This document shows positions 1-64,000 of a stretch of DNA of 64,000 nucleotides, piece by piece; the first letter of the stretch is position 1, and each line of letters begins with the position of its first letter. The stretch comes from Methanobacteriota archaeon (lineage in GTDB: Archaea > Halobacteriota > Methanomicrobia > Methanomicrobiales > Methanospirillaceae). The notes below the pieces were generated by a model. The model saw only the letters and a list, made by a program, of their open reading frames with translations. It had not been told where the DNA came from and did not search any database. The stretch covers positions 1 through 64,000 of the forward strand of contig JAKPPV010000010.1 in assembly GCA_029547145.1 (NCBI GenBank), read 5' to 3'. Position numbers and translations under genes: made by a program.

Positions 1-184
1 CATACACGTCGTCAGCCAGGGGCTGCCACGTGTTGTCCATGTACAGGGTTGCAACGCCAATCTGGCCCACGTCGGCAGACTTCGTCTGCTCGAGGTAGAA
101 TGTCCCCACGCCCGCAGCGCTCGCAAGTCCCACGACTGCGAGGGAGAGCATGAAGAACAGTGCCAGAGGCTTCGTAAATCTCAT
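1..184 (-). CDS. Secreted or membrane-anchored protein, N-terminal part only
   Basis: Reading leftward from an ATG at 184, the frame stays open to the window edge (61 complete codons). The first 25-30 residues form a classical signal peptide: a basic start (MRFTK), a hydrophobic core rich in Leu, Phe and Val, and an Ala-Ser-Ala-Ala exit. The mature part begins GVGTFYLEQTKSADVGQ and then reads like a soluble beta-rich extracytoplasmic domain. A GGTGA Shine-Dalgarno lies just upstream of the ATG, and an AT-rich TATA-like stretch lies near 258-270. The C-terminus is outside the window, so family and function cannot be assigned. Confidence 0.7.
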   Translation of the reverse strand, partial: MRFTKPLALFFMLSLAVVGLASAAGVGTFYLEQTKSADVGQIGVATLYMDNTWQPLADDVY

Positions 185-522
185 GAATTCACCTACTCGT
201 AATGGTTCATTACGCATGATACAGCAGTAAGATACCTCTCAAAAATCAGCACTCTATCTTTAAAAACTTTCTCAAACGATTCCGGATAATCCGGGTTTGA
301 TGGACGGGGAAACCGTCATTTCATGTCCATGAATGCGTGGAATGAAATCGGATACTGCTGGCACCATAGAATCCCCTGAATACTTTTCATGCCGCCCCCA
401 CCCGTTACCCCCCGGCGGACGCCCTCAACACCGTCGCGGGAAACGTCCCGGGAGTGGGCGGCGAGGACAGAAAGACCGCCCGATCGGAGACGGGTAGAAC
501 CCGCAGAACGGGTCCGTGCCGG
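185..522. other. Intergenic gap with promoter and two short inverted repeats
   Basis: No convincing gene is seen in these 338 bases. The left part (about 230-285) is AT-rich and carries a TATA-like TTTTTAAAGA on the minus strand that should serve the truncated secreted protein. Two short inverted repeats lie further right: GACGG/CCGTC with a 5-nt loop at 303-317, and TTCATG/CATGAA with a 2-nt spacer at 320-333. The remainder is GC-rich with no start/Shine-Dalgarno pair that I trust. Confidence 0.5.
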
Positions 523-2118
523 TCATTCGGACGTATCCACCGGCCCGAAGTGGCCCAACCCGGAGAGGAAGGGGGAGGGGGTTCCGGACTCCGGCTCATC
601 CACGGGCGGCAGGACGGGCATCGGCACCGGGCTCGTTCCCTCCTGCATGGAGGCCACCGGGAGCACCCCGAGTTCGCTGTGGCCGACGCTCGGGAGAACC
701 GCCATCACCAGGGCCATTCCGGACCCGTCGACGGAAAGGACGCGGAACCCGTGCACATGGGCCCATGCGGAGGCCTCGGAAGGGATGTCGAGAGACGGGA
801 GGGACGAGAGGCGGAGGAGACGCCCAAGCCGGAGGGAGGGGTCCCCCGTCCGCTCCTGGACCGCCCGTTCGAACCGGAGGAGGTTTCTTGCCAGCCGTTC
901 GATGGGCATCGTGCCGGGGGAGAACCCGGCGATCCGGTCGACCAGGATCTGCTGGTCGAGGGGGAGTTCGCCGGAGTCCTTCGCGAGCAGTGGTGGTACC
1001 TGTCGTGCCGTGCCCGAAGGGACGGACACAACCGCTGCCGACCCCCTCCGGGGACCCGTCCCCGAATCGCGTCCTCCCAGGAAGGTTCCGACGATCGCCA
1101 GGCTGGCCACTCCCGTGATGCCCAGGAAGACAAAGAGCACGTACATGATCCACCTCGGGAGGAACGAAGAGCCCTCCCCTGGATCATCGGGTCCGGAGAG
1201 GGACGGTGCCGGCTCGAACGTTCCGGTTGGCGAAAGGACCGCCTCGTTCTCAAGCATCCCGGGTGGGATCTCGAACGGCGGGGAGGAGACGACCTCGGCG
1301 GTGAAGACCGGTGCGATCAGGGACAGGTTGGTGGTCGGGGTCTGGTTCGGATCGAACGTGGGGCTCGCGTCGGTCGGTGTCGTGGCAGGGGAGGGGCCGT
1401 TGTAGGGCGTCATCCCCGGATCGATATCCGGTGTCTCCGTCGGAGTGGGGTACGTTGTCACCGAATCGATCGGCCATGGCGTGGATACGGTGGTATTCAC
1501 CGTCTCGTTGGTCTCCGGGACGATCGGTGACCAGCCACCTGGTGTCCCGTTCGGCGCCGGCAGAGGAGTCACGTTCGGGTCCGGGGTCGGCGTACGTGGT
1601 TCCGGGGTCGGTGAAGAGACGGGGGACGTGGGAGGAGGAGAGGTCGGGGTGATCTCCGGCGTGTTCGTCCTCGCGGGGGTGTTCACCGGCGTTGGTGAGG
1701 GGGACAGGGACGGCGACTCGGTGGGTGAAGGGGACGGGGTCAGGGCACCCGTGGTGCGGGTGGTGGTCTGGGTGGGGGTGGGGGTGCGTGAGGCGGAGGG
1801 GGGGGCCGATACGGTCGGGGTCGGCTTCGGCGTGCCCGGGACGGTCGTGCCGACCGTGGGGGCATCCGTCCTCTTCACCGTGGGGACCGTCGTGTGGCTG
1901 GTCGTCTCCGTCGTGGAAGGAACGGTCGTCGCACCCCCGGAGACCGTCGGTCCGACGGAGGTCGCCTTCGCGATCGGTGACATCTCCGTCACCGGTGTGG
2001 CTGTCTGCTGCGTGGACGCAGGCGGGGAAGGGGCCGGCGTCGATGCCTGGACTGCACAGAGACATCCCCCGAAGAGGAGGAGGAGGAGCAGAAGAGCAGC
2101 TCTGATGCGTGGACTCAA
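523..2118 (-). CDS. Mucin-like single-pass membrane protein with Pro/Thr stalk
   Basis: This 531-residue protein starts at a TTG (2118) preceded by a GGAGATCC-type ribosome site. Residues 1-26 are a signal peptide with a long Leu run. Residues about 27-345 are an extremely Pro/Thr/Ser-rich region with many TPTP-like units, typical of a glycosylated extracellular stalk. A transmembrane helix follows at about 346-372 (WIMYVLFVFLGITGVASL). The C-terminal 155 residues have normal composition and are predicted to face the cytoplasm. The layout suggests a surface receptor, sensor or anchor. No family was recognised in the cytoplasmic part. The gene stands alone between two gaps. Confidence 0.7.
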   Translation of the reverse strand: MSPRIRAALLLLLLLFGGCLCAVQASTPAPSPPASTQQTATPVTEMSPIAKATSVGPTVSGGATTVPSTTETTSHTTVPTVKRTDAPTVGTTVPGTPKPTPTVSAPPSASRTPTPTQTTTRTTGALTPSPSPTESPSLSPSPTPVNTPARTNTPEITPTSPPPTSPVSSPTPEPRTPTPDPNVTPLPAPNGTPGGWSPIVPETNETVNTTVSTPWPIDSVTTYPTPTETPDIDPGMTPYNGPSPATTPTDASPTFDPNQTPTTNLSLIAPVFTAEVVSSPPFEIPPGMLENEAVLSPTGTFEPAPSLSGPDDPGEGSSFLPRWIMYVLFVFLGITGVASLAIVGTFLGGRDSGTGPRRGSAAVVSVPSGTARQVPPLLAKDSGELPLDQQILVDRIAGFSPGTMPIERLARNLLRFERAVQERTGDPSLRLGRLLRLSSLPSLDIPSEASAWAHVHGFRVLSVDGSGMALVMAVLPSVGHSELGVLPVASMQEGTSPVPMPVLPPVDEPESGTPSPFLSGLGHFGPVDTSE

Positions 2119-2441
2119 GGTGGATCTCCGGAATATGGATGGAACGGATCACCGGAACCGGCAACGCCCCGGGGTTTCTGCAGGAGGATCTATGAATCAC
2201 CCTATAAATGATCTCGCAAAGAGGAGATGCATCCAGGCATGCCGGACGGGCCCGGAGAATCCCCTTTAACGGGTTGGTCGCTACCGTGAGCAGGCGGGGA
2301 ACGGGTCATTCGAACCCCGCAACCGCCCCCTGGTTGGAGGTCACTGTTCAGGGGTGCGTATTTAAGTAGCCGTTCTGTATATATTACTGTACCTATGTTG
2401 AAGCGGTCAGTTCCCGGCAGAAGACATGGGGGTGTGATCAC
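2119..2441. promoter_or_regulatory. Leader and promoter region of dnaG
   Basis: This 323-base gap separates the divergent mucin-like gene and dnaG. Two TATA-like stretches face dnaG: GTATTTAAGTAG near 2357-2368 and TGTATATATTACTG near 2375-2388. The second leaves room for a transcript start about 30-40 nt before the GTG at 2442. A GGGGGTGTGATC ribosome-binding stretch lies at 2428-2439. A short open minus-strand frame here crosses the AT-rich promoter and is not credible. Confidence 0.6.
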
Positions 2442-3680
2442 GTGTACTCACCTGACACTACCAAGTATCTCATTCACCTTACCTTGCAGGCAGAGGGGGT
2501 GGTCGAGAAACCTGATGTAGTTGGTGCCATCTTTGGACAGACTGAAGGGTTGCTCGGCGAAGACCTAGACCTGCGAGACCTGCAGCGCACTGGACGCGTG
2601 GGTCGCATAGACGTCCAGATCAGCAGTAAGAAGGGCGAGACGAGGGGTGATATCTACATCTCGTCATCGCTCGATCGGGCGGAGACCGCCATACTGGCGG
2701 CCTCGCTTGAGACCATCGACCGCGTGGGACCCTGCGTCGCACACGTGGCGGTCGAGGCGATAGAGGACATCCGCGTCACGAAGCGGCGACGGATCGTCGA
2801 ACGTGCCAAGGAGCTCCTGCTGGACCACTTCGACGAGGGGGCGATCGACAGTTACGAGCTCCTTGACGAGGTCCGTGAGGCGATCCGGATCGAGAAGATC
2901 GAGGCGATCGGTGACGACCGGGTGCCCGCGGGTCCGAACGTCACCGACTCCGATGCGATCATCATCGTGGAAGGACGCGCCGACGTGATCAACCTCCTCA
3001 AGTATGGCATCAAGAACGCGGTGGCGGTCGAGGGGACGAACGTCCCCGAGACGATCGTGGAGCTGTCGGACAAGAAGACGGCGACCGCATTCTTCGACGG
3101 TGACCGGGGCGGAGAGTTAATCCTCCGGGAACTCCTCCAGATCGCGGACATCGACTACGTTGCCTTCTCCCCGCGGGGCAAGTCAGTGGAGGACATGTCG
3201 CGCAAGGAGATCATCAAGGCCCTCAGAAACAAGATCCCGGTGGAGTACGTCAGGGAGCAGTTCAACGTCGGCGAGGGCGATTCGCGCGGGGAGACGAAAG
3301 GGCAGCGTTCTGCCCCGACACCCCCCGCCGTGGAACCCCCTGCGGCTCCTGTCCCGGTTGAGGAGGAGCCCGTGACGGAACCGGAACCGGCACCCGGGAA
3401 AACGGGATCGCTCCGGGACCATCTGGAGCGGGTCTCAGGCCGGAAGATTGCCCGTTTTCTCTCCGATGACTTCTCGGTCCTGGCAGAGGTCCGGGCGGAC
3501 GAGATGGAGAGGACTCTGGAGGGCCTTGCCGGACCCGTGCTGGGCCTGGTGGTCGACAGGGCGGTGGACCAGCGCACCCTCGACTGCCTCGTCGCCCGGG
3601 GACTCGAGTTCGTCGCCGCACGGGATTTTTCCGGGGTGATCAAGCGCCCGCTCTCCATCAGGCTGATCAAGCTCCCGTAG
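2442..3680 (+). CDS. dnaG: Archaeal DnaG primase (TOPRIM domain)
   Basis: The 412-residue product has the N-terminal domain of archaeal DnaG (begins [16 protein letters not shown]) and a TOPRIM domain at about 168-250. The TOPRIM acidic residues are visible: Glu in IIIVEGRAD (about residue 177) and the DxD in FFDGDRGG (about 219-221). A Pro/Glu-rich linker follows (about 275-325) and then a small C-terminal domain. Archaeal DnaG has RNA polymerase/primase activity and also associates with the exosome as an RNA-binding subunit. The start is the GTG at 2442, with a strong GGTGATC-like Shine-Dalgarno just upstream. Length fits the archaeal family. Confidence 0.95.
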
Positions 3681-3733
3681 ACTGGATTAGATATTTAAGA
3701 TAAGCCTATCTATTTTGATCAGCGGAGGGGAAG

Positions 3734-4027
3734 ATGCACAAGGATGAGTTGATCGTGCTGCACAGGATGCTCGCGGAGATCAAGGAGTACTTCGAGTCTG
3801 CCAGTCCCGACCTGCTCTTCACCCAGTACAACGCGCTCAGGATCACCCCCGCACAGGTCCACAAGAGCAAGCTCGAGCATAAATACGCGATCTTCGTGCT
3901 CGGATCGGAGATCGCGAACGCGATGAAGACCGTCGAGTTCTCCGCGTCCAATCGAATCTCCGCCAGGATGAAAGAACTCGCCGAGAAGACGATGAAGGAG
4001 ATCGAGACGCTCCAGCAGCAGGAGTAA
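3734..4027 (+). CDS. UPF0058 family protein
   Basis: A 97-residue, highly charged helical protein starting MHKDELIVLHRMLAEIKEYF. It matches my memory of the UPF0058 family of small proteins that is widespread in methanogens and haloarchaea and has no established function. The start is secure: GGAGGGG at 3723-3729 lies five bases before the ATG, and a TATA box (GATATTTAAG, about 3691-3700) lies upstream. It is followed closely by a HEAT-repeat gene, and the two probably form one transcript. Confidence 0.8.
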   Translation: MHKDELIVLHRMLAEIKEYFESASPDLLFTQYNALRITPAQVHKSKLEHKYAIFVLGSEIANAMKTVEFSASNRISARMKELAEKTMKEIETLQQQE

Positions 4028-4037
4028 CGTTTCGCTG

Positions 4038-4589
4038 ATGCCATCCGATCTCCCCACCATCGACGATCTGATCGAGCCGCTGGCCACGACCCTCGGCGGG
4101 GCGCCTGATCCGGCGGTGCGGGCCTTCGCCGCGATCACACTGGGGCAGAGCGCTCACCCGGGTGCCGTGATGCCGCTCATCGGCGCCCTCGCGGACCCGG
4201 AGAAACCTGTCCGGGCGATGGCGTCGAAGGCCCTCGCCAGGCTCGGCACAGGCTCGGTCGAACCGCTGATCGCCTCGCTCGGGTCGGAATCCTGGGTCGT
4301 GCGCTACCGTGCCGCGGAGGCGCTCGGCGAGATCCGGGACCCCCGGGTCCCGGGAGCCCTCGCATCGCGCCTCTCGGACCAGAAGGACCACGTCCGGTAT
4401 ATGGCTGCCAGGGGTCTCGCCCGGCAGCCCGACCCGTGCACGGCGGACGCCCTTTTCTCCCTGCTCGGGGATGAGAACCCCTACGTCCGCCGCTCTGCTG
4501 CAGACGCCCTGCGCGCCCTCCTCGAACGGGTGGACGGCGTGGTCCGGGAGCGGATCGTCGCCGCCCTTACGGGGTTGAACGGCTCATAG
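4038..4589 (+). CDS. HEAT-repeat protein
   Basis: A 183-residue protein made almost entirely of about five 31-residue HEAT (PBS-lyase-like) repeats. They are visible as recurring units such as AVRAFAAITLGQ, PVRAMASKALARLG, VVRYRAAEALGEI, HVRYMAARGLAR and YVRRSAADALRAL. Such alpha-solenoids bind proteins or act as scaffolds. No catalytic residues are seen. It begins 10 bases after the UPF0058 gene. Its stop codon overlaps the end of the convergent gene by six bases. Confidence 0.85.
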   Translation: MPSDLPTIDDLIEPLATTLGGAPDPAVRAFAAITLGQSAHPGAVMPLIGALADPEKPVRAMASKALARLGTGSVEPLIASLGSESWVVRYRAAEALGEIRDPRVPGALASRLSDQKDHVRYMAARGLARQPDPCTADALFSLLGDENPYVRRSAADALRALLERVDGVVRERIVAALTGLNGS

Positions 4590-5360
4590 GGCGGCAAGCC
4601 GCTGCCAGTAGGTGTCGCAATCCCCCGGACAGAGACCCCCGATCCGCACGTGATCCGGGTCCAGGACCTCGAGGGCGAGACGGACCTCCTCTTCGGTCGG
4701 ATCGATGAGGTAGACCGGGCGTCGGCCGAACTGGTCCATCAGCCCGGAGAGCTCGGAGACGCGCCTCCCCACGAGGGCAAGGGGGCGCTGGTGCTCGAGC
4801 AGGGGCTCGAGAGCGCCGACGGGGGGATCGGGGCAGTAGAGAAAGGTCATCGGAGACGCGAGGTCCTCCATCACCTCCTCGTTCGGGGACGAAACTAAAA
4901 GGATGTGACCCACGACCCCGGCATCCCGCATCCTGCGTAAAAGGACGCGGTAGACGTCCCTCAGTGCGGTGCCGAACTCCCCGGGGTCCCGGAAATACCG
5001 GTCCACGATCCCGAGATCGGGGGGTGCCGGCGCAGTCACCCACGCCGCCCGCACCCGTGACGTCAGGGCCCGTGCGTCCATCTCGAGGGCCGACGGGCGG
5101 GGGTCCGGCTCCGCCCGGAGCAGACCGTCGTCCACGCCTCCGATCGCCTCCAGCCAGCGGACGCGATAGAACCGTCCGCCGCCCGAGACCATCGTGAGCC
5201 CGGCATCCACCTGCACAAGGACCGAGTCGAGGAGGCGGAGCGTCAGGAGATCGGCCTCGATCCCCGCGAGCTCACCCAACCGGTCCGCGAGGCCCGGAAC
5301 GGTCGGGATCGGTGCCTCTCCACCGAATCCACGGGTCTCCAGGACCGGTCGACGGGCCAT
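4584..5360 (-). CDS. Conserved-looking protein of unknown function
   Basis: A 258-residue soluble protein that I do not recognise. It begins MARRPVLETRGFGGEAPIP. The C-terminal half has an alternating hydrophobic pattern (VVGHILLVSSPNEEVMEDL, RPLALVGRRVSELSGLMDQF) resembling a Rossmann-like alpha/beta fold, ending with a CPGDCDTYWQ cysteine pair. Codon use and GC content match neighbouring core genes, so it is probably real. It is divergent from metG, whose start is 41 bases away, and the two share a palindromic TATATAT box. Its 3' end overlaps the HEAT gene by six bases. Confidence 0.7.
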   Translation of the reverse strand: MARRPVLETRGFGGEAPIPTVPGLADRLGELAGIEADLLTLRLLDSVLVQVDAGLTMVSGGGRFYRVRWLEAIGGVDDGLLRAEPDPRPSALEMDARALTSRVRAAWVTAPAPPDLGIVDRYFRDPGEFGTALRDVYRVLLRRMRDAGVVGHILLVSSPNEEVMEDLASPMTFLYCPDPPVGALEPLLEHQRPLALVGRRVSELSGLMDQFGRRPVYLIDPTEEEVRLALEVLDPDHVRIGGLCPGDCDTYWQRLAAL

Positions 5361-5368
5361 GCGTCTGT

Positions 5369-5379
5369 ACTATATATCG
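5369..5379. promoter_or_regulatory. TATA box between metG and the divergent gene
   Basis: The stretch CTATATATCGG lies about 25-33 bases before the metG ATG at 5402, the normal archaeal TATA-to-start distance, so metG is probably transcribed with almost no leader. No Shine-Dalgarno precedes that ATG, which agrees. The core is self-complementary, but it sits only about 10-18 bases from the divergent start at 5360. Confidence 0.6.
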
Positions 5380-5401
5380 GATCGCTCTCAAAAAGCTCTG
5401 C

Positions 5402-7402
5402 ATGAGCGATTCGCCCCGGCTCGTCACGTGCGGTCTCCCGTACACGAACGGATCGTGCCATCTCGGCCACCTGCGCACCTACGTGCCCGCAGATATGTAC
5501 GTCCGCTACCTGCGCCACCGCGGCGATGAGGTCGTCTTCATCTGCGGCTCCGACAACCACGGGACGCCGATCGTGGTGAGTGCCGAGGCCCAGGGGACGA
5601 CGCCCGCCGAGCTCTCGCAACGGTACCATGACCACTTCGATGCCACCTTCCGGCGGATGAACGTCCGTTTCGACCACTTCGGGATGACCGACGGACCGAC
5701 GAACCACCACCGGACGCAGTCGATGGTCACGACCCTCGAGCAGCAAGGGCACATCTACCGTGAACGGATCCAGCAGAGTTACTGTCCGAACTGCCAGCGG
5801 TTCCTTCCGGATCGATACGTCAGGGGGCTCTGCCCCCACTGTGGCGCCGAGGCGCGGGGCGATGAATGCGACCAGGGGTGCGGCAAACACCTCGAGCCGG
5901 GCGAGATCAGAGAGCCGATCTGCACCGTCTGCAATACCCCTGCCGAGATGAGGGAACAGGAGCACTATTTCTTCCGTCTCTCGACCTTCGCCCCGTTCCT
6001 GGTCGAGTACCTGGAGGGGCTCCAGGGGACGGCAAACGCCCGGAACTACGCGCAGGGGTGGGTACGCGAGGGGCTCCGCGACTGGTGCATCACCCGCACC
6101 CTCGACTGGGGCGTCCGCTACCCGGGTCGCGATGACCTGGTCGTCTACGTCTGGGTGGACGCGCCGATCGGGTACATCGCGTTCACCGAGGAGTGGGCCG
6201 CAGCGCATGGTACGGACTGGAGACGGTACTGGTGCGGGGGCGGAAGCATCACGCACTTCATTGGCGGGGACATCACCTACCACCACTGCATCTTCTGGCC
6301 GGCGCTGCTGAAGGGGGCCGGTTTCGGCCTCCCCACCGCCGTCGTTGCGTCGGGGATGCTCAAAGTCGACGACCATAAGTTCTCGAAGTCACGGGGATAC
6401 GTCGTCTGGACCAACGAGGACTATCTCGACCTCGGGCTACCCCCCGACTGCCTCCGTTACTACCTGCTGGCCCACACGAGCCATACGAAGGAGCTCAACT
6501 TTTCCTGGAGGGCGTTTGCCGACCGGGTCAACAACGAGCTCGTCAACACCTTCGGGAACTTCGTGCACCGTGCGCTGCACTTTGCCCACACCCGCTTCGG
6601 AGGAGTGCCCCCGAACCCGCCCCGGGCGGAGGTGCTCGAGGAGATACGGCAGACGGTGAGCGCGATCGACGAGGCGATGGAGTCCTACGAGTTCAAGGCC
6701 GCCGTCGACGCGGTCCTCGCGCTCGCCTCGTCGGGCAACACCCTCATCCAGTCGAACGCCCCCTGGAAGCTGATCCGGACCGACAGGGATGCGGCCGCCG
6801 GGGTGATCGCCGATGCCCTCCAGATCGTCCGCGCCCTCGCCGTCCTGATCGACCCCGTGATGCCGGAGACGGGGCGGGCGATCTGGGAGATGCTCGGTCA
6901 GCCGGGCCCGATCGAGAGCGAACGGCTCGAAGACTGCACGCGACCCCTCTGCCCCGGTCCGATCGGCATGCCGACCCCGCTCTTCTCCAGGATCGAGGAG
7001 AAGCAGGTGGCCGCACTCGAGGCGATCCTCGCCGCCCGCGTTGCCGATGCCGATTCCCGCTCCTGCGAGCCGTCTCCCGACGAACCGTTGCTGTCGGTCG
7101 AGGACTTCTCACGGATGGAGCTGGTCGTCGGCCGGGTGGTCCTTGCCGAGCCGATCGAGAAGTCAAAGAAACTGCTCCGCCTGGTCGTCGATATCGGGTC
7201 CGAGCGGCGGCAGATCGTCAGCGGGATCGCCCGGCACTACACCCCGGAGGAACTGGTCGGCAGGGACGTGGTCGTGATCGCGAACCTCGCCCCCGCCGTG
7301 CTCTTCGGTGTCGAGAGCCGGGGGATGATCCTGGCAGCCGGTGACGAGGCCTCCCTGCTCGTTCCCCTGCGGCCGGTACCACCCGGCACCCGGGTACGAT
7401 GA
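5402..7402 (+). CDS. metG: Methionyl-tRNA synthetase
   Basis: The product (666 residues from this ATG) charges tRNA-Met. It shows the class I signatures HLGH (residues 20-23) and KFSKS (about 326). Four Cys-rich zinc ligand pairs lie in the connective domain (about 129-180, beginning CPNCQRF). A C-terminal tRNA-binding/EMAP-like domain lies at about 560-666 (begins LLSVEDFSRMELVVGRVV), fused in one chain. The frame is open further upstream, but the ATG at 5402 begins the conserved protein (MSDSPRLVTCGLPYTNG) and lies at leaderless distance from the TATA box. Confidence 0.96.
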   Translation: MSDSPRLVTCGLPYTNGSCHLGHLRTYVPADMYVRYLRHRGDEVVFICGSDNHGTPIVVSAEAQGTTPAELSQRYHDHFDATFRRMNVRFDHFGMTDGPTNHHRTQSMVTTLEQQGHIYRERIQQSYCPNCQRFLPDRYVRGLCPHCGAEARGDECDQGCGKHLEPGEIREPICTVCNTPAEMREQEHYFFRLSTFAPFLVEYLEGLQGTANARNYAQGWVREGLRDWCITRTLDWGVRYPGRDDLVVYVWVDAPIGYIAFTEEWAAAHGTDWRRYWCGGGSITHFIGGDITYHHCIFWPALLKGAGFGLPTAVVASGMLKVDDHKFSKSRGYVVWTNEDYLDLGLPPDCLRYYLLAHTSHTKELNFSWRAFADRVNNELVNTFGNFVHRALHFAHTRFGGVPPNPPRAEVLEEIRQTVSAIDEAMESYEFKAAVDAVLALASSGNTLIQSNAPWKLIRTDRDAAAGVIADALQIVRALAVLIDPVMPETGRAIWEMLGQPGPIESERLEDCTRPLCPGPIGMPTPLFSRIEEKQVAALEAILAARVADADSRSCEPSPDEPLLSVEDFSRMELVVGRVVLAEPIEKSKKLLRLVVDIGSERRQIVSGIARHYTPEELVGRDVVVIANLAPAVLFGVESRGMILAAGDEASLLVPLRPVPPGTRVR

Positions 7403-7422
7403 ATGGATGGAGAATGAAGGAG

Positions 7423-7497
7423 CGGGCCTGGAGGGATTCGAACCCCCGGCATCCGGGTTAGAAGCCCGGCGCTCTATCCGGACTAAGCCACAGGCCC
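7423..7497 (-). tRNA. tRNA-Arg (anticodon TCT)
   Basis: On the minus strand the sequence folds as a standard cloverleaf. The acceptor stem is GGGCCTG (7497-7491) paired with CAGGCCC (7430-7424), with discriminator G. The anticodon stem CCGGG/CCCGG closes loop CTTCTAA, giving anticodon TCT. The T-arm contains GGTTCGAATCC. CCA is not encoded. It lies 20 bases after the metG stop codon on the opposite strand. Confidence 0.95.
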
Positions 7498-7557
7498 CGG
7501 AGTATCTCTATTTGACCCGGTGCCTTATGAAACCGTCGAAGGGGATGGGGGGGATAT

Positions 7558-7950
7558 TCAACCGGCGTGACAGCACGGCATCCTGACCACGTCCACCACC
7601 GTCGGCTTCAGGGTGTCGTTCGCGATCACCGTCTTCACCGTCGAGTCGGCGCAGAACCGGACCTGGAGCCGTACCGCGGTCCTCTCGCGCTCCTCGAAGT
7701 AGGAACCGTGCGTGAACTCGACGATCCGTTTCATCGAGACCCCGATCGTCAGGACATCGACCAGTATACCGCGATCCCCGGACGAGAGGTCCTCGGGGTC
7801 CACGCTCGCCATAAAAAGGTGCCCCCCGGGCTCGATCCCGGCGATCGTGACGACATTGTGGGCGGACTGGACCTCGAGGGTGCGGGGGAGCCCCCTTCTG
7901 AGTTCCCGGAGGATCTCGGGGGAGATGCTTGTGAGTGCAGGTACCTCCAT
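7558..7950 (-). CDS. DUF473-like small methanogen protein
   Basis: A 130-residue protein starting MEVPALTSISPEILRELRRG. Its pattern (short helix, then TLEVQSAHNVVTIAGIEPGG and a beta-rich barrel-like part) fits the methanogen family I recall as DUF473. The assignment is from memory. The ATG at 7950 is preferred over the GTG at 7959 because GGGTGATC lies at ideal spacing before it; that GTG overlaps the upstream stop as GTGA. It is the second gene of a two-gene operon behind the PAC2 protein. Confidence 0.65.
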   Translation of the reverse strand: MEVPALTSISPEILRELRRGLPRTLEVQSAHNVVTIAGIEPGGHLFMASVDPEDLSSGDRGILVDVLTIGVSMKRIVEFTHGSYFEERERTAVRLQVRFCADSTVKTVIANDTLKPTVVDVVRMPCCHAG

Positions 7951-7955
7951 CGCGA

Positions 7956-8687
7956 TCACCCGTACATCGGCAGGTTCTCGCGCTTCTGCGAGACTTCGGC
8001 GGACTGCAGCACCTCTTCCGCCAGCCGGTGCATGGTCGATTCGATCTCCTCCGCCTGGTCGAGCAGGGGCTGCATGTCCATGTCCAGGTTGTACATCCGG
8101 TTCAGCACGCCGAGCGTCACGGCGGACGCCCGGGGGTCCGGTGCGTTCACCGTCTCACCGAGCAGCCCGATACCGGGTACGTTGCGCACCTTGCACTCGG
8201 TCAGGATCGACGACGCGATCCCCGAGATCGACCCCACCGGGAGGAACTGGGTCAGCTCCTGGATCCGGGCGAGCGCCTCCTCGCTCGTGGCCACCCCGAA
8301 GACCCGCTTCTCCGGTTCGTTCGTCACCACGCCGGCCAGGGTGACCACCTCCCGGGGATGATAGGGGTCGAGCCAGTCCATGATCCCGTTCGCCACCTCG
8401 TAGCAGATCATCGGGTGGATCGGGATGTCGGCCACGATGGCGACGAGCGGGGGCTTCTCGTAGATGCGCACCGGGACGTTGATCAGGCCCTTGGCCATCA
8501 TCGCGAACGGCGCGAAGTACTTGCTCGTCATGTTGCCGATCAGCGGGAAGTCGAGCTGATCGACCATGTACTGGAGCGCGATGGAACCGACCAGGCCGCT
8601 TCCGGGGAAGCCCATCAGCACCGTGGGGGACTCCTCTTTCAGCGGACTCGCCATGATCTTGATGTCGTTCGACGGATCGGGCGGCAT
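7956..8687 (-). CDS. PAC2-family (proteasome assembly chaperone-like) protein
   Basis: The 243-residue product carries the PAC2 signature at its N-terminus (TVLMGFPGSGLVGSIALQYM) followed by an alpha/beta ATP-grasp-like body (YEKPPLVAIVADIPIHP, VVTLAGVVTNEP). PAC2 proteins are related to eukaryotic proteasome assembly chaperones; archaeal members are mostly uncharacterised. The frame extends upstream to 8774, but that crosses the start and promoter of the divergent gene at 8722, so the ATG at 8687 (MPPDPSNDIKIM) is chosen. It is followed with slight overlap by the DUF473-like gene. Confidence 0.8.
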   Translation of the reverse strand: MPPDPSNDIKIMASPLKEESPTVLMGFPGSGLVGSIALQYMVDQLDFPLIGNMTSKYFAPFAMMAKGLINVPVRIYEKPPLVAIVADIPIHPMICYEVANGIMDWLDPYHPREVVTLAGVVTNEPEKRVFGVATSEEALARIQELTQFLPVGSISGIASSILTECKVRNVPGIGLLGETVNAPDPRASAVTLGVLNRMYNLDMDMQPLLDQAEEIESTMHRLAEEVLQSAEVSQKRENLPMYG

Positions 8688-8721
8688 TAAGTTAACATAG
8701 GGAACCTCACTAAAAAGTATT

Positions 8722-9042
8722 ATGGAAGAGTTCGAGGTAAAACGGGGCTTCACGAAGGAATTAGCGACCCGCATCCCTATCGAACTCCGCCGGTGCTTCG
8801 GGTGCGAGCCGGAGCCTGTCGGGGATGGATACGCGATCGCCTACGGCGCGATCCGCCGCCTGATCGCCTCGCCCGGCTCCGCCGGAAAGACCCTCCTTCT
8901 CGCGATCGAGAGCGATACGGGTATCGACGATGATGCGGTGATCCTCGAGACGATCAGGAGGCGGAACGCCTTTCTCGAGGCGGTGACCGGCTTCAACGCG
9001 AAGGAACGGGTAAAAAGGGCAAAAAAGAAGGCCGAAGGCTAG
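8722..9042 (+). CDS. Small conserved-looking protein, possibly DUF5611
   Basis: A 106-residue basic protein starting MEEFEVKRGFTKELATRIP and ending in a Lys-rich tail (ERVKRAKKKAEG). Charge and length recall the small methanogen family annotated DUF5611, but this is a weak recollection. The divergent PAC2 gene starts 35 bases away, so both promoters share the AT-rich stretch 8688-8721. No clear Shine-Dalgarno is present. Its stop directly abuts the stop of the convergent leuS with no intervening base. Confidence 0.6.
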   Translation: MEEFEVKRGFTKELATRIPIELRRCFGCEPEPVGDGYAIAYGAIRRLIASPGSAGKTLLLAIESDTGIDDDAVILETIRRRNAFLEAVTGFNAKERVKRAKKKAEG

Positions 9043-11844
9043 TCACTCAATCGTGATCGCCGGCTTGTAGGGGAGCGCCGCGCCGGCCCTGGCCCCGGTC
9101 GACTCCTCCGCGGCGACGATCCGGACGGGCAGGCCGAACGTCTGCTCAAGGAATGCACGGGCCCCGTTGAAGATTGATGCCTCGTCGATGTCGACGTTGA
9201 GGAGGCCCTCGACGATCGAGGGGGGGAGCCGGTGGATCAGGCTCGTGCACTGTTTTGCCGCGTCTGCCGCCTCCTTCCCGCGCCGGCGCATCTGTTCGTC
9301 CTTCATCACGTCCCGCAGGGCGGCCTGACGGTCTTCTGACGACGCAATCGTCCTGAAGACCGACCATTTCCAGGAGGGCGCCACCGCAATCTCGATCGCC
9401 TTCGGTGTGATCGGGAGGAGCTTGATGATCGACTCGATATCCTCGACCGTGCGGCTGAGGAGCTCCTCGCCGAGCTCGAGTCCGGTGTCGATCCGGGCCG
9501 GGTCCGCCTCCGGCCAGGGGGCATACGAGACCAGGCCGTCGTCGGTGAAGGCCTGCCAGAGGGACTCGCAGGTGAACGGGATGAACGGGGCGAGCATCCG
9601 CACCCAGACCGAGCAGAGCTCGCGGACGGCAGGACTGCTCCGCCTCCCATCCGGCTGCCGGCGCCAGAACCATCGCAGGTCGCCCTCGACCCCGAAGTAC
9701 GCCTCCTGCAGCGCCTGGCGGGTCTGGAAGAGCTCCAGGGCGGTCGTCGTCCGGTCGATGTGGTGCTGCAGGCGGCTCAGAAGCCAGGCATCGATCGGAG
9801 TGGCCGGACCGTCGTCGGCGAGGGCCTCCCTGACCGTCGCCTCGAACCGCTCGATCTGCCGGCGCGTCGAGACGACGAGCTCGTTGCGCCAGTCGAAGTC
9901 CTGCCAGGGCTCGGCCGAACCCATCAGAAACATCCTGACCGTGTCCGCACCGAACTCGGAGAGGGCGTCCTCGAGCAGGACGACGTTCCCCTTGGACGAG
10001 GACATCTTCGCGCCGTTCAACAGCCCCATGCCGAAGACGACCATCCCGCGTGGCTGGAGTTCGGGCGGGAAGATCGCCGCGTGGTGGAAGAGCTGGAAGG
10101 TGAGGTGGTTCGAGATCAGGTCCTTTGCCGAGAACCGGAAGTCGTACGGGTACCAGCTCAGGAACTCCTGACGGAGCGGCTCGAGGGCCTCCCTTTCCGC
10201 GAGCCCGTCAGACTCCCGGCCGAGGAAGATGTAGTCGAAGGCCGCCGGCGTGAGGAGGGACGGGTCCAGTTCCCGGATCCGGTGGGCGATCGTGTAGTAG
10301 GCCATGTAGATGGTGGAGTCCGAGAGCGGCTCGATCAGCCAGGCGGGATCCCAGGGGAGGCGCGTCCCGAGGCCGACGCGGCGGGTGCACGCCCAGTCGC
10401 GGAGCCAGTCCACGGTCCGTTCGAACTCGGCACGGACCTCGGACGGCACCAGCGACACCCGGGGCAGGACGTCCCGGACCTTCTGCTTCCATGCCTCGTC
10501 CGAGTAGGTCAGGAACCACTGGTCGTGAAGGATCTTGACGTTGACACGGCTCCCGCACCGGCAGACGACCGGGCGGGTGTCGAACTCGTACATCACGCTC
10601 GAGCCGTGCTCGCTGATCAGCAGCTCCCCGATCGCGTCCCGCGCCTCGCGGACCGGGAGGCCTCCGTAGCGGGCGTAGAGCCGCCCCTTCGAGAACTCGG
10701 CGCTGTAGACCTCCTGGGTCAGGGCCTCCATCCGTGTATCGTGCTGGTTGGTGATCCGTGCCCGCTCGACCGCGTCGCGGGCAGGACACTCGCCGTACCC
10801 CTCCACCTCGATGAGGGGGCGGGGGACGATCCCGGTGTACCGGCCCGCCTGCTGAAGGTCACGGAGGGCGATATAGTCGAACGGCGCGTGGGCCGGCACG
10901 GACATCACGACGCCGGTCGCCATCCCGGGGTCGACGAACTCCGCGGGAAGGATCGGGACCTCACCGGAGAGGGGATGGGTGACCACCTGGTCGACGAGCG
11001 AAGCCCCGGGGACCTCCTCGATCACCCGGACCAGATGGTCCTGGAGGGCGAGCTTCTCCGCCGCCTCGCGTGAGACGAGCCAGGGCACACCATCCACCTC
11101 GGCACGGACGTAGGTCACGTTCGGGTTCACCCAGAGGTTTGTCACCCCGTAGACCGTCTCGGGCCGCAGCGTTGCCGTCGGCACGATCGTCTCTTTCCAG
11201 CGGAAGATGACCAGCACGAACCGGATCACCTCGGCCCGGTCGCCCTCGAGGAGGTCGTGGTCCCCGACGGGGTTGTCGCACAGCGGGCAGTACCGCACCG
11301 GGTGGGCACCCCGGACCACGTAGCCCTGCTCCTTCAGACGCCCGAACTGCCACTCGATGAACCGGCTGTAATGCGGGTCCACGGTCGTGAAACGCCGCCG
11401 CCAGTCGATCGAGAGGCCCGCCATGCGCATCACCCGCTCGTACTCGTCCGAGAAGTAGCGCACGATCTCGATCGGGTCGACGAACCGGTCCAGCACGTCG
11501 GACGGAACCCGGTAGAGGTCACCGTAGAGCCAGAGGGCGTCCGGGTCCCGGTTCGCGATCCGCTTCGAGATCCCGATGACGGGGGCGCCGGTCACGTGAA
11601 ACGCCATCGGGTAGAGCACCCGCCGGCCCCGCATCCGCCAGAACCGGGCGACCACGTCGGGCACCAGGTAGGTCCTCCCGTGGCCCACGTGCATCGCACC
11701 CGATGGGTAGGGGTAGGCGACGGTCAGGTAAAACTTCCCGGCACCGGGCCCGGGGTCCACCGAGAATGCGTCCGTCCACCGACTGCGGATCTCAGCCTCC
11801 ATCGACTGTTTCTCATTCAGTTCTTCCATCTCCATCTCTCCCAT
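9043..11844 (-). CDS. leuS: Leucyl-tRNA synthetase
   Basis: A 933-residue class I synthetase of the archaeal/eukaryotic type. Visible signatures are HVGH at residues 52-55 ([17 protein letters not shown]) and KMSSSKGN at about 611-618. A CP1 editing domain with [12 protein letters not shown] lies in the first half. The first residues ([13 protein letters not shown]) contain three in-frame ATGs within six codons, so the exact start is uncertain by a few residues. It is the last gene of the minus-strand run prepilin peptidase, hisI, PIN-ATPase, leuS, starting three bases after the PIN-ATPase stop. Confidence 0.96.
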
Positions 11845-11847
11845 CCT

Positions 11848-13752
11848 CTAGACCGGTCGCATCCGGATGACCTCTCCGTTCGTGTAGCGTTTCTGCATCT
11901 CCTGGGCGATCGAACTGTTCCGGGCGAGGTGGATCTCACCGTGCTCGTTCACCGTTGCGGTGAAGAGGTACTCCTTGCCTGCGAAGACATCCACGATCTT
12001 GCCGCTCAGGTCCGGGACGATGATGGCGAGATACTTCCGATCGGTCCGGATGCGGATCCCGCCCTCGCCCGGCTCCCCGGCCGCTTCCTGGACCGGCTCC
12101 GGCACAGACTCGGACCGGGGGCGGATGTCGATACCAACCCCGACGCGGTTCACGATCGAGGCGACGTTCTTGCCCCCCTTTCCGATCGCGGCCGGTACGT
12201 CCTTGTCGTCGATGTAGACCAGCGCCTTGGTGTCTGAGAGCATCCTGACCTCGACCGGTCCGTCCGTATACCGGCCGATCTCGCGCTGGATCTCCCGTTC
12301 CACGTTCCGCCAGCCGTTCCGATCACCCTTCTCCTCGTTCCCCCGGTCGGGTGCGGGCTCGACCGGTCCTGCGTGCCCGGCGGACCGTGACGTGCGGGCC
12401 GGCTCCTGCACGAGGGGCATGATCATCACCTCACCGTCGTACCGGAAGACCTCCAGGGCCCGCTCGCCCGTGTCGGCATTCAGCACCGTAACGACGGGCA
12501 TCACCGTCCCATCGCTCGGGATCGAATCCGGGGCCCGGAGCCCGAACTGGAGGTCGTAGACCAGGCGCGCCTCTCCCTCCTCGACGATCACAATCGTATC
12601 AATGACGCGGGAGAGCGTACCGAAGTCGAGACGGTTCAGGAACCGGAGGAGCACGGCGTGGATGTTCTCGGCGTGGAGGACCCCGATCATACCCACACCG
12701 GCCAGACGCATGTCCGCGAAGACACGGAAGTCCTCGGTACGACGGAGTTCGTCGTAGACGACGTAGTCGGGCCGGAGCAGCATCACCATCTCCGCCGTCG
12801 CCTCCATGCTGCCGTCGAGCGCGGTGTACTGCGAGATCAGATCGGGGACCTGCATGTCGCGCGGTGCCTCCATGGTCTTGATGATGAAACCCCGGGCGGA
12901 GAGGAACGTGGCACAGTTCTGGGCGAGCGTGGTCTTTCCGGACCCGGGCATCCCGGCGATCAGGACCCCTCCCTTCCTGCCGGTCAGGCGCTCCTTGAGC
13001 ATCTCCGCGCGGTCGTACTCGTCGAACGAGATATCGACCACCGGGCGGACGGCGGTGATCTCCATGCCGTCGACGAACGGTGACCGGGCGATCGCGATCC
13101 GCATCGACCCGATCTGGACGATCGTGATCCCGCGGCTCTCATGCTCGATGAATCCGTCGGGGCTCCGCTTCGCACGTTCCAGGATCTCCTGCGCGAGACC
13201 GACGAGTTCGTACTCGCTCGAGGGCTGATCGCGGATCCGGACGAGCCGGGCGTCCTGGACCGACCCGCGCCTGGCGTACGGAGGGACGTTCTCCTTCAGG
13301 TAGACCGCGAGCGTCTGCTCGTCGAAGAACTGGTCGATACCGAGGGGCGTGAACTCGCCGATCTCGGGCCGGAGGTACTGCACCTCGAGCCCTTTCGCCC
13401 GGGCCACCTCGGACTGCACCCGGTCGCTCGTTAAAAAGATCGCCCGGTGCTCGATCGCGACGGCCCGGATCATGGCATCGATCTCGCCGCCGGCGGCAAG
13501 GCGGACCTGGTCGAACGAGGGGCGCTCGCCAACGAACCGGACGGTGCACTGTCCCTCGGCGGCCATCCGGCAGAGTTGCTGGAGTTCGGCAAGGCCCGAG
13601 AAACCGATCTCCCGACCCTGGTTGGCCTGGGATTCGAGCTCGGCGACCACTGCCTCGGGGATGATGATCTCAGCGTCGGGGTATTCTCCCCTCGTGATCA
13701 GGGAGGTGATGCGTCCATCTATTATGACGCTCGTATCGGGGACCAGTTTCAT
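11848..13752 (-). CDS. PIN domain / PilT-type ATPase / KH domain fusion protein
   Basis: The 634-residue protein combines three modules. An N-terminal PIN nuclease-like domain (about 1-150) has early acidic residues Asp6 and Asp12 in VPDTSVIIDGRI. A VirB11/PilT-type ATPase follows with Walker A GMPGSGKTT (about 263-271). A KH RNA-binding domain (about 500-565) has the loop IGKGGKN. This architecture is known from archaeal PINc-ATPase proteins of poorly defined role, probably RNA-related. It lies 27 bases after hisI on the same strand, with GGTGG before the ATG. Confidence 0.85.
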   Translation of the reverse strand: MKLVPDTSVIIDGRITSLITRGEYPDAEIIIPEAVVAELESQANQGREIGFSGLAELQQLCRMAAEGQCTVRFVGERPSFDQVRLAAGGEIDAMIRAVAIEHRAIFLTSDRVQSEVARAKGLEVQYLRPEIGEFTPLGIDQFFDEQTLAVYLKENVPPYARRGSVQDARLVRIRDQPSSEYELVGLAQEILERAKRSPDGFIEHESRGITIVQIGSMRIAIARSPFVDGMEITAVRPVVDISFDEYDRAEMLKERLTGRKGGVLIAGMPGSGKTTLAQNCATFLSARGFIIKTMEAPRDMQVPDLISQYTALDGSMEATAEMVMLLRPDYVVYDELRRTEDFRVFADMRLAGVGMIGVLHAENIHAVLLRFLNRLDFGTLSRVIDTIVIVEEGEARLVYDLQFGLRAPDSIPSDGTVMPVVTVLNADTGERALEVFRYDGEVMIMPLVQEPARTSRSAGHAGPVEPAPDRGNEEKGDRNGWRNVEREIQREIGRYTDGPVEVRMLSDTKALVYIDDKDVPAAIGKGGKNVASIVNRVGVGIDIRPRSESVPEPVQEAAGEPGEGGIRIRTDRKYLAIIVPDLSGKIVDVFAGKEYLFTATVNEHGEIHLARNSSIAQEMQKRYTNGEVIRMRPV

Positions 13753-13779
13753 AAAAAAACCACCAACAGAGATCCGACA

Positions 13780-14145
13780 TCACGGCTTATTAGCATATAC
13801 CTTGGCGGGATCGACGAGGGGTTCCCCCAGGATCTCCCCGTCGATCGTCCTGTAAAAACAGCTCCGGTACCCGGTGTGGCAGGCCGCCCCGGCCTGTTCG
13901 ACCCGGTAGAGCAGGCAGTCCTCGTCGCAGTCGACCAGGATCTCACGCACCCGCTGAAGATGGCCGGACTCCTCGCCCTTCTTCCAGAGGCGCTGCCGGG
14001 AGCGGCTGAAGTAGTGGGCGTAACCGGTCTGTATCGTGAGGTGGAGGGCCTCGTCGTTCGCGTAGGCGACCATCAGCACATCGCCCGTCCCGGCGTCCTG
14101 AACGACGACCGGCACGAGCCCATCGGAATAGCGTATCGAAAGCAT
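13780..14145 (-). CDS. hisI: Phosphoribosyl-AMP cyclohydrolase
   Basis: This 121-residue enzyme opens the adenine ring of phosphoribosyl-AMP, the third step of histidine biosynthesis. The zinc/magnesium site is visible: DCDEDC at about residues 72-77 and the later CHTG (Cys89, His90), plus the [12 protein letters not shown] motif. It is a stand-alone HisI without the HisE domain. A GGAG Shine-Dalgarno lies in the gap after the prepilin peptidase stop. No other histidine genes are in the window. Confidence 0.95.
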
Positions 14146-14156
14146 GGTTCATTCTC

Positions 14157-14939
14157 CTAGAGAAGGGATAGAAGATAGAAGACGGTGTCGCCCACCACCA
14201 GGGTCAAAAGGAACCCGACCGCGATCGGAACGATGAAGGGGACGCCATACGAGATCCAGACCGGCGATGCCTGGCGGATCAGTCCGATCTCATGAACGAA
14301 CTCCCCCGGATTCGCACGAAGCTCGCGGGTGTAGAGGCGCGTACCCCTGACCATCGCCCCCAGCGATTCGCCAAAGGAGAAGAACCGCCGCCGGACCTCT
14401 CCGTCGACAAGTGTGAGCTCCTCCATCACGAAGCCGAAGGCACGACCGTCCAGGATCTCGTCCGCCGTCACGGGGAACCCCCGGAGGCGTGCGAGGAGGG
14501 GTCCGCGCACCCCGCGCCGCCAGTTCTCAAAGAGGAGGGCCAGCGGGGCGAGAATGGCCGCCATCTCCGCGTGGACGAGCACGGGAAACGGAAAGAAACC
14601 GGGTGACCCGCCATCGAGGAGCGGGGGGAAGGGGAAGGTTGGGACCAGGAGGGTGATGAAGATGAGGGCCCAGGCATCGGCGCCACCGACCAGCCCCAGG
14701 GCCCCGAGGAGATAGAAACAGGCTGAAAAGACCCCGGAGACGACGAGAAGCCGTACCGCAAGCCCGGGATCGACCTGTACGAGCGAGGCGTAGAACCACG
14801 CCGTGCAGGGAGCCGCGAGCGCCAGCATCGGGTACCAGGTCCGAAACGGGACCCTTCGGTCACGGACGTCAAGGATCGATGCGTAGACCAGCGTGATGCC
14901 GATCGCTGCAGCCCCGATCAGGAGCGGGTTGAAGGCCAT
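14157..14939 (-). CDS. A24-family prepilin/prearchaellin peptidase
   Basis: A 260-residue polytopic membrane protein with about six hydrophobic helices. The two catalytic aspartates of the GxGD aspartyl protease family are visible: Asp24 (ASILDVRDRRVP) and Asp88 in the GGAD motif (LGLVGGADAW). Such enzymes remove class III signal peptides from archaellins and archaeal pilins. Two archaellin genes lie about 20 kb away and are plausible substrates. The frame continues to a GTG at 14957; the ATG at 14939 (MAFNPLLIGA) fits the topology better. It leads the operon with hisI. Confidence 0.88.
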   Translation of the reverse strand: MAFNPLLIGAAAIGITLVYASILDVRDRRVPFRTWYPMLALAAPCTAWFYASLVQVDPGLAVRLLVVSGVFSACFYLLGALGLVGGADAWALIFITLLVPTFPFPPLLDGGSPGFFPFPVLVHAEMAAILAPLALLFENWRRGVRGPLLARLRGFPVTADEILDGRAFGFVMEELTLVDGEVRRRFFSFGESLGAMVRGTRLYTRELRANPGEFVHEIGLIRQASPVWISYGVPFIVPIAVGFLLTLVVGDTVFYLLSLL

Positions 14940-15002
14940 GGGCGGATACAGGTGCACCGCCCGAGCGGATATGTCTGGCGTTTTCGAATGGAAAAAGGGG
15001 GA

Positions 15003-16403
15003 TCAGGAGAAGGTGAAGGAGTCCATGTCCTGGGAGCCGTACGAGAAGACCTTCAGGGTATGTACCCCCTCCTCCAGGTGAAGCCGGACCGGCCTGGTCG
15101 TCCTGAAGGTGTCCTTGCCCGTCGCAGGCACCCAGACCGTGACACGGTTCTGGGGATGGCATTCATCGATGATCTTGAACCACTGCCCGCCCCTCAGAGA
15201 CGAGACGCGGGCGGTGACCTGGTAGTCCCCCGTCTGCCGGACATCGACCGTGTAGCGGAGCCACTCGCGGAACCGGGTCCCCGTCAGGTAGTACCCCCCG
15301 TCCACGTCATTCTTCCGGATCGCAATGGTCCCGTTCCGGTAGACCGTGTTCGAGACCGGCGCCGGTGTGAAGTACCCGCGCCCGGGACCCCCAAGGTCAT
15401 AATCCTCCGCCTGGATCGTCCCGGGGATCGACCGGATGGCGATGAACGGACGGGAGCCGATGCCGGAATCCGTCGCCGTCCTCGTCACCTTCGGCGTGGG
15501 CGTCTCCCCCGGCGTCGGGGTCCTGTCCGGTTTCGCTGTCTCCCCGGGGGTGGGCGTGTCTGTCGGCCCCGGGCTCGCCCCCTCCGGATGGGCGGCGAGC
15601 GGGAGGTAATCGACGTTCTCGTCGTTGAGCCGGTACGGTGTCGTCAGCAGGCCATCCTTCTGCTCTCCCCCGGCGGAGACGCCGCCCCCGGCAGGGTCGA
15701 GCCAGCAGTTACCACCGATGATCCGACCACCCACGATGTTCGGGCCGTCACGCCGCTCGACGCTCCACCGGTTACCCGGGGTCGCTCCGTTCACGAAGAA
15801 GACGTTCTTTTTGTTCTGGAAGAGGTTGTTCGCGATGGTGTTCGCCGTGGACCCGTAGATCGAGATGCCGGCGATCGCGTTCCCGGTGATCCGGCACCCG
15901 GTGAGCTGGTTCCGGGTCGAGCCCGTCAGGACGACACCGTAGCTGTTCGACGTGAACCGGGAGTCCGATACGGTGGAGTCGGAGGCGGGGTTGAAGGCGA
16001 GTCCGAAGTAGTTGTCGGAGGCGGTCACACCATCAATACGCCCGTTGTGAACCCCCCAGAAGTAGATACCGTAGAAATAGTCCTGCGTCCTGATATTCCG
16101 GATCACGACGTTCGATACCGGCCCGGACCCGTGGACCAGGATTCCCGCCGAGTTCGCGGCGTCGACACCGCGGATCAGGTGCCCCTTTCCGTCGAGGACC
16201 ACGTCGTCGCACCGTATCTCGATACAGACCGGCTCTTTCGAGCCCAGGATATCCTTCGTCAACTCATAGGTCCCGGGTTTCTCGATCACCACGGGGCCCG
16301 TCACTGCAACGGCTGAACCGATCCCGACCAGGCATCCCAGGAGGAGCATGCCGAGCATCAGCCAACGCGCGAGAGCCATCCCTTCTCGTCTGAGGCAGAG
16401 CAT
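15003..16403 (-). CDS. Secreted right-handed beta-helix (NosD-like) protein with C-terminal CBM-like domain
   Basis: A surface protein of about 466 residues. After a signal peptide (LMLGMLLLGCLVGIGSAVA) come repeated parallel beta-helix rungs of the NosD/PbH1 type (GILVHGSGPVSNVVIRNI, TSNSYGVVLTGSTRNQLTG). A Thr/Pro linker with repeated TPTPGET units follows, then a C-terminal beta-sandwich resembling a CBM6/35 carbohydrate-binding domain (IPGTIQAEDYDLGGPG). Such proteins often bind or modify surface glycans. The start is uncertain: ATG at 16403 has GGTTGACG upstream, while the ATG at 16379 has a GGG run directly before it. Confidence 0.8.
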   Translation of the reverse strand: MLCLRREGMALARWLMLGMLLLGCLVGIGSAVAVTGPVVIEKPGTYELTKDILGSKEPVCIEIRCDDVVLDGKGHLIRGVDAANSAGILVHGSGPVSNVVIRNIRTQDYFYGIYFWGVHNGRIDGVTASDNYFGLAFNPASDSTVSDSRFTSNSYGVVLTGSTRNQLTGCRITGNAIAGISIYGSTANTIANNLFQNKKNVFFVNGATPGNRWSVERRDGPNIVGGRIIGGNCWLDPAGGGVSAGGEQKDGLLTTPYRLNDENVDYLPLAAHPEGASPGPTDTPTPGETAKPDRTPTPGETPTPKVTRTATDSGIGSRPFIAIRSIPGTIQAEDYDLGGPGRGYFTPAPVSNTVYRNGTIAIRKNDVDGGYYLTGTRFREWLRYTVDVRQTGDYQVTARVSSLRGGQWFKIIDECHPQNRVTVWVPATGKDTFRTTRPVRLHLEEGVHTLKVFSYGSQDMDSFTFS

Positions 16404-16586
16404 CGTCAACCACGTGCGTTTGTCGATCGCGGGGAGACGGTCGGTGGAGAGAACCGTTCCCACCGCAGATATGAATAACGCAACACAGTATGTGTCATCT
16501 CCCCTAATGAGGGTTACGATATTTTCCGGTCTGGGGGGATACCGTAAAATCGGAAAATTTTCGTTATTTTCAAAAAAAGCGAGACA

Positions 16587-17159
16587 TTATTCCGATTCCG
16601 GGATAGATCCCCCCTCCAGGTGTTGCTCGAGGAGCCGGAGGGCCTCGAGCTCGTCCGGGCCCCCGCACCGCCGCACCACCTGGGCGTGGTGGGTGATCAG
16701 GCGGAAGAGCCAGGGGTCGCGGTTCCGAAGGAACCGTGTCGCATGGACGGTCGCCTCGATCACGGCGCACCGACCCCGGTTGAACGGAAGGCACCGGCTC
16801 GTCAGCACCTCCTCGCCGACGACCGAGAGGCGCACCAGGAGCGCCTCGGGGGTCTCGCGCGCCACCTCTGCCGCACAGGCGACGTACCCGTCGGCCCCGG
16901 AGAGGCGGTCCCACCCAAGTTCGGGGATCGGAACGAACGAGGAGGCGGGGAGGTCGTCGAAGGCGGTGCGGACGAAGAGGATGGGGTCCTGCACCACGTT
17001 CGCCACGAGCCAGCCCTCCTTTGCCACGTTCTCGGCCGTATGGCTCCCCCGGAAGAGGACCGCAGAGAGACCGGCCGGCCGGGCGTGGATCCCGATCGGT
17101 GCCGCGTTCAGCCGCGTGGTTGCGATCACCTCGCTGATGCCCGAACCTAGGAGTCCCAT
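16587..17159 (-). CDS. DUF447-family protein (split-barrel fold)
   Basis: A 190-residue protein starting MGLLGSGISEVIATTRLNAAP. The N-terminal pattern and the HTAENVAKEGWLVANVVQDP segment match the archaeal DUF447 family, which is related to flavin-reductase-like split barrels. Function is not established; FMN binding is possible by analogy. It overlaps the end of the CitG-like gene by 13 bases and is therefore the third gene of the mmp9/CitG-like/DUF447 operon. The frame runs further upstream inside the CitG-like gene, but conservation should start at this ATG. Confidence 0.8.
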   Translation of the reverse strand: MGLLGSGISEVIATTRLNAAPIGIHARPAGLSAVLFRGSHTAENVAKEGWLVANVVQDPILFVRTAFDDLPASSFVPIPELGWDRLSGADGYVACAAEVARETPEALLVRLSVVGEEVLTSRCLPFNRGRCAVIEATVHATRFLRNRDPWLFRLITHHAQVVRRCGGPDELEALRLLEQHLEGGSIPESE

Positions 17160-17977
17160 CTCCACCCCTCCTCGAGCGCCAGGTAGATCGCCCCGATCGT
17201 GATGTCCGCGAGCGAACCGGGGTTGACGTGCTGTGCGATGCACCAGTCGTCGAGGGCTCCGACGGGCTGTCGTCCCTCCAGGACGGCACGGGCACGGGCA
17301 CGCGTCTCCTCGGCGAGGGCCGGACCGTGTTTCTTGACGATGAACGTGTCGATCTCGTCCGCGAGCAGGGAGAGGAAGAGGCGCCTGACCGCCGTCCGGG
17401 GTTCAGGGTCTTCGAGCAGCATCCGGGCTCCGCGGGAGCAGAGGACGAACCCGTTCGTCCACTCCCGCGCCACCATGTCGCGTCCGGACGAGTGGGCCAT
17501 GACGTCCAGCAGGGTCATGCCGCGCCGGCGGAGCAGATCGGCCGACCCCGGGTCGTTCACGTCCAGCTCGTCGGTCTCGTTCACCCTTACGCGCGTCAGG
17601 GCGAAGGCCCGGAAAAAGGCGACCGCATCCTCGACGGTCGTCTCTTCGACCGCCCGCCGGGCCTCCTCGACCCCCCCTCCGTAGACGAGGGGGATGAGGA
17701 GAAGAAAGGCTCCGAAGTGGGTATTCCCCCCGGAATGGCAGGAGGTGGCGCGGACCGCCTGCTCGATCAGGGACCCGAGCCCGGCGCTCCGGGCCTCGGC
17801 CGCCTCGAGAGGAGAACGGGCGGCCAGGCTGGAGACGATGAAGTGCTCGAGGCGTGTCTCGGCGTAGTCGTGGCAGCGGTCCACGTTGCCGGGCTTCGGG
17901 GATGCGAGAACCTCCAGGACCATCGCGAGCTGTGCCCGTTCTGCCCTGGACGCGGGGAAACCACAGAGGCCCGGCAT
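17147..17977 (-). CDS. CitG/MdcB-like triphosphoribosyl-dephospho-CoA synthase homologue
   Basis: A 276-residue, mostly helical protein with the CitG family signatures: SPKPGNVDRCHDYAETRLEHF near the N-terminus and CHSGGNTHFGAFLLLIPL in the middle. CitG transfers ATP-derived ribose phosphate to dephospho-CoA to make the citrate lyase prosthetic group. No citrate lyase genes are seen here and the neighbours are methanogen-specific, so the substrate is probably different. It starts four bases after the mmp9-like stop and overlaps the DUF447 gene. Confidence 0.8.
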   Translation of the reverse strand: MPGLCGFPASRAERAQLAMVLEVLASPKPGNVDRCHDYAETRLEHFIVSSLAARSPLEAAEARSAGLGSLIEQAVRATSCHSGGNTHFGAFLLLIPLVYGGGVEEARRAVEETTVEDAVAFFRAFALTRVRVNETDELDVNDPGSADLLRRRGMTLLDVMAHSSGRDMVAREWTNGFVLCSRGARMLLEDPEPRTAVRRLFLSLLADEIDTFIVKKHGPALAEETRARARAVLEGRQPVGALDDWCIAQHVNPGSLADITIGAIYLALEEGWRWDS

Positions 17978-17981
17978 GGTT

Positions 17982-19109
17982 TCAGCCGACGGGACGCGGT
18001 GGGAAGACCTCGTCCATGATCCGTTCGGAAAGGCGACGCTTGGCCTGCATATAGTCCCGCTTCGTGAGGCCCATCTTCTGGAGGGTGACGTCCCGGAACA
18101 TGCAGGGCGACGAGGCCTTGCAGCACCAGGCCAGCGACCCGAAGCAGGTCTGGGGACCCCCCTCGAGCGGAGTCTCCCGGACCCCGTCCATCTTGAGCGC
18201 GATGTATCGTTCCCGGCTCATCCCGATCTTCTCGAGGGTCGGGATGAGCGGGCACGACTTGACGGGCATGCAGCAGAACGTCAGGGATCGGATATCGCCC
18301 CCCCGGCAGAGCTGTTTCGGGGAGTTGTACCACCCCTGCTCATCCTGGAGGCGGGTGATCGCGGCGTCGAGTCCGGCAAGCGTCCGTTCGTTCGCCCCGC
18401 GCGCGAGCGAGATCAGATCGGCCCCGTGAGAGAACATCTCTCGCATCCGTTCGAAGGTCGTCATCGAATTGTTCGCGATCAGGACGAGAGGAGCGGTGTT
18501 CCGGATCTCCCGGATCTTCGGATAGCCGAAGTCCATCAGGTCGACGTGCAGCACCTCCGCTCCCGCCTCCCAGCACCGCCGGGCCAGCCGGCGGTCGTCT
18601 TCTGCCACGCCGGCCCGGACCTTCACGGAGACCGAGAAGCCCTCGTCCGCGAGCGCGGCGACCATCGCCTCGAGGGCGCCCATGTCCCGGGCGAGTGCCT
18701 CGCCTGCCCCGACGGCGACCATCTCGGGCTGCCGGCAGTGGGCGTCGATCTCGTACACGACCGAGCGACCGAGCGACCGGGCGACCCGGAGCAGCCCCTC
18801 GGGGGAGGAGGCACGCAAGTTGAGGCCGACGACGAGACCGGTGCCGGAGAGGGCATCCACCTCTCGCTTGAGCGCGCTGATCGGATCGTCCACCAGGAAC
18901 TCGGCGCGTCCCCTCGCCGACATCTGCCGGGAGGCCTCGAGCGTGGGCTCGTCGACCGAGTACCCGCCGAGGAAGGTGGCGCCGACGTGCGCAGCGCGGG
19001 CGAGCGTGTACGCGGCATCGACCACCCCCGCCATCGAGGCGAGGGCGATCGGCGTCCTGACCGCGGAGCCGTTGATACGGAGCGAAAAACGCTCATCCTG
19101 CACCGCCAT
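17982..19109 (-). CDS. Methanogenesis marker protein 9-like (Dus-type TIM barrel)
   Basis: The 375-residue product has a dihydrouridine synthase/dihydroorotate dehydrogenase-like TIM barrel (ALASMAGVVDAAYTLARA; HVDLMDFGYPKIREI). A Cys-rich C-terminal domain follows, with CCMPVKSC and CCKASSPCMFRD, a candidate Fe-S cluster region. This combination matches methanogenesis marker 9, a family found in methanogens and their relatives with unknown reaction. The frame is open for 70 more codons upstream, but those cross the divergent cfbA start; the ATG at 19109 (MAVQDERFSL) is preferred. It leads the operon with the CitG-like and DUF447 genes. Confidence 0.85.
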   Translation of the reverse strand: MAVQDERFSLRINGSAVRTPIALASMAGVVDAAYTLARAAHVGATFLGGYSVDEPTLEASRQMSARGRAEFLVDDPISALKREVDALSGTGLVVGLNLRASSPEGLLRVARSLGRSVVYEIDAHCRQPEMVAVGAGEALARDMGALEAMVAALADEGFSVSVKVRAGVAEDDRRLARRCWEAGAEVLHVDLMDFGYPKIREIRNTAPLVLIANNSMTTFERMREMFSHGADLISLARGANERTLAGLDAAITRLQDEQGWYNSPKQLCRGGDIRSLTFCCMPVKSCPLIPTLEKIGMSRERYIALKMDGVRETPLEGGPQTCFGSLAWCCKASSPCMFRDVTLQKMGLTKRDYMQAKRRLSERIMDEVFPPRPVG

Positions 19110-19286
19110 AGAGTGGTATTCATTTTTCGTTGGGACAGATAGGGTTTTGGGATTGTCGTGTCCGCGGGCGGTCATACCGGCCGGATCGGCCGACTTCCCG
19201 GGATCTGCAGGAGGGACCGCGCCGGGGGACGGGCGGTCTGCGCGTCGGTGATATTTTTTTAGGAACGGCGTTGTACTCTGTATTAC
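19110..19286. promoter_or_regulatory. Divergent control region of the mmp9-like and F430 operons
   Basis: This 177-base gap separates two operons, both tied to methanogenesis. A strong TATA-like GATATTTTTTTAG at 19249-19261 faces cfbA and lies about 26-38 bases before its ATG, which has no Shine-Dalgarno; a very short leader is likely. On the other side an A-rich stretch (about 19124-19136) precedes the mmp9-like ATG, also without a ribosome site. Confidence 0.6.
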
Positions 19287-19688
19287 ATGAGCAGGTATGG
19301 CATGCTCCTCGTGGGCCACGGATCAAAACTTCCCTATAACAAGGAACTGATCGTCGAGACCGGTCGCATGATCCAGGAGCGCTCCGACGATTTCGTCGTT
19401 CGCTGCGGGTTCATGTCGATGAACGAGCCCTCGGTCGAGGAGCAGCTGGAGGCGTTCAGGACTGAGGCGATCGAGGCCCTCGCCGTGGTCCCGCTCTTCC
19501 TCGCCCGCGGCGTTCATATCGAGAAGGACATCCCGGCCCTGATCGGGCTCGCCGAAGGGCAGAAGAAGGGGACGTTCGAGACCGCCCGCGGACCGGTACC
19601 GCTCGTCTACGCCGACCCGATCGGGGTCGACCCCCTGCTCGCCGAGCTGATGCTCAAGAACGCCACGACCGCGCTGTCGCTGATCTAG
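19287..19688 (+). CDS. cfbA: Sirohydrochlorin nickel chelatase (CfbA/CbiX-small)
   Basis: A 133-residue short-form class II chelatase that inserts nickel into sirohydrochlorin, the first step from sirohydrochlorin to coenzyme F430 (the family can also insert cobalt). Metal-binding histidines are visible in LLVGHGSK (His11) and LARGVHIEKD (His77). The half-size length is typical of archaeal enzymes that act as homodimers. It is the first gene of the cluster cfbA, cfbE, cfbD, cfbB. Confidence 0.93.
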   Translation: MSRYGMLLVGHGSKLPYNKELIVETGRMIQERSDDFVVRCGFMSMNEPSVEEQLEAFRTEAIEALAVVPLFLARGVHIEKDIPALIGLAEGQKKGTFETARGPVPLVYADPIGVDPLLAELMLKNATTALSLI

Positions 19689-19694
19689 TCCCGC

Positions 19695-20897
19695 ATGGAT
19701 TTCCTGGTGCTCGATACCATTCATGGGGGAGACCTGCTCGGAGACGAGCTCCGCCTCCGCGGACACCGTGTCGAGACCGTGGATGTGTATCGTGGCACGG
19801 GCCCATGGCCCGATCCGGACGAATTCGATCGCGTGGTGGCGCCGGTCCACCTGGACCCGGACCATCCCCTCCTGGAGGGAGCCGGAGAACGGCTCCTCAC
19901 GCATCACGAGGCGGTCGGCCTCTGCCTTGCCGATCACCGTCCCCGGTGCCTGGTCGAGGTGACCGGGGCACGCGGGAAGACCACGACTGCCTTCGCCCTT
20001 GCTGCCGCGCTGGAGGGGAGGGGGATCCTCCATACCACGGCGGGCACCTTCGTCTTCCCGGAGCGCCGGCGGATCTGGCGGCGATCGATCACCCCCGCAT
20101 CGATCCTGCCAGCGGCACGGGCCGCCGCCGCCATCGGCGGATGGTGCGTGGCGGAGGAGTCGCTCGGGGTCACCGGGGCGGGAGACCTGGCGGTGCTGAC
20201 ATCGATGGACGACTATCCCTGCGCTGCAAAGAAGCGCTCGGCCCTTGCCGTGAAGCTCGGGACGTGCCGCCGCGCCCCGCGCCTCCTGTTGCCCGCGGGG
20301 ACGGACCCCCTCCCGGGACATCCGGACGTCATTTCGGCCGATCGGGTGGCCCGGGTCACCGGCGGGACGATCGAGACCCCCTCCGGCATCGTGACCACAC
20401 CGCTCCTCGCGCATGCCGGGTACCGGAATGCGCTGCAGATCGCGGCCGCTGCGGCCGTCCTGCTCGGAGGACGCCCCTCGCGCCTGGCGACGATGGAGGC
20501 GATCCCCGGACGGTTGTCGGTCGGAACCGAGGATGGACGCGTCCTGGTGGACGATGCGAACAGCGGAACCAACCGGGCGACCGCGGTCGAGGCCGCCCGC
20601 CTGGCGCGTGCGCTCGACCCGGGCCCGGAGCTGGCGCTCGTCGTCGGTGAGGAGTTCCGGGCGGTCTGCGAGGGGTTCTCCCCGGAGGAGGTAGCCGCCG
20701 CGATCGAGGAGGCGGCCCCTGCGATGGCCGTACTCGTGGGACCCCCGGCGTTCCGGGCCGCCGTGAGCGCCCGCCTCGCTGCCACCCCCTGGCAGGGCCG
20801 CGTGCGGGAGGCGTCCACCCTCGCAGAGGGGCGTGTGGCGGCCCGGGACGGGCACGGGGGCGGACCGATCGTCCTGGCTGTCAAGACATGGAGATAG
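19695..20897 (+). CDS. cfbE: Coenzyme F430 synthetase (Mur ligase family)
   Basis: A 400-residue Mur-ligase-type enzyme. CfbE joins the propionate chain of 15,17(3)-seco-F430 to close the last ring of F430 at the cost of ATP. The P-loop VTGARGKTTT (about 89-97) and the C-terminal ligase region (LVDDANSGTNRATAVEAARL) are visible. It starts six bases after cfbA, and cfbD starts three bases after it. The sequence is diverged from peptidoglycan Mur enzymes, but the F430 context makes the call firm. Confidence 0.9.
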   Translation: MDFLVLDTIHGGDLLGDELRLRGHRVETVDVYRGTGPWPDPDEFDRVVAPVHLDPDHPLLEGAGERLLTHHEAVGLCLADHRPRCLVEVTGARGKTTTAFALAAALEGRGILHTTAGTFVFPERRRIWRRSITPASILPAARAAAAIGGWCVAEESLGVTGAGDLAVLTSMDDYPCAAKKRSALAVKLGTCRRAPRLLLPAGTDPLPGHPDVISADRVARVTGGTIETPSGIVTTPLLAHAGYRNALQIAAAAAVLLGGRPSRLATMEAIPGRLSVGTEDGRVLVDDANSGTNRATAVEAARLARALDPGPELALVVGEEFRAVCEGFSPEEVAAAIEEAAPAMAVLVGPPAFRAAVSARLAATPWQGRVREASTLAEGRVAARDGHGGGPIVLAVKTWR

Positions 20898-20900
20898 AGA

Positions 20901-21959
20901 ATGAGATACATACAGCCCAGACCGAGCTCGATCGTCGCCGCCCTGTACACGGCGCGCGACCTCGAGGTGGACGTCGCCGTCCTGCACGGACCGTCCGGCT
21001 GCTCGTTCAAGCACGCCCGTCTCCTCGAGGAGGACGGCATGCGGGTCCTGACGACGTCGCTCGGCGAGAACGAGTTCATCTTCGGGGGCGAGCAGCGGCT
21101 CGAAGAGGTGCTTCGCGAGGCGGAGAGGGCCTTTGCCCCGCGACGTATGGCGGTGATCGGGACCTGCGTCGCGATGATCATCGGCGAGGACCTGAGCCAG
21201 GCGATCCACGCGGTAAAGACCCCGACGATCGCCGTCGATATCCATGCCGGGTTCTCCGAGAACATCGACGGGGTGATCGCCACCCTCCAGGCTGCCACCG
21301 ATGCGGGCTGGATCGGGGAGGAGGAGCTCGGGCGGCAGCGCAGGCTGCTCGAGGCCGCAAACGAGGTGGAGCGCCTCCGGGGGGCGGCGAGTCGGCCGTA
21401 CATCGAACCGGACCGTGGCGATCTCAAGCACCTTGCGGCCGCAAGGCTCATCGAACTCGCCCGCGCCGGAGCGAAGGGTATCGCGGTGATGAACGCGAAG
21501 AAGGAGACCGCGTACATGTTCGCCGACGCGCTCGCCGCGCTGCACGAGGTCGCGCCGGAGGCCCCGGTCCGCTACCTCGCGAACCTCGAGGAGCGGGGCC
21601 TGCCGAAGGTCCGGCGAGACGCCCGGCGGATCGCCGAAGGGCTCGCCGGGCGGGGAGTCCCCGTGGAGGCGGTCGGGTCGCTCGACGAGTACGGCGCCCT
21701 GGGAGACCGTCTCGGAGAGGAGATCCGCGGGAGTGGCGCGGACTATGCCCTGCTCGCGGGGGTGCCGCACGCGATCCCCTCCGAGTACACGGAGGGGATC
21801 GAGGTGATCTCGATCACGAACGGGCCCCGCCAGGTCGCCCCGCTGCGGGAGCTCGGACACCGGTACGTGCTGGTCGAGGTCGACCTGCACCCCCGGACCC
21901 TCGGGGTCCGCGCGATCGTGGAGGGGGAGTTCGGAGCGGTGCTCCGGAGTCTGGCATGA
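20901..21959 (+). CDS. cfbD: Ni-sirohydrochlorin a,c-diamide reductive cyclase, catalytic subunit (NifD-like)
   Basis: A 352-residue nitrogenase-like protein. With the NifH-like CfbC it reduces Ni-sirohydrochlorin a,c-diamide by six electrons and forms a lactam ring. Candidate Fe-S ligands are visible: Cys34 in LHGPSGCSFKHAR and Cys89 in AVIGTCVAMIIGEDL. CfbD is a homodimer in characterised systems, so a NifK-like partner is not expected. Its TGA overlaps the cfbB ATG. The reductase partner cfbC is not in this window. Confidence 0.93.
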   Translation: MRYIQPRPSSIVAALYTARDLEVDVAVLHGPSGCSFKHARLLEEDGMRVLTTSLGENEFIFGGEQRLEEVLREAERAFAPRRMAVIGTCVAMIIGEDLSQAIHAVKTPTIAVDIHAGFSENIDGVIATLQAATDAGWIGEEELGRQRRLLEAANEVERLRGAASRPYIEPDRGDLKHLAAARLIELARAGAKGIAVMNAKKETAYMFADALAALHEVAPEAPVRYLANLEERGLPKVRRDARRIAEGLAGRGVPVEAVGSLDEYGALGDRLGEEIRGSGADYALLAGVPHAIPSEYTEGIEVISITNGPRQVAPLRELGHRYVLVEVDLHPRTLGVRAIVEGEFGAVLRSLA

Positions 21960-23341
21960 AGGGGGTCCTGATCTCGGGGGACCGCTCGGGGTGCGGCAAG
22001 ACCTCGGTCACCCTTGCACTCTCCGCACTCCTCGCCAGGGACCGGGTGGTCCAGACCTTCAAGGTCGGGATGGACTACATCGATCCCTCCTACCTCACGG
22101 CAGTGACCGGGCGTCCCTGCCGGAACCTGGACGCGTTCGTCCTCTCCCCGGAGGAGAACCGGGAGATCTTCCGGGCAGCAAACCGTGGGGCCGGGATCGC
22201 GATCGTCGAGGGGGTCCGGGGTCTCTACGAGGGGGCCGAGGCGATCGGCGATGCCGGCAGCACGGCGGAGATTGCGAAGCTCCTGGACCTCCCCGTCGTC
22301 TTGGTCGTGAACGCCCGCTCGGTGACCCGGTCTGCGGCAGCGCTGATCCGGGGATTCCAGGCCTTCGACCCCGCGGTCCGGATCGCCGGAGTGATCCTCA
22401 ACAACGTCTCGGGCCCTTCCCACCGCGAGAAGGCGACCCGTGCAATCGAGCACTTCTGCCGCGTCCCGGTGCTCGGTGCGGTGCCACCGCTCGAGGAGAT
22501 GCAGCTGGCCATGCGCCATCTCGGGCTGGTCCCGTTCCGCGAAGGGAGCGAGATGGCCGGCTTCCGGGAGCGGGTCGGGCTCGTCACCCGCCTGATCGGG
22601 GAGTACGTACCCCCAAGGGAGCTGCTCGCGGTCGCCCGGGAGCTCCCCGAGCCGGGCGATGCCCCCCTCCTGCCCGAACGGGACGGGAGTCCGGACGTCC
22701 AGATCGGGCTCGCCCACGACGAGGCGTTCAACTTCTATTATGCCGACCTGGAGGAGGTCCTGGCCTCCGCGGGGGCCGGTGTCGTCCGCTTCAGCCCCTG
22801 CCATGACCGGCTCCCCGATGCCGACGGATACATACTGGGCGGCGGGTACCCCGAGATCCACGCCGCCCGCCTCGAGGAGAACGGCGCCTGCCGGGAGGGG
22901 CTCCGGGAGGCGGCCCGGAACGGAGTCCCGGTCTACGGGGAGTGCGGTGGCCTGATCTACCTGACGGACCGGATCCGGCTCGCCGCCGGATGGCGTGGCG
23001 CGCCGGAGGAGGGGGTCTTCGACCTCGCGGGGATCCTTCCCGGCGAGGCGAGGATGCCGGCCCGTCGGGTCGTCACCTACGTCCAGGGCGAGGCGTTCGA
23101 TCCATCGCCCATGGGGGCGGGGTCCTTTAAGGGGCACTCGTTCCATTACTCCGGTGTCGAGCTCGAACCGGGGACGCGGTACGCCTACACCCTCGTCCGC
23201 GGCGTCGGCATCGACGGGATGCGTGACGGCGCCGTCGCCGGCAACACGCTGGGTACCTACTGTCATGTTCACCCGGTCGGCTCCCGCAGGATGTTCGGCA
23301 CCTTCGTCGAACGGTGCCGGGCGGCACGGAACCGAGCGTAA
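21956..23341 (+). CDS. cfbB: Ni-sirohydrochlorin a,c-diamide synthase (CbiA-type)
   Basis: A 461-residue amidotransferase that amidates the a and c acetate side chains of Ni-sirohydrochlorin using glutamine and ATP. The N-terminal P-loop (ISGDRSGCGKTSVT, residues 6-19) and the glutamine amidotransferase site (YGECGGLIYL, Cys about 330; GTYCHVHP, His about 437) are visible. The start is the ATG at 21956, overlapping the cfbD stop as ATGA; the same frame is open far upstream only as a shadow of cfbD. Confidence 0.93.
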   Translation: MKGVLISGDRSGCGKTSVTLALSALLARDRVVQTFKVGMDYIDPSYLTAVTGRPCRNLDAFVLSPEENREIFRAANRGAGIAIVEGVRGLYEGAEAIGDAGSTAEIAKLLDLPVVLVVNARSVTRSAAALIRGFQAFDPAVRIAGVILNNVSGPSHREKATRAIEHFCRVPVLGAVPPLEEMQLAMRHLGLVPFREGSEMAGFRERVGLVTRLIGEYVPPRELLAVARELPEPGDAPLLPERDGSPDVQIGLAHDEAFNFYYADLEEVLASAGAGVVRFSPCHDRLPDADGYILGGGYPEIHAARLEENGACREGLREAARNGVPVYGECGGLIYLTDRIRLAAGWRGAPEEGVFDLAGILPGEARMPARRVVTYVQGEAFDPSPMGAGSFKGHSFHYSGVELEPGTRYAYTLVRGVGIDGMRDGAVAGNTLGTYCHVHPVGSRRMFGTFVERCRAARNRA

Positions 23342-23373
23342 AGGATACTATCTCGTCGAGCCAGTGATTGATC

Positions 23374-24240
23374 ATGATCATCTACCTCGACGGGGCCTTC
23401 CTCCCGAAGGAGGAGGCCAGGATCTCCGTCTTCGACCACGGACTACTCTACGGAGACGGGGTCTTCGAGGGGATCAGGGCATATAACGGCCGGATCTTCC
23501 GCCTCGATGAACACCTCGACCGGCTGTACGACTCCGCGAAGACGATCGACCTCGCGGTCCCGATCTCGAAGAACGAGATGGCGACGGCGATCCGGGAGGT
23601 GCTTCGCCGGAATAACCTGCGCGATGCGTACATCAGACCGATCGTCACCCGTGGCGTCGGTGACCTCGGACTGGACCCCCGGAAGTGCCCGAGGGCAACG
23701 GTGATCATCATCGCGGTCGAGTGGGGCGCGATGTACGGGGACCTGTACGAGAAGGGGCTGACCGCGATCACGGTCTCCGTCCGTCGGAACCCGGCGGATG
23801 CCCTCCCGCCGAACGTCAAGAGCCTCAACTATCTCAACAACATCCTGGCAAAGATCGAGGCGAACTGCAAGGGGGGCGACGAGGCGATCTTCTTCGACAC
23901 GAACGGCTATCTCTCGGAGGGGTCCGGCGACAACATCTTTGTGGTCAAGAACGGGGTCGTCTTCACCCCGCCGACCCTCAACAACCTCCGTGGGGTGACG
24001 AGGCTCGTGGTCCTGGAGTGTGCGGAGACGCTCGGCATCACCGTCGTCGAGCGGAACATGGGGTACTTCGACCTCTACTCGGCGGACGAGGTCTTCGTCA
24101 CCGGGACGGCGGCAGAGGTGGCCCCGATCGTGGTGATCGACGGGCGTTCGATCGGGACAGGCCGGCCCGGCCCGGTCACGCGCCAGCTGATGTCCGCGTT
24201 CAGGTCGGCCACCGAGCAGTCGGGGACGCCGATCGACTGA
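23374..24240 (+). CDS. ilvE: Branched-chain amino acid aminotransferase
   Basis: A 288-residue fold-type IV PLP enzyme that transaminates Leu, Ile and Val with 2-oxoglutarate. Signatures include [20 protein letters not shown] near the N-terminus, the PLP-binding Lys149 in [10 protein letters not shown], and [22 protein letters not shown] ribosome-binding stretch precedes the ATG at 23374. It starts 32 bases after cfbB and may be read from the same transcript, but it has no role in F430 synthesis. Confidence 0.93.
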
Positions 24241-24258
24241 CCCGGTCCCGGCACAACC

Positions 24259-24264
24259 TATATC
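24259..24264 (+). promoter_or_regulatory. TATA box of tRNA-Glu
   Basis: TATATC followed by a T run lies 32-37 bases before the first base of tRNA-Glu, the expected distance for an archaeal tRNA promoter with a very short 5' leader. Confidence 0.6.
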
Positions 24265-24295
24265 TTTTTTTCCGACGAATAACGTAAGTTCACCT

Positions 24296-24370
<75 letters not shown>

Positions 24371-24531
24371 TCCGGTTCTGTGGTTCGACACTGTGCCAGC
24401 AGGCCGCAAACGAGCCTGGTCTCTCTATTCCCGTCCCGTTGCTGGCAGAGCGCCGGTGCGCCCCGACGGAGTCCGATCGCGATTACTGCCGCCAGCGCCC
24501 CGGATACATCTCGCATTCCCTTGCGCGCCAC

Positions 24532-24762
24532 CGGAAGACGCGTCTCCTCGATAAGGACGACGCTGCGTTCATCCGCGAGTACCTCGACGAGTTCAGGGTA
24601 AACGACACTCGCCTGCTCGCGCGGGATCTGTCGATTACGAGGGCGCTCCGGGGCGAGTTTGTGGGCCTTCGCGAGAACATCGACACCGTCCTGCCCGACG
24701 GATCGGTCTCCGGGCGGGGGGCGGTGGTATCCTCAAGCCCGGTCGTCCGCGGCGGAAAGTAG
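24532..24762 (+). pseudogene. Degraded tyrosine recombinase (integrase) N-terminal fragment
   Basis: An open stretch downstream of tRNA-Glu encodes about 77 residues beginning RKTRLLDKDDAAFIREYLDE and continuing to GEFVGLRENIDTV. The spacing of LL..DD..FI.EY..E and the later EFVG.REN resembles the N-terminal core-binding domain of methanogen phage-type integrases, which I recall with RRFVGPYREN-like ends. No start codon with ribosome site, no catalytic domain and no Arg-His-Arg-Tyr residues follow, so the gene is a remnant. The family match is from pattern memory only. Confidence 0.45.
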
Positions 24763-24944
24763 TGGCGGGGCTTTCAATCAGGCAGGACTTCGACGCCTTC
24801 ATCCGGGACCTCGCGACCCAGGTGCTGAAAAACGGGTTGCCGGTCTTCACAGGGTGTTGAAGAGCAGAATGATGCCCGAGAAGTCGATGCGCCCTCGGTC
24901 AGTCGTCGCTCATCCCATCGAGATCGCAACAGGTACCGCTTGAC

Positions 24945-25273
24945 CGAGAAGCGACCCAGGTCCACCGAGCCTCGAGACGGCGGGTGCATCTCGACCACGT
25001 CCCGGGAGTGGACGGTCACGATCCTGATCCGGTTGTTGACCATACGGTATCCGCGGGCGCGATACCTCGCCAAGTCATCGACATGCCCGGGAGCGTCCAC
25101 GTTCCCGAGCCGGCAAGGTGCGGACGGGGGGCGGAAGGGTTGTAAAGGACCGCGTCGTGCACCGCGCGATCCGCGGCAAAATCCTCGAAGGTCATTCCCC
25201 CGATGAGCCCGGTGATGGTGTCGACCGCGTCCACAATGTCGGTGAGGACGAGGAGGGCGTCACGCTCAGATAT
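24945..25273 (-). pseudogene. Broken HEPN (DUF86-like) partner of the MNT protein
   Basis: Translating just after the MNT stop gives ISERDALLVLTDIVDAVD and GMTFEDFAADRAVHDAV, the usual N-terminus of HEPN-type toxins paired with MNT nucleotidyltransferases. The codon where ATG is expected (25273-25271) reads ATA. The frame continues to MTWRGIA and then loses similarity, while the neighbouring frame carries RMVNNRIRIVTVHSRDVVEM, resembling the end of the HEPN domain. A lost start plus a frameshift indicate a dead gene. The ancestral start would have overlapped the MNT stop by eight bases. Confidence 0.6.
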
Positions 25274-25559
25274 TGACCGCCTCAGTAAGCACCCGGCGCT
25301 CGATCCGCGGGTGGAGGCCGTCCGGAGTGGTCAGGTCGACCACGATCCCCGTCCGCTCGCGGACCAGCTCCTCCACGCGGTATAGTACGCTGAAGGGCAC
25401 GGGCCGTTCGAACCCGACGAGCAGGTCGAGGTCGGAGTCCTCGGACTGCTCGTTCCGGGCGTACGACCCGAAGAGACCGAACCGCCGGACGCCAAAGTGC
25501 GGGGCGACCTCCGCCTTCAGGTCGGCGAGGATGGCGATCACCTCGTCGCGGGTCTTCAT
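25266..25559 (-). CDS. MNT-type minimal nucleotidyltransferase (antitoxin-like)
   Basis: A 97-residue protein with the complete minimal nucleotidyltransferase signature: FGLFGSYARNEQSEDSDLDL, that is GSYAR at residues 31-35 and the DxD pair at Asp43 and Asp45, plus a later acidic residue in GIVVDLTT. MNT proteins act with HEPN proteins as toxin-antitoxin pairs, in studied cases by modifying the HEPN toxin with AMP. The gene looks intact, whereas its HEPN neighbour does not, so it may be an orphan antitoxin. Confidence 0.88.
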   Translation of the reverse strand: MKTRDEVIAILADLKAEVAPHFGVRRFGLFGSYARNEQSEDSDLDLLVGFERPVPFSVLYRVEELVRERTGIVVDLTTPDGLHPRIERRVLTEAVNI

Positions 25560-25832
25560 GGCTCTCCTCCTGCCAGATGTAGGCGATGGGTGGTAATTAC
25601 GGTATCCGAACGCGACCCGAGCGATGTATCGACCGGATGGTCGGATCGAACCGTTCGCCGGGCACTGCAGGCGGGTTCAGGACTGTCACTGTTATGTTCG
25701 TCGGGTCGCGTGCCGTGATATCGCCGGCGGTCGTGGCGTCGGTCAGGATCCATCACGAGGAGAAGGACGTACGGAGGTTGATCGCTGTCTGGATCGGGGC
25801 CGGAACTCCGTTTGAGACGAACGTCCCGACCG

Positions 25833-26165
25833 TTACTGCCGGCTGCTCGGCATCATATCATTTCGATGATCTCCACGGTCCTGGGCGGCGACGACGTATA
25901 CAGTCCAGGTGATTCGCTCCGCGTCGAGGTTGCCGGTGATGGTCTGCGCAGCCCATGAATCGCCGGCATCGACGCAGATCGCATGGCCATTCGGCACTCG
26001 GAGGATGAATCGAGCTGCCCTGGCACCGACGAAGATGCTTGAGAATATTCCGATATGCCCGTCGCAGTCCATGTTCCCGACCCTCAATATCTCCGGTATC
26101 GTGATCCCGCTCGAAAGACTGTTCAGACCGGGTCCTGCATTCACGGTCCCTCTCCAGCACGCCAT
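25833..26165 (-). CDS. Hypothetical protein, possibly a gene remnant
   Basis: A 110-codon open stretch beginning MACWRGTVNAGPGLNSLSSG and containing beta-rich runs (IFSSIFVGARAARFILRVP, AERITWTVYVVAAQ). Codon choice is less GC-biased than in core genes. Further downstream on the same strand, after stops, another frame reads ILTDATTAGDITARDPTNIT, which looks like the tail of a decayed extracellular beta-sandwich protein. I do not recognise a family. It may be a broken surface-protein gene. Confidence 0.3.
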   Translation of the reverse strand: MACWRGTVNAGPGLNSLSSGITIPEILRVGNMDCDGHIGIFSSIFVGARAARFILRVPNGHAICVDAGDSWAAQTITGNLDAERITWTVYVVAAQDRGDHRNDMMPSSRQ

Positions 26166-26391
26166 CGTCACCGAACCGGGCAATACGCGTTCGCAGACCT
26201 GACCCGGTTCCCGGAGGTGGTCGATGGAGGTGCGGTCACCTTCTTCGCCGGACATCACGCCGTCACGACGGCGCGGCACCGGCAGACCGTGCCCCGGGGG
26301 GAGATGCATGGCATCTGATACCTCCCCCGCCTGCCGGTGTCCGGGGCGGTGCACGGCCCGGACTGCGGCGCCGTGGGGATACCGGCGCCTC

Positions 26392-26790
26392 TCAATTCCC
26401 CCGATCCCCTGCCTTCCGCGCGCTCCCGTCGAACGGGAGGTCCGCATCGACGGGATCGCTGACCACCGGGGGCCTGAGCTCCGGGTCGGCATCCAGGAGC
26501 TCCACGATCCGGTCCGTGAACGTCCGGCCCGAGGGGGTCTCTGGCGTCCTCCGCGAATAGTACATCCAGAGCCCCTCCCGACGGGCATCCACCAGCCCTG
26601 CATGGCGCAGGACCATGAGATGGCGGGAGACCTTCGCCTGTGACATCGCGAGGGCTGCCTGGATCTGGCAGACGCAGAGCTCGCCCGTGCCCAGCAGCAG
26701 GAAGATCCGGAGCCGTGTCTCGTCCGAGAGCGCCTTGAACAGGGTCGTGCAGGCACGGAGCGCAGCGCCGTCGGGCTGTGTCACTGTCAT
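26392..26790 (-). CDS. ArsR-family transcriptional repressor
   Basis: A 132-residue winged-helix protein (LFKALSDETRLRIFLLLGTG; recognition helix in MSQAKVSRHLMVLRHAGLV). Cys39 and Cys41 in ELCVCQIQ match the metalloid-sensing motif of ArsR proteins that bind arsenite or antimonite and leave DNA. A Pro/Asp-rich tail follows. It lies 37 bases downstream of the Cys-rich permease on the same strand, so the two are likely co-transcribed and autoregulated through the operator-like repeat before the permease. Confidence 0.9.
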   Translation of the reverse strand: MTVTQPDGAALRACTTLFKALSDETRLRIFLLLGTGELCVCQIQAALAMSQAKVSRHLMVLRHAGLVDARREGLWMYYSRRTPETPSGRTFTDRIVELLDADPELRPPVVSDPVDADLPFDGSARKAGDRGN

Positions 26791-26827
26791 CCGATCACTC
26801 CGTGCACCGCCGGACGAAATAGACCTT

Positions 26828-28009
26828 TCAGGCGAAGACGATCAGTCCGGCATTCTGGAGCAGCTGCATCACGAGGCCGGTGATGACCGCGACTCCGAGG
26901 ACCGTGACGACGAACGCCGCGACCAGCCGGCGCTGGAAGATGGACGCGAGCAACGTGACCTCGGGGATACTTGCACCCGCGCCACCGATGATGAGCGCGA
27001 TCACCGCCCCGACCCCCATCCCCTTGGTCGCGAGCACGGCGCTGATCGGGATGATCGTCTCGGCCCGGATGTACATCGGGATGCCGATCACCGCGGCGAT
27101 CGGGATGGCAAGCGGGTTTCCGGGGCCGGCGAGGGTGACGATCAGGTCCTCCGGGATAAAGCCGTAGATAAAGGCCCCGATCGCGGCGCCGAGGACCAGG
27201 TAGGGGACGACCTGGCGGAAGAGGCCGAGTGCGAACCGCAGTGCGGACAATAGGCGGGCACGGTGGTCCGTCCCGGGCGCGTGCTCCCCGGAGGCGGGGC
27301 AGCAGCCGGAGGCGGGAGCGGGGGGTTCGCCGCAGCAGCTGCCCCCGGGCACTGGTGCTGGCTCGATCGAGACGGAGCAGCAGGGGGACACCGGGAGAGG
27401 CACCGCCTCTGGACCGGCCGGATAGCAACGGGGTATCGGGGCCCAGGTGCCCGGAGACGCCGCTTCGGGGGGGCAGCAGGCGTCACCGGGAACCGGCGCC
27501 GGGGCGGGGGTGGCGCCGCACGAGCAGGCGGGCGCCGGCATGGAGGCCCCGCCCTCTCCCGTCCCGGCCGGTTTCACGTACCGCAGGTAACCGCGCTGCT
27601 CGAGGAGGAGTCCGGCGAGGACTGCGATCGCGAACGTCAGGGCGCCGTAGATGGCGGTCGGGACGAGCCCGAAGAGTGCGAGGAGTAAAAAGACGATGAT
27701 CGGGTTCAGGAGCGGCGATGCGAAGAGGTACGACATGCAGGCTCCGAACGGGACCCGCGTCCGGATCAGGCCGACCAGGACCGGGATCGTCGAGCAGGAG
27801 CAGAACGGGGTGAGCGCGCCGAAGATCGCGCCGAGGACTGCGCCGACCAGGGGGTGCCGGTTCGCAAGAACGGACCGGATCTTCTCCTCCGGCACGTACT
27901 CCTGGATCAGCCCGACGAGAAAGCTGATCCCGATGAAGAGAAGGATGAGTTCGGCGGTGATGGTCAGGAAGTACTGGCCCGCGGTCGAGAGGTCGTTGAG
28001 GCCCGTCAT
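26828..28009 (-). CDS. DUF318/ArsP-type permease with Cys-rich cytoplasmic or external loop
   Basis: A 393-residue membrane protein of the permease family that includes ArsP. Two hydrophobic halves flank a hydrophilic insert. The first half contains ALTPFCSCSTIPVLVGL (Cys70, Cys72), the family hallmark, and ASPLLNPIIVF; the second half contains GIPMYIRAETIIPI. The central loop (about 150-250) is Pro/Ala-rich and carries 11 cysteines between residues 162 and 237, eight of them in four CC pairs, plus CSC. Such a loop should bind soft metals or metalloids. The ATG at 28009 lies about 20-27 bases after a TATA box; longer upstream frames cross that promoter. Confidence 0.85.
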   Translation of the reverse strand: MTGLNDLSTAGQYFLTITAELILLFIGISFLVGLIQEYVPEEKIRSVLANRHPLVGAVLGAIFGALTPFCSCSTIPVLVGLIRTRVPFGACMSYLFASPLLNPIIVFLLLALFGLVPTAIYGALTFAIAVLAGLLLEQRGYLRYVKPAGTGEGGASMPAPACSCGATPAPAPVPGDACCPPEAASPGTWAPIPRCYPAGPEAVPLPVSPCCSVSIEPAPVPGGSCCGEPPAPASGCCPASGEHAPGTDHRARLLSALRFALGLFRQVVPYLVLGAAIGAFIYGFIPEDLIVTLAGPGNPLAIPIAAVIGIPMYIRAETIIPISAVLATKGMGVGAVIALIIGGAGASIPEVTLLASIFQRRLVAAFVVTVLGVAVITGLVMQLLQNAGLIVFA

Positions 28010-28011
28010 CG

Positions 28012-28036
28012 ATATATTCGTATATTCGATTATATA
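28012..28036 (-). promoter_or_regulatory. Permease-arsR promoter with ArsR-type operator
   Basis: On the minus strand a TATATAAT box (28036-28029) precedes the permease ATG at 28009 by about 20-27 bases, so the transcript should start at or near the start codon. Between box and start is an inverted repeat, ATATA-TTCG-TATAT (28012-28025), in which ATAT arms flank a short spacer as in many ArsR/SmtB operators. A repressor bound there would block the transcription start. Confidence 0.55.
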
Positions 28037-28788
28037 CATAAATTCGATCCATCGGCGGAGCCCCCCACCGGGGGCAGTCCGAAGCGGCTCCCGTCTTCGT
28101 CCCGGCACCGCTCGGTACCGTGGGAGGAACAGACCCCGATCCGGGCTTTCCGCCACCACCCGCTCCCTCTCCGCTGCACCCTGGCATCGGCGCAACCACG
28201 CCTCGCCCCCGAGCCCGGATGCCGCGCGGAGATCCGGCCCCTAGCTCCGACCAGACCGGGGATCGCCCGTTCTGCGGGTGCGTTCACCCACCACCGCGTT
28301 CGCCCATCCCGATCGGGCATCCGACGCAGGGCCCCCTGGTCCGGCTCACCCGTGCGACGGCATCGAGCCGGAGCCCGTACCCCGCTGCCGCCACCGGCAT
28401 CCCGGCGCTCTCCCTGCAGGGGAGGACCGTGCCATGGAAGATCTCCCACGGGGCGGCGAACGGTCATGGTCAATGGTCAACCGTTCTTCCGTTGCGTTCC
28501 GGGGGGAGGGTCATTCATCTCGTGCCCGGGTGTTCGGGGAGCATCGCCCGGGACGGGCCGGGCTTGTGTTCTGCCATAGGTTCCCGCCGAACGAGAGATC
28601 AATACCGCGCCGTGTGCGAAGAGCACGGTCCCGGAGATGCCCATCCCCTCGGGTCGCTGGTTGAGCGGGAAAAACCGGGGTCTTCCGGATCCGGGTGCCT
28701 GGGAACAGGACGAACTGATCCACGACCGAAACCCTGCGCTGCTCCCGGAACCGGAGCGAAGGACGCAGGATATGTTGGGTTCCGGATC
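28037..28788. other. Gap without a convincing gene inside the arsenic-type region
   Basis: About 750 bases. Several frames stay open because the DNA is GC-rich, but none has a good start, ribosome site or protein-like composition. The segment 28430-28780 reads on the minus strand with short protein-like pieces (for example GTVLFAHGAVLISRS) broken by stops, which could be a decayed gene or a long 3' leader of the ArsG-like transcript. I cannot assign it. Confidence 0.4.
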
Positions 28789-29514
28789 TCAGCCGGTCCA
28801 GCTCCCGGCGACCAGGTAGATCCCGGCGAGGATGATGAAGACGGCGGCACCCCGGCGGAGCCAGCGCTCGACCGACTGGATTCGCTGGAGGGCCCGGCCC
28901 GCCGTCGCGATCCCCTGGACGAGCAGGAGCGAGAGGACGACCACAGGCAGACCGGTCGCCGTCGCGAAGACCGACGGCACGAGAACGGGGTCCTGCTCCC
29001 GGAGGGCGAGCGGCACGAGCATGCCGAAGTAGAGGACGGCCGAGAACGGGCAGAAGCTCAGGGCGAAGAGGACGCCCAGCAGGAACGGGCCGAGGATGCG
29101 CCGCCCGGCGAGGCGCTCGGTGATCCGCTGCTTTGCGGCCTGGTACCGGGCGGACCCGGGTGAGACGGGGAGCCGGACGAGGTCGAGCATCACCAAGCCG
29201 ATGCCGATCAGCAGCGGACCAAGGATGCGCTCGCCGTAGAGCTGGAGGAACTGCGCGATCGCCTGGATGTTCAGACCGAGCACCACGATCAGCGAGGCGA
29301 TGCCGACGTAGGCGGCGATCCGGCCGAGGGTGTAGAGCGAGCCGACGAGGAGGGTGTGTCGTCCCCCTTCGCTTTGCTGGGCGATGTACGCGACCGCCGT
29401 CAGATTGGTCACGAGCGGGCATGGCGAGATCGCCATCATCAGGCCAATGAAGAATGCGGCAACGATCGGGACATGGCTCGTCCCGAGCTGCTCCATCACC
29501 TCGAGCAGGCTCAT
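28789..29514 (-). CDS. CcdA/ArsG-like membrane transporter
   Basis: A 241-residue polytopic protein with six to seven helices of the LysE/CcdA (DsbD-like) fold. The paired half-motifs ISPCPLVTNLTAVAYIAQ and LSFCPFSAVLYFGML, each with a Pro-flanked Cys, match the family annotated as aromatic aminobenzylarsenical efflux permease ArsG, related to thiol-electron carriers. Its start overlaps the stop of the ArsF-like lipoprotein gene by four bases. The pairing with that gene supports the ArsFG assignment, though electron transfer rather than efflux is also possible. Confidence 0.8.
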   Translation of the reverse strand: MSLLEVMEQLGTSHVPIVAAFFIGLMMAISPCPLVTNLTAVAYIAQQSEGGRHTLLVGSLYTLGRIAAYVGIASLIVVLGLNIQAIAQFLQLYGERILGPLLIGIGLVMLDLVRLPVSPGSARYQAAKQRITERLAGRRILGPFLLGVLFALSFCPFSAVLYFGMLVPLALREQDPVLVPSVFATATGLPVVVLSLLLVQGIATAGRALQRIQSVERWLRRGAAVFIILAGIYLVAGSWTG

Positions 29515-30041
29515 GCGGGCGTGAGGTCACCGGCCAGGCGCTGTTCAATCACGCCCTTCAGGTAGTCCATAAAACGCTGCCGGTCGTCGATCCGGTACCA
29601 GACCCTGATGTTCTCCTCGGGGTAGAAACCACCGTCGGAGGTGTATACGCCGAGCCAGAGAGAGGAGCCGGTCGCTCCGTACCGCTCCACGAGCTCTCGG
29701 TTCTCCCTGAGTTCGCCATTGATGTGCCGGAAGACGATCCTCCCCGAGGCAAGTTCGTCGGCGAAGTACGTCGTGACGGTCGCATTCGCAAAGTCCCCGA
29801 CGGTGATGCAGGATGCGCACTGCCGGGTGGGATGGAAGTGGATGACCTCGAGCTTCGTGACCGTGACATTGCCGGGCAGGGTGTACACGGTGCCCTGCGC
29901 CGGTGCCGGCGTCATCACCGACACGGGAGGGCCGTTCTGGCCCGTACAGCCGGCCATCAACACGGTTCCGAGCACGATCAGGGTCAGGGCGACTGCTGTG
30001 CCGATGCGAGGGGGGAGGGCTCGGTACGGGATTCGGATCAC
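29511..30041 (-). CDS. ArsF-like thioredoxin-fold lipoprotein
   Basis: A secreted lipoprotein of about 176 residues. The N-terminal helix ends in LMAGC, a lipobox with Cys32. The mature part contains VIHFHPTRQCASCITVGDFA with a CASC redox pair at about 75-78 and matches the family annotated as nitrophenyl compound nitroreductase subunit ArsF. The frame is open to an ATG at 30137; the GTG at 30041 puts the signal peptide at the N-terminus, but the start remains uncertain. It is translationally coupled to the ArsG-like gene. Confidence 0.75.
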   Translation of the reverse strand: MIRIPYRALPPRIGTAVALTLIVLGTVLMAGCTGQNGPPVSVMTPAPAQGTVYTLPGNVTVTKLEVIHFHPTRQCASCITVGDFANATVTTYFADELASGRIVFRHINGELRENRELVERYGATGSSLWLGVYTSDGGFYPEENIRVWYRIDDRQRFMDYLKGVIEQRLAGDLTPA

Positions 30042-30137
30042 CTCTTTTTCAGCGAGAGGAGGCGGGACCGGAGATCGGACATGCCCGGCACCCGGCAATG
30101 CTCGCAGAAATGTACCGGGCCGCCGGGGGTGCACCAC

Positions 30138-31156
30138 AGTCGCGAGGGTGGTTCACGACGCTGTTCAGAGACTGCACCGCATCCAACCCCGCTCCTCTCG
30201 CTGACGCTGTCTGGATATATCTGGGTGTTCAAGTATTGTTAAAATCTCCTGTATCTGCAACGACCGCGATCTCCCCCGATCCCGGCACCGGTCCTCCAGG
30301 GATCAGCGGCAACCTCCCCCGGCAAGACCCGTGATTGCGAACTCACGACGGGTGCCTGGAGAGAGAGAGGCACGCCGGGGCATCTTCAGGGAGGACGGGG
30401 CGAATGCCTGTTGCCATAACGAACATGACGGCAAAGATGTCGGGGAACGGAGTCGCCGGTACCGATTCAAACGTCGCGACGATCACCGCGTTCCCCGCCG
30501 AAGCGGGCAGACACCGGTTCCGGGTTTCATCGTGTGCCTGGGAAAGGAGGATCCGACCGACGGACCCTGACATTCCTGTATCGTCGCCGTTCAACCCCGC
30601 ACTCCACGCACCCGCCAGGGTTCAGTGACCAGCACCATCTGCCCACGCAGGTGCTCTGGAGAGCCATATCGCATCAACGCGCGACGACGCCACGGTGATG
30701 ATGCTCATACCCGCCTCCGCCATCGGGGTATCCCCGATCCCCGTTTCGCCGGGTCGTTCGCCTCTGCGGTGAGACGCGCGACGGACCCGGTGCGAGACGG
30801 CGCCGACCGTGCGGGTCAGGTCTTCTGTACTCTGCAGGACCTTTCCGATGCCGTTCTCCGACTCATCAGGGTCCCCTGGGACGTATTTTACGGTGCGGGC
30901 GATCCCGTCTGCACCGGGACCCACCACCCCGACGCCCTCGTGTGCCTGCCCGCAAGGTGCGAGAGGCCGACGACAGGCCGGTTGGCGAGAGCGCGCGCCC
31001 TCGAGACCCCGACCCCGATCCGGTCGGGGAGTCGCCCCGGAGCGTACCGGGAGAGGGGGAGGGGGGAGCAGGCAATACTGGTAAAGGTATATCCTCTATG
31101 AACGAGAGTGATGGTACTCATGCCCGGGGTGCGGGTTCTTTCGGAGGTGAAGGCCC
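30138..31156. other. Kilobase gap without a recognisable gene
   Basis: About 1 kb between the ArsF-like gene and the histidine kinase. The AT-rich stretch 30218-30250 may be the promoter of the ArsFG-like pair. Open frames at 30335-30628 (plus), 30343-30594 (minus) and 30622-30927 (minus) have no ribosome site and no recognisable motif; they may be decayed genes. Near the right end, GGTATATCC (31087-31095) is a likely TATA box and GGAGGTGA (31143-31150) the ribosome site of the kinase gene. Confidence 0.45.
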
Positions 31157-32683
31157 GTGCTGCTCCTGGTCGATGACGAACCGGCTCTCCTTGAACTGGG
31201 ACGGCGTTTCATCGAACGGGATGGCCGGTATGCCGTCGAGGTGGCATTATCGGGAGAGGAGGCCCTCTCGCTGCTCGAAGCGGGCCATTTCATCGCCATC
31301 GTCTCTGACTATGAGATGCCGGGGCTTACGGGGATCGAGCTTTTACAGCGGATCAGAACCGCCGGGATCGCGACACCATTCATCATCTTCACCGGGCGCG
31401 GTCGGGAGGAGGTGGCGATGGAGGCGCTCAACTCCGGTGCGTCGTACTACCTCCAGAAGGGCGGGGACGCACGGGCGCAGTTCGGCGAGCTCCTGCACCT
31501 GGTCGACCAGGCGGTCAGGACGGCGGAGGCGGAGCGGACGGCACGGGTCTCGACCGGGGCCTACCGGACCATCTTCGAGTACTCCGGGGCGGCGAGCGTG
31601 ATCCTGGAGCACAACACCCGGATCGCGCTCGTCAACTCCGCCTTCGAGCGCCTGTCCGGGTATCGCCGGGATGAGCTGGTCGGCTCCACCCGGTTCTTCG
31701 ACTTCGTCGCGGAGGAGGACCGGGAGCGGCTCCTCGGGTACCATCGCTCGCGCCGTATCGATCCCGGTCAGGTACCGGTCCAGTACGAGTTCCGGTTCAG
31801 GGACCGTGAGGGAAGGGAGCACCTGGTCGCGACCACCGTGGGGATGATCCCGGGGACGCAACGGTCGGTCGTCTCCCTGATCGACGTGACCGTCCGGTCG
31901 GGGGACGAAAAGGGTTCGGAACCCCAAAACGAGGGTGAGCGCCTGCCTCGAGAGTCCCTGCCCGCCCAGGGGATGGACCCGGACCGACGGCAGAGCGAGA
32001 TGGCCCTCCTCCGCGCGAACGAGAAGCTGAACCTCCTCTCGTCGATCACCCGGCACGATATCCAGAACCAGCTGACCCTGCTCGCCGGTTACCTCGATCT
32101 CGCCCGGGATGACTGCCACGAGCCGGTGGTGAGGAGTTACCTGAACGGCATCCGGCAGGCGTCCGACGCGATCGCGCGGCAGATCGCCTTCACCAAGATC
32201 TACCAGGACATCGGGGTCCGATCCGCCCGCTGGCACCGGGTCCGCGAGGTGGCGGAGCAGGCGGCGGGGTCCATCGCGCCGGGGGAGCTCAGGGTGGAGG
32301 TGGCGGTGGGGGACCTGGAGGTCCATGCCGACCCCCTCTTCGAGCGTGTGATCGAGAACCTGGTCGAGAACACCATTCGTCACGGCCGGAGCGCTACGCG
32401 TATCCGGTTTTCATGCGCGCCCCTGGAGTCGGGGCTCGTGATCCTGGCGGAGGACGACGGCGTCGGCGTCCGGGCGGAGGAGAAGGAGTGGATCTTCGAG
32501 CGGGGGTTCGGACGGAACACGGGGTTCGGGCTCTTCCTTGCCCGCGAGATCCTCGGGATCACGGGGATAACGATCCAGGAGACGGGGACTCCCGGGAACG
32601 GCGCACGGTTCGAGATCACGGTGCCGGAGGGCCGGTACCGGTTCCCGGTCGAGGGGCATCCGGGCGGGATCGATACGTCCTGA
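31157..32683 (+). CDS. Receiver-PAS-histidine kinase sensor protein
   Basis: A 508-residue soluble signalling protein. An N-terminal receiver domain (1-120) has Asp6, Asp7, phospho-acceptor Asp51 (IVSDYEMPG), Thr79 and Lys101. A PAS domain lies at about 135-245 (YRTIFEYSGAASVILEHN). The dimerisation helix carries the phospho-accepting His300 (SSITRHDIQNQLTLLAGYL). The ATPase domain (about 385-500) shows ENLVENTIRHG, EDDGVGV and GFGLFLAREIL. The receiver at the N-terminus, without a membrane segment, suggests it takes phosphate from another kinase and passes it on. A perfect GGAGGTGA precedes the GTG start. No partner gene is adjacent. Confidence 0.92.
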   Translation: MLLLVDDEPALLELGRRFIERDGRYAVEVALSGEEALSLLEAGHFIAIVSDYEMPGLTGIELLQRIRTAGIATPFIIFTGRGREEVAMEALNSGASYYLQKGGDARAQFGELLHLVDQAVRTAEAERTARVSTGAYRTIFEYSGAASVILEHNTRIALVNSAFERLSGYRRDELVGSTRFFDFVAEEDRERLLGYHRSRRIDPGQVPVQYEFRFRDREGREHLVATTVGMIPGTQRSVVSLIDVTVRSGDEKGSEPQNEGERLPRESLPAQGMDPDRRQSEMALLRANEKLNLLSSITRHDIQNQLTLLAGYLDLARDDCHEPVVRSYLNGIRQASDAIARQIAFTKIYQDIGVRSARWHRVREVAEQAAGSIAPGELRVEVAVGDLEVHADPLFERVIENLVENTIRHGRSATRIRFSCAPLESGLVILAEDDGVGVRAEEKEWIFERGFGRNTGFGLFLAREILGITGITIQETGTPGNGARFEITVPEGRYRFPVEGHPGGIDTS

Positions 32684-32782
32684 ACACATTCGTCCGCCCC
32701 GCGACCCGGGAGATGTCGATTGCGCCCTGCGTGACGGCCATTGAAAAGGGTTCTCTCCTTTGAGGGCGGATCATCCCACGAC

Positions 32783-33922
32783 ATGGTGCTTGAAGAGACG
32801 CTCGTCTTCGGCGAGGCAGAGGATGCCGACCGATTCGTGACCTTTTTAAAGGGCCGGGGGGTCCGCGCCCGTCGTCGGGTCACGTCGTTCATCACGGAGG
32901 AGACCCGGGTGCGCGGACCCATCGCAGGTCTCTTCGACTGGTTGAACGCCGAGATCGAGGAGAGGGAGGAGGACGAGGACCTTTCTCTTGAGGCCGGAGC
33001 GGAACCGGGAGAGGACATTGATGATATACTGGGGTTTGAACCTGATACCTTCGGCGAACCGGAGATCCTGTCGGAGAGTCGCCGGCTCAGGCGCATCCGG
33101 GCCATGCTCGCCCGTCAGTACATGGTGATCTCGCAGGCCCTCGAGACGAAGCAGGTTGGAGACCTGGTCGTTCTCGGAAGCCCGCCGGGCAATCAGAACC
33201 AGCCAGGATCGAAGACGATGGACCAGGGACAGAGGAACCTCCTTGCAGCGCTGGACATCTCGAAGGCCCCGGACAGCAGGGTGGATGGGGATCCGGTCAC
33301 CGATAACGGACCTTCGAAGGCAAAGACCCGGCCCGGCCCGGAGATGCTGATCGGAGGATTCCGAGACCTGCAAAGAGAGCTGGACGGGCTCGTGGCGCGC
33401 CAGACACTGGTCGAACAGGGGATCGTGGAGGAGACGGCAGAGGGACTCCGCCTTCTACGAACGGTCGCGCCCGACGAGATCGAGACCGAGGTCACGGTCA
33501 CCGGGATCGAGATCTCGCCCGGACTGGTGCAGGACCATGGGGTCCGAACCGATTTTCTGATCCACTACGAGACGGACTACGCCGTCGAGTGCGAGGGGTC
33601 GATCCACCTGGCCTGTTCCGCCGACGAGGTGGAGGAGGCCCTGCTCGGGACATCGGTGACACCAGAGAGCTTCGACGGCCTTCTCTTCGACCTCAGCACG
33701 AAGTCGCAGGTGATCGGGGTGCTCCTCGAGGCGCTCGAACGCGAGGGTCGGACCACCCTCGAGGCGCTGGTCGGAGAGGTGCAGGCCACCCGCCTCGAGA
33801 CGAACAGCCCTGAGGCGACGGTCGTGGTCGAGACGACCCCCGAGTTCGTGCGCGCGCTCGTCGAGGACCTCCGGAAGGCGGGGGCGATCACCGGCAACGA
33901 GCGAAAGATGCGACGGGCATAA
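32783..33922 (+). CDS. Protein of unknown function
   Basis: A 379-residue acidic protein that I do not recognise. It begins MVLEETLVFGEAEDADRFVTFL, continues with a region rich in Glu and Asp (ERE-EDEDLSLEAG) and ends with a helical domain (VVETTPEFVRALVEDLRKAG). No membrane segment or catalytic motif is seen. Codon use matches core genes. An earlier in-frame TTG at 32741 is possible, but the ATG at 32783 reads into the ordered part. It follows the histidine kinase by about 100 bases on the same strand. Confidence 0.65.
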   Translation: MVLEETLVFGEAEDADRFVTFLKGRGVRARRRVTSFITEETRVRGPIAGLFDWLNAEIEEREEDEDLSLEAGAEPGEDIDDILGFEPDTFGEPEILSESRRLRRIRAMLARQYMVISQALETKQVGDLVVLGSPPGNQNQPGSKTMDQGQRNLLAALDISKAPDSRVDGDPVTDNGPSKAKTRPGPEMLIGGFRDLQRELDGLVARQTLVEQGIVEETAEGLRLLRTVAPDEIETEVTVTGIEISPGLVQDHGVRTDFLIHYETDYAVECEGSIHLACSADEVEEALLGTSVTPESFDGLLFDLSTKSQVIGVLLEALEREGRTTLEALVGEVQATRLETNSPEATVVVETTPEFVRALVEDLRKAGAITGNERKMRRA

Positions 33923-34189
33923 ACCGGCCGAAGAACCTGCGCCGATTTGTCATCCCGCGAAGTGGACCGGATTCGGCTCGTTTGGGGTTGGGAACGGGCG
34001 TGGTCCGGGGGCCTCTTGCGAAACGATCGTTCCGGTGCACGGCACGGGAGAGACCCGGCGTCGCCAGCGCTGTACCGGAATGGCGCTCGCCCTCTCAGCG
34101 GTTCAGCCCACCCATTATTGAACCGTTCGGGGGAGCGTACGCGTCAGTCAGACAGCCGGACCGTTCCTGGTACCGGCGCGCACAACCCT

Positions 34190-34774
34190 TCAGTAGAGGA
34201 TGCCGGAGCGTGGGGGATACGCCGGCACGGTCCGCTGCAGGATCACGGGGGTGCCGCCCCCCGTCCGGAGCTCCAGCGAGAAGGTGGTGCGGGGTGCGAG
34301 CGGGGTCGTGGGCCGGATCGCGATCGTGACCACCTCGTTCGGTTCGAGCATGTTGTTCGGGGTGCCGACCGACTGTTCCCGCCGATAGACCGTCCACTCG
34401 CCGGGGGACGGGTCCGAGAGGTCGGGCCCCTGCGCGAGCGTCTCGATCGTCTCGTCCGTCGCCAGCTGGACCACCATCCGGTCCAGGTCCACCACCGCCC
34501 CGGTCGCCACGTTCGAGCCCAGGACGACGCGGAGCGTCTCGATCGATGCCCCGTCCGCCGGTGCGAGACCCATCACCTGCCCGCGGAGGTCGAGACCCCC
34601 GGAGACCTGCCCGAGCCCCTCGTGGACCGCCTTCTGCGCCTGCTGGGTCGCCATGAACCCGGTGCCGAGGACGGTATACGCGAAGACGGAGGCGACGATC
34701 GTGAACGCGATCAGGGTGATCGCAACCTCCAGTCCCGTGAAGGCGTCCTCGCGACCGGAGGCGACCGGGAACAT
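34190..34774 (-). CDS. Archaellin, second of a tandem pair
   Basis: A 194-residue archaellum filament protein. The N-terminus GREDAFTGLEVAITLIAFTI is a class III signal peptide followed by the long hydrophobic assembly helix; processing is expected next to the Gly of FTGLE. The remainder is a Thr/Val-rich beta domain ending RTVPAYPPRSGILY, the same C-terminal pattern as its upstream neighbour. It starts 21 bases after that gene, just beyond a nine-base U tract and without a visible Shine-Dalgarno. It is less conserved in the helix than the first copy and may be a minor filament subunit. Confidence 0.9.
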   Translation of the reverse strand: MFPVASGREDAFTGLEVAITLIAFTIVASVFAYTVLGTGFMATQQAQKAVHEGLGQVSGGLDLRGQVMGLAPADGASIETLRVVLGSNVATGAVVDLDRMVVQLATDETIETLAQGPDLSDPSPGEWTVYRREQSVGTPNNMLEPNEVVTIAIRPTTPLAPRTTFSLELRTGGGTPVILQRTVPAYPPRSGILY

Positions 34775-34779
34775 GAGAG

Positions 34780-34788
34780 AAAAAAAAA
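34780..34788 (-). terminator. U9 tract between the tandem archaellin genes
   Basis: On the transcribed strand nine consecutive T bases lie in the 21-base spacer between the archaellin genes. Archaeal RNA polymerase terminates at oligo-U without needing a hairpin, so part of the transcripts should end here and the downstream gene should be expressed less. Confidence 0.5.
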
Positions 34789-34795
34789 GGTGAGA

Positions 34796-35377
34796 TCAGT
34801 AGAGCAGCGTGCTCTTGTGGGTATAGGCGGGGACCGAGCGCTTGATGCCGAGCGCTGCGCCCACCGGGGGCTTGACCTCGAGGTTGAACGAGGTGTAGGG
34901 CGCGAGCGAGTTCGTCGGCATGACCTTCAGCACGAACTGCTCGTCCTTCTCGAGCATATTGTTCTCGAGCCCTCCGAGGTTATTGTGGCGCTCCAGGATG
35001 GTCCACTGCTTCGCGGTTGGATCCGCCTTGTCGGTGCCCTTGTCGAGCGTCTCGACCGTCGCGTTGGTGGAGAAGACCATGACGGTCTTGTTCATGTCCA
35101 CCGTGCTCGCGCCGGCGGCGAGACCGACCGTGAACTGGATGTACTTGATGTCGTCGCCATCGTTGTCCGCGATGCCGTACACATCGCCCAATACTTCGAC
35201 GGCCGACGATGCCATGGCAACGCCGCTGTGGACGGTCTCCTGCGACTTCTGCGTGGTGAAGAACCCGGCGCCGAGCACCACGTACGAGAACACGGCCGCC
35301 ACGACGACGAACGCGATCAGGACGATCGCGGCCTCGAGGCCCGTGAATGCATCTTCATTGTTCCTGAATACCTTCAT
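34796..35377 (-). CDS. Major archaellin
   Basis: A 193-residue archaellin. The prepeptide (KVFRNNEDAFTGLE) and the hydrophobic helix (AAIVLIAFVVVAAVFSYVVL) match Methanomicrobiales archaellins. The outer domain includes TNAT and other N-glycosylation sequons. ATGs at 35380 and 35377 are both possible; AGGTGA at 35383-35388 fits the second better. An AT-rich promoter (about 35445-35465) lies upstream. None of the other archaellum genes (flaC-flaJ) are adjacent, so they are elsewhere in the genome. Confidence 0.93.
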   Translation of the reverse strand: MKVFRNNEDAFTGLEAAIVLIAFVVVAAVFSYVVLGAGFFTTQKSQETVHSGVAMASSAVEVLGDVYGIADNDGDDIKYIQFTVGLAAGASTVDMNKTVMVFSTNATVETLDKGTDKADPTAKQWTILERHNNLGGLENNMLEKDEQFVLKVMPTNSLAPYTSFNLEVKPPVGAALGIKRSVPAYTHKSTLLY

Positions 35378-35601
35378 CATGGTCACCTGACCTGACTGCA
35401 GTGCATCCCGGGGTCTCTCCCGGAACACCTACTTTCTGAAAAGACGTCAAAGTATTTAATTATAATGATTGTACAATTGCGCAATCCATCGACCTTTCCA
35501 TAAAAATTCGACAATGAATCGGCGATCACCCCTCCCGGCAGACTGGGAAAGGAGACCGCCGGCAGTACCCCTCCGGAGAAGGCAGGCAGACTGTATCTCC
35601 A

Positions 35602-35612
35602 GTTATTTATAC
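35602..35612 (+). promoter_or_regulatory. TATA box of the proline-rich membrane protein gene
   Basis: AGTTATTTATAC lies about 25-35 bases before the ATG at 35637, which has no Shine-Dalgarno. A leaderless transcript is likely. The 200-base gap to the left is AT-rich and also holds the divergent archaellin promoter. Confidence 0.5.
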
Positions 35613-35636
35613 TCCCCGCGTCCACCTGATCGTGGC

Positions 35637-36455
35637 ATGGAGAAGCGTGAGATCCAGTACGTGGTGCTCGCGCTCTCGGTCGTGATCATCCTCGCGCTCG
35701 TGGTGAAACCGGCGTTGACCGGCCGGCCCGCGAACCTGGGGGTGCAGGCGACCGGAAACGACACCCCGCTCCCCACGGAGACCGCCGGTACCGTTCCGAC
35801 CCCCGCCGGGCTGCCGTCCGCGAGCCCCGGTGCGACGACCACCACGGAGACGGTCGCCGGCGTTCCGCCTCCCGTCCCCTCCGACCTCCCCTATGCCGTC
35901 CGGGAGGGTGAGGCCTCGCTCCCCGCCGGCAGCACCCCGATCGCCATTCCCTCCTCCGCTCCGGCATCCGCAGGGACGGTCGCACCCGTCCGCACCCCCG
36001 CACCCACGGTTGCGGCCCCCCTCTCCGGCGTCACGCAGATCCCGTTCGTCGACCCCGCCCGGTACTCGGTCCAGCTCACCGACCCGCTGCCGCCCTCGAT
36101 CCCGCTCGTCACCAGCCCGACGGAGGACCCGACCATGCAGACCTACGCGCAGGTCTCCGGCCGCTGGTCCGGCACCACCGACGTGATCCAGATCCCCTAC
36201 CCGTCGTTCGAGATCGAGTACACCCTTACCCCCTCGGTGCAGCCCGACATCGTGATGCCGCGGTTCTCGATCCAGGTGGTCGATGCCGACGACCCGAACC
36301 GCTTCGTCCGGATCATCTCTCCCCCGGGCAACACCTTCTCCGGCCGGTTCTCCGAGAAATTCTACGAGGGCAACCACCGGTACTACTTCGTCATCACGAG
36401 CCGCTACATCCAGTCCTACACGATCCACGTGAAGGTCCCCCGCCGCTACCTCTGA
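35637..36455 (+). CDS. Membrane-anchored protein with Pro/Thr linker and C-terminal beta domain
   Basis: A 272-residue protein starting MEKREIQYVVLALSVVIILA, a single N-terminal membrane anchor. Residues about 35-145 are a Pro/Thr/Ala linker similar in style to the other surface proteins here. The C-terminal 120 residues (YAQVSGRWSGTTDVIQIPYP to the end) form a likely beta-sandwich facing outside. No enzyme motif is seen. The gene lies between the divergent archaellin promoter and deoxyhypusine synthase and could be a surface-associated protein; a link to the archaellum is only suggested by position. Confidence 0.7.
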   Translation: MEKREIQYVVLALSVVIILALVVKPALTGRPANLGVQATGNDTPLPTETAGTVPTPAGLPSASPGATTTTETVAGVPPPVPSDLPYAVREGEASLPAGSTPIAIPSSAPASAGTVAPVRTPAPTVAAPLSGVTQIPFVDPARYSVQLTDPLPPSIPLVTSPTEDPTMQTYAQVSGRWSGTTDVIQIPYPSFEIEYTLTPSVQPDIVMPRFSIQVVDADDPNRFVRIISPPGNTFSGRFSEKFYEGNHRYYFVITSRYIQSYTIHVKVPRRYL

Positions 36456-36509
36456 CGGCGGGCAGGCACCCATATCATTATCCATCGGATCCCCCGAAAG
36501 TAATGCACC

Positions 36510-37487
36510 ATGGCGATGCAGCCCACCGTCCCCGTACGACCAACCAACGACCTCGCCGCCCTCCTCGAGGGGATGGCCGCGACCGGCTTCCAGGGTCGGA
36601 AGCTCGGGGAGTCGGTCCGTGTCTGGCGCATGATGCTCGGTGACCCCGACTGCACGATCCTGCTCGGGCTCTCGGGCGCGATGATCCCCGCCGGCATGCG
36701 CGAGGTGTTGAGCGCCCTCGTCCGGCATCACTACGTCGACGCGATCGTCTCCACGGGCGCCAACATCTTCCACGACGCCTGCGAGCACCTGGGGATCTGC
36801 CACTACCAGGGGCACCACCACGTTGACGACGCCGAGCTCTTCAGTCAGGGGATCGACCGGATATACGACGTCTTCGCATTCGAGGAGGAGTTCCGGACCA
36901 CCGACCGGAAGATCGCCGAGTTCGCAGGGTCCATCGCTCCGTTCCGCGGCTCCTCGCGGGCATTTCTCGAGGAGTTCGGAAGGTTCGTCTCCCGGAGCGC
37001 CCCCGGGAGCTCCTCCTTCCTCGCCACCTGCGTCGAGGAGGGCGTGCCCGTCTTCGTCCCGGCGCTCGCCGACTCCTCGATCGGGATCGGACTCTTGATC
37101 GCGCGCCGCAACGGCATCGAGGTGGACGTCGACCAGCTCGCCGACGCCGACGAGGTCACCCGGATCGTCGAGTCGGCAAAGAAGACCGGCGTCGTCTACA
37201 TCGGCGGCGGGGTTCCGAAGAACTTCATCCAGCAGACCCAGGTGATCGGTTCGATCCACGATGCGGACTGCACCGGGCACGCCTATGCGATCCAGTACAC
37301 CGCCGACTCGCCGCACTGGGGCGGGCTCTCGGGCTGCACCTTCGAGGAGGCGATCTCCTGGGGCAAGGAGCAGGTCCAGAGCCCGCGCGTCCAGTGTTTC
37401 TGCGACGCCACGATCGCCCTCCCGATCGTGGTCTCGGCCCTCCTCGCGGGTGGTCTGGAAAGGGAACCGCGCCGGTTCACGTTCTGA
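36510..37487 (+). CDS. dys: Deoxyhypusine synthase
   Basis: A 325-residue enzyme that transfers aminobutyl from spermidine to a lysine of aIF5A, the first step of hypusine formation. The family fold is seen in CTILLGLSGAMIPAGMREV and VVYIGGGVPKNFIQQTQ. The catalytic lysine is Lys286 in EEAISWGKEQV. Archaeal members may use other amine acceptors or lack the hydroxylase step. The ATG at 36510 has an AT-rich stretch (ATATCATTATCC) about 30-40 bases upstream and no ribosome site. Confidence 0.93.
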   Translation: MAMQPTVPVRPTNDLAALLEGMAATGFQGRKLGESVRVWRMMLGDPDCTILLGLSGAMIPAGMREVLSALVRHHYVDAIVSTGANIFHDACEHLGICHYQGHHHVDDAELFSQGIDRIYDVFAFEEEFRTTDRKIAEFAGSIAPFRGSSRAFLEEFGRFVSRSAPGSSSFLATCVEEGVPVFVPALADSSIGIGLLIARRNGIEVDVDQLADADEVTRIVESAKKTGVVYIGGGVPKNFIQQTQVIGSIHDADCTGHAYAIQYTADSPHWGGLSGCTFEEAISWGKEQVQSPRVQCFCDATIALPIVVSALLAGGLEREPRRFTF

Positions 37488-37562
37488 GCCGGACCCGTTC
37501 TCCGGTCCGACCGCAACCCTTATCCCTTCCACCCTCACATCATAGTGCGCACCAATCATGGA

Positions 37563-37594
37563 GTGACGCTGCGCGTCACGAGTATCCACTGGAT
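37563..37594. repeat. Two tandem inverted repeats upstream of tRNA-Ser
   Basis: A perfect inverted repeat GTGACGC-TGC-GCGTCAC (37563-37579) is followed five bases later by the palindrome ATCCA-C-TGGAT (37584-37594). They lie between deoxyhypusine synthase and tRNA-Ser. They could form a stem in a leader RNA or be protein binding sites for the large operon that follows. Confidence 0.55.
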
Positions 37595-37606
37595 GCGAGA
37601 TTCATC

Positions 37607-37691
37607 GTTGAGGTAGCCAAGCCTGGTATGGCGCAGGTTTGCTAAACCTGTGTCCCCCTGGGACTCGAGGGTTCAAATCCCTCCCTCAGCG
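37607..37691 (+). tRNA. tRNA-Ser (anticodon GCT)
   Basis: An 85-base class II tRNA. The acceptor stem GTTGAGG (37607-37613) pairs with CCTCAGC (37684-37690) including one G-U pair; discriminator G. The anticodon stem CAGGT/ACCTG closes loop TTGCTAA (anticodon GCT). A long variable arm (GTCCCCCTGGGAC-type) and the T-arm GAGGGTTCAAATCCCTC follow. It ends only 31 bases before rps13 and is probably part of the same primary transcript. Confidence 0.95.
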
Positions 37692-37722
37692 CTCTGGGCT
37701 GCAGCTCAATCGAGGAGACCTT

Positions 37723-38178
37723 ATGGCACACGAAGAAGACGATATCAGATACTTCGTCCGCATCAGCAACACCGACCTGGACGGGACCAAGTCCGTCCGC
37801 GTCGCGCTGACGGGCATCCCCGGTGTCGGCCGCCACGCGGCAGGGATCATCGCCCGCCGTGCGAGGGTCGGTGAGCGGGAGACGATGGGGAGGCTCGACG
37901 ACGACTCGATCGAGCGCCTCCGCGAGGCGGTCGGCGGCTACGCAGGCCTGGCCCCCGCGTGGATGCTGAACCGCACGAAGGACGTCTACACCGGCGAGCC
38001 ACGGCACCTCCTGGGTACCGACCTCGCGCTCGCCCGCGAGGAGGACATCAACCTGCTCCGCAAGATCCGGTGCTACCGCGGCATCCGGCATGAGACCGGG
38101 CAGAAGGTGCGCGGGCAGCGGACGAAGTCGACCGGGCGGACGGGCGCCACCGTCGGTGTCCGGAGAAAGAAGGACTAA
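37723..38178 (+). CDS. rps13: Ribosomal protein S13 (uS13)
   Basis: A 151-residue small-subunit head protein. It shows [21 protein letters not shown] near the N-terminus and the basic tail [19 protein letters not shown] that contacts tRNA. The frame is open back through the tRNA gene, but GGAGACC before the ATG at 37723 and the conserved [14 protein letters not shown] start fix the beginning. It is the first protein gene of the alpha-operon-like run rps13, rps4, rps11, rpoD. Confidence 0.96.
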
Positions 38179-38194
38179 AGCGGGGCGACAATAG

Positions 38195-38743
38195 ATGGGA
38201 TATCCAGGCAAGGACAGGAAGTCGTACGGGACGCCCAAGCGTCCCTTCGAGAAGACCCGGATCGAGTCGGAGACCAAGCTCGTCATCGAGTACGGCCTCA
38301 GGAACAAGCGCGAGGTCTGGAAGGCCCAGGCCGCCCTCAGGCGGTACCGGAAGGGCGCCCGCGACCTGCTCGCGCTCGAGTCGGCCTCGACCAACCCCGA
38401 TCTCGCCGCCCGGAAGAAGAACGAGCTGATCGGGCATCTCCAGCGGGTCGGGCTCCTCGGCGGCGAGGCGGATATCGACGACGTCCTCGCCCTCAGGGTC
38501 CAGCAGCCACTCGAGCGTCGGCTCCAGACGCAGGTCTACCGTCTCGGGCTCGCCCGTTCCCCGCGGCAGGCCCGGCAGCTGGTCACGCACGGCCACATCG
38601 CGATCGGCGGGCGCCGGGTCGACATCCCGGGGTACCTGGTCTCGCGGGCGGAAGAGTCGCAGATCTCGTACTATGGCCGGTCCCCGTTCACGAACACCGA
38701 GCATCCCGAGCTGAACCGTCAGCTCGGCAAGAGGAGGCGGTAA
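38195..38743 (+). CDS. rps4: Ribosomal protein S4 (uS4)
   Basis: A 182-residue 16S rRNA-binding protein that nucleates 30S assembly. The S4 RNA-binding domain is visible near residues 105-160 ([20 protein letters not shown]). Archaeal-type N-terminus [20 protein letters not shown]. It lies between rps13 and rps11, with gaps of 16 and 3 bases. Confidence 0.96.
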
Positions 38744-38746
38744 CCG

Positions 38747-39142
38747 ATGGCAGACGCAAAGGAACGGTGGGGGGTCGCCCACATCTACGCCTCGTTCAAC
38801 AACACGATCATCACCGTGACGGACCTCTCCGGGGCGGAGACGGTCACCAAGTCGAGCGGCGGCATGGTCGTCAAGCAGGACAGGAACGAGTCGAGCCCGT
38901 ATGCCGCGATGAAGATGGCGAGCGACGTCGCCCAGGCAGCGATGGACAAGGGCTTCGTCGGCCTCCACGTCAAGGTGCGTGCACCCGGCAAGGGGAAGCA
39001 GCGCTCCCCCGGCGCCGGGGCGCAGGCTGCCATTCGCGCCCTCGCCCGGGCCGGCATGCGGATCGGCCGGATCGAGGACGTGACCCCGGTTCCCCATGAC
39101 AGCATCCGCCCCAAGGGCGGACGCCGGGGCAGGAGAGTCTGA
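38747..39142 (+). CDS. rps11: Ribosomal protein S11 (uS11)
   Basis: A 131-residue platform protein of the small subunit. Typical sequence: [20 protein letters not shown] at the start and the C-terminal [20 protein letters not shown]. Its stop overlaps the rpoD start by one base (TGATG), a sign of coupled translation. Confidence 0.96.
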
Positions 39143-39963
39143 TGCAGATCGAGTGCCAGCACCGCGACGAGCACTCCTGCCGGTTCCTCCTGTCGGGCGC
39201 CCTGCCCTCATTCGCAAACTCGATCCGGCGGGCGATGGCGAGCGAGGTACCGAAGCTCGCGATCGAGAACGTCCGGATCTACGACAACACAAGCGGACTC
39301 TTCGACGAGATGCTCGCCCACCGCCTCGGGCTCATCCCGATCCGGACGGAGGAGGGCACCTACGTACCGATCGATGAATGCACCTGCGAGGGGGCAGGGT
39401 GCAACCGGTGCTCGGTCTCCTACACCCTCTCCGTCGAGGGGCCGGGCATGGTCTACTCACGGGACCTGATCCCAGACGACCCCGTCGCCGTTCCTGCCCT
39501 GGGGGACATCCCGATCGTCAAGCTGGAGAAGGGCCAGAAGGTCGTGCTCGAGGCACAGGCGGTCCTCTCCACGGGCAGGACCCACGCCAAGTGGCAGCCC
39601 ACGACGGTCTGCGGCTACAAGAACTACCCCTGCCTCACGATCGACGCCCGTTGCGACGGGTGTGGCGCCTGCGTCGACGTCTGCCCCCGCAACGTCCTCC
39701 GCCTCACCGGGCGGTGCGTCGCCGTCGACGAGGGCAGGCTCGAGGACTGCTCGCTCTGCCGCCTCTGCGAGAAGAGCTGCCTGTCCACGGGGATCGGGGA
39801 GACGCCCGCGATCCGGGTCGGCATCGAGCCCGATCGCTTCATCTTCAACGTCGAGTCCGACGGTGCGATCCCGGCGACCGCGATCCTCCGCCAGTCGATC
39901 CGGTTCCTCCGGACCCGGGCGGACGAACTCTCACGCGCACTGGAAGAGATTGCCGAGGGATAG
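39142..39963 (+). CDS. rpoD: RNA polymerase subunit D with two 4Fe-4S cluster motifs
   Basis: A 273-residue alpha-like subunit that pairs with subunit L to start RNA polymerase assembly. The assembly domain is at both ends (SGALPSFANSIRRAMASEVP). An inserted ferredoxin-like domain has two complete cysteine sets: Cys171, 174, 177, 181 (CDGCGACVDVCP) and Cys203, 206, 209, 213 (CSLCRLCEKSC). Many archaea have lost one or both sets; here all eight Cys are present, so two Fe-S clusters should form. These clusters are thought to be structural and possibly redox-responsive. Confidence 0.96.
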   Translation: MQIECQHRDEHSCRFLLSGALPSFANSIRRAMASEVPKLAIENVRIYDNTSGLFDEMLAHRLGLIPIRTEEGTYVPIDECTCEGAGCNRCSVSYTLSVEGPGMVYSRDLIPDDPVAVPALGDIPIVKLEKGQKVVLEAQAVLSTGRTHAKWQPTTVCGYKNYPCLTIDARCDGCGACVDVCPRNVLRLTGRCVAVDEGRLEDCSLCRLCEKSCLSTGIGETPAIRVGIEPDRFIFNVESDGAIPATAILRQSIRFLRTRADELSRALEEIAEG

Positions 39964-39967
39964 AGAG

Positions 39968-40333
39968 ATGACACTCACACGAGAGAAGACAAACCCGCGT
40001 CTGACGAATCTGATCACGACGCTGAAAGCGGCCTCGCGCGAGAATGGCGTCCAGGTCTGGCGCGACATCGCCTCCCGCCTCGAGGGCGCCACGAACGCCC
40101 GCGCCGAGGTGAACGTCAGCAAGATCAACCGCTACGCCGCCGAGGGCGAGACGATCCTGGTACCGGGCAAGGTGCTCGGGACGGGCCTGATCGACCGCTC
40201 CGTCCGGGTGGCAGCCCTCAACTTCTCGGCCCAGGCCGAGACCAAGATCAGGGGCGCGAATGGGACCTGCATGACGATCGAAGAGCTCCTGAACGACAAC
40301 CCGAAGGGGAGCCGGGTCAGGATCCTGAGGTGA
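39968..40333 (+). CDS. rpl18e: Ribosomal protein L18e
   Basis: A 121-residue large-subunit protein found in archaea and eukaryotes (L18e, related to L15). It begins [20 protein letters not shown] and contains [20 protein letters not shown]. The longer frame upstream lies inside rpoD and is not used. It starts four bases after the rpoD stop. Confidence 0.95.
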
Positions 40334-40338
40334 GCGAG

Positions 40339-40761
40339 ATGGTAACGGTGATCGATGCGGAGAATCTCCTGCTCGGACGACTCGCCTCGGTGGTCGCCAA
40401 GCGGGCGCTTGCCGGGGAAGAGATCGCGATCGTCAACTCGGAGAAGGCGATCGTCTCGGGTGCGCGTGCGCACGTGCTCAGGGACTTCAAGGAGAAGCGT
40501 GAGCGCGGTTCGCGCGAGGGCGGCCCGTTCTATCCACGCCGCCCGGACCACCTCGTGAAGAGGACGATCCGGGGTATGCTCCCGTACAAGCGCGAACGCG
40601 GTATCGCCGCCTTCAGGGCGATCAGGACCTACGTCGGAGTCCCACCCGAGTTCGCCGACGTCGAGCGGGAGTCCCTCCCCGAGGCGCATATCGACCGGCT
40701 GAACAACCCGAGTTACGTGACGATCGGTGCGATCTCGACCTATCTCGGTGCAAAATATTGA
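40339..40761 (+). CDS. rpl13: Ribosomal protein L13 (uL13)
   Basis: A 140-residue large-subunit protein beginning [20 protein letters not shown], with [20 protein letters not shown] in the middle. The ATG at 40339 is preferred over the GTG at 40330, because GAGGTGA at 40327-40333 is placed correctly for it. That Shine-Dalgarno overlaps the rpl18e stop codon. Confidence 0.95.
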
Positions 40762-40772
40762 CAGGTGAACGC

Positions 40773-41174
40773 ATGGCGAAGGTGATAAACACCAGCGGAA
40801 AGCGCAAGACCGCGATCGCGCGGGCGACCCTGAGAGAGGGTCGCGGCGTCATCCGGATCAACTCGGTCCCGCTCGAGTCCTATGGCACCGAGCTGACGCG
40901 CATGAAGATCTCGGAGCCCCTCCTCCTCAAGCCGGACGGTGTGAACGGGATCGATGTCTCGATCACGGTGAGCGGCGGCGGGTTCATGGGCCAGGCAGAG
41001 GCCGTACGTACCGCACTCGCGCGCGGGCTCGTAAACTGGCACGGCGACCCGAACCTGAAGGACCTCTTCCTCGGGTACGATCGGACGCTGCTCGTCAACG
41101 ATTCCCGCCAGAAAGAGGCCAAGAAGCCCCATGGTCGTGGCGCACGCGCAAAGTTCCAGAAGTCGTACCGTTAA
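40773..41174 (+). CDS. rps9: Ribosomal protein S9 (uS9)
   Basis: A 133-residue small-subunit protein with the typical start [20 protein letters not shown] and the basic C-terminal tail ending KFQKSYR, which reaches the P-site tRNA. AGGTGA at 40763-40768 fixes the start at 40773. Confidence 0.95.
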
Positions 41175-41201
41175 GTTAAATTAAGACCGAGAATAACGTG
41201 T

Positions 41202-41390
41202 ATGATACCCGTCCGATGTTTTACATGCGGAAAGGTCATCTCGCCCGCGTGGGATGAGTTCAAGCGGCGGCGGGATGCCGGCGAGGACCCGAAGGGGATC
41301 CTCGACGACCTCGGTCTCCATCGGTATTGCTGCCGGAGGATGCTGCTGACGCACAAAGAGATCATCGACGAAATCAATCCGTACCAATGA
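41202..41390 (+). CDS. rpoN: RNA polymerase subunit N (Rpb10-like)
   Basis: A 62-residue zinc-binding subunit that bridges the D-L assembly platform. Zinc ligands are Cys6 and Cys9 (RCFTCGK) and Cys43-Cys44 (RYCCRRM). Length and sequence are typical. Its TGA stop (41388-41390) is directly followed by the first base of tRNA-Pro. Confidence 0.96.
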
Positions 41391-41463
41391 GGGGTCGTGG
41401 GGTAGCCTGGAATCCTATGGCGTTCGGGATGCTGTGACCTGAGTTCGAATCTCAGCGACCCCA
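41391..41463 (+). tRNA. tRNA-Pro (anticodon CGG)
   Basis: A 73-base tRNA with acceptor stem GGGGTCG (41391-41397) and CGACCCC (41456-41462), discriminator A. The anticodon loop TTCGGGA gives anticodon CGG with G37, usual for proline tRNAs; its stem contains G-U pairs. The T-arm is CTGAGTTCGAATCTCAG. It is embedded in an mRNA operon: it begins right after the rpoN stop and ends 28 bases before rpoK, so excision by RNase P and tRNase Z should cut the operon transcript here. Confidence 0.93.
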
Positions 41464-41491
41464 TTCTTATCCAACCATTTTGAGGCAGACG

Positions 41492-41659
41492 ATGGAATCG
41501 TACACCCGTTATGAGAAAGCGAGAATCATCGGAGCCCGCGCCCTCCAGATCTCGATGGGCGCACCCACCCTCATCAACGTCGACAAGAGCGATCCCCTGG
41601 AGATTGCACTCAGGGAGTTCGCGGAGAACGTAATTCCGATCACGGTCAAGAGGAGGTAG
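41492..41659 (+). CDS. rpoK: RNA polymerase subunit K (Rpb6/omega-like)
   Basis: A 55-residue subunit beginning [20 protein letters not shown] and containing [17 protein letters not shown]. This matches archaeal RpoK, the counterpart of bacterial omega, which helps fold the largest subunit. TGAGGCAGAC precedes the ATG at 41492. Position between rpoN/tRNA-Pro and enolase is the usual archaeal order. Confidence 0.95.
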
Positions 41660-41667
41660 ACAGAAGA

Positions 41668-42861
41668 ATGACGACGATTGAGGCCGTCCGTCTACGGCGG
41701 ATTCTCGACTCGCGCGGAGATGCGACGGTCGAGGCCGACGTCTGGACGACCTCCGGTTTCGGTCGTGCCGCTGCCCCCTCAGGGGCGTCCACCGGGACAT
41801 ACGAGGCGAAGGTGAGGCCGGTTGACGAGGCGATCAGGGATGCGGAGCAGGGGCTCGTCCCCGAGCTGCTGGGCCTCGACGCCGCCGACCAGGCCGGGTT
41901 CGACCGGGCGATCCGCGACCACGACGGCACGCCGGACCTCTCGAAGATCGGTGCGAACGTCGCCGTGGCGCTCTCGCTCGCGAACGCAAAGGCAGCGGCG
42001 GCCGCATACGACCAGGAACTCTTCCGCTATCTCGGGGGATGCTTCGCCTCCGAGACCCCCTTCCCGCTCGGGAACGTGATCGGTGGCGGGGCGCACGCGG
42101 TGAACGCAACGGAGATCCAGGAGTTCCTGGTGGTCCCGACAGGGGCACCGGGTGCCCGGGAAGGGGTCTTCGCGAACGCGGCCGTTCATGCGAAGGTACG
42201 GGAGCTCCTGGTCGGGACGAACAGGGGCGCCGGCAAGGGCGACGAGGGGGCGTGGGCCCCGGCGATCGACGACCTGGAGGCGTTCGAGGTCCTCCAGCAG
42301 GCGGTCGGCATGGTCTCCGACGACCTCGGGTTTTCGATCGGGATCGGGATCGACGTCGCGGCGAACGCGCACTGGAAGGACGGGCGGTACCGCTACCGGA
42401 CCGCCGAGAGGAGCCCCGAGGAGCAGGTCGCCTACATCGCGGAGCTCGTCGAGCGGTTCGGCCTCATCTACGTCGAGGACCCGCTCCACGAGGAGGACTT
42501 CGAGGGTTTCGCCGACCTCTCCGAGGTGGTCGCCGACCGCTGCCTCGTCTGCGGCGACGACCTCTTCGTCACCAACCCGGAGCGGATCACGAGGGGGATC
42601 GAGCTGGGCTCGGCGAACTGCGTGCTGATCAAGCCGAACCAGATCGGAACCCTGACCGACACCTACGAGGCGATCCAGCTCGCCCACACCCACGGGCTCG
42701 ACACGGTGATGAGTCACCGGTCGGGGGAGACGACCGATACCACGATTGCACACCTCGCGACCGCTTTCGGCTGCATCTTCCTGAAGTCCGGTGCAGTCGG
42801 CGGCGAGCGTATCGCAAAGTTGAATGAACTGATCAGAATCGAGGAGCAGCTGTACACATGA
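41668..42861 (+). CDS. eno: Enolase
   Basis: A 397-residue glycolytic/gluconeogenic enzyme that interconverts 2-phosphoglycerate and phosphoenolpyruvate. Signatures: [51 protein letters not shown], and the C-terminal [14 protein letters not shown] and [17 protein letters not shown]. It sits in the ribosomal/RNA polymerase operon as in many archaea. Its stop overlaps the rps2 start (ATGA). Confidence 0.96.
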
Positions 42862-43466
42862 CGGCATATGAGATGGAGATCGAGCTCGCCGAACCGCTCG
42901 TCCCGGTCGAGGAGTACCTCGCCGCCGGAATTCACATCGGCACCCAGCAGAAGAGCAAGGACATGAAGAAGTTCATCTACCGCGTCCGCGGGGATGGGCT
43001 CTACATCATCGACATCCGCGAGACGGACGAGCGGATCAAGACCGCCGCCAAGTTCCTCTCGCAGTTCAACCCATCGAACATCCTGGTCGTCACCTCGCGC
43101 CAGTACGGCCAGTACCCGGCCCGCCGGTTCGCGGATGCAATCGGAGCGATCGCCGCCACCGGCAGGTTCGTGCCCGGCCGTATGACCAACCAGAACCTCC
43201 ACGGATACATCGAACCGGAGGTGGTGCTGGTGACGGATCCGATCGGGGACGCCCAGGCGATCAGGGAGGCGGTGCAGTCCGGCATCCCCGTCGTCGCCCT
43301 CTGCGACACCAACAACATGACCCAGTTCGTCGACCTCGTGATCCCGACCAACAACAAGGGGCGCAAGGCGCTCTCGATGGTCTACTACCTGCTCACGCGC
43401 GAGATGCTCCGCCTCCGCGGCATCCAGACGTCGCTGACGCAGGAGGATTTCGAGACCGATCTGTAG
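42858..43466 (+). CDS. rps2: Ribosomal protein S2 (uS2)
   Basis: A 202-residue archaeal/eukaryotic-type S2 without the long bacterial extension. Recognisable segments are [33 protein letters not shown] and the final [16 protein letters not shown]. Its start ATG overlaps the enolase stop. A Memo-family gene follows after 30 bases. Confidence 0.95.
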
Positions 43467-43496
43467 ATATACGATGAGGCAGGAGAAGCTCCTCCC

Positions 43497-44291
43497 ATGA
43501 AGGTCAGGACACCGGCGGTTGCAGGTATGTTCTACCCGGGGGAGCCTCACCACCTCGAGCAGCTGCTCGAGCGGTTCTTCCTCGAAGCGGGACCGGACAG
43601 GGGGTGCGATCCCTTCGCGATCGTCGCCCCCCATGCCGGGTACGTCTACTCCGGGGCGGTGGCGGCCTCGGCCTACGCCACGCTGCCCCGGGACTTCGAC
43701 GGGACGTTCGTCGTCGTCGGCCCCTCTCACGGGGGGTACCCGACATGCGCGTCCTCGATCCCGTGGGAGACGCCGCTCGGGATCGTGGACGTGGACGAGG
43801 ACCTCGTCCGTGCCCTCGGGATCCCCGTGAACGAGCTGTACATGCGCGACGAGCATGCGCTCGAGGTGCAGATGCCGTTCATCAAGTACCGTTTTCCCCG
43901 TGCACGTGTCGCGCCCGTGATGATGGGTCTCCAGGACCTCGGATCGGCCGAACTGCTCGGCGCCCGGATCGAGCGTGCGATCACCGGGACCGGCCGGGAC
44001 GTCCGGGTGGTCGCCTCCAGCGACTTCTCGCACTACGTCCCCGCACCGGTGGCGCGCTCCCAGGACCTGTATGCGATCGAGGCGCTCGCCGACCTCGACC
44101 TCGAGCTCTTCTACGAGCGGATCGCCGAGCGGCGGGTCTCTGCGTGCGGGTACGGCCCGATCGCCGTCGCCTGCACCGTCGCCGAGGCCCTTGGAGCCCG
44201 CCACGCCCGCCTGGTCCGGTACGCGACGAGCGGCGACGTGACGGGGGACCACGCCTCGGTGGTGGGGTACGCGGCACTTGCGGTGGTGTAG
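43497..44291 (+). CDS. Memo-family protein (AmmeMemoRadiSam system protein B)
   Basis: A 264-residue protein of the Memo/AmmeMemoRadiSam B family, structurally related to extradiol dioxygenases. Conserved His-containing segments are seen: VAPHAGYVYSGAVAAS, VVVGPSHGGYPTCASSI and SSDFSHYVPAP. The function in archaea is unknown, although the family recurs next to ribosomal and mevalonate genes. The radical SAM and AMMECR1 partners of the system are not in the window. Confidence 0.9.
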   Translation: MKVRTPAVAGMFYPGEPHHLEQLLERFFLEAGPDRGCDPFAIVAPHAGYVYSGAVAASAYATLPRDFDGTFVVVGPSHGGYPTCASSIPWETPLGIVDVDEDLVRALGIPVNELYMRDEHALEVQMPFIKYRFPRARVAPVMMGLQDLGSAELLGARIERAITGTGRDVRVVASSDFSHYVPAPVARSQDLYAIEALADLDLELFYERIAERRVSACGYGPIAVACTVAEALGARHARLVRYATSGDVTGDHASVVGYAALAVV

Positions 44292-44292
44292 G

Positions 44293-45162
44293 GTGGCGAC
44301 GTGGTCGGCCCCGGGCAAGATCTTCCTGTTCGGGGAGCATGCCGTGGTCTATGGCAAACCAGGCCTCGCCATGGCGATCAAACCCCGCGTCCACGTCACC
44401 GTCCGCCGCCACCGCAACCCGGCACCGGCGAAGTCACCCTACATCGACCAGTGCTTTCGGGAGCTCGGGGTCCGGGGCTCGGTCTACGTCTCGAGCCAGA
44501 TGCCGTCCTCCGCGGGCCTCGGTTCCTCCGCCGCCGTGACGGTGGCAACCCTCTCCGCCGCGAACGACGAGTTCGAACTCGGGCTCGAACGGGAGGAGAT
44601 CGCCGCCATCGGACACCGTATCGAGCAGTCGGTCCAGAAGGGCCGCGCGTCACCCACCGACACCTACGTCTCGACGATGGGGGGTCTCGTCCTGATCATG
44701 GGCGACTCCCGGCGGCGGATCCCGCCGGCGAACCTGAACCTGGTGATCGGCAACACCCAGGTCTCCCACAGCACCTCGCGTATGGTCGAACTGGTGGCCG
44801 AGGAACGGGAGCGGAGACCCGGCGTGATCTCCCCGATCCTGGAGGCGATCGGCGCCCTGACCCTCGAGGGGCTCCGCAGCCTGGACGAGCCCCGCGAACT
44901 CGGACGGCTCATGAACGTCAATCACGCCCTTTTAGATGCGATCGGCGTCGGGCACACGTCCCTCACCAGGCTGGTGCTCGCCGCCCGGGGGGCGGGGGCA
45001 TTCGGGGCGAAGCTGACCGGTGCCGGAGGCGGGGGCTGTATGATCGCCCTCTCCCCGAAGAACGGAAAGACGCGGATCGCCGGCGCCCTGGACGCCGCCG
45101 GGGGGCGGGCCTTCGTCACCACCATCGACACCGCAGGAGTCAGGAAGGAGCATGATGCCTGA
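44293..45162 (+). CDS. mvk: Mevalonate kinase
   Basis: A 289-residue GHMP kinase that phosphorylates mevalonate. Motifs: APGKIFLFGEHAVVYGKPGL at the N-terminus, the ATP loop SSQMPSSAGLGSSAAVTVA and the C-terminal GAKLTGAGGGGCMIAL. The GTG at 44293, two bases after the Memo stop, is chosen because the conserved protein begins there. It is the first of the isoprenoid genes and overlaps the isopentenyl phosphate kinase start by 11 bases. Confidence 0.95.
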   Translation: MATWSAPGKIFLFGEHAVVYGKPGLAMAIKPRVHVTVRRHRNPAPAKSPYIDQCFRELGVRGSVYVSSQMPSSAGLGSSAAVTVATLSAANDEFELGLEREEIAAIGHRIEQSVQKGRASPTDTYVSTMGGLVLIMGDSRRRIPPANLNLVIGNTQVSHSTSRMVELVAEERERRPGVISPILEAIGALTLEGLRSLDEPRELGRLMNVNHALLDAIGVGHTSLTRLVLAARGAGAFGAKLTGAGGGGCMIALSPKNGKTRIAGALDAAGGRAFVTTIDTAGVRKEHDA

Positions 45163-45913
45163 ACCGGTCCTCCTCAAGCTGGGAGGCTCGATCGTCACCG
45201 ACAAACGGGGCGACTGCGCGGTCGACCGACAGGGAATCTCCCGTTGCGCCGCGATCCTTGCACGGAACGGGTTCTCCGGCCTTCTGATCCACGGTGCCGG
45301 GTCGTGCGGGCACCCCGAGGCGCAGCGGTACGGAATCGCCCGCGGCGTCGGGCGGGAGAACCGCGGGGGGATCGCCGTCACTCACGAGGCGGTCGGAGGT
45401 CTCAACCGGGCCCTCGTGGAGGCCCTCCGCGACGCCGGAGTCGAAGCGATCGGGATCCACCCGCTCGCCTCGTGCACGGCCGAAGACGGCCGGATCGTCT
45501 CGTTCGAGCTCGAACCCCTCCGGCTCCTCCTCGATCTGGGGTGCGTCCCGGTCCTCCACGGCGACGTGGTGATGGACCGGGAGCGCGGTGCCTGCATCGT
45601 CTCCGGGGACCAGCTCGTCTCGTACCTCGCCCAGCGGCTCGGGTTCACCCGGATCGGGCTCGTGACGGATGTGCCCGGAGTGCTCTCGGGCGGTGCCGTG
45701 GTCCCGAGGCTGACACGCCGGCAGGCGCGGGAACTCTCCATCGGCGCTTCATCGATGACGGACGTGACCGGGGGGATGGCCGGAAAGATCGACGAGCTCC
45801 TCCGCCTCGCGAACGCGGGCATCTCGTCTCACATCTTCTCCCTCGACCGGCTCGAAGACTTCCTCGCCGGACGCCCGCATGGCGGCACCGAGATCCTCCC
45901 GGAGGAGTCATGA
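45152..45913 (+). CDS. Isopentenyl phosphate kinase
   Basis: A 253-residue amino-acid-kinase-fold enzyme that phosphorylates isopentenyl phosphate to IPP, the last step of the archaeal mevalonate variants. It shows LLKLGGSIVTDKRG at the start, LIHGAGSCGHPEAQ with the substrate-positioning His, and DVTGGMAGKIDELL. Its end overlaps the IPP isomerase start (ATGA). The order mvk, ipk, fni is conserved in archaea. Confidence 0.94.
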   Translation: MMPEPVLLKLGGSIVTDKRGDCAVDRQGISRCAAILARNGFSGLLIHGAGSCGHPEAQRYGIARGVGRENRGGIAVTHEAVGGLNRALVEALRDAGVEAIGIHPLASCTAEDGRIVSFELEPLRLLLDLGCVPVLHGDVVMDRERGACIVSGDQLVSYLAQRLGFTRIGLVTDVPGVLSGGAVVPRLTRRQARELSIGASSMTDVTGGMAGKIDELLRLANAGISSHIFSLDRLEDFLAGRPHGGTEILPEES

Positions 45914-46977
45914 ACCCGCCAGGGGGCCGGACCTCCTCCCGCAAGCTCGACCATCTGCGCATCTGCTGCGACGAGATGGTCGAGACCGGCGATGCCGGGT
46001 TTGCCGACGTGTTGCTGGTCCACAACGCCCTCCCGGAGTGTGACATGGACCGGATCTCGACCGGGACCCGGTTCCTCGGGCACCCGTTCGGGGCACCGCT
46101 GGTGATCGCCGCGATGACCGGCGGTCACCCGGAGGCGACCAGGATCAACGCCCGTCTCGGCGCCGCCGCAGAACGCTTCGGCCTCGGGATCGGGGTCGGG
46201 TCTCAGCGGGCGGCGCTTGAGGACCCGGCACAGGTCGAAAGTTTTCGCGTGGTGCGGGACAACGCCCCCTCCGCCTTCGTGATCGCGAACCTGGGAGCGG
46301 TCCAGCTGCGGGACCGGGGTGCGGACTGGGCGGACCGGGCCGTCGAGATGATCGGGGCGGACGCGCTCGCGATCCACCTCAACTTCCTCCAGGAGGCGAT
46401 TCAGCCGGAGGGTGACCGGGACGCGACCGGGTGCCTGGAGGCGATCGAACGGCTCTGCCGGGAAGCCCCGTACCCCGTCATCGTCAAGGAGACGGGGAAC
46501 GGGATCTCCGGCGAGGTCGCACGCCGGCTCTTCGGCGCCGGCGTGGCGGCGATCGACACCGGTGGGCTCGGCGGCACCTCGTGGGCGGTGATCGAGTCGA
46601 TACGGGCCCGCGAGAGCGGGAGACCCGGGGACGAGCGGCTCCGCGCGCTCGGCGAGACCTTCCGCACCTGGGGGCTCCCGACCGTGTTCAGCCTCATCGA
46701 GTGCCGTCGGTTCGGCGGACCGGTGATCGCAACCGGCGGCGTCAGGACCGGCATCGACGCCGCGAAGGCGATCGCCCTCGGGGCATCCCTCGCCGGCATG
46801 GCACTTCCCCTGCTTGCACCCGCCCGGGCCGGCCAGGACGCGCTCGACGCCCGGATCGAACGCGTGATCGACGAGCTCCGCGTGGCGATGTTCCTCACGG
46901 GCTCCCCCGACCTGGCGGCACTCTCGTCCGCACGGACGGTCCTCGGAGGACAGATACGCTCACTCATTCAACCATAG
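45910..46977 (+). CDS. fni: Type 2 isopentenyl-diphosphate isomerase
   Basis: A 355-residue FMN- and NADPH-dependent enzyme that interconverts IPP and DMAPP. Typical segments: TSSRKLDHLRICCDE, IAAMTGGHPEATRINARLG, GVGSQRAAL, IHLNFLQEAIQPEGDRD, VKETGNGISGEVA and ATGGVRTGIDAAKAIALGA. The ATG overlaps the isopentenyl phosphate kinase stop. RNase J follows nine bases later. Confidence 0.95.
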   Translation: MNPPGGRTSSRKLDHLRICCDEMVETGDAGFADVLLVHNALPECDMDRISTGTRFLGHPFGAPLVIAAMTGGHPEATRINARLGAAAERFGLGIGVGSQRAALEDPAQVESFRVVRDNAPSAFVIANLGAVQLRDRGADWADRAVEMIGADALAIHLNFLQEAIQPEGDRDATGCLEAIERLCREAPYPVIVKETGNGISGEVARRLFGAGVAAIDTGGLGGTSWAVIESIRARESGRPGDERLRALGETFRTWGLPTVFSLIECRRFGGPVIATGGVRTGIDAAKAIALGASLAGMALPLLAPARAGQDALDARIERVIDELRVAMFLTGSPDLAALSSARTVLGGQIRSLIQP

Positions 46978-46986
46978 GAGATACAG

Positions 46987-48324
46987 ATGGATATCGAGAT
47001 CATCGCCGTCGGCGGATACGACGAGGTCGGCAGGAACATGACCGCCGTCCGCTGTGGCAAGGAGATCGTCATCTTCGACATGGGCCTGCGCCTCGACCAG
47101 GTCATGATCCACGAGGATGCCGAGATCGAGAACATGCACTCGCTGGACCTGATCCAGATCAGGGCGATCCCGGACGATACGATCATGAACACGATCGAGG
47201 GGCAGGTCAAGGCGATCGTCTGCACGCATGGGCACCTGGACCACATCGGGGCGATCCCCAAGCTGGCCCACCGGTACAACGCACCGGTGATCAGCACCCC
47301 GTATACGACCGAGCTGATCCGTCAGCAGATACAGGGCGAGAACAAGTTCGAGGTGAACAACAAGCTCTTCGCCCTCAAGTCGGGCGGCAAGTACACGATC
47401 TCGCCACATCTCGTCATCGAGTTCGTCCGGATGCAGCACTCCATCATCGACGCGGTCGCCGCCGTCCTCTGGACTCCCCACGGGGCGGTGGTCTATGCCT
47501 GTGATTTCAAGCTCGACCGGACGCCGGTGATCGGCGAGCCCCCCGACTTCGCGCGCCTTGCCCAGATCGGGAAGGAGGGCGTCCTGGCGGTGATCGTCGA
47601 GGCGGTGAACATCGACCAGAAGGGTCGCTGCCCGTCCGAGCGGATCGCACGGGATCTCGTCCGGGACACCATGAAGAGCTTCGAGGACGACCGGTCGGCG
47701 ATCATCGTCTCCACCTTCGCATCGCACATCTCGAGGGTGAAGACGATCGCGGAGTGCGCGCACGAGATGGGGCGCAAACCCGTCCTGCTCGGGCGTTCGA
47801 TGGAGCGTTATTCGTCGACCGCCGAACAGATGAAGCTGGTCGCGTATCCCCAGTCGACCTCGATGTTCGGGAATCGCCGGACCGTCGAGCGTACGATGCG
47901 CCGGATCATGAAGACCGGGACCGAGCAGTTCGTGCCGATCGTCACCGGGAACCAGGGTGAGCCCGGCGCCGTCCTGACCCGGATCGTGAACGGCGAGACC
48001 CCCTACAAGATCAACCCCGGGGACAAGGTCCTCTTCTCGGCGAACGTGATCCCGAACCCGCTCAACTACGGCAACCGCTACCTGACGGAGGTGAGACTCC
48101 GGATGGCAGGAGCCCGGATCTTCGACAGGCTCCATGTATCGGGCCATGCCTACCGCGAGGACCACTACGAGTTGCTGCAGCTCCTCAAGCCACAGCACAT
48201 CGTTCCCGCTCATGCGGCACTCCCCGTCACTGCCCAGTACGTGGAGTTCGCCGCCGACCTCGGGTATTCGACGAAGAGCGACCTTCACCTCATGCAGAAC
48301 GGGCAGCGGGTGAAGATCCACTAG
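46987..48324 (+). CDS. rnj: RNase J-type metallo-beta-lactamase ribonuclease
   Basis: A 445-residue beta-CASP ribonuclease. The metal site THGHLDHIG (His81, His83, Asp85, His86) and later motifs (VVYACDFKLDRTP; VSGHAYREDHYELLQLL) mark archaeal RNase J, a 5'-to-3' exonuclease in mRNA decay. Its place inside the isoprenoid gene run is a recurrent archaeal arrangement and not evidence of a lipid role. Confidence 0.93.
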   Translation: MDIEIIAVGGYDEVGRNMTAVRCGKEIVIFDMGLRLDQVMIHEDAEIENMHSLDLIQIRAIPDDTIMNTIEGQVKAIVCTHGHLDHIGAIPKLAHRYNAPVISTPYTTELIRQQIQGENKFEVNNKLFALKSGGKYTISPHLVIEFVRMQHSIIDAVAAVLWTPHGAVVYACDFKLDRTPVIGEPPDFARLAQIGKEGVLAVIVEAVNIDQKGRCPSERIARDLVRDTMKSFEDDRSAIIVSTFASHISRVKTIAECAHEMGRKPVLLGRSMERYSSTAEQMKLVAYPQSTSMFGNRRTVERTMRRIMKTGTEQFVPIVTGNQGEPGAVLTRIVNGETPYKINPGDKVLFSANVIPNPLNYGNRYLTEVRLRMAGARIFDRLHVSGHAYREDHYELLQLLKPQHIVPAHAALPVTAQYVEFAADLGYSTKSDLHLMQNGQRVKIH

Positions 48325-48333
48325 GAGAGGAAG

Positions 48334-49296
48334 ATGGAACTGGATGCCTATCTCGAAGTTGCGGCCGATCATGTCGACCGCCTGATCGACCGGTATTTCG
48401 GCGCCCCGGTGGGCGACCTGAACCGCGCTGCCGCCCACCTGCTCACCGCCGGTGGCAAGCGTCTCCGCCCCGCGCTCCTGATGCTCGCCGCCGACGCAGT
48501 CCGCCCGCACTCGTCGGACGACCTGATGCCCGCGGCGCTCGCGCTGGAACTGACGCACACCTTCACCCTGATCCACGACGACATCATGGACCGGGACATG
48601 TTCCGGCGCGGGGTGCCGACCGTGAACAACCGCTGGGATGAGCCGACCGCGATCCTGGCCGGAGACGTGCTCTATTCGCGGGCATTCTCGTTCCTGATCG
48701 GGGCGATCGCACCGGAGGCGGCCCGGCTCCGCGCGGTCGGTATGCTCGCGATCACCTGCGACGAACTCTGTCTCGGTCAGCACCTGGACATGTCGTTCGC
48801 CTCCCGCGACGACGTGACCGAGGGAGAGTACCTGGATATGGTCGAGAAGAAGACAGGCTCGCTCTACGCAGCCTCAGCGGCGATCGGCGCAGTCCTCGCC
48901 GGCGCGAGCGAGCCCCAGATCGAGGTCCTCCACCGGTTCGGCCTCGCCTGTGGCGTCGCGTTCCAGATCCAGGACGACCTGATCGACCTGCTCGCACCCC
49001 CGGGGACGAGCGGCAAGGACCGGGGTTCCGACATCCGTGAGGGCAAGTCGACCCTGATCACGATCCTGGCCCGCGAGAAGGGGATCGACCTTGCCCCCTA
49101 CCGCCGACCCCTCACCGGGGCAGAGTGCGAGGACCTGATCGGCCTCCTCACCGACCATGGGGTGATCGGGGAGGTCCGGGAACGGGCCCGGCGGATCGTG
49201 CAGGACGCCTCGTCCCTGCTCCGCGTGCTGCCCGAAACGGAGGAGCGGCGCCTCCTGGTCGCTCTCGGCGAGTACTTCGTAACGAGGGGCGCATAA
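48334..49296 (+). CDS. idsA: Short-chain isoprenyl diphosphate synthase (likely GGPP/FPP synthase)
   Basis: A 320-residue trans-prenyltransferase that condenses IPP with allylic diphosphates. The first Asp-rich motif is LIHDDIMDRD (about 80-87), the second QIQDDLIDLL (about 213-219). The residues before the first motif, which set chain length, are bulky/small mixed (LELTHTFTLIHDD), so C15 or C20 product cannot be fixed by eye. The product feeds archaeal lipids and the phytoene synthase encoded downstream. Confidence 0.93.
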   Translation: MELDAYLEVAADHVDRLIDRYFGAPVGDLNRAAAHLLTAGGKRLRPALLMLAADAVRPHSSDDLMPAALALELTHTFTLIHDDIMDRDMFRRGVPTVNNRWDEPTAILAGDVLYSRAFSFLIGAIAPEAARLRAVGMLAITCDELCLGQHLDMSFASRDDVTEGEYLDMVEKKTGSLYAASAAIGAVLAGASEPQIEVLHRFGLACGVAFQIQDDLIDLLAPPGTSGKDRGSDIREGKSTLITILAREKGIDLAPYRRPLTGAECEDLIGLLTDHGVIGEVRERARRIVQDASSLLRVLPETEERRLLVALGEYFVTRGA

Positions 49297-49297
49297 C

Positions 49298-50983
49298 GTG
49301 GACGACCTCCCGGGCCGCCTGCTTGCCCACGCGCTCGAGAACGCGGTCCGGCACCGGAGCACGCCCCGTGCGGGGGCGATCATCGGTGCCGTGATGGGCC
49401 GGTATCCCAAGTTCCGTTCCCGGGCAAGCGAGGCCAGGGCCCTGATCGACGGGGTGATCGCAGAGGTCGACGCCCTCTCGCACGAGGAGCGGGAGGCCCG
49501 CCTCGCGGCCCTCGCCCCCGAGCTCCTCCAGGTCCACGCGGAGCAGGCGCGCGACCGGTACTCGCTTCCCCCGCTCCCCGGCGCCGACAACGGGGTCGTG
49601 ATGCGGTTTGCACCGAACCCGTCGGGCCCCCTCCACCTCGGGCACGCACGGGCCGCCGTCCTGAACGACGCCTACGTCCGGCAGTACGGCGGACGGTACA
49701 TCCTCCGCATCGAGGATACGGACCCGAAACGGGTCGACCCGGAGGCCTACGAGACGGTCCCCAACGACATCGCCTGGCTCGGGTGCGCGATCACCGAGAC
49801 CGTCTACCAGTCGGACCGGCTGGAGATCTACTACGAACACGCCCGCCGCCTGATCGAGCGCGGGGGGGCGTACCTCTGCACCTGCGAGAACGAGAGGTTC
49901 CGGGAGCTGCGGCAGGCACGGCGCCCCTGCCCCTGCCGGGGGACGGAGGCGGAGGAGAGCCTCGCGCGGTTCGAGGCGATGCTGGAGGGCGCCTACGGGG
50001 AGGGGGAGGCATCCCTGCGGGTCCGCACCGACCTCGGGCACCCCGACCCCGCGCTCCGGGACTTCCCGGCGTTCCGCGTCCTGACCTCGACGCTCCATCC
50101 CCGGGTCGATGCGATCGTCTACCCGTTGATGAACTTCTCGGTCGCGGTCGACGATCACCTGCTCGGGTGCACCCACGTGATCCGGGGCAAGGACCACATC
50201 GCGAACACGCGGCGCCAGCAGTTCATCTACGACTGGTTCGGCTGGACCCCTCCGCACTTTTGCCATTACGGCCGGATGGGGATCGAGGGTGTCGTCCTCT
50301 CGACCTCGGAGATGCGTGCCGGGATCGCGGAGGGGCGATACGAGGGCTGGGACGACATCCGGCTCGGGACCCTCCGGGCACTCGCACGCCGGGGGATCCG
50401 TCCCGAGGCGGTCAGGCGATCCATGCTCGCGATCGGCTGCGGCGAGACGGACATCCAGTTCTCGTGGGAGAACCTCTTCGCCGAGAACCGCCGGCTCGTC
50501 GACCCCGAGGCGGAGCGGCTCTGGTTCGTCCCCGGGCCCGTCCCCGTCGAGGTGCACGGGGCTCACCCGCAGGTCGCCCGTCCGCTCCGGCACCCGGGGG
50601 ACCCCGCCCGGGGGACCCGCGAGCTCGCGTTCGAGCGGGTGGTGCTCGTCCCCGGGGACGAGATCGGCGACGACACCTCGATGATCCGGCTCAAGGACCT
50701 CTTCAACGTCCGGGTGGCGCGGGACGGTGAACGGATTCGGTTCGCCTACGCCGGAGACGACCTCGCCGCCGCACGGGAGGCACACGCGCCGATCGTGCAG
50801 TGGCTCCCGCTCGGCGACACCCTCCCGTGCACCCTCCGCCGCCCCGAGGGGGACATGGTCGGCGCCTGCGAGCCGCTCGTCGCGGAGCGGGTCGACCGGG
50901 TGGTCCAGTTTGAGCGGGTCGGGTTCGCCCGGATCGACCGGGCAGGCCCGGACGGGGTGATCGCCTACCTGACCCACCGGTAG
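49298..50983 (+). CDS. gltX: Glutamyl-tRNA synthetase (archaeal type)
   Basis: A 561-residue class I synthetase. The HIGH motif is HLGH at 113-116 (FAPNPSGPLHLGHARAAVLN) after an archaeal N-terminal extension; the second motif is represented by VVLSTSEMR. The C-terminal part is the beta-barrel anticodon domain of the archaeal/eukaryotic GluRS-GlnRS lineage. Archaeal GluRS is non-discriminating and also makes Glu-tRNA-Gln. The start is a GTG two bases after the idsA stop. Confidence 0.95.
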   Translation: MDDLPGRLLAHALENAVRHRSTPRAGAIIGAVMGRYPKFRSRASEARALIDGVIAEVDALSHEEREARLAALAPELLQVHAEQARDRYSLPPLPGADNGVVMRFAPNPSGPLHLGHARAAVLNDAYVRQYGGRYILRIEDTDPKRVDPEAYETVPNDIAWLGCAITETVYQSDRLEIYYEHARRLIERGGAYLCTCENERFRELRQARRPCPCRGTEAEESLARFEAMLEGAYGEGEASLRVRTDLGHPDPALRDFPAFRVLTSTLHPRVDAIVYPLMNFSVAVDDHLLGCTHVIRGKDHIANTRRQQFIYDWFGWTPPHFCHYGRMGIEGVVLSTSEMRAGIAEGRYEGWDDIRLGTLRALARRGIRPEAVRRSMLAIGCGETDIQFSWENLFAENRRLVDPEAERLWFVPGPVPVEVHGAHPQVARPLRHPGDPARGTRELAFERVVLVPGDEIGDDTSMIRLKDLFNVRVARDGERIRFAYAGDDLAAAREAHAPIVQWLPLGDTLPCTLRRPEGDMVGACEPLVAERVDRVVQFERVGFARIDRAGPDGVIAYLTHR

Positions 50984-50989
50984 GAGCCC

Positions 50990-51736
50990 ATGTCCCGTCG
51001 GCTCCTGATCGCCGGTCCGCCCCTTCTCCTCCTCCTCGGGCTCTCCGTCCGCCATGCCCCGGAGACCCCCTTCAATCCGCTCATCTCCGCCGCTCTCATC
51101 GTCCTTCTTGCGCTCCCGTCCTACTACCACCTCGCGCGGTCCCGGGACCTGGTCCATGCCGTCATCCTGATCGCCGGGCTCTCCCTCCTCTCGATGGGGG
51201 TCGAGGCGATCGGCGTGATGACGGGGGTGCCATACGGGCCGTTCCACTACGCGGCGTCGATCGGGACGGCGGTGATCGGGCCGGTGCCCTGGACGGTCGG
51301 TTTCGCCTACGTGCCGCTTCTTCTCGGTGCCTGCACCCTCGCCGGACGCTTCCTGCCGGGACGCCCCCTGTTCGTGCAGGCGGGTGCGAGCGCCACAATC
51401 CTCATGGTCGCCGACCTCGTCCTCGACCCCGGGGCGGCACTCCTCGGGTTCTGGATCTGGGCGGAACCGGGGAGCTATTACGGGATCCCGGTATCGAACT
51501 ACATCGGCTGGCTGATCACCGGGACTGCGTACAGTGCGCTCGTCCTCGGCGTCACCCACCGTTCCCTGCCCGTCCCGGTGGCGACGAGCCTGCTGTTGAT
51601 CGTCTCTTTCTGGACCGGCGTCGCCCTCGGCGCGGGGATGCACGTCCCGGTGGCGATCGGACTCGGCGTCATCGGCTCCGTGGGAGCGGTGCTCCTGGCT
51701 ACACCGGAAGGGAGACCGCCGACAGGGGCAGGATAG
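50990..51736 (+). CDS. cruF: CruF-like carotenoid hydratase (membrane protein)
   Basis: A 248-residue polytopic protein with about seven hydrophobic helices. It resembles the CruF/DUF422 family of C50 carotenoid 2,3-hydratases (GVPYGPFHYAASIGTAVIGP; ADLVLDPGAALLGFWIW). In haloarchaea CruF converts bisanhydrobacterioruberin to bacterioruberin; in bacteria related proteins hydrate gamma-carotene. It starts six bases after gltX and precedes crtI by 74 bases, which include a T-tract (ATTTTT) and a GGGGGAG ribosome site. Confidence 0.82.
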   Translation: MSRRLLIAGPPLLLLLGLSVRHAPETPFNPLISAALIVLLALPSYYHLARSRDLVHAVILIAGLSLLSMGVEAIGVMTGVPYGPFHYAASIGTAVIGPVPWTVGFAYVPLLLGACTLAGRFLPGRPLFVQAGASATILMVADLVLDPGAALLGFWIWAEPGSYYGIPVSNYIGWLITGTAYSALVLGVTHRSLPVPVATSLLLIVSFWTGVALGAGMHVPVAIGLGVIGSVGAVLLATPEGRPPTGAG

Positions 51737-51810
51737 GAAGATTTTTCGCCAAGAAGCGAACATAGACGACTCTGTCCGGTACCTGACCAGAGGGACCGGG
51801 GGAGTCGGTC

Positions 51811-53292
51811 ATGAAGACGGTGATCATCGGTGCGGGATTCGGCGGGCTGTCTGCGGCAGCACTGCTCGCCCGTGACGGGCATGAGGTGACGGTACTCGAG
51901 AAGAACGAGCAGGCCGGAGGTCGTGCTTCGGTGCACCGCGACAGGGGGTTCACCTTCGACATGGGCCCGTCGTGGTACCTCATGCCCGATGTCTTCGAGC
52001 GTTTCTTTGCCGAGTTCGGAAAAAAGCCGGCCGACTTCTACGAACTGAAGCGACTCGACCCGTCCTACCGGATCTTCTTCGGGGACGGCACGATGGTCGA
52101 TGTACCGGCAGACACCGAGAAGACCATCGCGCTCTTCGATACCTTCGAGGAGGGCGGGGGCGAGAAGCTCCGCGCGTACCTCCGTTCGGCGGGGGAGCTC
52201 TACAACCTCACGATGACGGACCTGCTCTACCGGGAGTACCGCTCGGTCCTCGACTTCGTCTCGGGCCGCCTCCTCTTCCAGGGTCCGAAGCTCGTCCACA
52301 CCTTCGAGCACCTGGACCACTTCGTCGGGCGCTACTTCACGAGTGACCGGGCCCGGAAGATCGTTCAGTACTCGATCGGCTTCCTCGGTGGCGCCCCCTC
52401 CAACACCCCCGCCCTCTACCACATCATGTCGCACATCGACCTGACGCTCGGGGTCTTCTATCCCGAAGGAGGGATCAGGGCGGTGGTCGATGCGGTCCGT
52501 CGCCTGGCCGAAGAGCACGGTGCACAGTTCCGGTTCGAGGAGCCGGCCAGCCGCATCGTGGTCGCAAACGACCGCGCGGTCGCCGTCGAGACGGCGCGCG
52601 GGCGCTATCCGGCCGACGTCGTTCTCGTGAACGCGGACTACGCCCATGCCGAGCTCACCCTCCTGGACCCGGCATCGCGGACCTACGACGCCGGGTACTG
52701 GGCAGGGCGCGTCCTGGCACCATCGGCGATGGTCCTCTACATCGGGCTGAACCGCAGGGTCCCGGGCCTTTGCCATCACACGCTTCTGCTCGACCGTGAC
52801 TGGGAGAGGGGTTTCGAGACCCTCTTCGATCCAAACAAGGCCGCATGGCCGGAGAACCCGTCGTACTACGTCAACGTGCCGTCGAAGACCGACACCACGG
52901 CGGCGCCTCCGGACGGTGAGACGCTCTTCATCCTCGTGCCCCTCGCCCCGGGCATCCCCGACACCCCCGAACGACGGCAGGCCCTTCGGAACCGGATCCT
53001 CACACACCTCGAGACCACGATCGGCGAGCCGATCCAGGACGCGATCGTGACCGAGCGGTGCTTCGCCCTCGAGGACTTCGCGGACCGGTACAATGCCTAC
53101 CGGGGCACGGCACTCGGGCTCTCGCACACCCTCTTCCAGACTGCGCTCTGGAGGCCCGCACACCGCAGCAGCAGGGTCGAGAACCTGTACTACTCGGGGC
53201 AGTACACCCACCCCGGCATCGGCGTCCCGATGACCCTGATCTCGTCGCAGATCGTCAGCAGGGTGATCGGGGAGGAGAACCGACGGAGCTGA
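51811..53292 (+). CDS. crtI: Phytoene desaturase-type FAD oxidoreductase
   Basis: A 493-residue CrtI-family enzyme. The FAD-binding start VIIGAGFGGLSAAALLARDG (GAGFGG at 7-12) and the C-terminal YYSGQYTHPGIGVPMTLISS are typical. It should desaturate phytoene to lycopene; the family also contains CrtD-type 3,4-desaturases and isomerases, so the exact reaction is inferred from neighbours. In an anaerobe the electron acceptor cannot be oxygen. crtB follows after two bases. Confidence 0.93.
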   Translation: MKTVIIGAGFGGLSAAALLARDGHEVTVLEKNEQAGGRASVHRDRGFTFDMGPSWYLMPDVFERFFAEFGKKPADFYELKRLDPSYRIFFGDGTMVDVPADTEKTIALFDTFEEGGGEKLRAYLRSAGELYNLTMTDLLYREYRSVLDFVSGRLLFQGPKLVHTFEHLDHFVGRYFTSDRARKIVQYSIGFLGGAPSNTPALYHIMSHIDLTLGVFYPEGGIRAVVDAVRRLAEEHGAQFRFEEPASRIVVANDRAVAVETARGRYPADVVLVNADYAHAELTLLDPASRTYDAGYWAGRVLAPSAMVLYIGLNRRVPGLCHHTLLLDRDWERGFETLFDPNKAAWPENPSYYVNVPSKTDTTAAPPDGETLFILVPLAPGIPDTPERRQALRNRILTHLETTIGEPIQDAIVTERCFALEDFADRYNAYRGTALGLSHTLFQTALWRPAHRSSRVENLYYSGQYTHPGIGVPMTLISSQIVSRVIGEENRRS

Positions 53293-53294
53293 CC

Positions 53295-54125
53295 GTGATC
53301 GACCGAACCATCCACGAGATCTTCAAACGCGGCTCGAAGACCTACTTCTACTCGAGCCTCTTCTTTCCGCCGGACGTGAAGGCACGGGTCTTCTCGCTCT
53401 ACTCCTTCGTCCGGACGGCGGACGACCTCGTCGACTCGGTGCCCCAGAGGGGTGACGAGTTCCGGGCGTTTATACAGAGGTACCGGGCCGCACTCCGGGG
53501 CACGCCCGCAGGAGACCCGGTGATCGACGGCTTTGTCTCGCTCCAGCAGGAGTTCGGGATCGACCAGGCGTGGGTCGATGCCTTCCTGCACTCGATGGAG
53601 CTCGACCTCTCCGTGCACAGATACCGGACCCTCGAGGACCTCCGGGTCTACCTCTACGGTTCGGCGGAGGTGATCGGTCTGATGATGGCCCGCCTCCTCG
53701 GTCTTTCTCCGCGGAGTTATCCCGCCGCCTGCCACCTCGGACGGGGGATGCAGTACATCAACTTCATCCGTGACATCGCCGAGGACCAGATGTTGGGGCG
53801 CCTCTACATGCCAGAGGAGGAACTCGAACGGTTCGGCCTCGACTCCCTGGAACCGGAGTACCTCCGGCAGCATCCCGCGGCATTCTCGGCGTTCATCAGG
53901 GCGCAGTGCACCCGCTACCGGAGGTGGCAGGCACTCGGCGAGGCGGGGTTCCGGTTCATCCCGTGGCGGATGCGCCTGCCGATCATCACCGCGTCGGATA
54001 TGTACGCCTGGACGGCGCGTCGGATCGAGCGCGACCCGTTCGTCATCTTCGCTCACAAGGTCCGTCCGTCGGTGCCGCGCCTCGTCCTCCGGTTCGCCGC
54101 GAACACCGTTCGAACGACTCCATGA
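53295..54125 (+). CDS. crtB: Phytoene/squalene synthase family protein
   Basis: A 276-residue head-to-head prenyl synthase. The two Asp-rich motifs are RTADDLVDSV (about 41-49) and IRDIAEDQMLGRLYMP (about 157-172). Next to crtI it most likely joins two GGPP to phytoene, but squalene-type activity is not excluded. The start is the GTG at 53295, directly after the crtI stop. Its end overlaps the UbiA-type gene (ATGA). Confidence 0.93.
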   Translation: MIDRTIHEIFKRGSKTYFYSSLFFPPDVKARVFSLYSFVRTADDLVDSVPQRGDEFRAFIQRYRAALRGTPAGDPVIDGFVSLQQEFGIDQAWVDAFLHSMELDLSVHRYRTLEDLRVYLYGSAEVIGLMMARLLGLSPRSYPAACHLGRGMQYINFIRDIAEDQMLGRLYMPEEELERFGLDSLEPEYLRQHPAAFSAFIRAQCTRYRRWQALGEAGFRFIPWRMRLPIITASDMYAWTARRIERDPFVIFAHKVRPSVPRLVLRFAANTVRTTP

Positions 54126-54988
54126 CAGGGTGGGGCAGGGGTGCCGCCGGGTTCGCGATCCGTCTCTCCCGCCCCCGTTTCTGGATCTACACCGGCGGGA
54201 CCTTCGTCGTGGGCTACTCGATCGGTATGGCCGACTGGCATGCCTTCCTGATATTAGCGTACGCCGTCGCCCTCTTCTACTTCTTTGTGCCCGCGAACCT
54301 GTTCGTCTACGGGATCAACGACCTCTTCGATGAGGAGACCGACAGGAACAACCCGAAGAAGGGGGCACGGGAGTACCGTTTCTCTGCATCGGATCGGAGT
54401 CGGATCGTCGTCCTTGTCATTCTCGCGCTGGCAGCTTCGGCCCTGCTCGCCGCCGTCGCGCCCGACCCCCGCCTGATTGCAGTCCTCGGCGGTTTCCTGT
54501 TTCTGTCGTGCTTCTACTCGGCGCCGCCGTTCCGGTTCAAACAGGTCCCGTTCCTCGACTTCACCTCGAACGTACTCTACCTGCTTCCGGGCGTGTACGG
54601 CTTCGTGCTCGCCTCGGGGTCCGCACCTCCGGCATGGCTCCTCCTCGGGGGTTTCTTCCATATCGCGGCGATGCACCTCTTCTCCGCGATCCCGGACATC
54701 GCGTGCGACCGGGCGGCAGGCATCACGACGACCGCCGTCCTGCTCGGCCGGCGGACGTCCCTTTTCGTCTGCCTGGCCTTCTGGAGCGGGCTCTCGGTCA
54801 TCGTGCTCGTCGCCAGCGGTCTTCACCCGCTCGCCCTGCTCGTCCTGGCGTACCCCTCGGCGCCGGCACTCCTCATCCTTCGCCCCGGGCTCGCGATCGA
54901 AAAGGTCTACTGGCGACTGCCCCTGCTGAACACCATCCTCGGAGGGTTGCTCTTCTGTGCAATGGTCGTCTCAAAAGGGGTGCCCTAG
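54122..54988 (+). CDS. UbiA-family prenyltransferase, lycopene elongase-like
   Basis: A 288-residue membrane prenyltransferase with about eight helices. Metal-binding motifs are NDLFDEETD (Asn66, Asp67, Asp70, Asp74) and IPDIACDRAAG (about 184-194). In carotenoid clusters this family (LyeJ/CrtEb) adds isoprene units to both ends of lycopene to give C50 carotenoids. Adjacent crtB, crtI and cruF-like genes support that role; UbiA enzymes of lipid or quinone pathways are the alternative. Its TAG stop lies in the palindrome CTAG shared with the convergent gene. Confidence 0.87.
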   Translation: MTGWGRGAAGFAIRLSRPRFWIYTGGTFVVGYSIGMADWHAFLILAYAVALFYFFVPANLFVYGINDLFDEETDRNNPKKGAREYRFSASDRSRIVVLVILALAASALLAAVAPDPRLIAVLGGFLFLSCFYSAPPFRFKQVPFLDFTSNVLYLLPGVYGFVLASGSAPPAWLLLGGFFHIAAMHLFSAIPDIACDRAAGITTTAVLLGRRTSLFVCLAFWSGLSVIVLVASGLHPLALLVLAYPSAPALLILRPGLAIEKVYWRLPLLNTILGGLLFCAMVVSKGVP

Positions 54989-55212
54989 ACGGAGAGCCGC
55001 TTGCCGGTCGGGTAACAGTGGATCGCCCGGGGACCCGCCCGGAGCGCCACCACGCCATGGCGGACGAGCCACTGGAGGTGGTATCGTATCTCCCAGGCGC
55101 GGTAGTTCTCGCGGTAGGCCTCGAAGAGTTCCTGGAGCGTGCATCCGGGCCGGGAGGTGATCAGGGTGAGCATCTGCCGCTGCAGGTTGATCCGTTGAAT
55201 CCGCTCCCTCAT
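54985..55212 (-). CDS. Small winged-helix protein
   Basis: A 75-residue protein starting MRERIQRINLQRQMLTLITS. Residues 10-65 read as a winged helix-turn-helix (CTLQELFEAYRENYRAWEIR, YHLQWLVRHGVVALRAGP). A GGAG-containing leader (GGGAGACGGAGAG) lies before the ATG at 55212. Longer open frames upstream cross AT-rich promoter DNA. It is convergent with the carotenoid genes and divergent from the mmp14-like gene; regulation of either is a guess from position. Confidence 0.7.
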   Translation of the reverse strand: MRERIQRINLQRQMLTLITSRPGCTLQELFEAYRENYRAWEIRYHLQWLVRHGVVALRAGPRAIHCYPTGKRLSV

Positions 55213-55432
55213 GAACTCTCCGTCTCCCCCGGCCTTCCGCAGTCTGGCGTCGTACTTAGTTACATCTTCATCTATATCAACAATTCGAAATCTCCGGGCT
55301 TCAGAAGGAAGGGCAATCCGGCATTCATTGAAAAAACAGCAGGATCGGCCCGGACCGATCCCCTCCCGCCGATCGAACCGGCGGCGGGCCGAAAACGAAA
55401 GGTATATCGATGCACAGGAGCAACGAAAGCTG
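55213..55432. promoter_or_regulatory. Divergent promoter region of wHTH and mmp14-like genes
   Basis: A 220-base AT-richer gap. For the mmp14-like gene, GGTATATCG at 55401-55409 lies about 25-32 bases before its ATG at 55433, suggesting a leaderless transcript. For the winged-helix gene a minus-strand TTGATATAG at about 55269-55277 is a likely TATA box with a leader of about 30 bases. Nothing else is seen. Confidence 0.55.
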
Positions 55433-56935
55433 ATGTGCGCCCGCTTTTTTGACCGTTTTTTCCGCCCCAAGCCCCATATCGTTGAGAGCGTTCCTCCACC
55501 GACCATCCGTCTCGGCGCAGGGATGGAGGTACCCGAATACCGGACCAAGCCGTACTTCATCGTGGCGTCGGTGGAGATGGGAAATACCACCACGAAGTGC
55601 ATCCTGACCGGCACGAACCTCGAGACCGGCCACAGTTACGTGATCAACAAGACGGTCTCGATGAGTCGGGACGTGCGTCCTCCGAAACCCGGCGAGGAGA
55701 TCTTCGGCCAGACCCTGGACGGGACAGAGCTGACCCGGGAGTCCGTCACCGAGCTGGTCCGGGACACCCTGATCCAGTGCCACCGCGAGGCAGGACTCTC
55801 GATCCAGGACGACCTGGACTTCGTCGTCCGTTCGACCGGCGTCGTCGCCGCGATGGACTCCCCCGACCAGGTCGGTGACTTCGTCATCGCGCTCGCGAAC
55901 GGTTGCCTGGAGGCGGGCGTGCCCCCCCGGAAGATGACCCCGCCGATGTCGAAGGCGAACCTTCCGGCGAAACTCCAGCCCCATTCCTTCGCGGACCGGG
56001 TCGTCTTCGTCGGCGCCGTCGCCGGCGTGCTCCCTCCGCGGGGCTCGTCCGGGGTCGAGATGGTCGCAAACGAGATGGAGGGGGAGCTCGCGATGGCGGG
56101 TATCAAGGAGGGTGCGAAGTGGACGCCGGTCGACTTCCGCAACCCCTGCATCTCCATCGACTTCGGCACCACGCTCGACGGCCGAATCACCTCCGATATC
56201 GAAGACGAGGGATGTAACCCCTTTGCCCGGACGATCGGCAACTTCGCCGGGCTCGCCGGTGCGATACCGGACGCGATCGTCCGGGGGACGGGGCTCGTGC
56301 AGCAGAGGACCGGGACCGCCCTCGACCTCTTCTCCGACCGGTCGACCCTCGGGAAGATGATGACCCGGACGAACCGGCGGGTCGTCGACGAGTACGTCGA
56401 GCGCTGCCACGAGCTGATCGACATCCGGATCGTCCCCCCCGATCGCACCCGGTTCGGGCGCGTCCCGCTCTGCGCCGATGTGGCCGAAGCATCGGGGATT
56501 GCACTGATCGGGTGCGATGCAGGCGTGAACGGCTCCACGGTGCCCGAGCTCGAGGCGATCGGACGGGAGTGCCACCAGGCGCACGGGATCGCGACGCTGG
56601 GCGAGGTGGTGGACCGGGTCTGCACCAGGATGGCGCTCCGGATGATCACGGTCGCGGTAGAGCGCGGCATGGTCCCGACGAACGCCTCGATCGGCTTCAC
56701 CGGCCGTGCGGCGATCTCAGGAAGGAAACCCGAGTACATCCTGGAGGGGATCGAGGCGATGGAGCTCTTCCCCGACGGGGCGCTCGACCACGTGGTCTTC
56801 GTGGACGACGGGCTCGCGCGCGGTGCCGCCCTGATGGGCCGCTGCATGCTCTCGATCGGCAAGCCGAAGTTCCCGCTCGGAGGACGTCGCGGCGGCAAGT
56901 GCATCATGGCTAAGAGGATCGCATGCGGAAAGTAA
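55433..56935 (+). CDS. Methanogenesis marker protein 14-like
   Basis: A 500-residue protein with an actin/hexokinase-type nucleotide-binding architecture (FIVASVEMGNTTTKCILTGT near the N-terminus, FRNPCISIDFGTTLDGRITS in the middle) and a C-terminal Lys/Arg-rich end. This matches methanogenesis marker 14, conserved in methanogens; similar ASKHA proteins reactivate corrinoid or radical enzymes. The true function is unknown. The long open frame upstream of 55433 crosses the promoter and is not used. Confidence 0.85.
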   Translation: MCARFFDRFFRPKPHIVESVPPPTIRLGAGMEVPEYRTKPYFIVASVEMGNTTTKCILTGTNLETGHSYVINKTVSMSRDVRPPKPGEEIFGQTLDGTELTRESVTELVRDTLIQCHREAGLSIQDDLDFVVRSTGVVAAMDSPDQVGDFVIALANGCLEAGVPPRKMTPPMSKANLPAKLQPHSFADRVVFVGAVAGVLPPRGSSGVEMVANEMEGELAMAGIKEGAKWTPVDFRNPCISIDFGTTLDGRITSDIEDEGCNPFARTIGNFAGLAGAIPDAIVRGTGLVQQRTGTALDLFSDRSTLGKMMTRTNRRVVDEYVERCHELIDIRIVPPDRTRFGRVPLCADVAEASGIALIGCDAGVNGSTVPELEAIGRECHQAHGIATLGEVVDRVCTRMALRMITVAVERGMVPTNASIGFTGRAAISGRKPEYILEGIEAMELFPDGALDHVVFVDDGLARGAALMGRCMLSIGKPKFPLGGRRGGKCIMAKRIACGK

Positions 56936-56945
56936 GGAGAGAGCA

Positions 56946-57194
56946 ATGGAGGAGACGCAACAGACGCCCGAGCTGTACGACGTGGTGATCCCTCCCGGGG
57001 TTCCACGGAGCATCATTCGGGAGATCATCCGACGGTTCCCCGGGGAACTCGTCGACAGGATGCAGCGCCTGAAGTTCGCGAACATGGACGGCGACGAACG
57101 GGAACTGATCGCCTTCCGTACCGACCTCGCAACCGCGCAGGCGGTGGAGCAGTACCTCTACGACGAGTTGAAGGTCTTCATCGGCGAGGAGTAG
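56946..57194 (+). CDS. Small protein of unknown function downstream of mmp14-like gene
   Basis: An 82-residue protein starting MEETQQTPELYDVVIPPGVP, with a helix rich in Arg (RSIIREIIRRFPGELVDRMQ) and an acidic C-terminus. AAGGAGAGAG precedes the ATG, 10 bases after the mmp14-like stop, so the two are co-transcribed. I do not recognise the family. Its last 17 bases overlap the convergent RimK-type gene. Confidence 0.75.
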   Translation: MEETQQTPELYDVVIPPGVPRSIIREIIRRFPGELVDRMQRLKFANMDGDERELIAFRTDLATAQAVEQYLYDELKVFIGEE

Positions 57195-57990
57195 ACCCCG
57201 CCGCCTCTTCCTCGCACCGGACCAGGTATTCTGCGATCAGGCGGGGGATCGGTGCCGTCATGCAGTGCCAGTTCGGGGTTCCGTTCACCTCGAGGACCGT
57301 GAAGCCGCCCTGGATCGGGAGCAGGTCGACTCCCGCGTAGTCCGCCCCGACGGCACGCGCCGCGGTGACGGCGAGCGCGGACATCTCCGGGGTGACCCGA
57401 ACCGCCTCTCCGGAACCGCCCTGGTGGATGTTGTGGGTCAGGTGCGGCGAACGACGGCGGATCGCTCCGACCGCCTCGCCGCCGATGACGAAGACCCGGT
57501 AGTCCTCTCCGCTGGGAAGGTACTCCTGGAGGTAGTAGGGGGGGTCGCCCAGGTCGTCGGGCGACTCCACGAGCCTGATGCCGTTGCCGTCAAAGCCGTA
57601 GACGGGCTTGAAGACGGCCCGCCCCCCGTGCGCCCCGATGAACGCACCGGCCTGGTCCCGGGTCCGGAGAAAACCCGTTGCGGGAGAGGGGAGGCCTGCA
57701 CGGATCAGGAGGGCGGTCGTCGCGACCTTGGAGGCGCAGGTCGCGATCGCATGGGGCGGGTTCACGACCCGGTTCCTGGTCGCAAGCGCCTGCAGGGTCT
57801 CGAACTGGTGCCCGTCCTGCCGGAGGCCGCAGGCCCAGATCACCGCGCCCTTCAGCGGGGATGCGAACGGGTCGACCTGGTCGAGGTCGAGGCGGGTCCA
57901 GTCGGCCCCGAGCGCGTCGAGCGCGTCCGTGACCATCCGGGTCGAGTCGTCGTCGGGCGTATCGGTCGGCTTCGGTATCACCTGGATCAT
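57178..57990 (-). CDS. RimK-type ATP-grasp ligase
   Basis: A 270-residue ATP-grasp ligase. Motifs: VFKPVYGFDGNGIRLVESP, YYLQEYLPSGEDYRVFVIGG, GAIRRRSP and LEVNGTPNWHC. In methanogens this family includes MptN (adds glutamate to tetrahydromethanopterin) and CofF (adds alpha-glutamate to coenzyme F420); which one this is cannot be told by eye. The ATG at 57990 begins MIQVIPKPTDTPDDD; longer frames upstream cross the divergent promoter. It converges with the small gene after mmp14-like. Confidence 0.85.
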   Translation of the reverse strand: MIQVIPKPTDTPDDDSTRMVTDALDALGADWTRLDLDQVDPFASPLKGAVIWACGLRQDGHQFETLQALATRNRVVNPPHAIATCASKVATTALLIRAGLPSPATGFLRTRDQAGAFIGAHGGRAVFKPVYGFDGNGIRLVESPDDLGDPPYYLQEYLPSGEDYRVFVIGGEAVGAIRRRSPHLTHNIHQGGSGEAVRVTPEMSALAVTAARAVGADYAGVDLLPIQGGFTVLEVNGTPNWHCMTAPIPRLIAEYLVRCEEEAAGSTPRR

Positions 57991-58080
57991 CGCCGAACTC
58001 CTCTTACAGGTGTGGGCGTCCCTCCCGGATATACCAGCCGACGGCCATCCTTTTTCCGTCCACCGGGGGACATACTCACG

Positions 58081-59022
58081 ATGCGGTACTATGCCCGCCC
58101 GGAGGAGGGGCTCGACCTCGTCCGGGTGAACGAAGCGGTCGAGGAGGCCTTCTCCGCCCATGGGAGGGGCGAGGTCGAGATGCCGCCCAAGATCTACGTC
58201 AATCTCGAGAATGGGGACTTCCGGACGATGCCCGCCTCGATCCCCTCGCTCGGACTCGCCGGGGTGAAGGTCGTGAACGTCCATCCGGAGAACCCGTCGC
58301 GCGGACTGCCGAGCGTGATGGCGCTCCTCCTCCTCCTCGAACCCGCCACGGGCCTCCCCTTTGCGGTGATGAACGCGACGGCACTGACCGACCGGAGGAC
58401 CGGTGCCGCCGGTGCGGTCGCCGCCCGCCATCTCTGTCGGAAGGCCGACGGGATCGAGATGGGGCTCGTCGGGGCGGGACGACAGGCGATCGCCCAGCTC
58501 GAGGCGACCCGTGCCTGCCTCGGGATCGAACGGGTCCGGGTCTGGAGCCGCACCGGGGCGAGCGCCGCCGCCTTCGTGCGCCGTTTTCCCGACCTTGAGG
58601 TCGAACGCGCGCACCTGGAGCGCGTCGCCGACTGCGACCTCCTGGTGACCACGACGCCCTCGCGGGTACCGCTCGTCAGGGACGGGTGGATCCGGGATGG
58701 CACGCACATCAACGCGATCGGCGCGGACGCGCCCGGAAAGCAGGAGCTTGACCCGGCGATCCTCCTGCGGGCCCAAGTCTTCGTGGACGACCGGGCGCAG
58801 GCGGTCCATTCGGGCGAGATCAACGTCCCGATCGCCGCCGGGCTCTTCGATCCGGCACGGATCGCCGGTACCCTCGGTGATGTCGTGCTCGGCCGTACGG
58901 GCCGCGGGACGGCGACCGAAGTGACGGTCTTCGATTCGACCGGGCTCGCGATCCAGGACCTCGCGGTCGCCCGGGTCGCCCTCGACGGGCCGGATCAGGG
59001 GATCGAGCTCCCCTTCCCCTAG
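58081..59022 (+). CDS. Ornithine cyclodeaminase/alanine dehydrogenase family protein
   Basis: A 313-residue NAD-dependent enzyme of the Ocd/mu-crystallin family. The substrate Lys is probably in MPPKIYVNLENGDFRTMPA, and the Rossmann nucleotide loop is GLVGAGRQAIAQLEA (about 135-149). Archaeal members include alanine dehydrogenases and pyrroline-2-carboxylate reductase-like enzymes; context does not decide. The ATG at 58081 follows a TATA-less GC-rich gap of 90 bases. Its TAG stop is in a CTAG shared with the convergent tes-like gene. Confidence 0.88.
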   Translation: MRYYARPEEGLDLVRVNEAVEEAFSAHGRGEVEMPPKIYVNLENGDFRTMPASIPSLGLAGVKVVNVHPENPSRGLPSVMALLLLLEPATGLPFAVMNATALTDRRTGAAGAVAARHLCRKADGIEMGLVGAGRQAIAQLEATRACLGIERVRVWSRTGASAAAFVRRFPDLEVERAHLERVADCDLLVTTTPSRVPLVRDGWIRDGTHINAIGADAPGKQELDPAILLRAQVFVDDRAQAVHSGEINVPIAAGLFDPARIAGTLGDVVLGRTGRGTATEVTVFDSTGLAIQDLAVARVALDGPDQGIELPFP

Positions 59023-60533
59023 GGCTCCTGTGGCACCAGGGGGGCCTCTCCGGTGCCGGCGGGGGCCGGTTCTCCGGCGGGCAGGGCGAACTTCCTCCAG
59101 ACCTGCTCGCGGTAGACCGGACCGGAGTTGTAGGCGCAGAAGGGGATGATCCGTCCGTCGGGGGTCGCGTAGTGGATGCAGCAGCGGCTCACGCGCTCCG
59201 TGTCGTAGTTGTAGTTGTCCATGAAGTGCATCGTGCCGATGAAGAGGGCGTTCCAGTGGAACTCGCGGAGCGCATCGAAGTTCTGCGAGATCAGGGCCTG
59301 GGCGATCAGGCGCCAGATCTCGGCGCCCCGTCCCGACTGGTCCTTTCTCAGGGCGCTGTGCAGGTCCTTGAGCCCCTCGAGCATCGCCCGGTACTTGTTG
59401 ATCGAGCCACCCCGCCCGATCGTCTCGGCCATGTGGTCGATGGATTCGAAGAACCGATCGACGTCGACGATCCGGTTCACGGGGATGAGGGCGTCATCGT
59501 TCACGAAGATGTAGGTCGCCGCTCCGCAGTGCTGGTGGACCGTGAACTCGACGACGCGGTTGCCCGTGTACGCCTCGGCAAGGCGGGAGATCGGCAGGAC
59601 GCACGGCACGGGATAGAAGTCGTCCTGGCGGATCACCCCCCCGGTCTGCGCCTCGATGGCGGCCGCAAGGTCGGGGATCGTGATCCGTTCCCTCTCGATG
59701 TCATCCTGGCTCGCCGCCCCGGTGAAGGCGACCGGCTGGAAGTTGACACCGCGCACGACCCGGATCTGCTGTGCGGCGAACCGTATGATCTCGCCCACCT
59801 CGTGGTCGTTGCGTCCCCGGATCACGGTCGGGACCAGGACGACGCCCATGTGGGCGTTCATGCACCGGTCGATCGCCCGGAGGCTGATCGGGAGGAAGGG
59901 GTTCGTCTCCCGGGAGACGCCGTCGAAGTGGAGGTAGACGGTCGAGAGGCCCGCGTCCTTCAGCTCCTCGATATAGCCGTCCTCCCTTGCGATCCGTACG
60001 CCGTTCGTCGCGATCTGGACCTGCGAGAACCCGAGCCCCTTCGCGCGGCGGATCAGCTCCGGCAGGTCCTCGCGCATCGTCGGTTCGCCCCCCGAGAACT
60101 GGACGGCAGGCGGCGGGACAGGCCGCTCCGCCCGGAGCATGCGCATCATCCCGATCACCTGGTCGAAGGTCGGTTCGTAGACGAAGCCGCAGGCCCGTGC
60201 ATTGGCAAAGCAGAAGTCGCAGTTCAGGTTACACCGGTTGGTCAGGTCGATGTTCGCAAGCAGCGTGGAGGACCGGTGCTGGGAACAGAGCCCGCATTCC
60301 AGCGGGCAGTTCCGTTCCGGCACCCGGCGCTGGGGGTTCTCGACCCCGTTTCCCGGGTGGTCGTATCTCTCGAACCGTTCGTACATGCGCGCGTCGGACC
60401 AGTACAGGGTGCGGATCGGGCCGTGCTGCGGGCACACCCTTTCGATCCAGACCTTCCCGTCCTGGTCATAGATGCGCGCGTCCAGAACACGCCCGCACGT
60501 CGGGCAGAGGCTCTTCGTCGTCTTGTCCACCAT
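59019..60533 (-). CDS. tes: Radical SAM tetraether lipid synthase (Tes)-like
   Basis: A 504-residue radical SAM protein. The SAM cluster motif is NRCNLNCDFC (Cys101, Cys105, Cys108). Extra cysteines lie before it (CPTC at 10-13, Cys34, CPLECGLC at 76-83) and near the C-terminus (SRCCIHYA, FCAYN), for auxiliary Fe-S or zinc sites. This pattern matches MJ0619-like enzymes, now known as Tes, which couple two archaeol chains to tetraether (GDGT) lipids; an older assignment was pterin methylation. Next to carS the lipid role is favoured. In-frame ATGs at 60539 and 60566 are alternatives; GGTGG precedes the one at 60533. Confidence 0.87.
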   Translation of the reverse strand: MVDKTTKSLCPTCGRVLDARIYDQDGKVWIERVCPQHGPIRTLYWSDARMYERFERYDHPGNGVENPQRRVPERNCPLECGLCSQHRSSTLLANIDLTNRCNLNCDFCFANARACGFVYEPTFDQVIGMMRMLRAERPVPPPAVQFSGGEPTMREDLPELIRRAKGLGFSQVQIATNGVRIAREDGYIEELKDAGLSTVYLHFDGVSRETNPFLPISLRAIDRCMNAHMGVVLVPTVIRGRNDHEVGEIIRFAAQQIRVVRGVNFQPVAFTGAASQDDIERERITIPDLAAAIEAQTGGVIRQDDFYPVPCVLPISRLAEAYTGNRVVEFTVHQHCGAATYIFVNDDALIPVNRIVDVDRFFESIDHMAETIGRGGSINKYRAMLEGLKDLHSALRKDQSGRGAEIWRLIAQALISQNFDALREFHWNALFIGTMHFMDNYNYDTERVSRCCIHYATPDGRIIPFCAYNSGPVYREQVWRKFALPAGEPAPAGTGEAPLVPQEP

Positions 60534-60669
60534 CAGCATCCACCGGCGCGGCTCTCGCCGGCTCACCCCTCCGATTCATCGGTCATTTCGGCCGATTGGG
60601 TGCGCCAGCGACGTTTTCTAGTAGTTTCTCTTTCGATATATTAATGTTTACAGGTGGGGTTGTGTACTC
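60534..60669. promoter_or_regulatory. Divergent promoter of tes-like and carS genes
   Basis: The AT-rich stretch TTTCGATATATTAATGTTT (about 60632-60650) lies about 25-34 bases before the carS GTG at 60670. The same region should contain the minus-strand promoter for the tes-like gene. AGGTGGGG at 60652-60659 is a possible Shine-Dalgarno for carS at slightly long spacing. Confidence 0.5.
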
Positions 60670-61236
60670 GTGTCAGTCGCCGACGCCCTGTCGCCCGGGG
60701 CCCTCGCGTTCGCCGGAATCGCCGCCTGCTGGATCATGCTGCCCGCCTGGGTCCCGAATCCCACCGCGGCGCTCTTCGGCGGGGGGCGATCGATCGACGG
60801 GGGGCGCATCCTCGGGGACGGACACCGGATCTTCGGCGACGGCAAGACCTGGCGGGGATTCGGGGCGGGGGTCCTCTGCGGCATCGGCATCGGGGCGGTC
60901 CAGCTCGCCGCGCAGTCCCACCCCATCCTCGCCCTCCTGCCGGCCCACACCCCGGTTAGCGTGATCGCCCTCTCGATCGGCGCGCTCCTCGGGGACCTGA
61001 TCAAATCGTTCTTCAAGCGACGTCTCGGCAAGGAGCGGGGAGACCCCTGGCCGATCGTCGACCAGTACGACCTGGTCGTCGGAGCGTTCTCCGTCCTTTT
61101 ACTGGCGGACCGGGACTGGATGGTCGCGAACGTCACCCTCCCGGTGCTGGTCGCCATCCTGGTCCTCACCCCCCTCCTGCACCGCGGGATGAACCTGATC
61201 GGGTATGCCGCCGGGATCAAGGACGAACCGTGGTGA
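60670..61236 (+). CDS. carS: CDP-archaeol synthase
   Basis: A 188-residue membrane enzyme that activates digeranylgeranylglyceryl phosphate with CTP to CDP-archaeol, the branch point to archaeal phospholipids. Four to five helices are seen. Family motifs are IFGDGKTWRGFGAGVLCG and ALLGDLIKSFFKRRLGKERG. Start is a GTG (MSVADALSPG). pyrE follows seven bases later, its Shine-Dalgarno overlapping the carS stop. Confidence 0.94.
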   Translation: MSVADALSPGALAFAGIAACWIMLPAWVPNPTAALFGGGRSIDGGRILGDGHRIFGDGKTWRGFGAGVLCGIGIGAVQLAAQSHPILALLPAHTPVSVIALSIGALLGDLIKSFFKRRLGKERGDPWPIVDQYDLVVGAFSVLLLADRDWMVANVTLPVLVAILVLTPLLHRGMNLIGYAAGIKDEPW

Positions 61237-61243
61237 ACGAGAG

Positions 61244-61765
61244 ATGGCCTCCGAACCGAACCCCATCGCCGAGCGGCTGATCGCCGCGGGCGCGATCGAA
61301 TTCGGCGAGTTCACGCTCGCCTCGGGCCAAAAGAGCCCGTACTACATCGACATCAAGACGGCGATGACCGACCCGGCGCTGCTCGGGGAGATCGCCCGGG
61401 CGGTGGCGACCCGGGAACCGTTCGAGATGGTCGCCGGCGTTGCCGTCGGTGGCGTGCCCCTCGCCGTCGCAACCGCGCTCGTGAGCGGCAGGCGCTTCGC
61501 GATCGTCCGAAGCCAGGTAAAGGACCACGGCAAGGCAAACCCGGTGATCGGCGACGTCCGAGGCCGGCAGGTCCTGCTCGTCGAGGACGTGACGACATCA
61601 GGCGGGTCCGCCCTCTACGGCGTCGACGAGCTCCGAAGAGCAGGCGCGAGGGTGGACTGCGTGGTCACGGTCGTGGACCGCGAGGGGGGTGCAGAGGAGC
61701 GGCTCGCCTCCCGGGGAGTCCGGCTGGTCCCGCTGGTCCGGGCGCAGGAGCTGCTGAACCGGTGA
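61244..61765 (+). CDS. pyrE: Orotate phosphoribosyltransferase
   Basis: A 173-residue enzyme forming OMP from orotate and PRPP in pyrimidine synthesis. The PRPP loop VLLVEDVTTSGGSAL and the flexible loop KDHGKANPVIG are visible, as is LASGQKSPYYIDIK. GGTGA at 61231-61236 fixes the ATG at 61244. A gap of 54 bases with an AT-rich TTATTCTC stretch separates it from purD. Confidence 0.95.
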   Translation: MASEPNPIAERLIAAGAIEFGEFTLASGQKSPYYIDIKTAMTDPALLGEIARAVATREPFEMVAGVAVGGVPLAVATALVSGRRFAIVRSQVKDHGKANPVIGDVRGRQVLLVEDVTTSGGSALYGVDELRRAGARVDCVVTVVDREGGAEERLASRGVRLVPLVRAQELLNR

Positions 61766-61819
61766 GAAACCGGCAATCGCTTATTCTCTCCGCGCCCCTC
61801 AGTACTGGTAGGCGTACCT

Positions 61820-63106
61820 ATGAAGTACCTGGTGGTGGGTGGCGGAGGACGGGAACACGCGATCGCGGCAGCACTCGCCGGCGGGGGCGATGCCCGTATC
61901 GCGGCCGTGATGGCAACCCGGAACCCCGGGATCGCCGCGCTCGCCGACTCGATCCTGCTCGCGAAGGAGACCGATGTCGGGCATGTCGTCGGATTCGCAG
62001 CGGAACAATCGGTGGACCTGGCCCTGATCGGCCCCGAGGCCCCACTCGAGGCGGGACTCGTCGATGCACTGGAGGAGGCCGGCATCCCGGCGTTCGGCCC
62101 GACGCGGGCTGCTGCGAGGATCGAGACCGATAAGGCCTACGCCCGGGACCTGATGGCCCGGCACCGGATCCCGGGTTCGCCCGCGTACTGGCGGTTCAGC
62201 GACAGCGAGGAGGCGGTCCGGTTCATCCGGGACCACCCGGGAGACCTGGCGATCAAGCCGGTCGGCCTCACCGGGGGCAAGGGCGTCCGCGTGATGGGGG
62301 AGCAGATCGACCGCGACGGGGCCTGCGCCTACGCGCGCGAACTCGGCACGGAGATCGTCGTCGAGGAGCGGCTCGAGGGCGAGGAGTTCACCCTCCAGGC
62401 CTTCGTCGACGGGAGCCGGCTCGTCCCGATGCCCCTCGTCCAGGACCACAAGCGCGCGTTCGAGGGGGACCGCGGGCCGAACACCGGCGGGATGGGGTCC
62501 TACTCGATGCCCGACCACGGGCTCCCCTTCGTCACACCGGAGGACCGCGATCGGGCGCTCGGGATCATGGAGTCGGTGGTCCGGGCGATGGCGTCCGAGG
62601 GGACGCCCTTCGTCGGTGTACTCTACGGCCAGTTCATGAACACGGGACGGGGACCGATGGTGATCGAGTTCAACGCGCGGTTCGGGGATCCCGAGGCGAT
62701 GAACGTGCTGACCCTGCTCGGCTCGAACCTGGGCGAGCTCGCATTCCGCTGTGTCGACGGCACCCTGGGCGCCGCGGACGCATCCTTTCTGCCGGCGGCG
62801 ACGGTCTGCAAGTACCTCGTTCCGGAGGGGTACCCGGATGCACCGGGTCCGTCCGAGCCGATCGAGACGGGCGATCCGGGGACGGCACGTCTCTTCTTTG
62901 CGAACGTGGAGGAGTTGGATGGCCGGCTCTGGACCCGCCGCTCGCGCACGCTCGCCTTCGTCGGGACCGGCCCGACCCTGGAAGAGGCGGAGGCGATCGC
63001 CGAGCGGGCGGCCGCCGGCGTCAGGGGCCCGGTCCGATACCGGCGCGACATCGGGACCCGGGACCTGCTGGAACAGCGTTGCGCCCACATGAGGTCGATC
63101 CGATGA
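61820..63106 (+). CDS. purD: Phosphoribosylamine-glycine ligase (GAR synthetase)
   Basis: A 428-residue ATP-grasp enzyme, the second step of purine synthesis. It begins [20 protein letters not shown] and has [22 protein letters not shown] and [15 protein letters not shown]. Length is normal for a single-domain PurD. Its TGA overlaps the start of argF (ATGA). Confidence 0.96.
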
Positions 63107-64000
63107 AAAAGCACCTGCTCTCGATCCTGGACCTCTCGGTCACCGACCTCGAACGGTTGATGGCCGACGCGGCGAGGCTGAAGATGGAGAGGGCGGAGGG
63201 CTACACCCCTCCCCTCCTCGCCGGCCGGAGCCTGGCAATGATCTTCGAGAAGCCGTCGACGAGGACCCGCGTCTCGTTCGAGGTCGGCATGTTCGAGCTC
63301 GGCGGTCACGCCCTGCACCTCAATCAGGGGGACATGCAGCTGCGCCGGGGTGAGGCGATCGCCGACACCGCCCGGGTCCTCTCCCGGTACGTCTCTGCCG
63401 TGATGATCCGGGCCTACTCCCACGCCTCGATCGAGGAGTTCGCCGCTCACTCGACCGTACCGGTGATCAACGGCCTCTCCGACCGCGAACATCCATGCCA
63501 GCTTCTGGCGGACATCTTCACGATCCGCGAACGCTTCGGCCGTACCTCCGGGCTCGTCGCCGCCTGGGTAGGTGACGGCAACAACGTCTGCAACTCCCTC
63601 GTCCTCTCCGCGGGGATGACCGGGATGGAGGTGCGGGTCGCTTCCCCTCCGGCGTACGCCCCCGACTCGGCGATCATCGAGCGGGGACGGGCCGAGGGTG
63701 GACGGATCGTCGCTGCCCGGACGCCGGAAGAGGCGGTCGAGGGGGCGGACGTGATCTTCACCGATACCTGGGTCTCGATGGGAGCGGAGGGCGAGGAGGA
63801 GGCTCGCCGGGAGGCGTTCTCCGGCTACTGCATCGACGAGCGGCTCGTCGCCCGTGCCGCGGACCACGCGATCGTGATGCACTGCCTGCCGGCCCACCGG
63901 GGCGAGGAGATCTCGGACGCCGTCCTCGACGGGCCCCGGTCCGCGGTCTGGGACGAGGCGGAGAACCGGCTCCACGTCCAGAAGGCCGTCCTCCTCAACC
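63103..64000 (+). CDS. argF: Ornithine carbamoyltransferase, C-terminus cut by window end
   Basis: 299 complete codons of a carbamoyltransferase that makes citrulline for arginine synthesis. The carbamoyl phosphate motif [12 protein letters not shown] (Ser-Thr-Arg-Thr-Arg at 52-56), [12 protein letters not shown] and the ornithine-site [10 protein letters not shown] are present, which separates it from aspartate carbamoyltransferase. The frame is still open at the edge; only about 5-15 residues should be missing. Confidence 0.95.

Follow-up and report, generated by a model that had tools for sequence, protein, structure and literature searches.

Tetrahydromethanopterin (H4MPT) is the one-carbon carrier of methanogens, methane oxidisers, Archaeoglobus and aerobic methylotrophs. 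In methanopterin, as established by the work of White and of van Beelen, an alpha-linked ribose 5-phosphate is carried on ribitol and esterified to 2-hydroxyglutarate. The early literature reportedly took PRPP, not ATP, as the donor. An alpha-ribosyl linkage is also built by CitG, which transfers from ATP onto the 2'-hydroxyl of dephospho-CoA. The dH4MPT of Methylorubrum carries neither the phosphate nor the hydroxyglutarate (PMC8141765, in which methylofuran genes were also assigned), and about seven methanopterin genes were still unknown in a 2011 count (PMC3087415). The H4MPT islands of methylotrophs contain the gene orders mch-orf5-orf7-fae and orf19-orf20-afpA-orf21-orf22 (PMC3615186). 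The open-access literature that we searched stated no function for orf7 or orf20, gave no paper tying CitG to methanopterin or tetrahydromethanopterin, and yielded no mutant data for the CitG-like or DUF447 families. Finally, an archaeal Dus subfamily (COG0042) with NxHC(K/R) and HxD motifs has been described (PMC3674756).

In the window, i.e. the whole stretch of 64,000 nucleotides analysed here, mmp9, a citG-like gene and a DUF447 gene formed a single minus-strand operon (Table 1), with a 4-nt gap between mmp9 and citG and a 13-nt overlap between citG and DUF447, whose start was best placed at the ATG at 17159. Consistently with the preliminary description, which had reported three overlapping or nearly touching genes divergent from F430 genes, profile searches placed cfbA-E-D-B on the plus strand opposite mmp9. 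All 17 other genomes from this order kept the divergence, as against none of the 12 more distant mmp9-bearing genomes examined; it is therefore a trait of the order rather than a functional rule.

Table 1 Features of the mmp9-citG-DUF447 operon and the divergent F430 genes (window positions).
Feature	Positions	Strand	Description
mmp9	17982-19109	-	375 aa; Dus-type barrel (~26-240) + Cys-rich marker-9 domain (residues 259-366)
marker-9 domain of mmp9	18012-18335	-	profile search match; eight invariant cysteines
citG-like	17147-17977	-	276 aa; PF01874 224 bits
DUF447 (DUF447_N + DUF447_C)	16587-17159	-	190 aa; PF04289 86.1 bits, PF20766 57.6 bits
mmp9/cfbA divergent intergenic region	19110-19286	.	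177 bp
cfbA, sirohydrochlorin nickelochelatase	19287-19688	+	NF033198 150.5 bits, cut-off 120
cfbE, coenzyme F430 synthase	19695-20897	+	NF033197 275.5 bits, cut-off 250
cfbD, reductive cyclase catalytic subunit	20901-21959	+	TIGR03282 488.1 bits, cut-off 268.4
open frame with cfbB in 3' part (residues 360-808)	20888-23341	+	NF033195 571.6 bits, cut-off 560

The CitG-like protein matched PF01874 over its full length (residues 12-266; cut-off 27 bits), as do CitG and MdcB, the ATP:dephospho-CoA triphosphoribosyl transferases, and a sequence search matched it to PDB 3H9P (E=1.6e-32). With the E. coli citrate-lyase CitG it had in common a core of K28 P29 G30, N85 T86 G89, D210 and D258, corresponding to the K-P-G motif, the N-T-x-x-G motif and the two Asp of the family. 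The strength of the family match and the conservation of this core would suit a genuine CitG that produces triphosphoribosyl-dephospho-CoA for some acyl-carrier protein not yet recognised, a reading that we nevertheless consider extremely improbable in view of several differences. The score on the citrate lyase CitG equivalog TIGR03125 was 29.7 bits against a cut-off of 272.3; three residues (N31, V75 and N252) formed an H4MPT-class signature common to the archaea and the bacterial cassettes described below but not to citrate-lyase CitG; and in a quick tree, to be read with caution as long branches meet in it, the citrate/malonate CitG/MdcB sequences made up a separate clade, with the H4MPT-type CitG outside. 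Moreover, whereas the bacterial citG and mdcB genes that we examined, including that of E. coli, sat with lyase or decarboxylase genes, the operon contained no citX/mdcG-type partner and its citG-like gene is linked instead to MptG. No citrate or malonate lyase gene (citX/citDEF, mdc) was recognised among the neighbours of citG in the window, as the preliminary description had already observed. These sequence comparisons support a member of the CitG family that would serve neither citrate nor malonate lyase.

Both domains of the DUF447 protein scored above cut-off, and a sequence search retrieved PDB 2NR4, 2IML, 2PTF and 3B5M as its relatives. We take these four to be FMN-bound split barrels, in line with the likeness to flavin-binding split barrels proposed earlier.

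We then considered how these families are distributed, running profile searches on 100 genomes from the phylum to which the window belongs; terms such as haloarchaea-like or Archaeoglobi-like denote lineages deduced from gene content and size. CitG was found in 95 genomes, DUF447 in 96 and MptG (RFAP synthase) in 97, while the marker-9 domain was present in 45 and above cut-off in 40. In 81 of the 93 genomes with both, the CitG and DUF447 genes were same-strand neighbours in a constant order, and mmp9 lay directly upstream of citG in every genome with a full mmp9 (40/40), so that the operon arrangement is conserved far beyond chance. The CitG-DUF447 pair was spread over Halobacteriota, with Archaeoglobi-like and haloarchaeal members among its carriers, and the genomes with only one of the two were all less than 94% complete. 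MptG, CitG and DUF447 were missing together from two haloarchaea-like genomes (G008 and G049, 99% complete), which belong to one genus and thus represent a single loss. Among the controls, Methanocaldococcus jannaschii, Methanosarcina acetivorans, Haloferax volcanii and Sulfolobus acidocaldarius had CitG, DUF447 and MptG, E. coli had CitG alone of the families, and mmp9 was confined to the two methanogens. In the archaea covered here (the preliminary description had proposed to map the co-occurrence of its three families across archaea), CitG and DUF447 kept together, and with MptG, while mmp9 followed them more loosely. The pair co-occurred with MptG and was absent where the pathway was absent, with exceptions including three same-order methanogens with a weak MptG paralogue only (G046, G076, G086) and one genome with none (G081), all of which had CitG and DUF447.

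Some observations run counter to an H4MPT role. Haloarchaea retain CitG and DUF447 along with an MptG-like protein, although PMC8305020 questions whether their MptG homologue produces RFAP and counts them among the folate users; in addition, MptG is weak or missing in the four genomes just named, and cofD is a frequent archaeal neighbour.

The same association was found in bacteria. Among 72,556 plasmid records, H4MPT-type CitG was detected in 35 and DUF447 in the identical 35 (about ten genera, not independent), all of which also carried MptG at an identity of at least 39%; nine further plasmid matches to the MptG family reached at most ~33%. In Aquabacterium olei (L092), Phyllobacterium (L093) and Thiodictyon (L253), the cassettes contained mch, mtdB and RimK-type ligase genes, with citG placed after mch and the ligase gene. 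The cassettes of A. olei and Phyllobacterium, which also held mptG, mtdB, fae, fhc, mfnB, a DHPS-like gene and DUF447, looked complete, and protein comparison recovered nearly the same gene set in unannotated loci of Paraburkholderia (L094) and Rhizobium (L096). The order mch-RimK ligase-CitG-fae in Phyllobacterium and Thiodictyon, and the order flavoprotein, DUF6513, DUF447 in A. olei and Phyllobacterium, match those of the methylotroph H4MPT islands (PMC3615186); by this gene-order matching, orf7 is therefore probably the CitG-like gene and orf20 probably DUF447. In methanogens, by contrast with these islands, the pair sits with mmp9 and sometimes with DmrX and cofD.

The bacterial citG adjoins the gene of MyfB, a RimK-type ligase of methylofuran synthesis, and in A. 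olei DUF447 is a neighbour of mfnB; taken alone, the bacterial loci would thus allow a role of both proteins in the methanofuran/methylofuran branch rather than in that of H4MPT. This becomes unlikely when the archaea are considered, because Haloferax and Sulfolobus, which to our knowledge have no methanofuran, have CitG, DUF447 and MptG, and because archaeal operons join the pair to DmrX and a DHPS-like gene. One such locus (G001) read cofD-mmp9-citG-DUF447-DmrX, after which came an oppositely oriented PHP-domain gene and then the DHPS-like gene; its DmrX gene scored 286 bits on TIGR02700 (cut-off 251), a model named dihydromethanopterin reductase, and its DHPS-like gene 285 bits on TIGR00284. 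The orders mmp9-citG-DUF447-DmrX and citG-DUF447-DmrX-DHPS-like were found in two other genomes (G050 and G010, respectively). In M. mazei, MM1853 (DUF447) and MM1854 (DmrX) are presumably neighbours; in the two Methanosarcina-like loci that we read, DmrX was not seen beside DUF447.

Archaeal loci also brought in a second cofactor. The haloarchaeal operons that we read had the order cofD-Dus-citG-DUF447, and cofD, which encodes CofD (2-phospho-L-lactate transferase) of F420 synthesis and scored above cut-off (326.6 and 374 bits), was next to Dus, CitG or DUF447 in three further genomes (G001, G017 and G019) and nearby in a fourth (G006). Because cofD is so frequent a neighbour, we considered that the CitG-like and DUF447 proteins might act on coenzyme F420, yielding a modified or ribosylated form. 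However, cofD was found neither in the listed bacterial cassettes nor among the genes around the operon in the window, and the 39 plasmids that do carry cofD came mostly from other genera, among them Sinorhizobium with 12 and Leisingera with 10, which makes an action on F420 very unlikely.

The preliminary description had suggested that the three proteins make an undescribed nucleotide-like cofactor or modification used in methanogenesis. A new product of this kind, serving methanogenesis only, would agree with the tight linkage of mmp9 to citG (40/40) and with the F430 genes that adjoin the operon in the order to which the window belongs, and yet it appears highly unlikely on the distribution of the families: 40 genomes had the CitG-DUF447 pair without mmp9, haloarchaea carried Dus-CitG-DUF447, and CitG and DUF447 were part of bacterial H4MPT cassettes. 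A further line of evidence came from 25 Thermoplasmatota genomes, retrieved via a 16S pattern and including several metagenome bins of unknown completeness, on the reasoning that methanogens with Mcr but no H4MPT pathway should lose genes that serve H4MPT and keep genes that serve methanogenesis. McrA was present in 16 of the 25 (as fragments only in two of these), while profile searches detected Mch, CitG, mmp9 and MptG above cut-off in none of the 25 and DUF447 above cut-off in a single genome, one without McrA. A use in methanogenesis is thus not supported, in view both of Mcr-bearing Thermoplasmatota, which lack the pair together with Mch, and of the occurrence of CitG and DUF447 in Archaeoglobi-like and haloarchaeal genomes, Haloferax, Sulfolobus and the bacterial cassettes. 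The notion of cofactor synthesis holds, but the cofactor is probably not an undescribed one and is most likely the known H4MPT.

For mmp9, the proposed combination of a Dus-type barrel and a Cys-rich domain was confirmed by the score on TIGR03277 (151.9 bits, cut-off 96.2), together with 24 bits on PF01207, and by the barrel, in which the Cys and Lys motifs of Dus catalysis (NAHCRQ-type and SVKxRAG) are retained. The cysteines of the marker-9 domain, spaced C-x9/10-CC-x5-C ... C-x6-CC-x5-C, were invariant in 38 distinct sequences, and the eight of them probably form two metal sites. A PDB sequence search with Mmp9 returned weak TIM-barrel matches only, and a single-sequence structure prediction (pLDDT 37) was discarded. 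The motifs AHCRQ, KxR and HxD place the barrel with the archaeal Dus subfamily (PMC3674756; TIGR00736), from which mmp9 differs in its additional eight-Cys domain and in its score of 117.5 bits on TIGR00736 (MJ0144-type archaeal Dus-like), under the cut-off of 218.7.

The barrel and the pair did not always travel together. A Dus barrel without the Cys-rich domain lay beside CitG-DUF447, upstream of citG, in 12 haloarchaea-like genomes. Of the 10 Archaeoglobi-like (f9) genomes tested, 7 had such a barrel without linkage to the pair; ANME-like and other lineages with CitG-DUF447 lacked it, as did the bacterial plasmids. Conversely, it was present in G008 and G049, neither of which has CitG, DUF447 or MptG, and a co-loss of mmp9 with CitG and DUF447 was rejected on this ground. 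Given these mismatches among lineages, mmp9 is coupled to the operon and yet dispensable for the function of CitG and DUF447. The persistence of the barrel in these two genomes, like the retained catalytic residues and the motifs described in PMC3674756, would also fit an ordinary archaeal tRNA dihydrouridine synthase whose place in the operon is incidental. This we hold to be doubtful, though compatible with any of the other readings, as every genome with a full mmp9 has the gene directly upstream of citG, where the 12 haloarchaea have the barrel, and as the Cys-rich domain is retained where the barrel is degenerate (G039) and occurs on its own in four genomes (G007, G016, G023 and G068). Judged by its motifs and domains, mmp9 would be a Dus-family reductase of archaea with a Cys-rich domain, run by methanogens from the same operon; its substrate may be tRNA or a cofactor, and an action in the H4MPT pathway is weakly suggested. 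Of the joint action of three proteins envisaged in the preliminary description, the part concerning CitG and DUF447 stood, while that concerning mmp9 was weakened by its absence from the plasmids and several lineages and its retention in G008 and G049.

The CitG-like and DUF447 proteins very probably take part in making H4MPT, both in the present methanogen and in other archaea and methylotrophic bacteria. When the methylofuran genes, MptG, the DHPS-like gene and the reductase were set aside in the Aquabacterium cassette, CitG and DUF447 were the main families left that had no assigned step; this elimination, combined with the fit between the linkage and the chemistry, makes CitG the best candidate for the ribosylation and DUF447 the best one for opening the first ribose reductively. 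The reactions, donor and order of steps that we infer are as follows. DUF447 would reduce the RFAP product and thereby open its first ribofuranose to ribitol, an assignment that we put forward tentatively. The CitG-like protein, a reasonably likely candidate for the second-ribose step, would then attach an alpha-ribosyl 5-(tri)phosphate to the ribitol chain at its 5-hydroxyl by CitG-like chemistry, displacing adenine from ATP or pyrophosphate from PRPP. Taken as a whole, the explanation in which both are H4MPT enzymes catalysing these steps, with mmp9 as a Dus-family reductase, is the best available and somewhat favoured.

More speculatively, and on balance improbably, H4MPT and the prosthetic group of citrate lyase may share a two-step logic, and haloarchaea with MptG, CitG and DUF447 may make a methanopterin-like compound. 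The CitG-like protein would first join ATP's ribose triphosphate through an alpha linkage to the pterin at its ribitol hydroxyl. The triphosphate would then serve as the activated group, and a hydroxyl of 2-hydroxyglutarate would displace pyrophosphate to give the phosphodiester, as serine does in CitX; in bacteria, whose dH4MPT has no hydroxyglutaryl phosphate, the phosphates would be stripped instead.

If the assignment to H4MPT biosynthesis is true, the CitG-like and DUF447 proteins would fill two gaps in H4MPT synthesis, and the annotation triphosphoribosyl-dephospho-CoA synthase would have to be corrected in many archaeal and methylotroph genomes. It would also provide new targets for methane inhibition and a fuller gene set for the transfer of the pathway to other hosts, and would raise the question of what the same trio produces in haloarchaea and Sulfolobus.

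The citG and DUF447 genes were also found together in a genome without mmp9, G019, where they stood in the order cofE-cofD-citG-DUF447 (locus L238) and where McrA (905 bits), MptG and Mch were all present. In haloarchaea, citG-DUF447 was immediately preceded upstream by a Dus-like barrel that lacked the Cys-rich domain (loci L235, L236 and L237) or, at locus L095, had such a barrel about 2 kb away, and cofD lay ahead of the barrel in most of these loci. The marker-9 Cys-rich domain, for its part, occurred as a stand-alone domain in open frames of 155-202 amino acids in G007, G016, G023 and G068, genomes that also contained McrA or McrA-like genes, and it was intact in the Mmp9 of G039 (family f21), whose Dus barrel was shortened and had lost the catalytic cysteine.

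In four methanogens of the window's order that carried CitG and DUF447 (G046, G076, G086 and G081), MptG was either missing or represented by no more than a weak paralogue (71-80 bits). In G012, G056 and G071 this paralogue and DUF447 were about 2 kb apart. DUF447 was matched at 47 bits (locus L216) in the halophilic Thermoplasmatota genome of Candidatus Halarchaeoplasma (G120), in which neither CitG nor MptG was found.

Coordinates of genes and domains near citG-DUF447 or related to mmp9
Feature	Sequence	Position	Remark
Dus-like barrel	L235	9866-10699	
Dus-like barrel	L236	7115-8077	
Dus-like barrel	L237	9249-10025	
Dus-like barrel	L095	3140-3901	
Mmp9 of G039	L241	9359-10312	
NosD/beta-helix protein with carbohydrate-binding module	window	15003-16463	downstream of DUF447
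PHP-domain gene	L233	9897-10562	strand opposite DUF447/DmrX
PHP-domain gene	L238	9742-10356	strand opposite DUF447/DmrX

The NosD/beta-helix protein of the window is probably located at the cell surface and has probably no connection with the operon. DUF447 or DmrX (dihydromethanopterin reductase) was repeatedly adjoined by an opposite-strand PHP-domain gene (L233, L238, G010, G020 and G050), the product of which is possibly a phosphoesterase of the same pathway.
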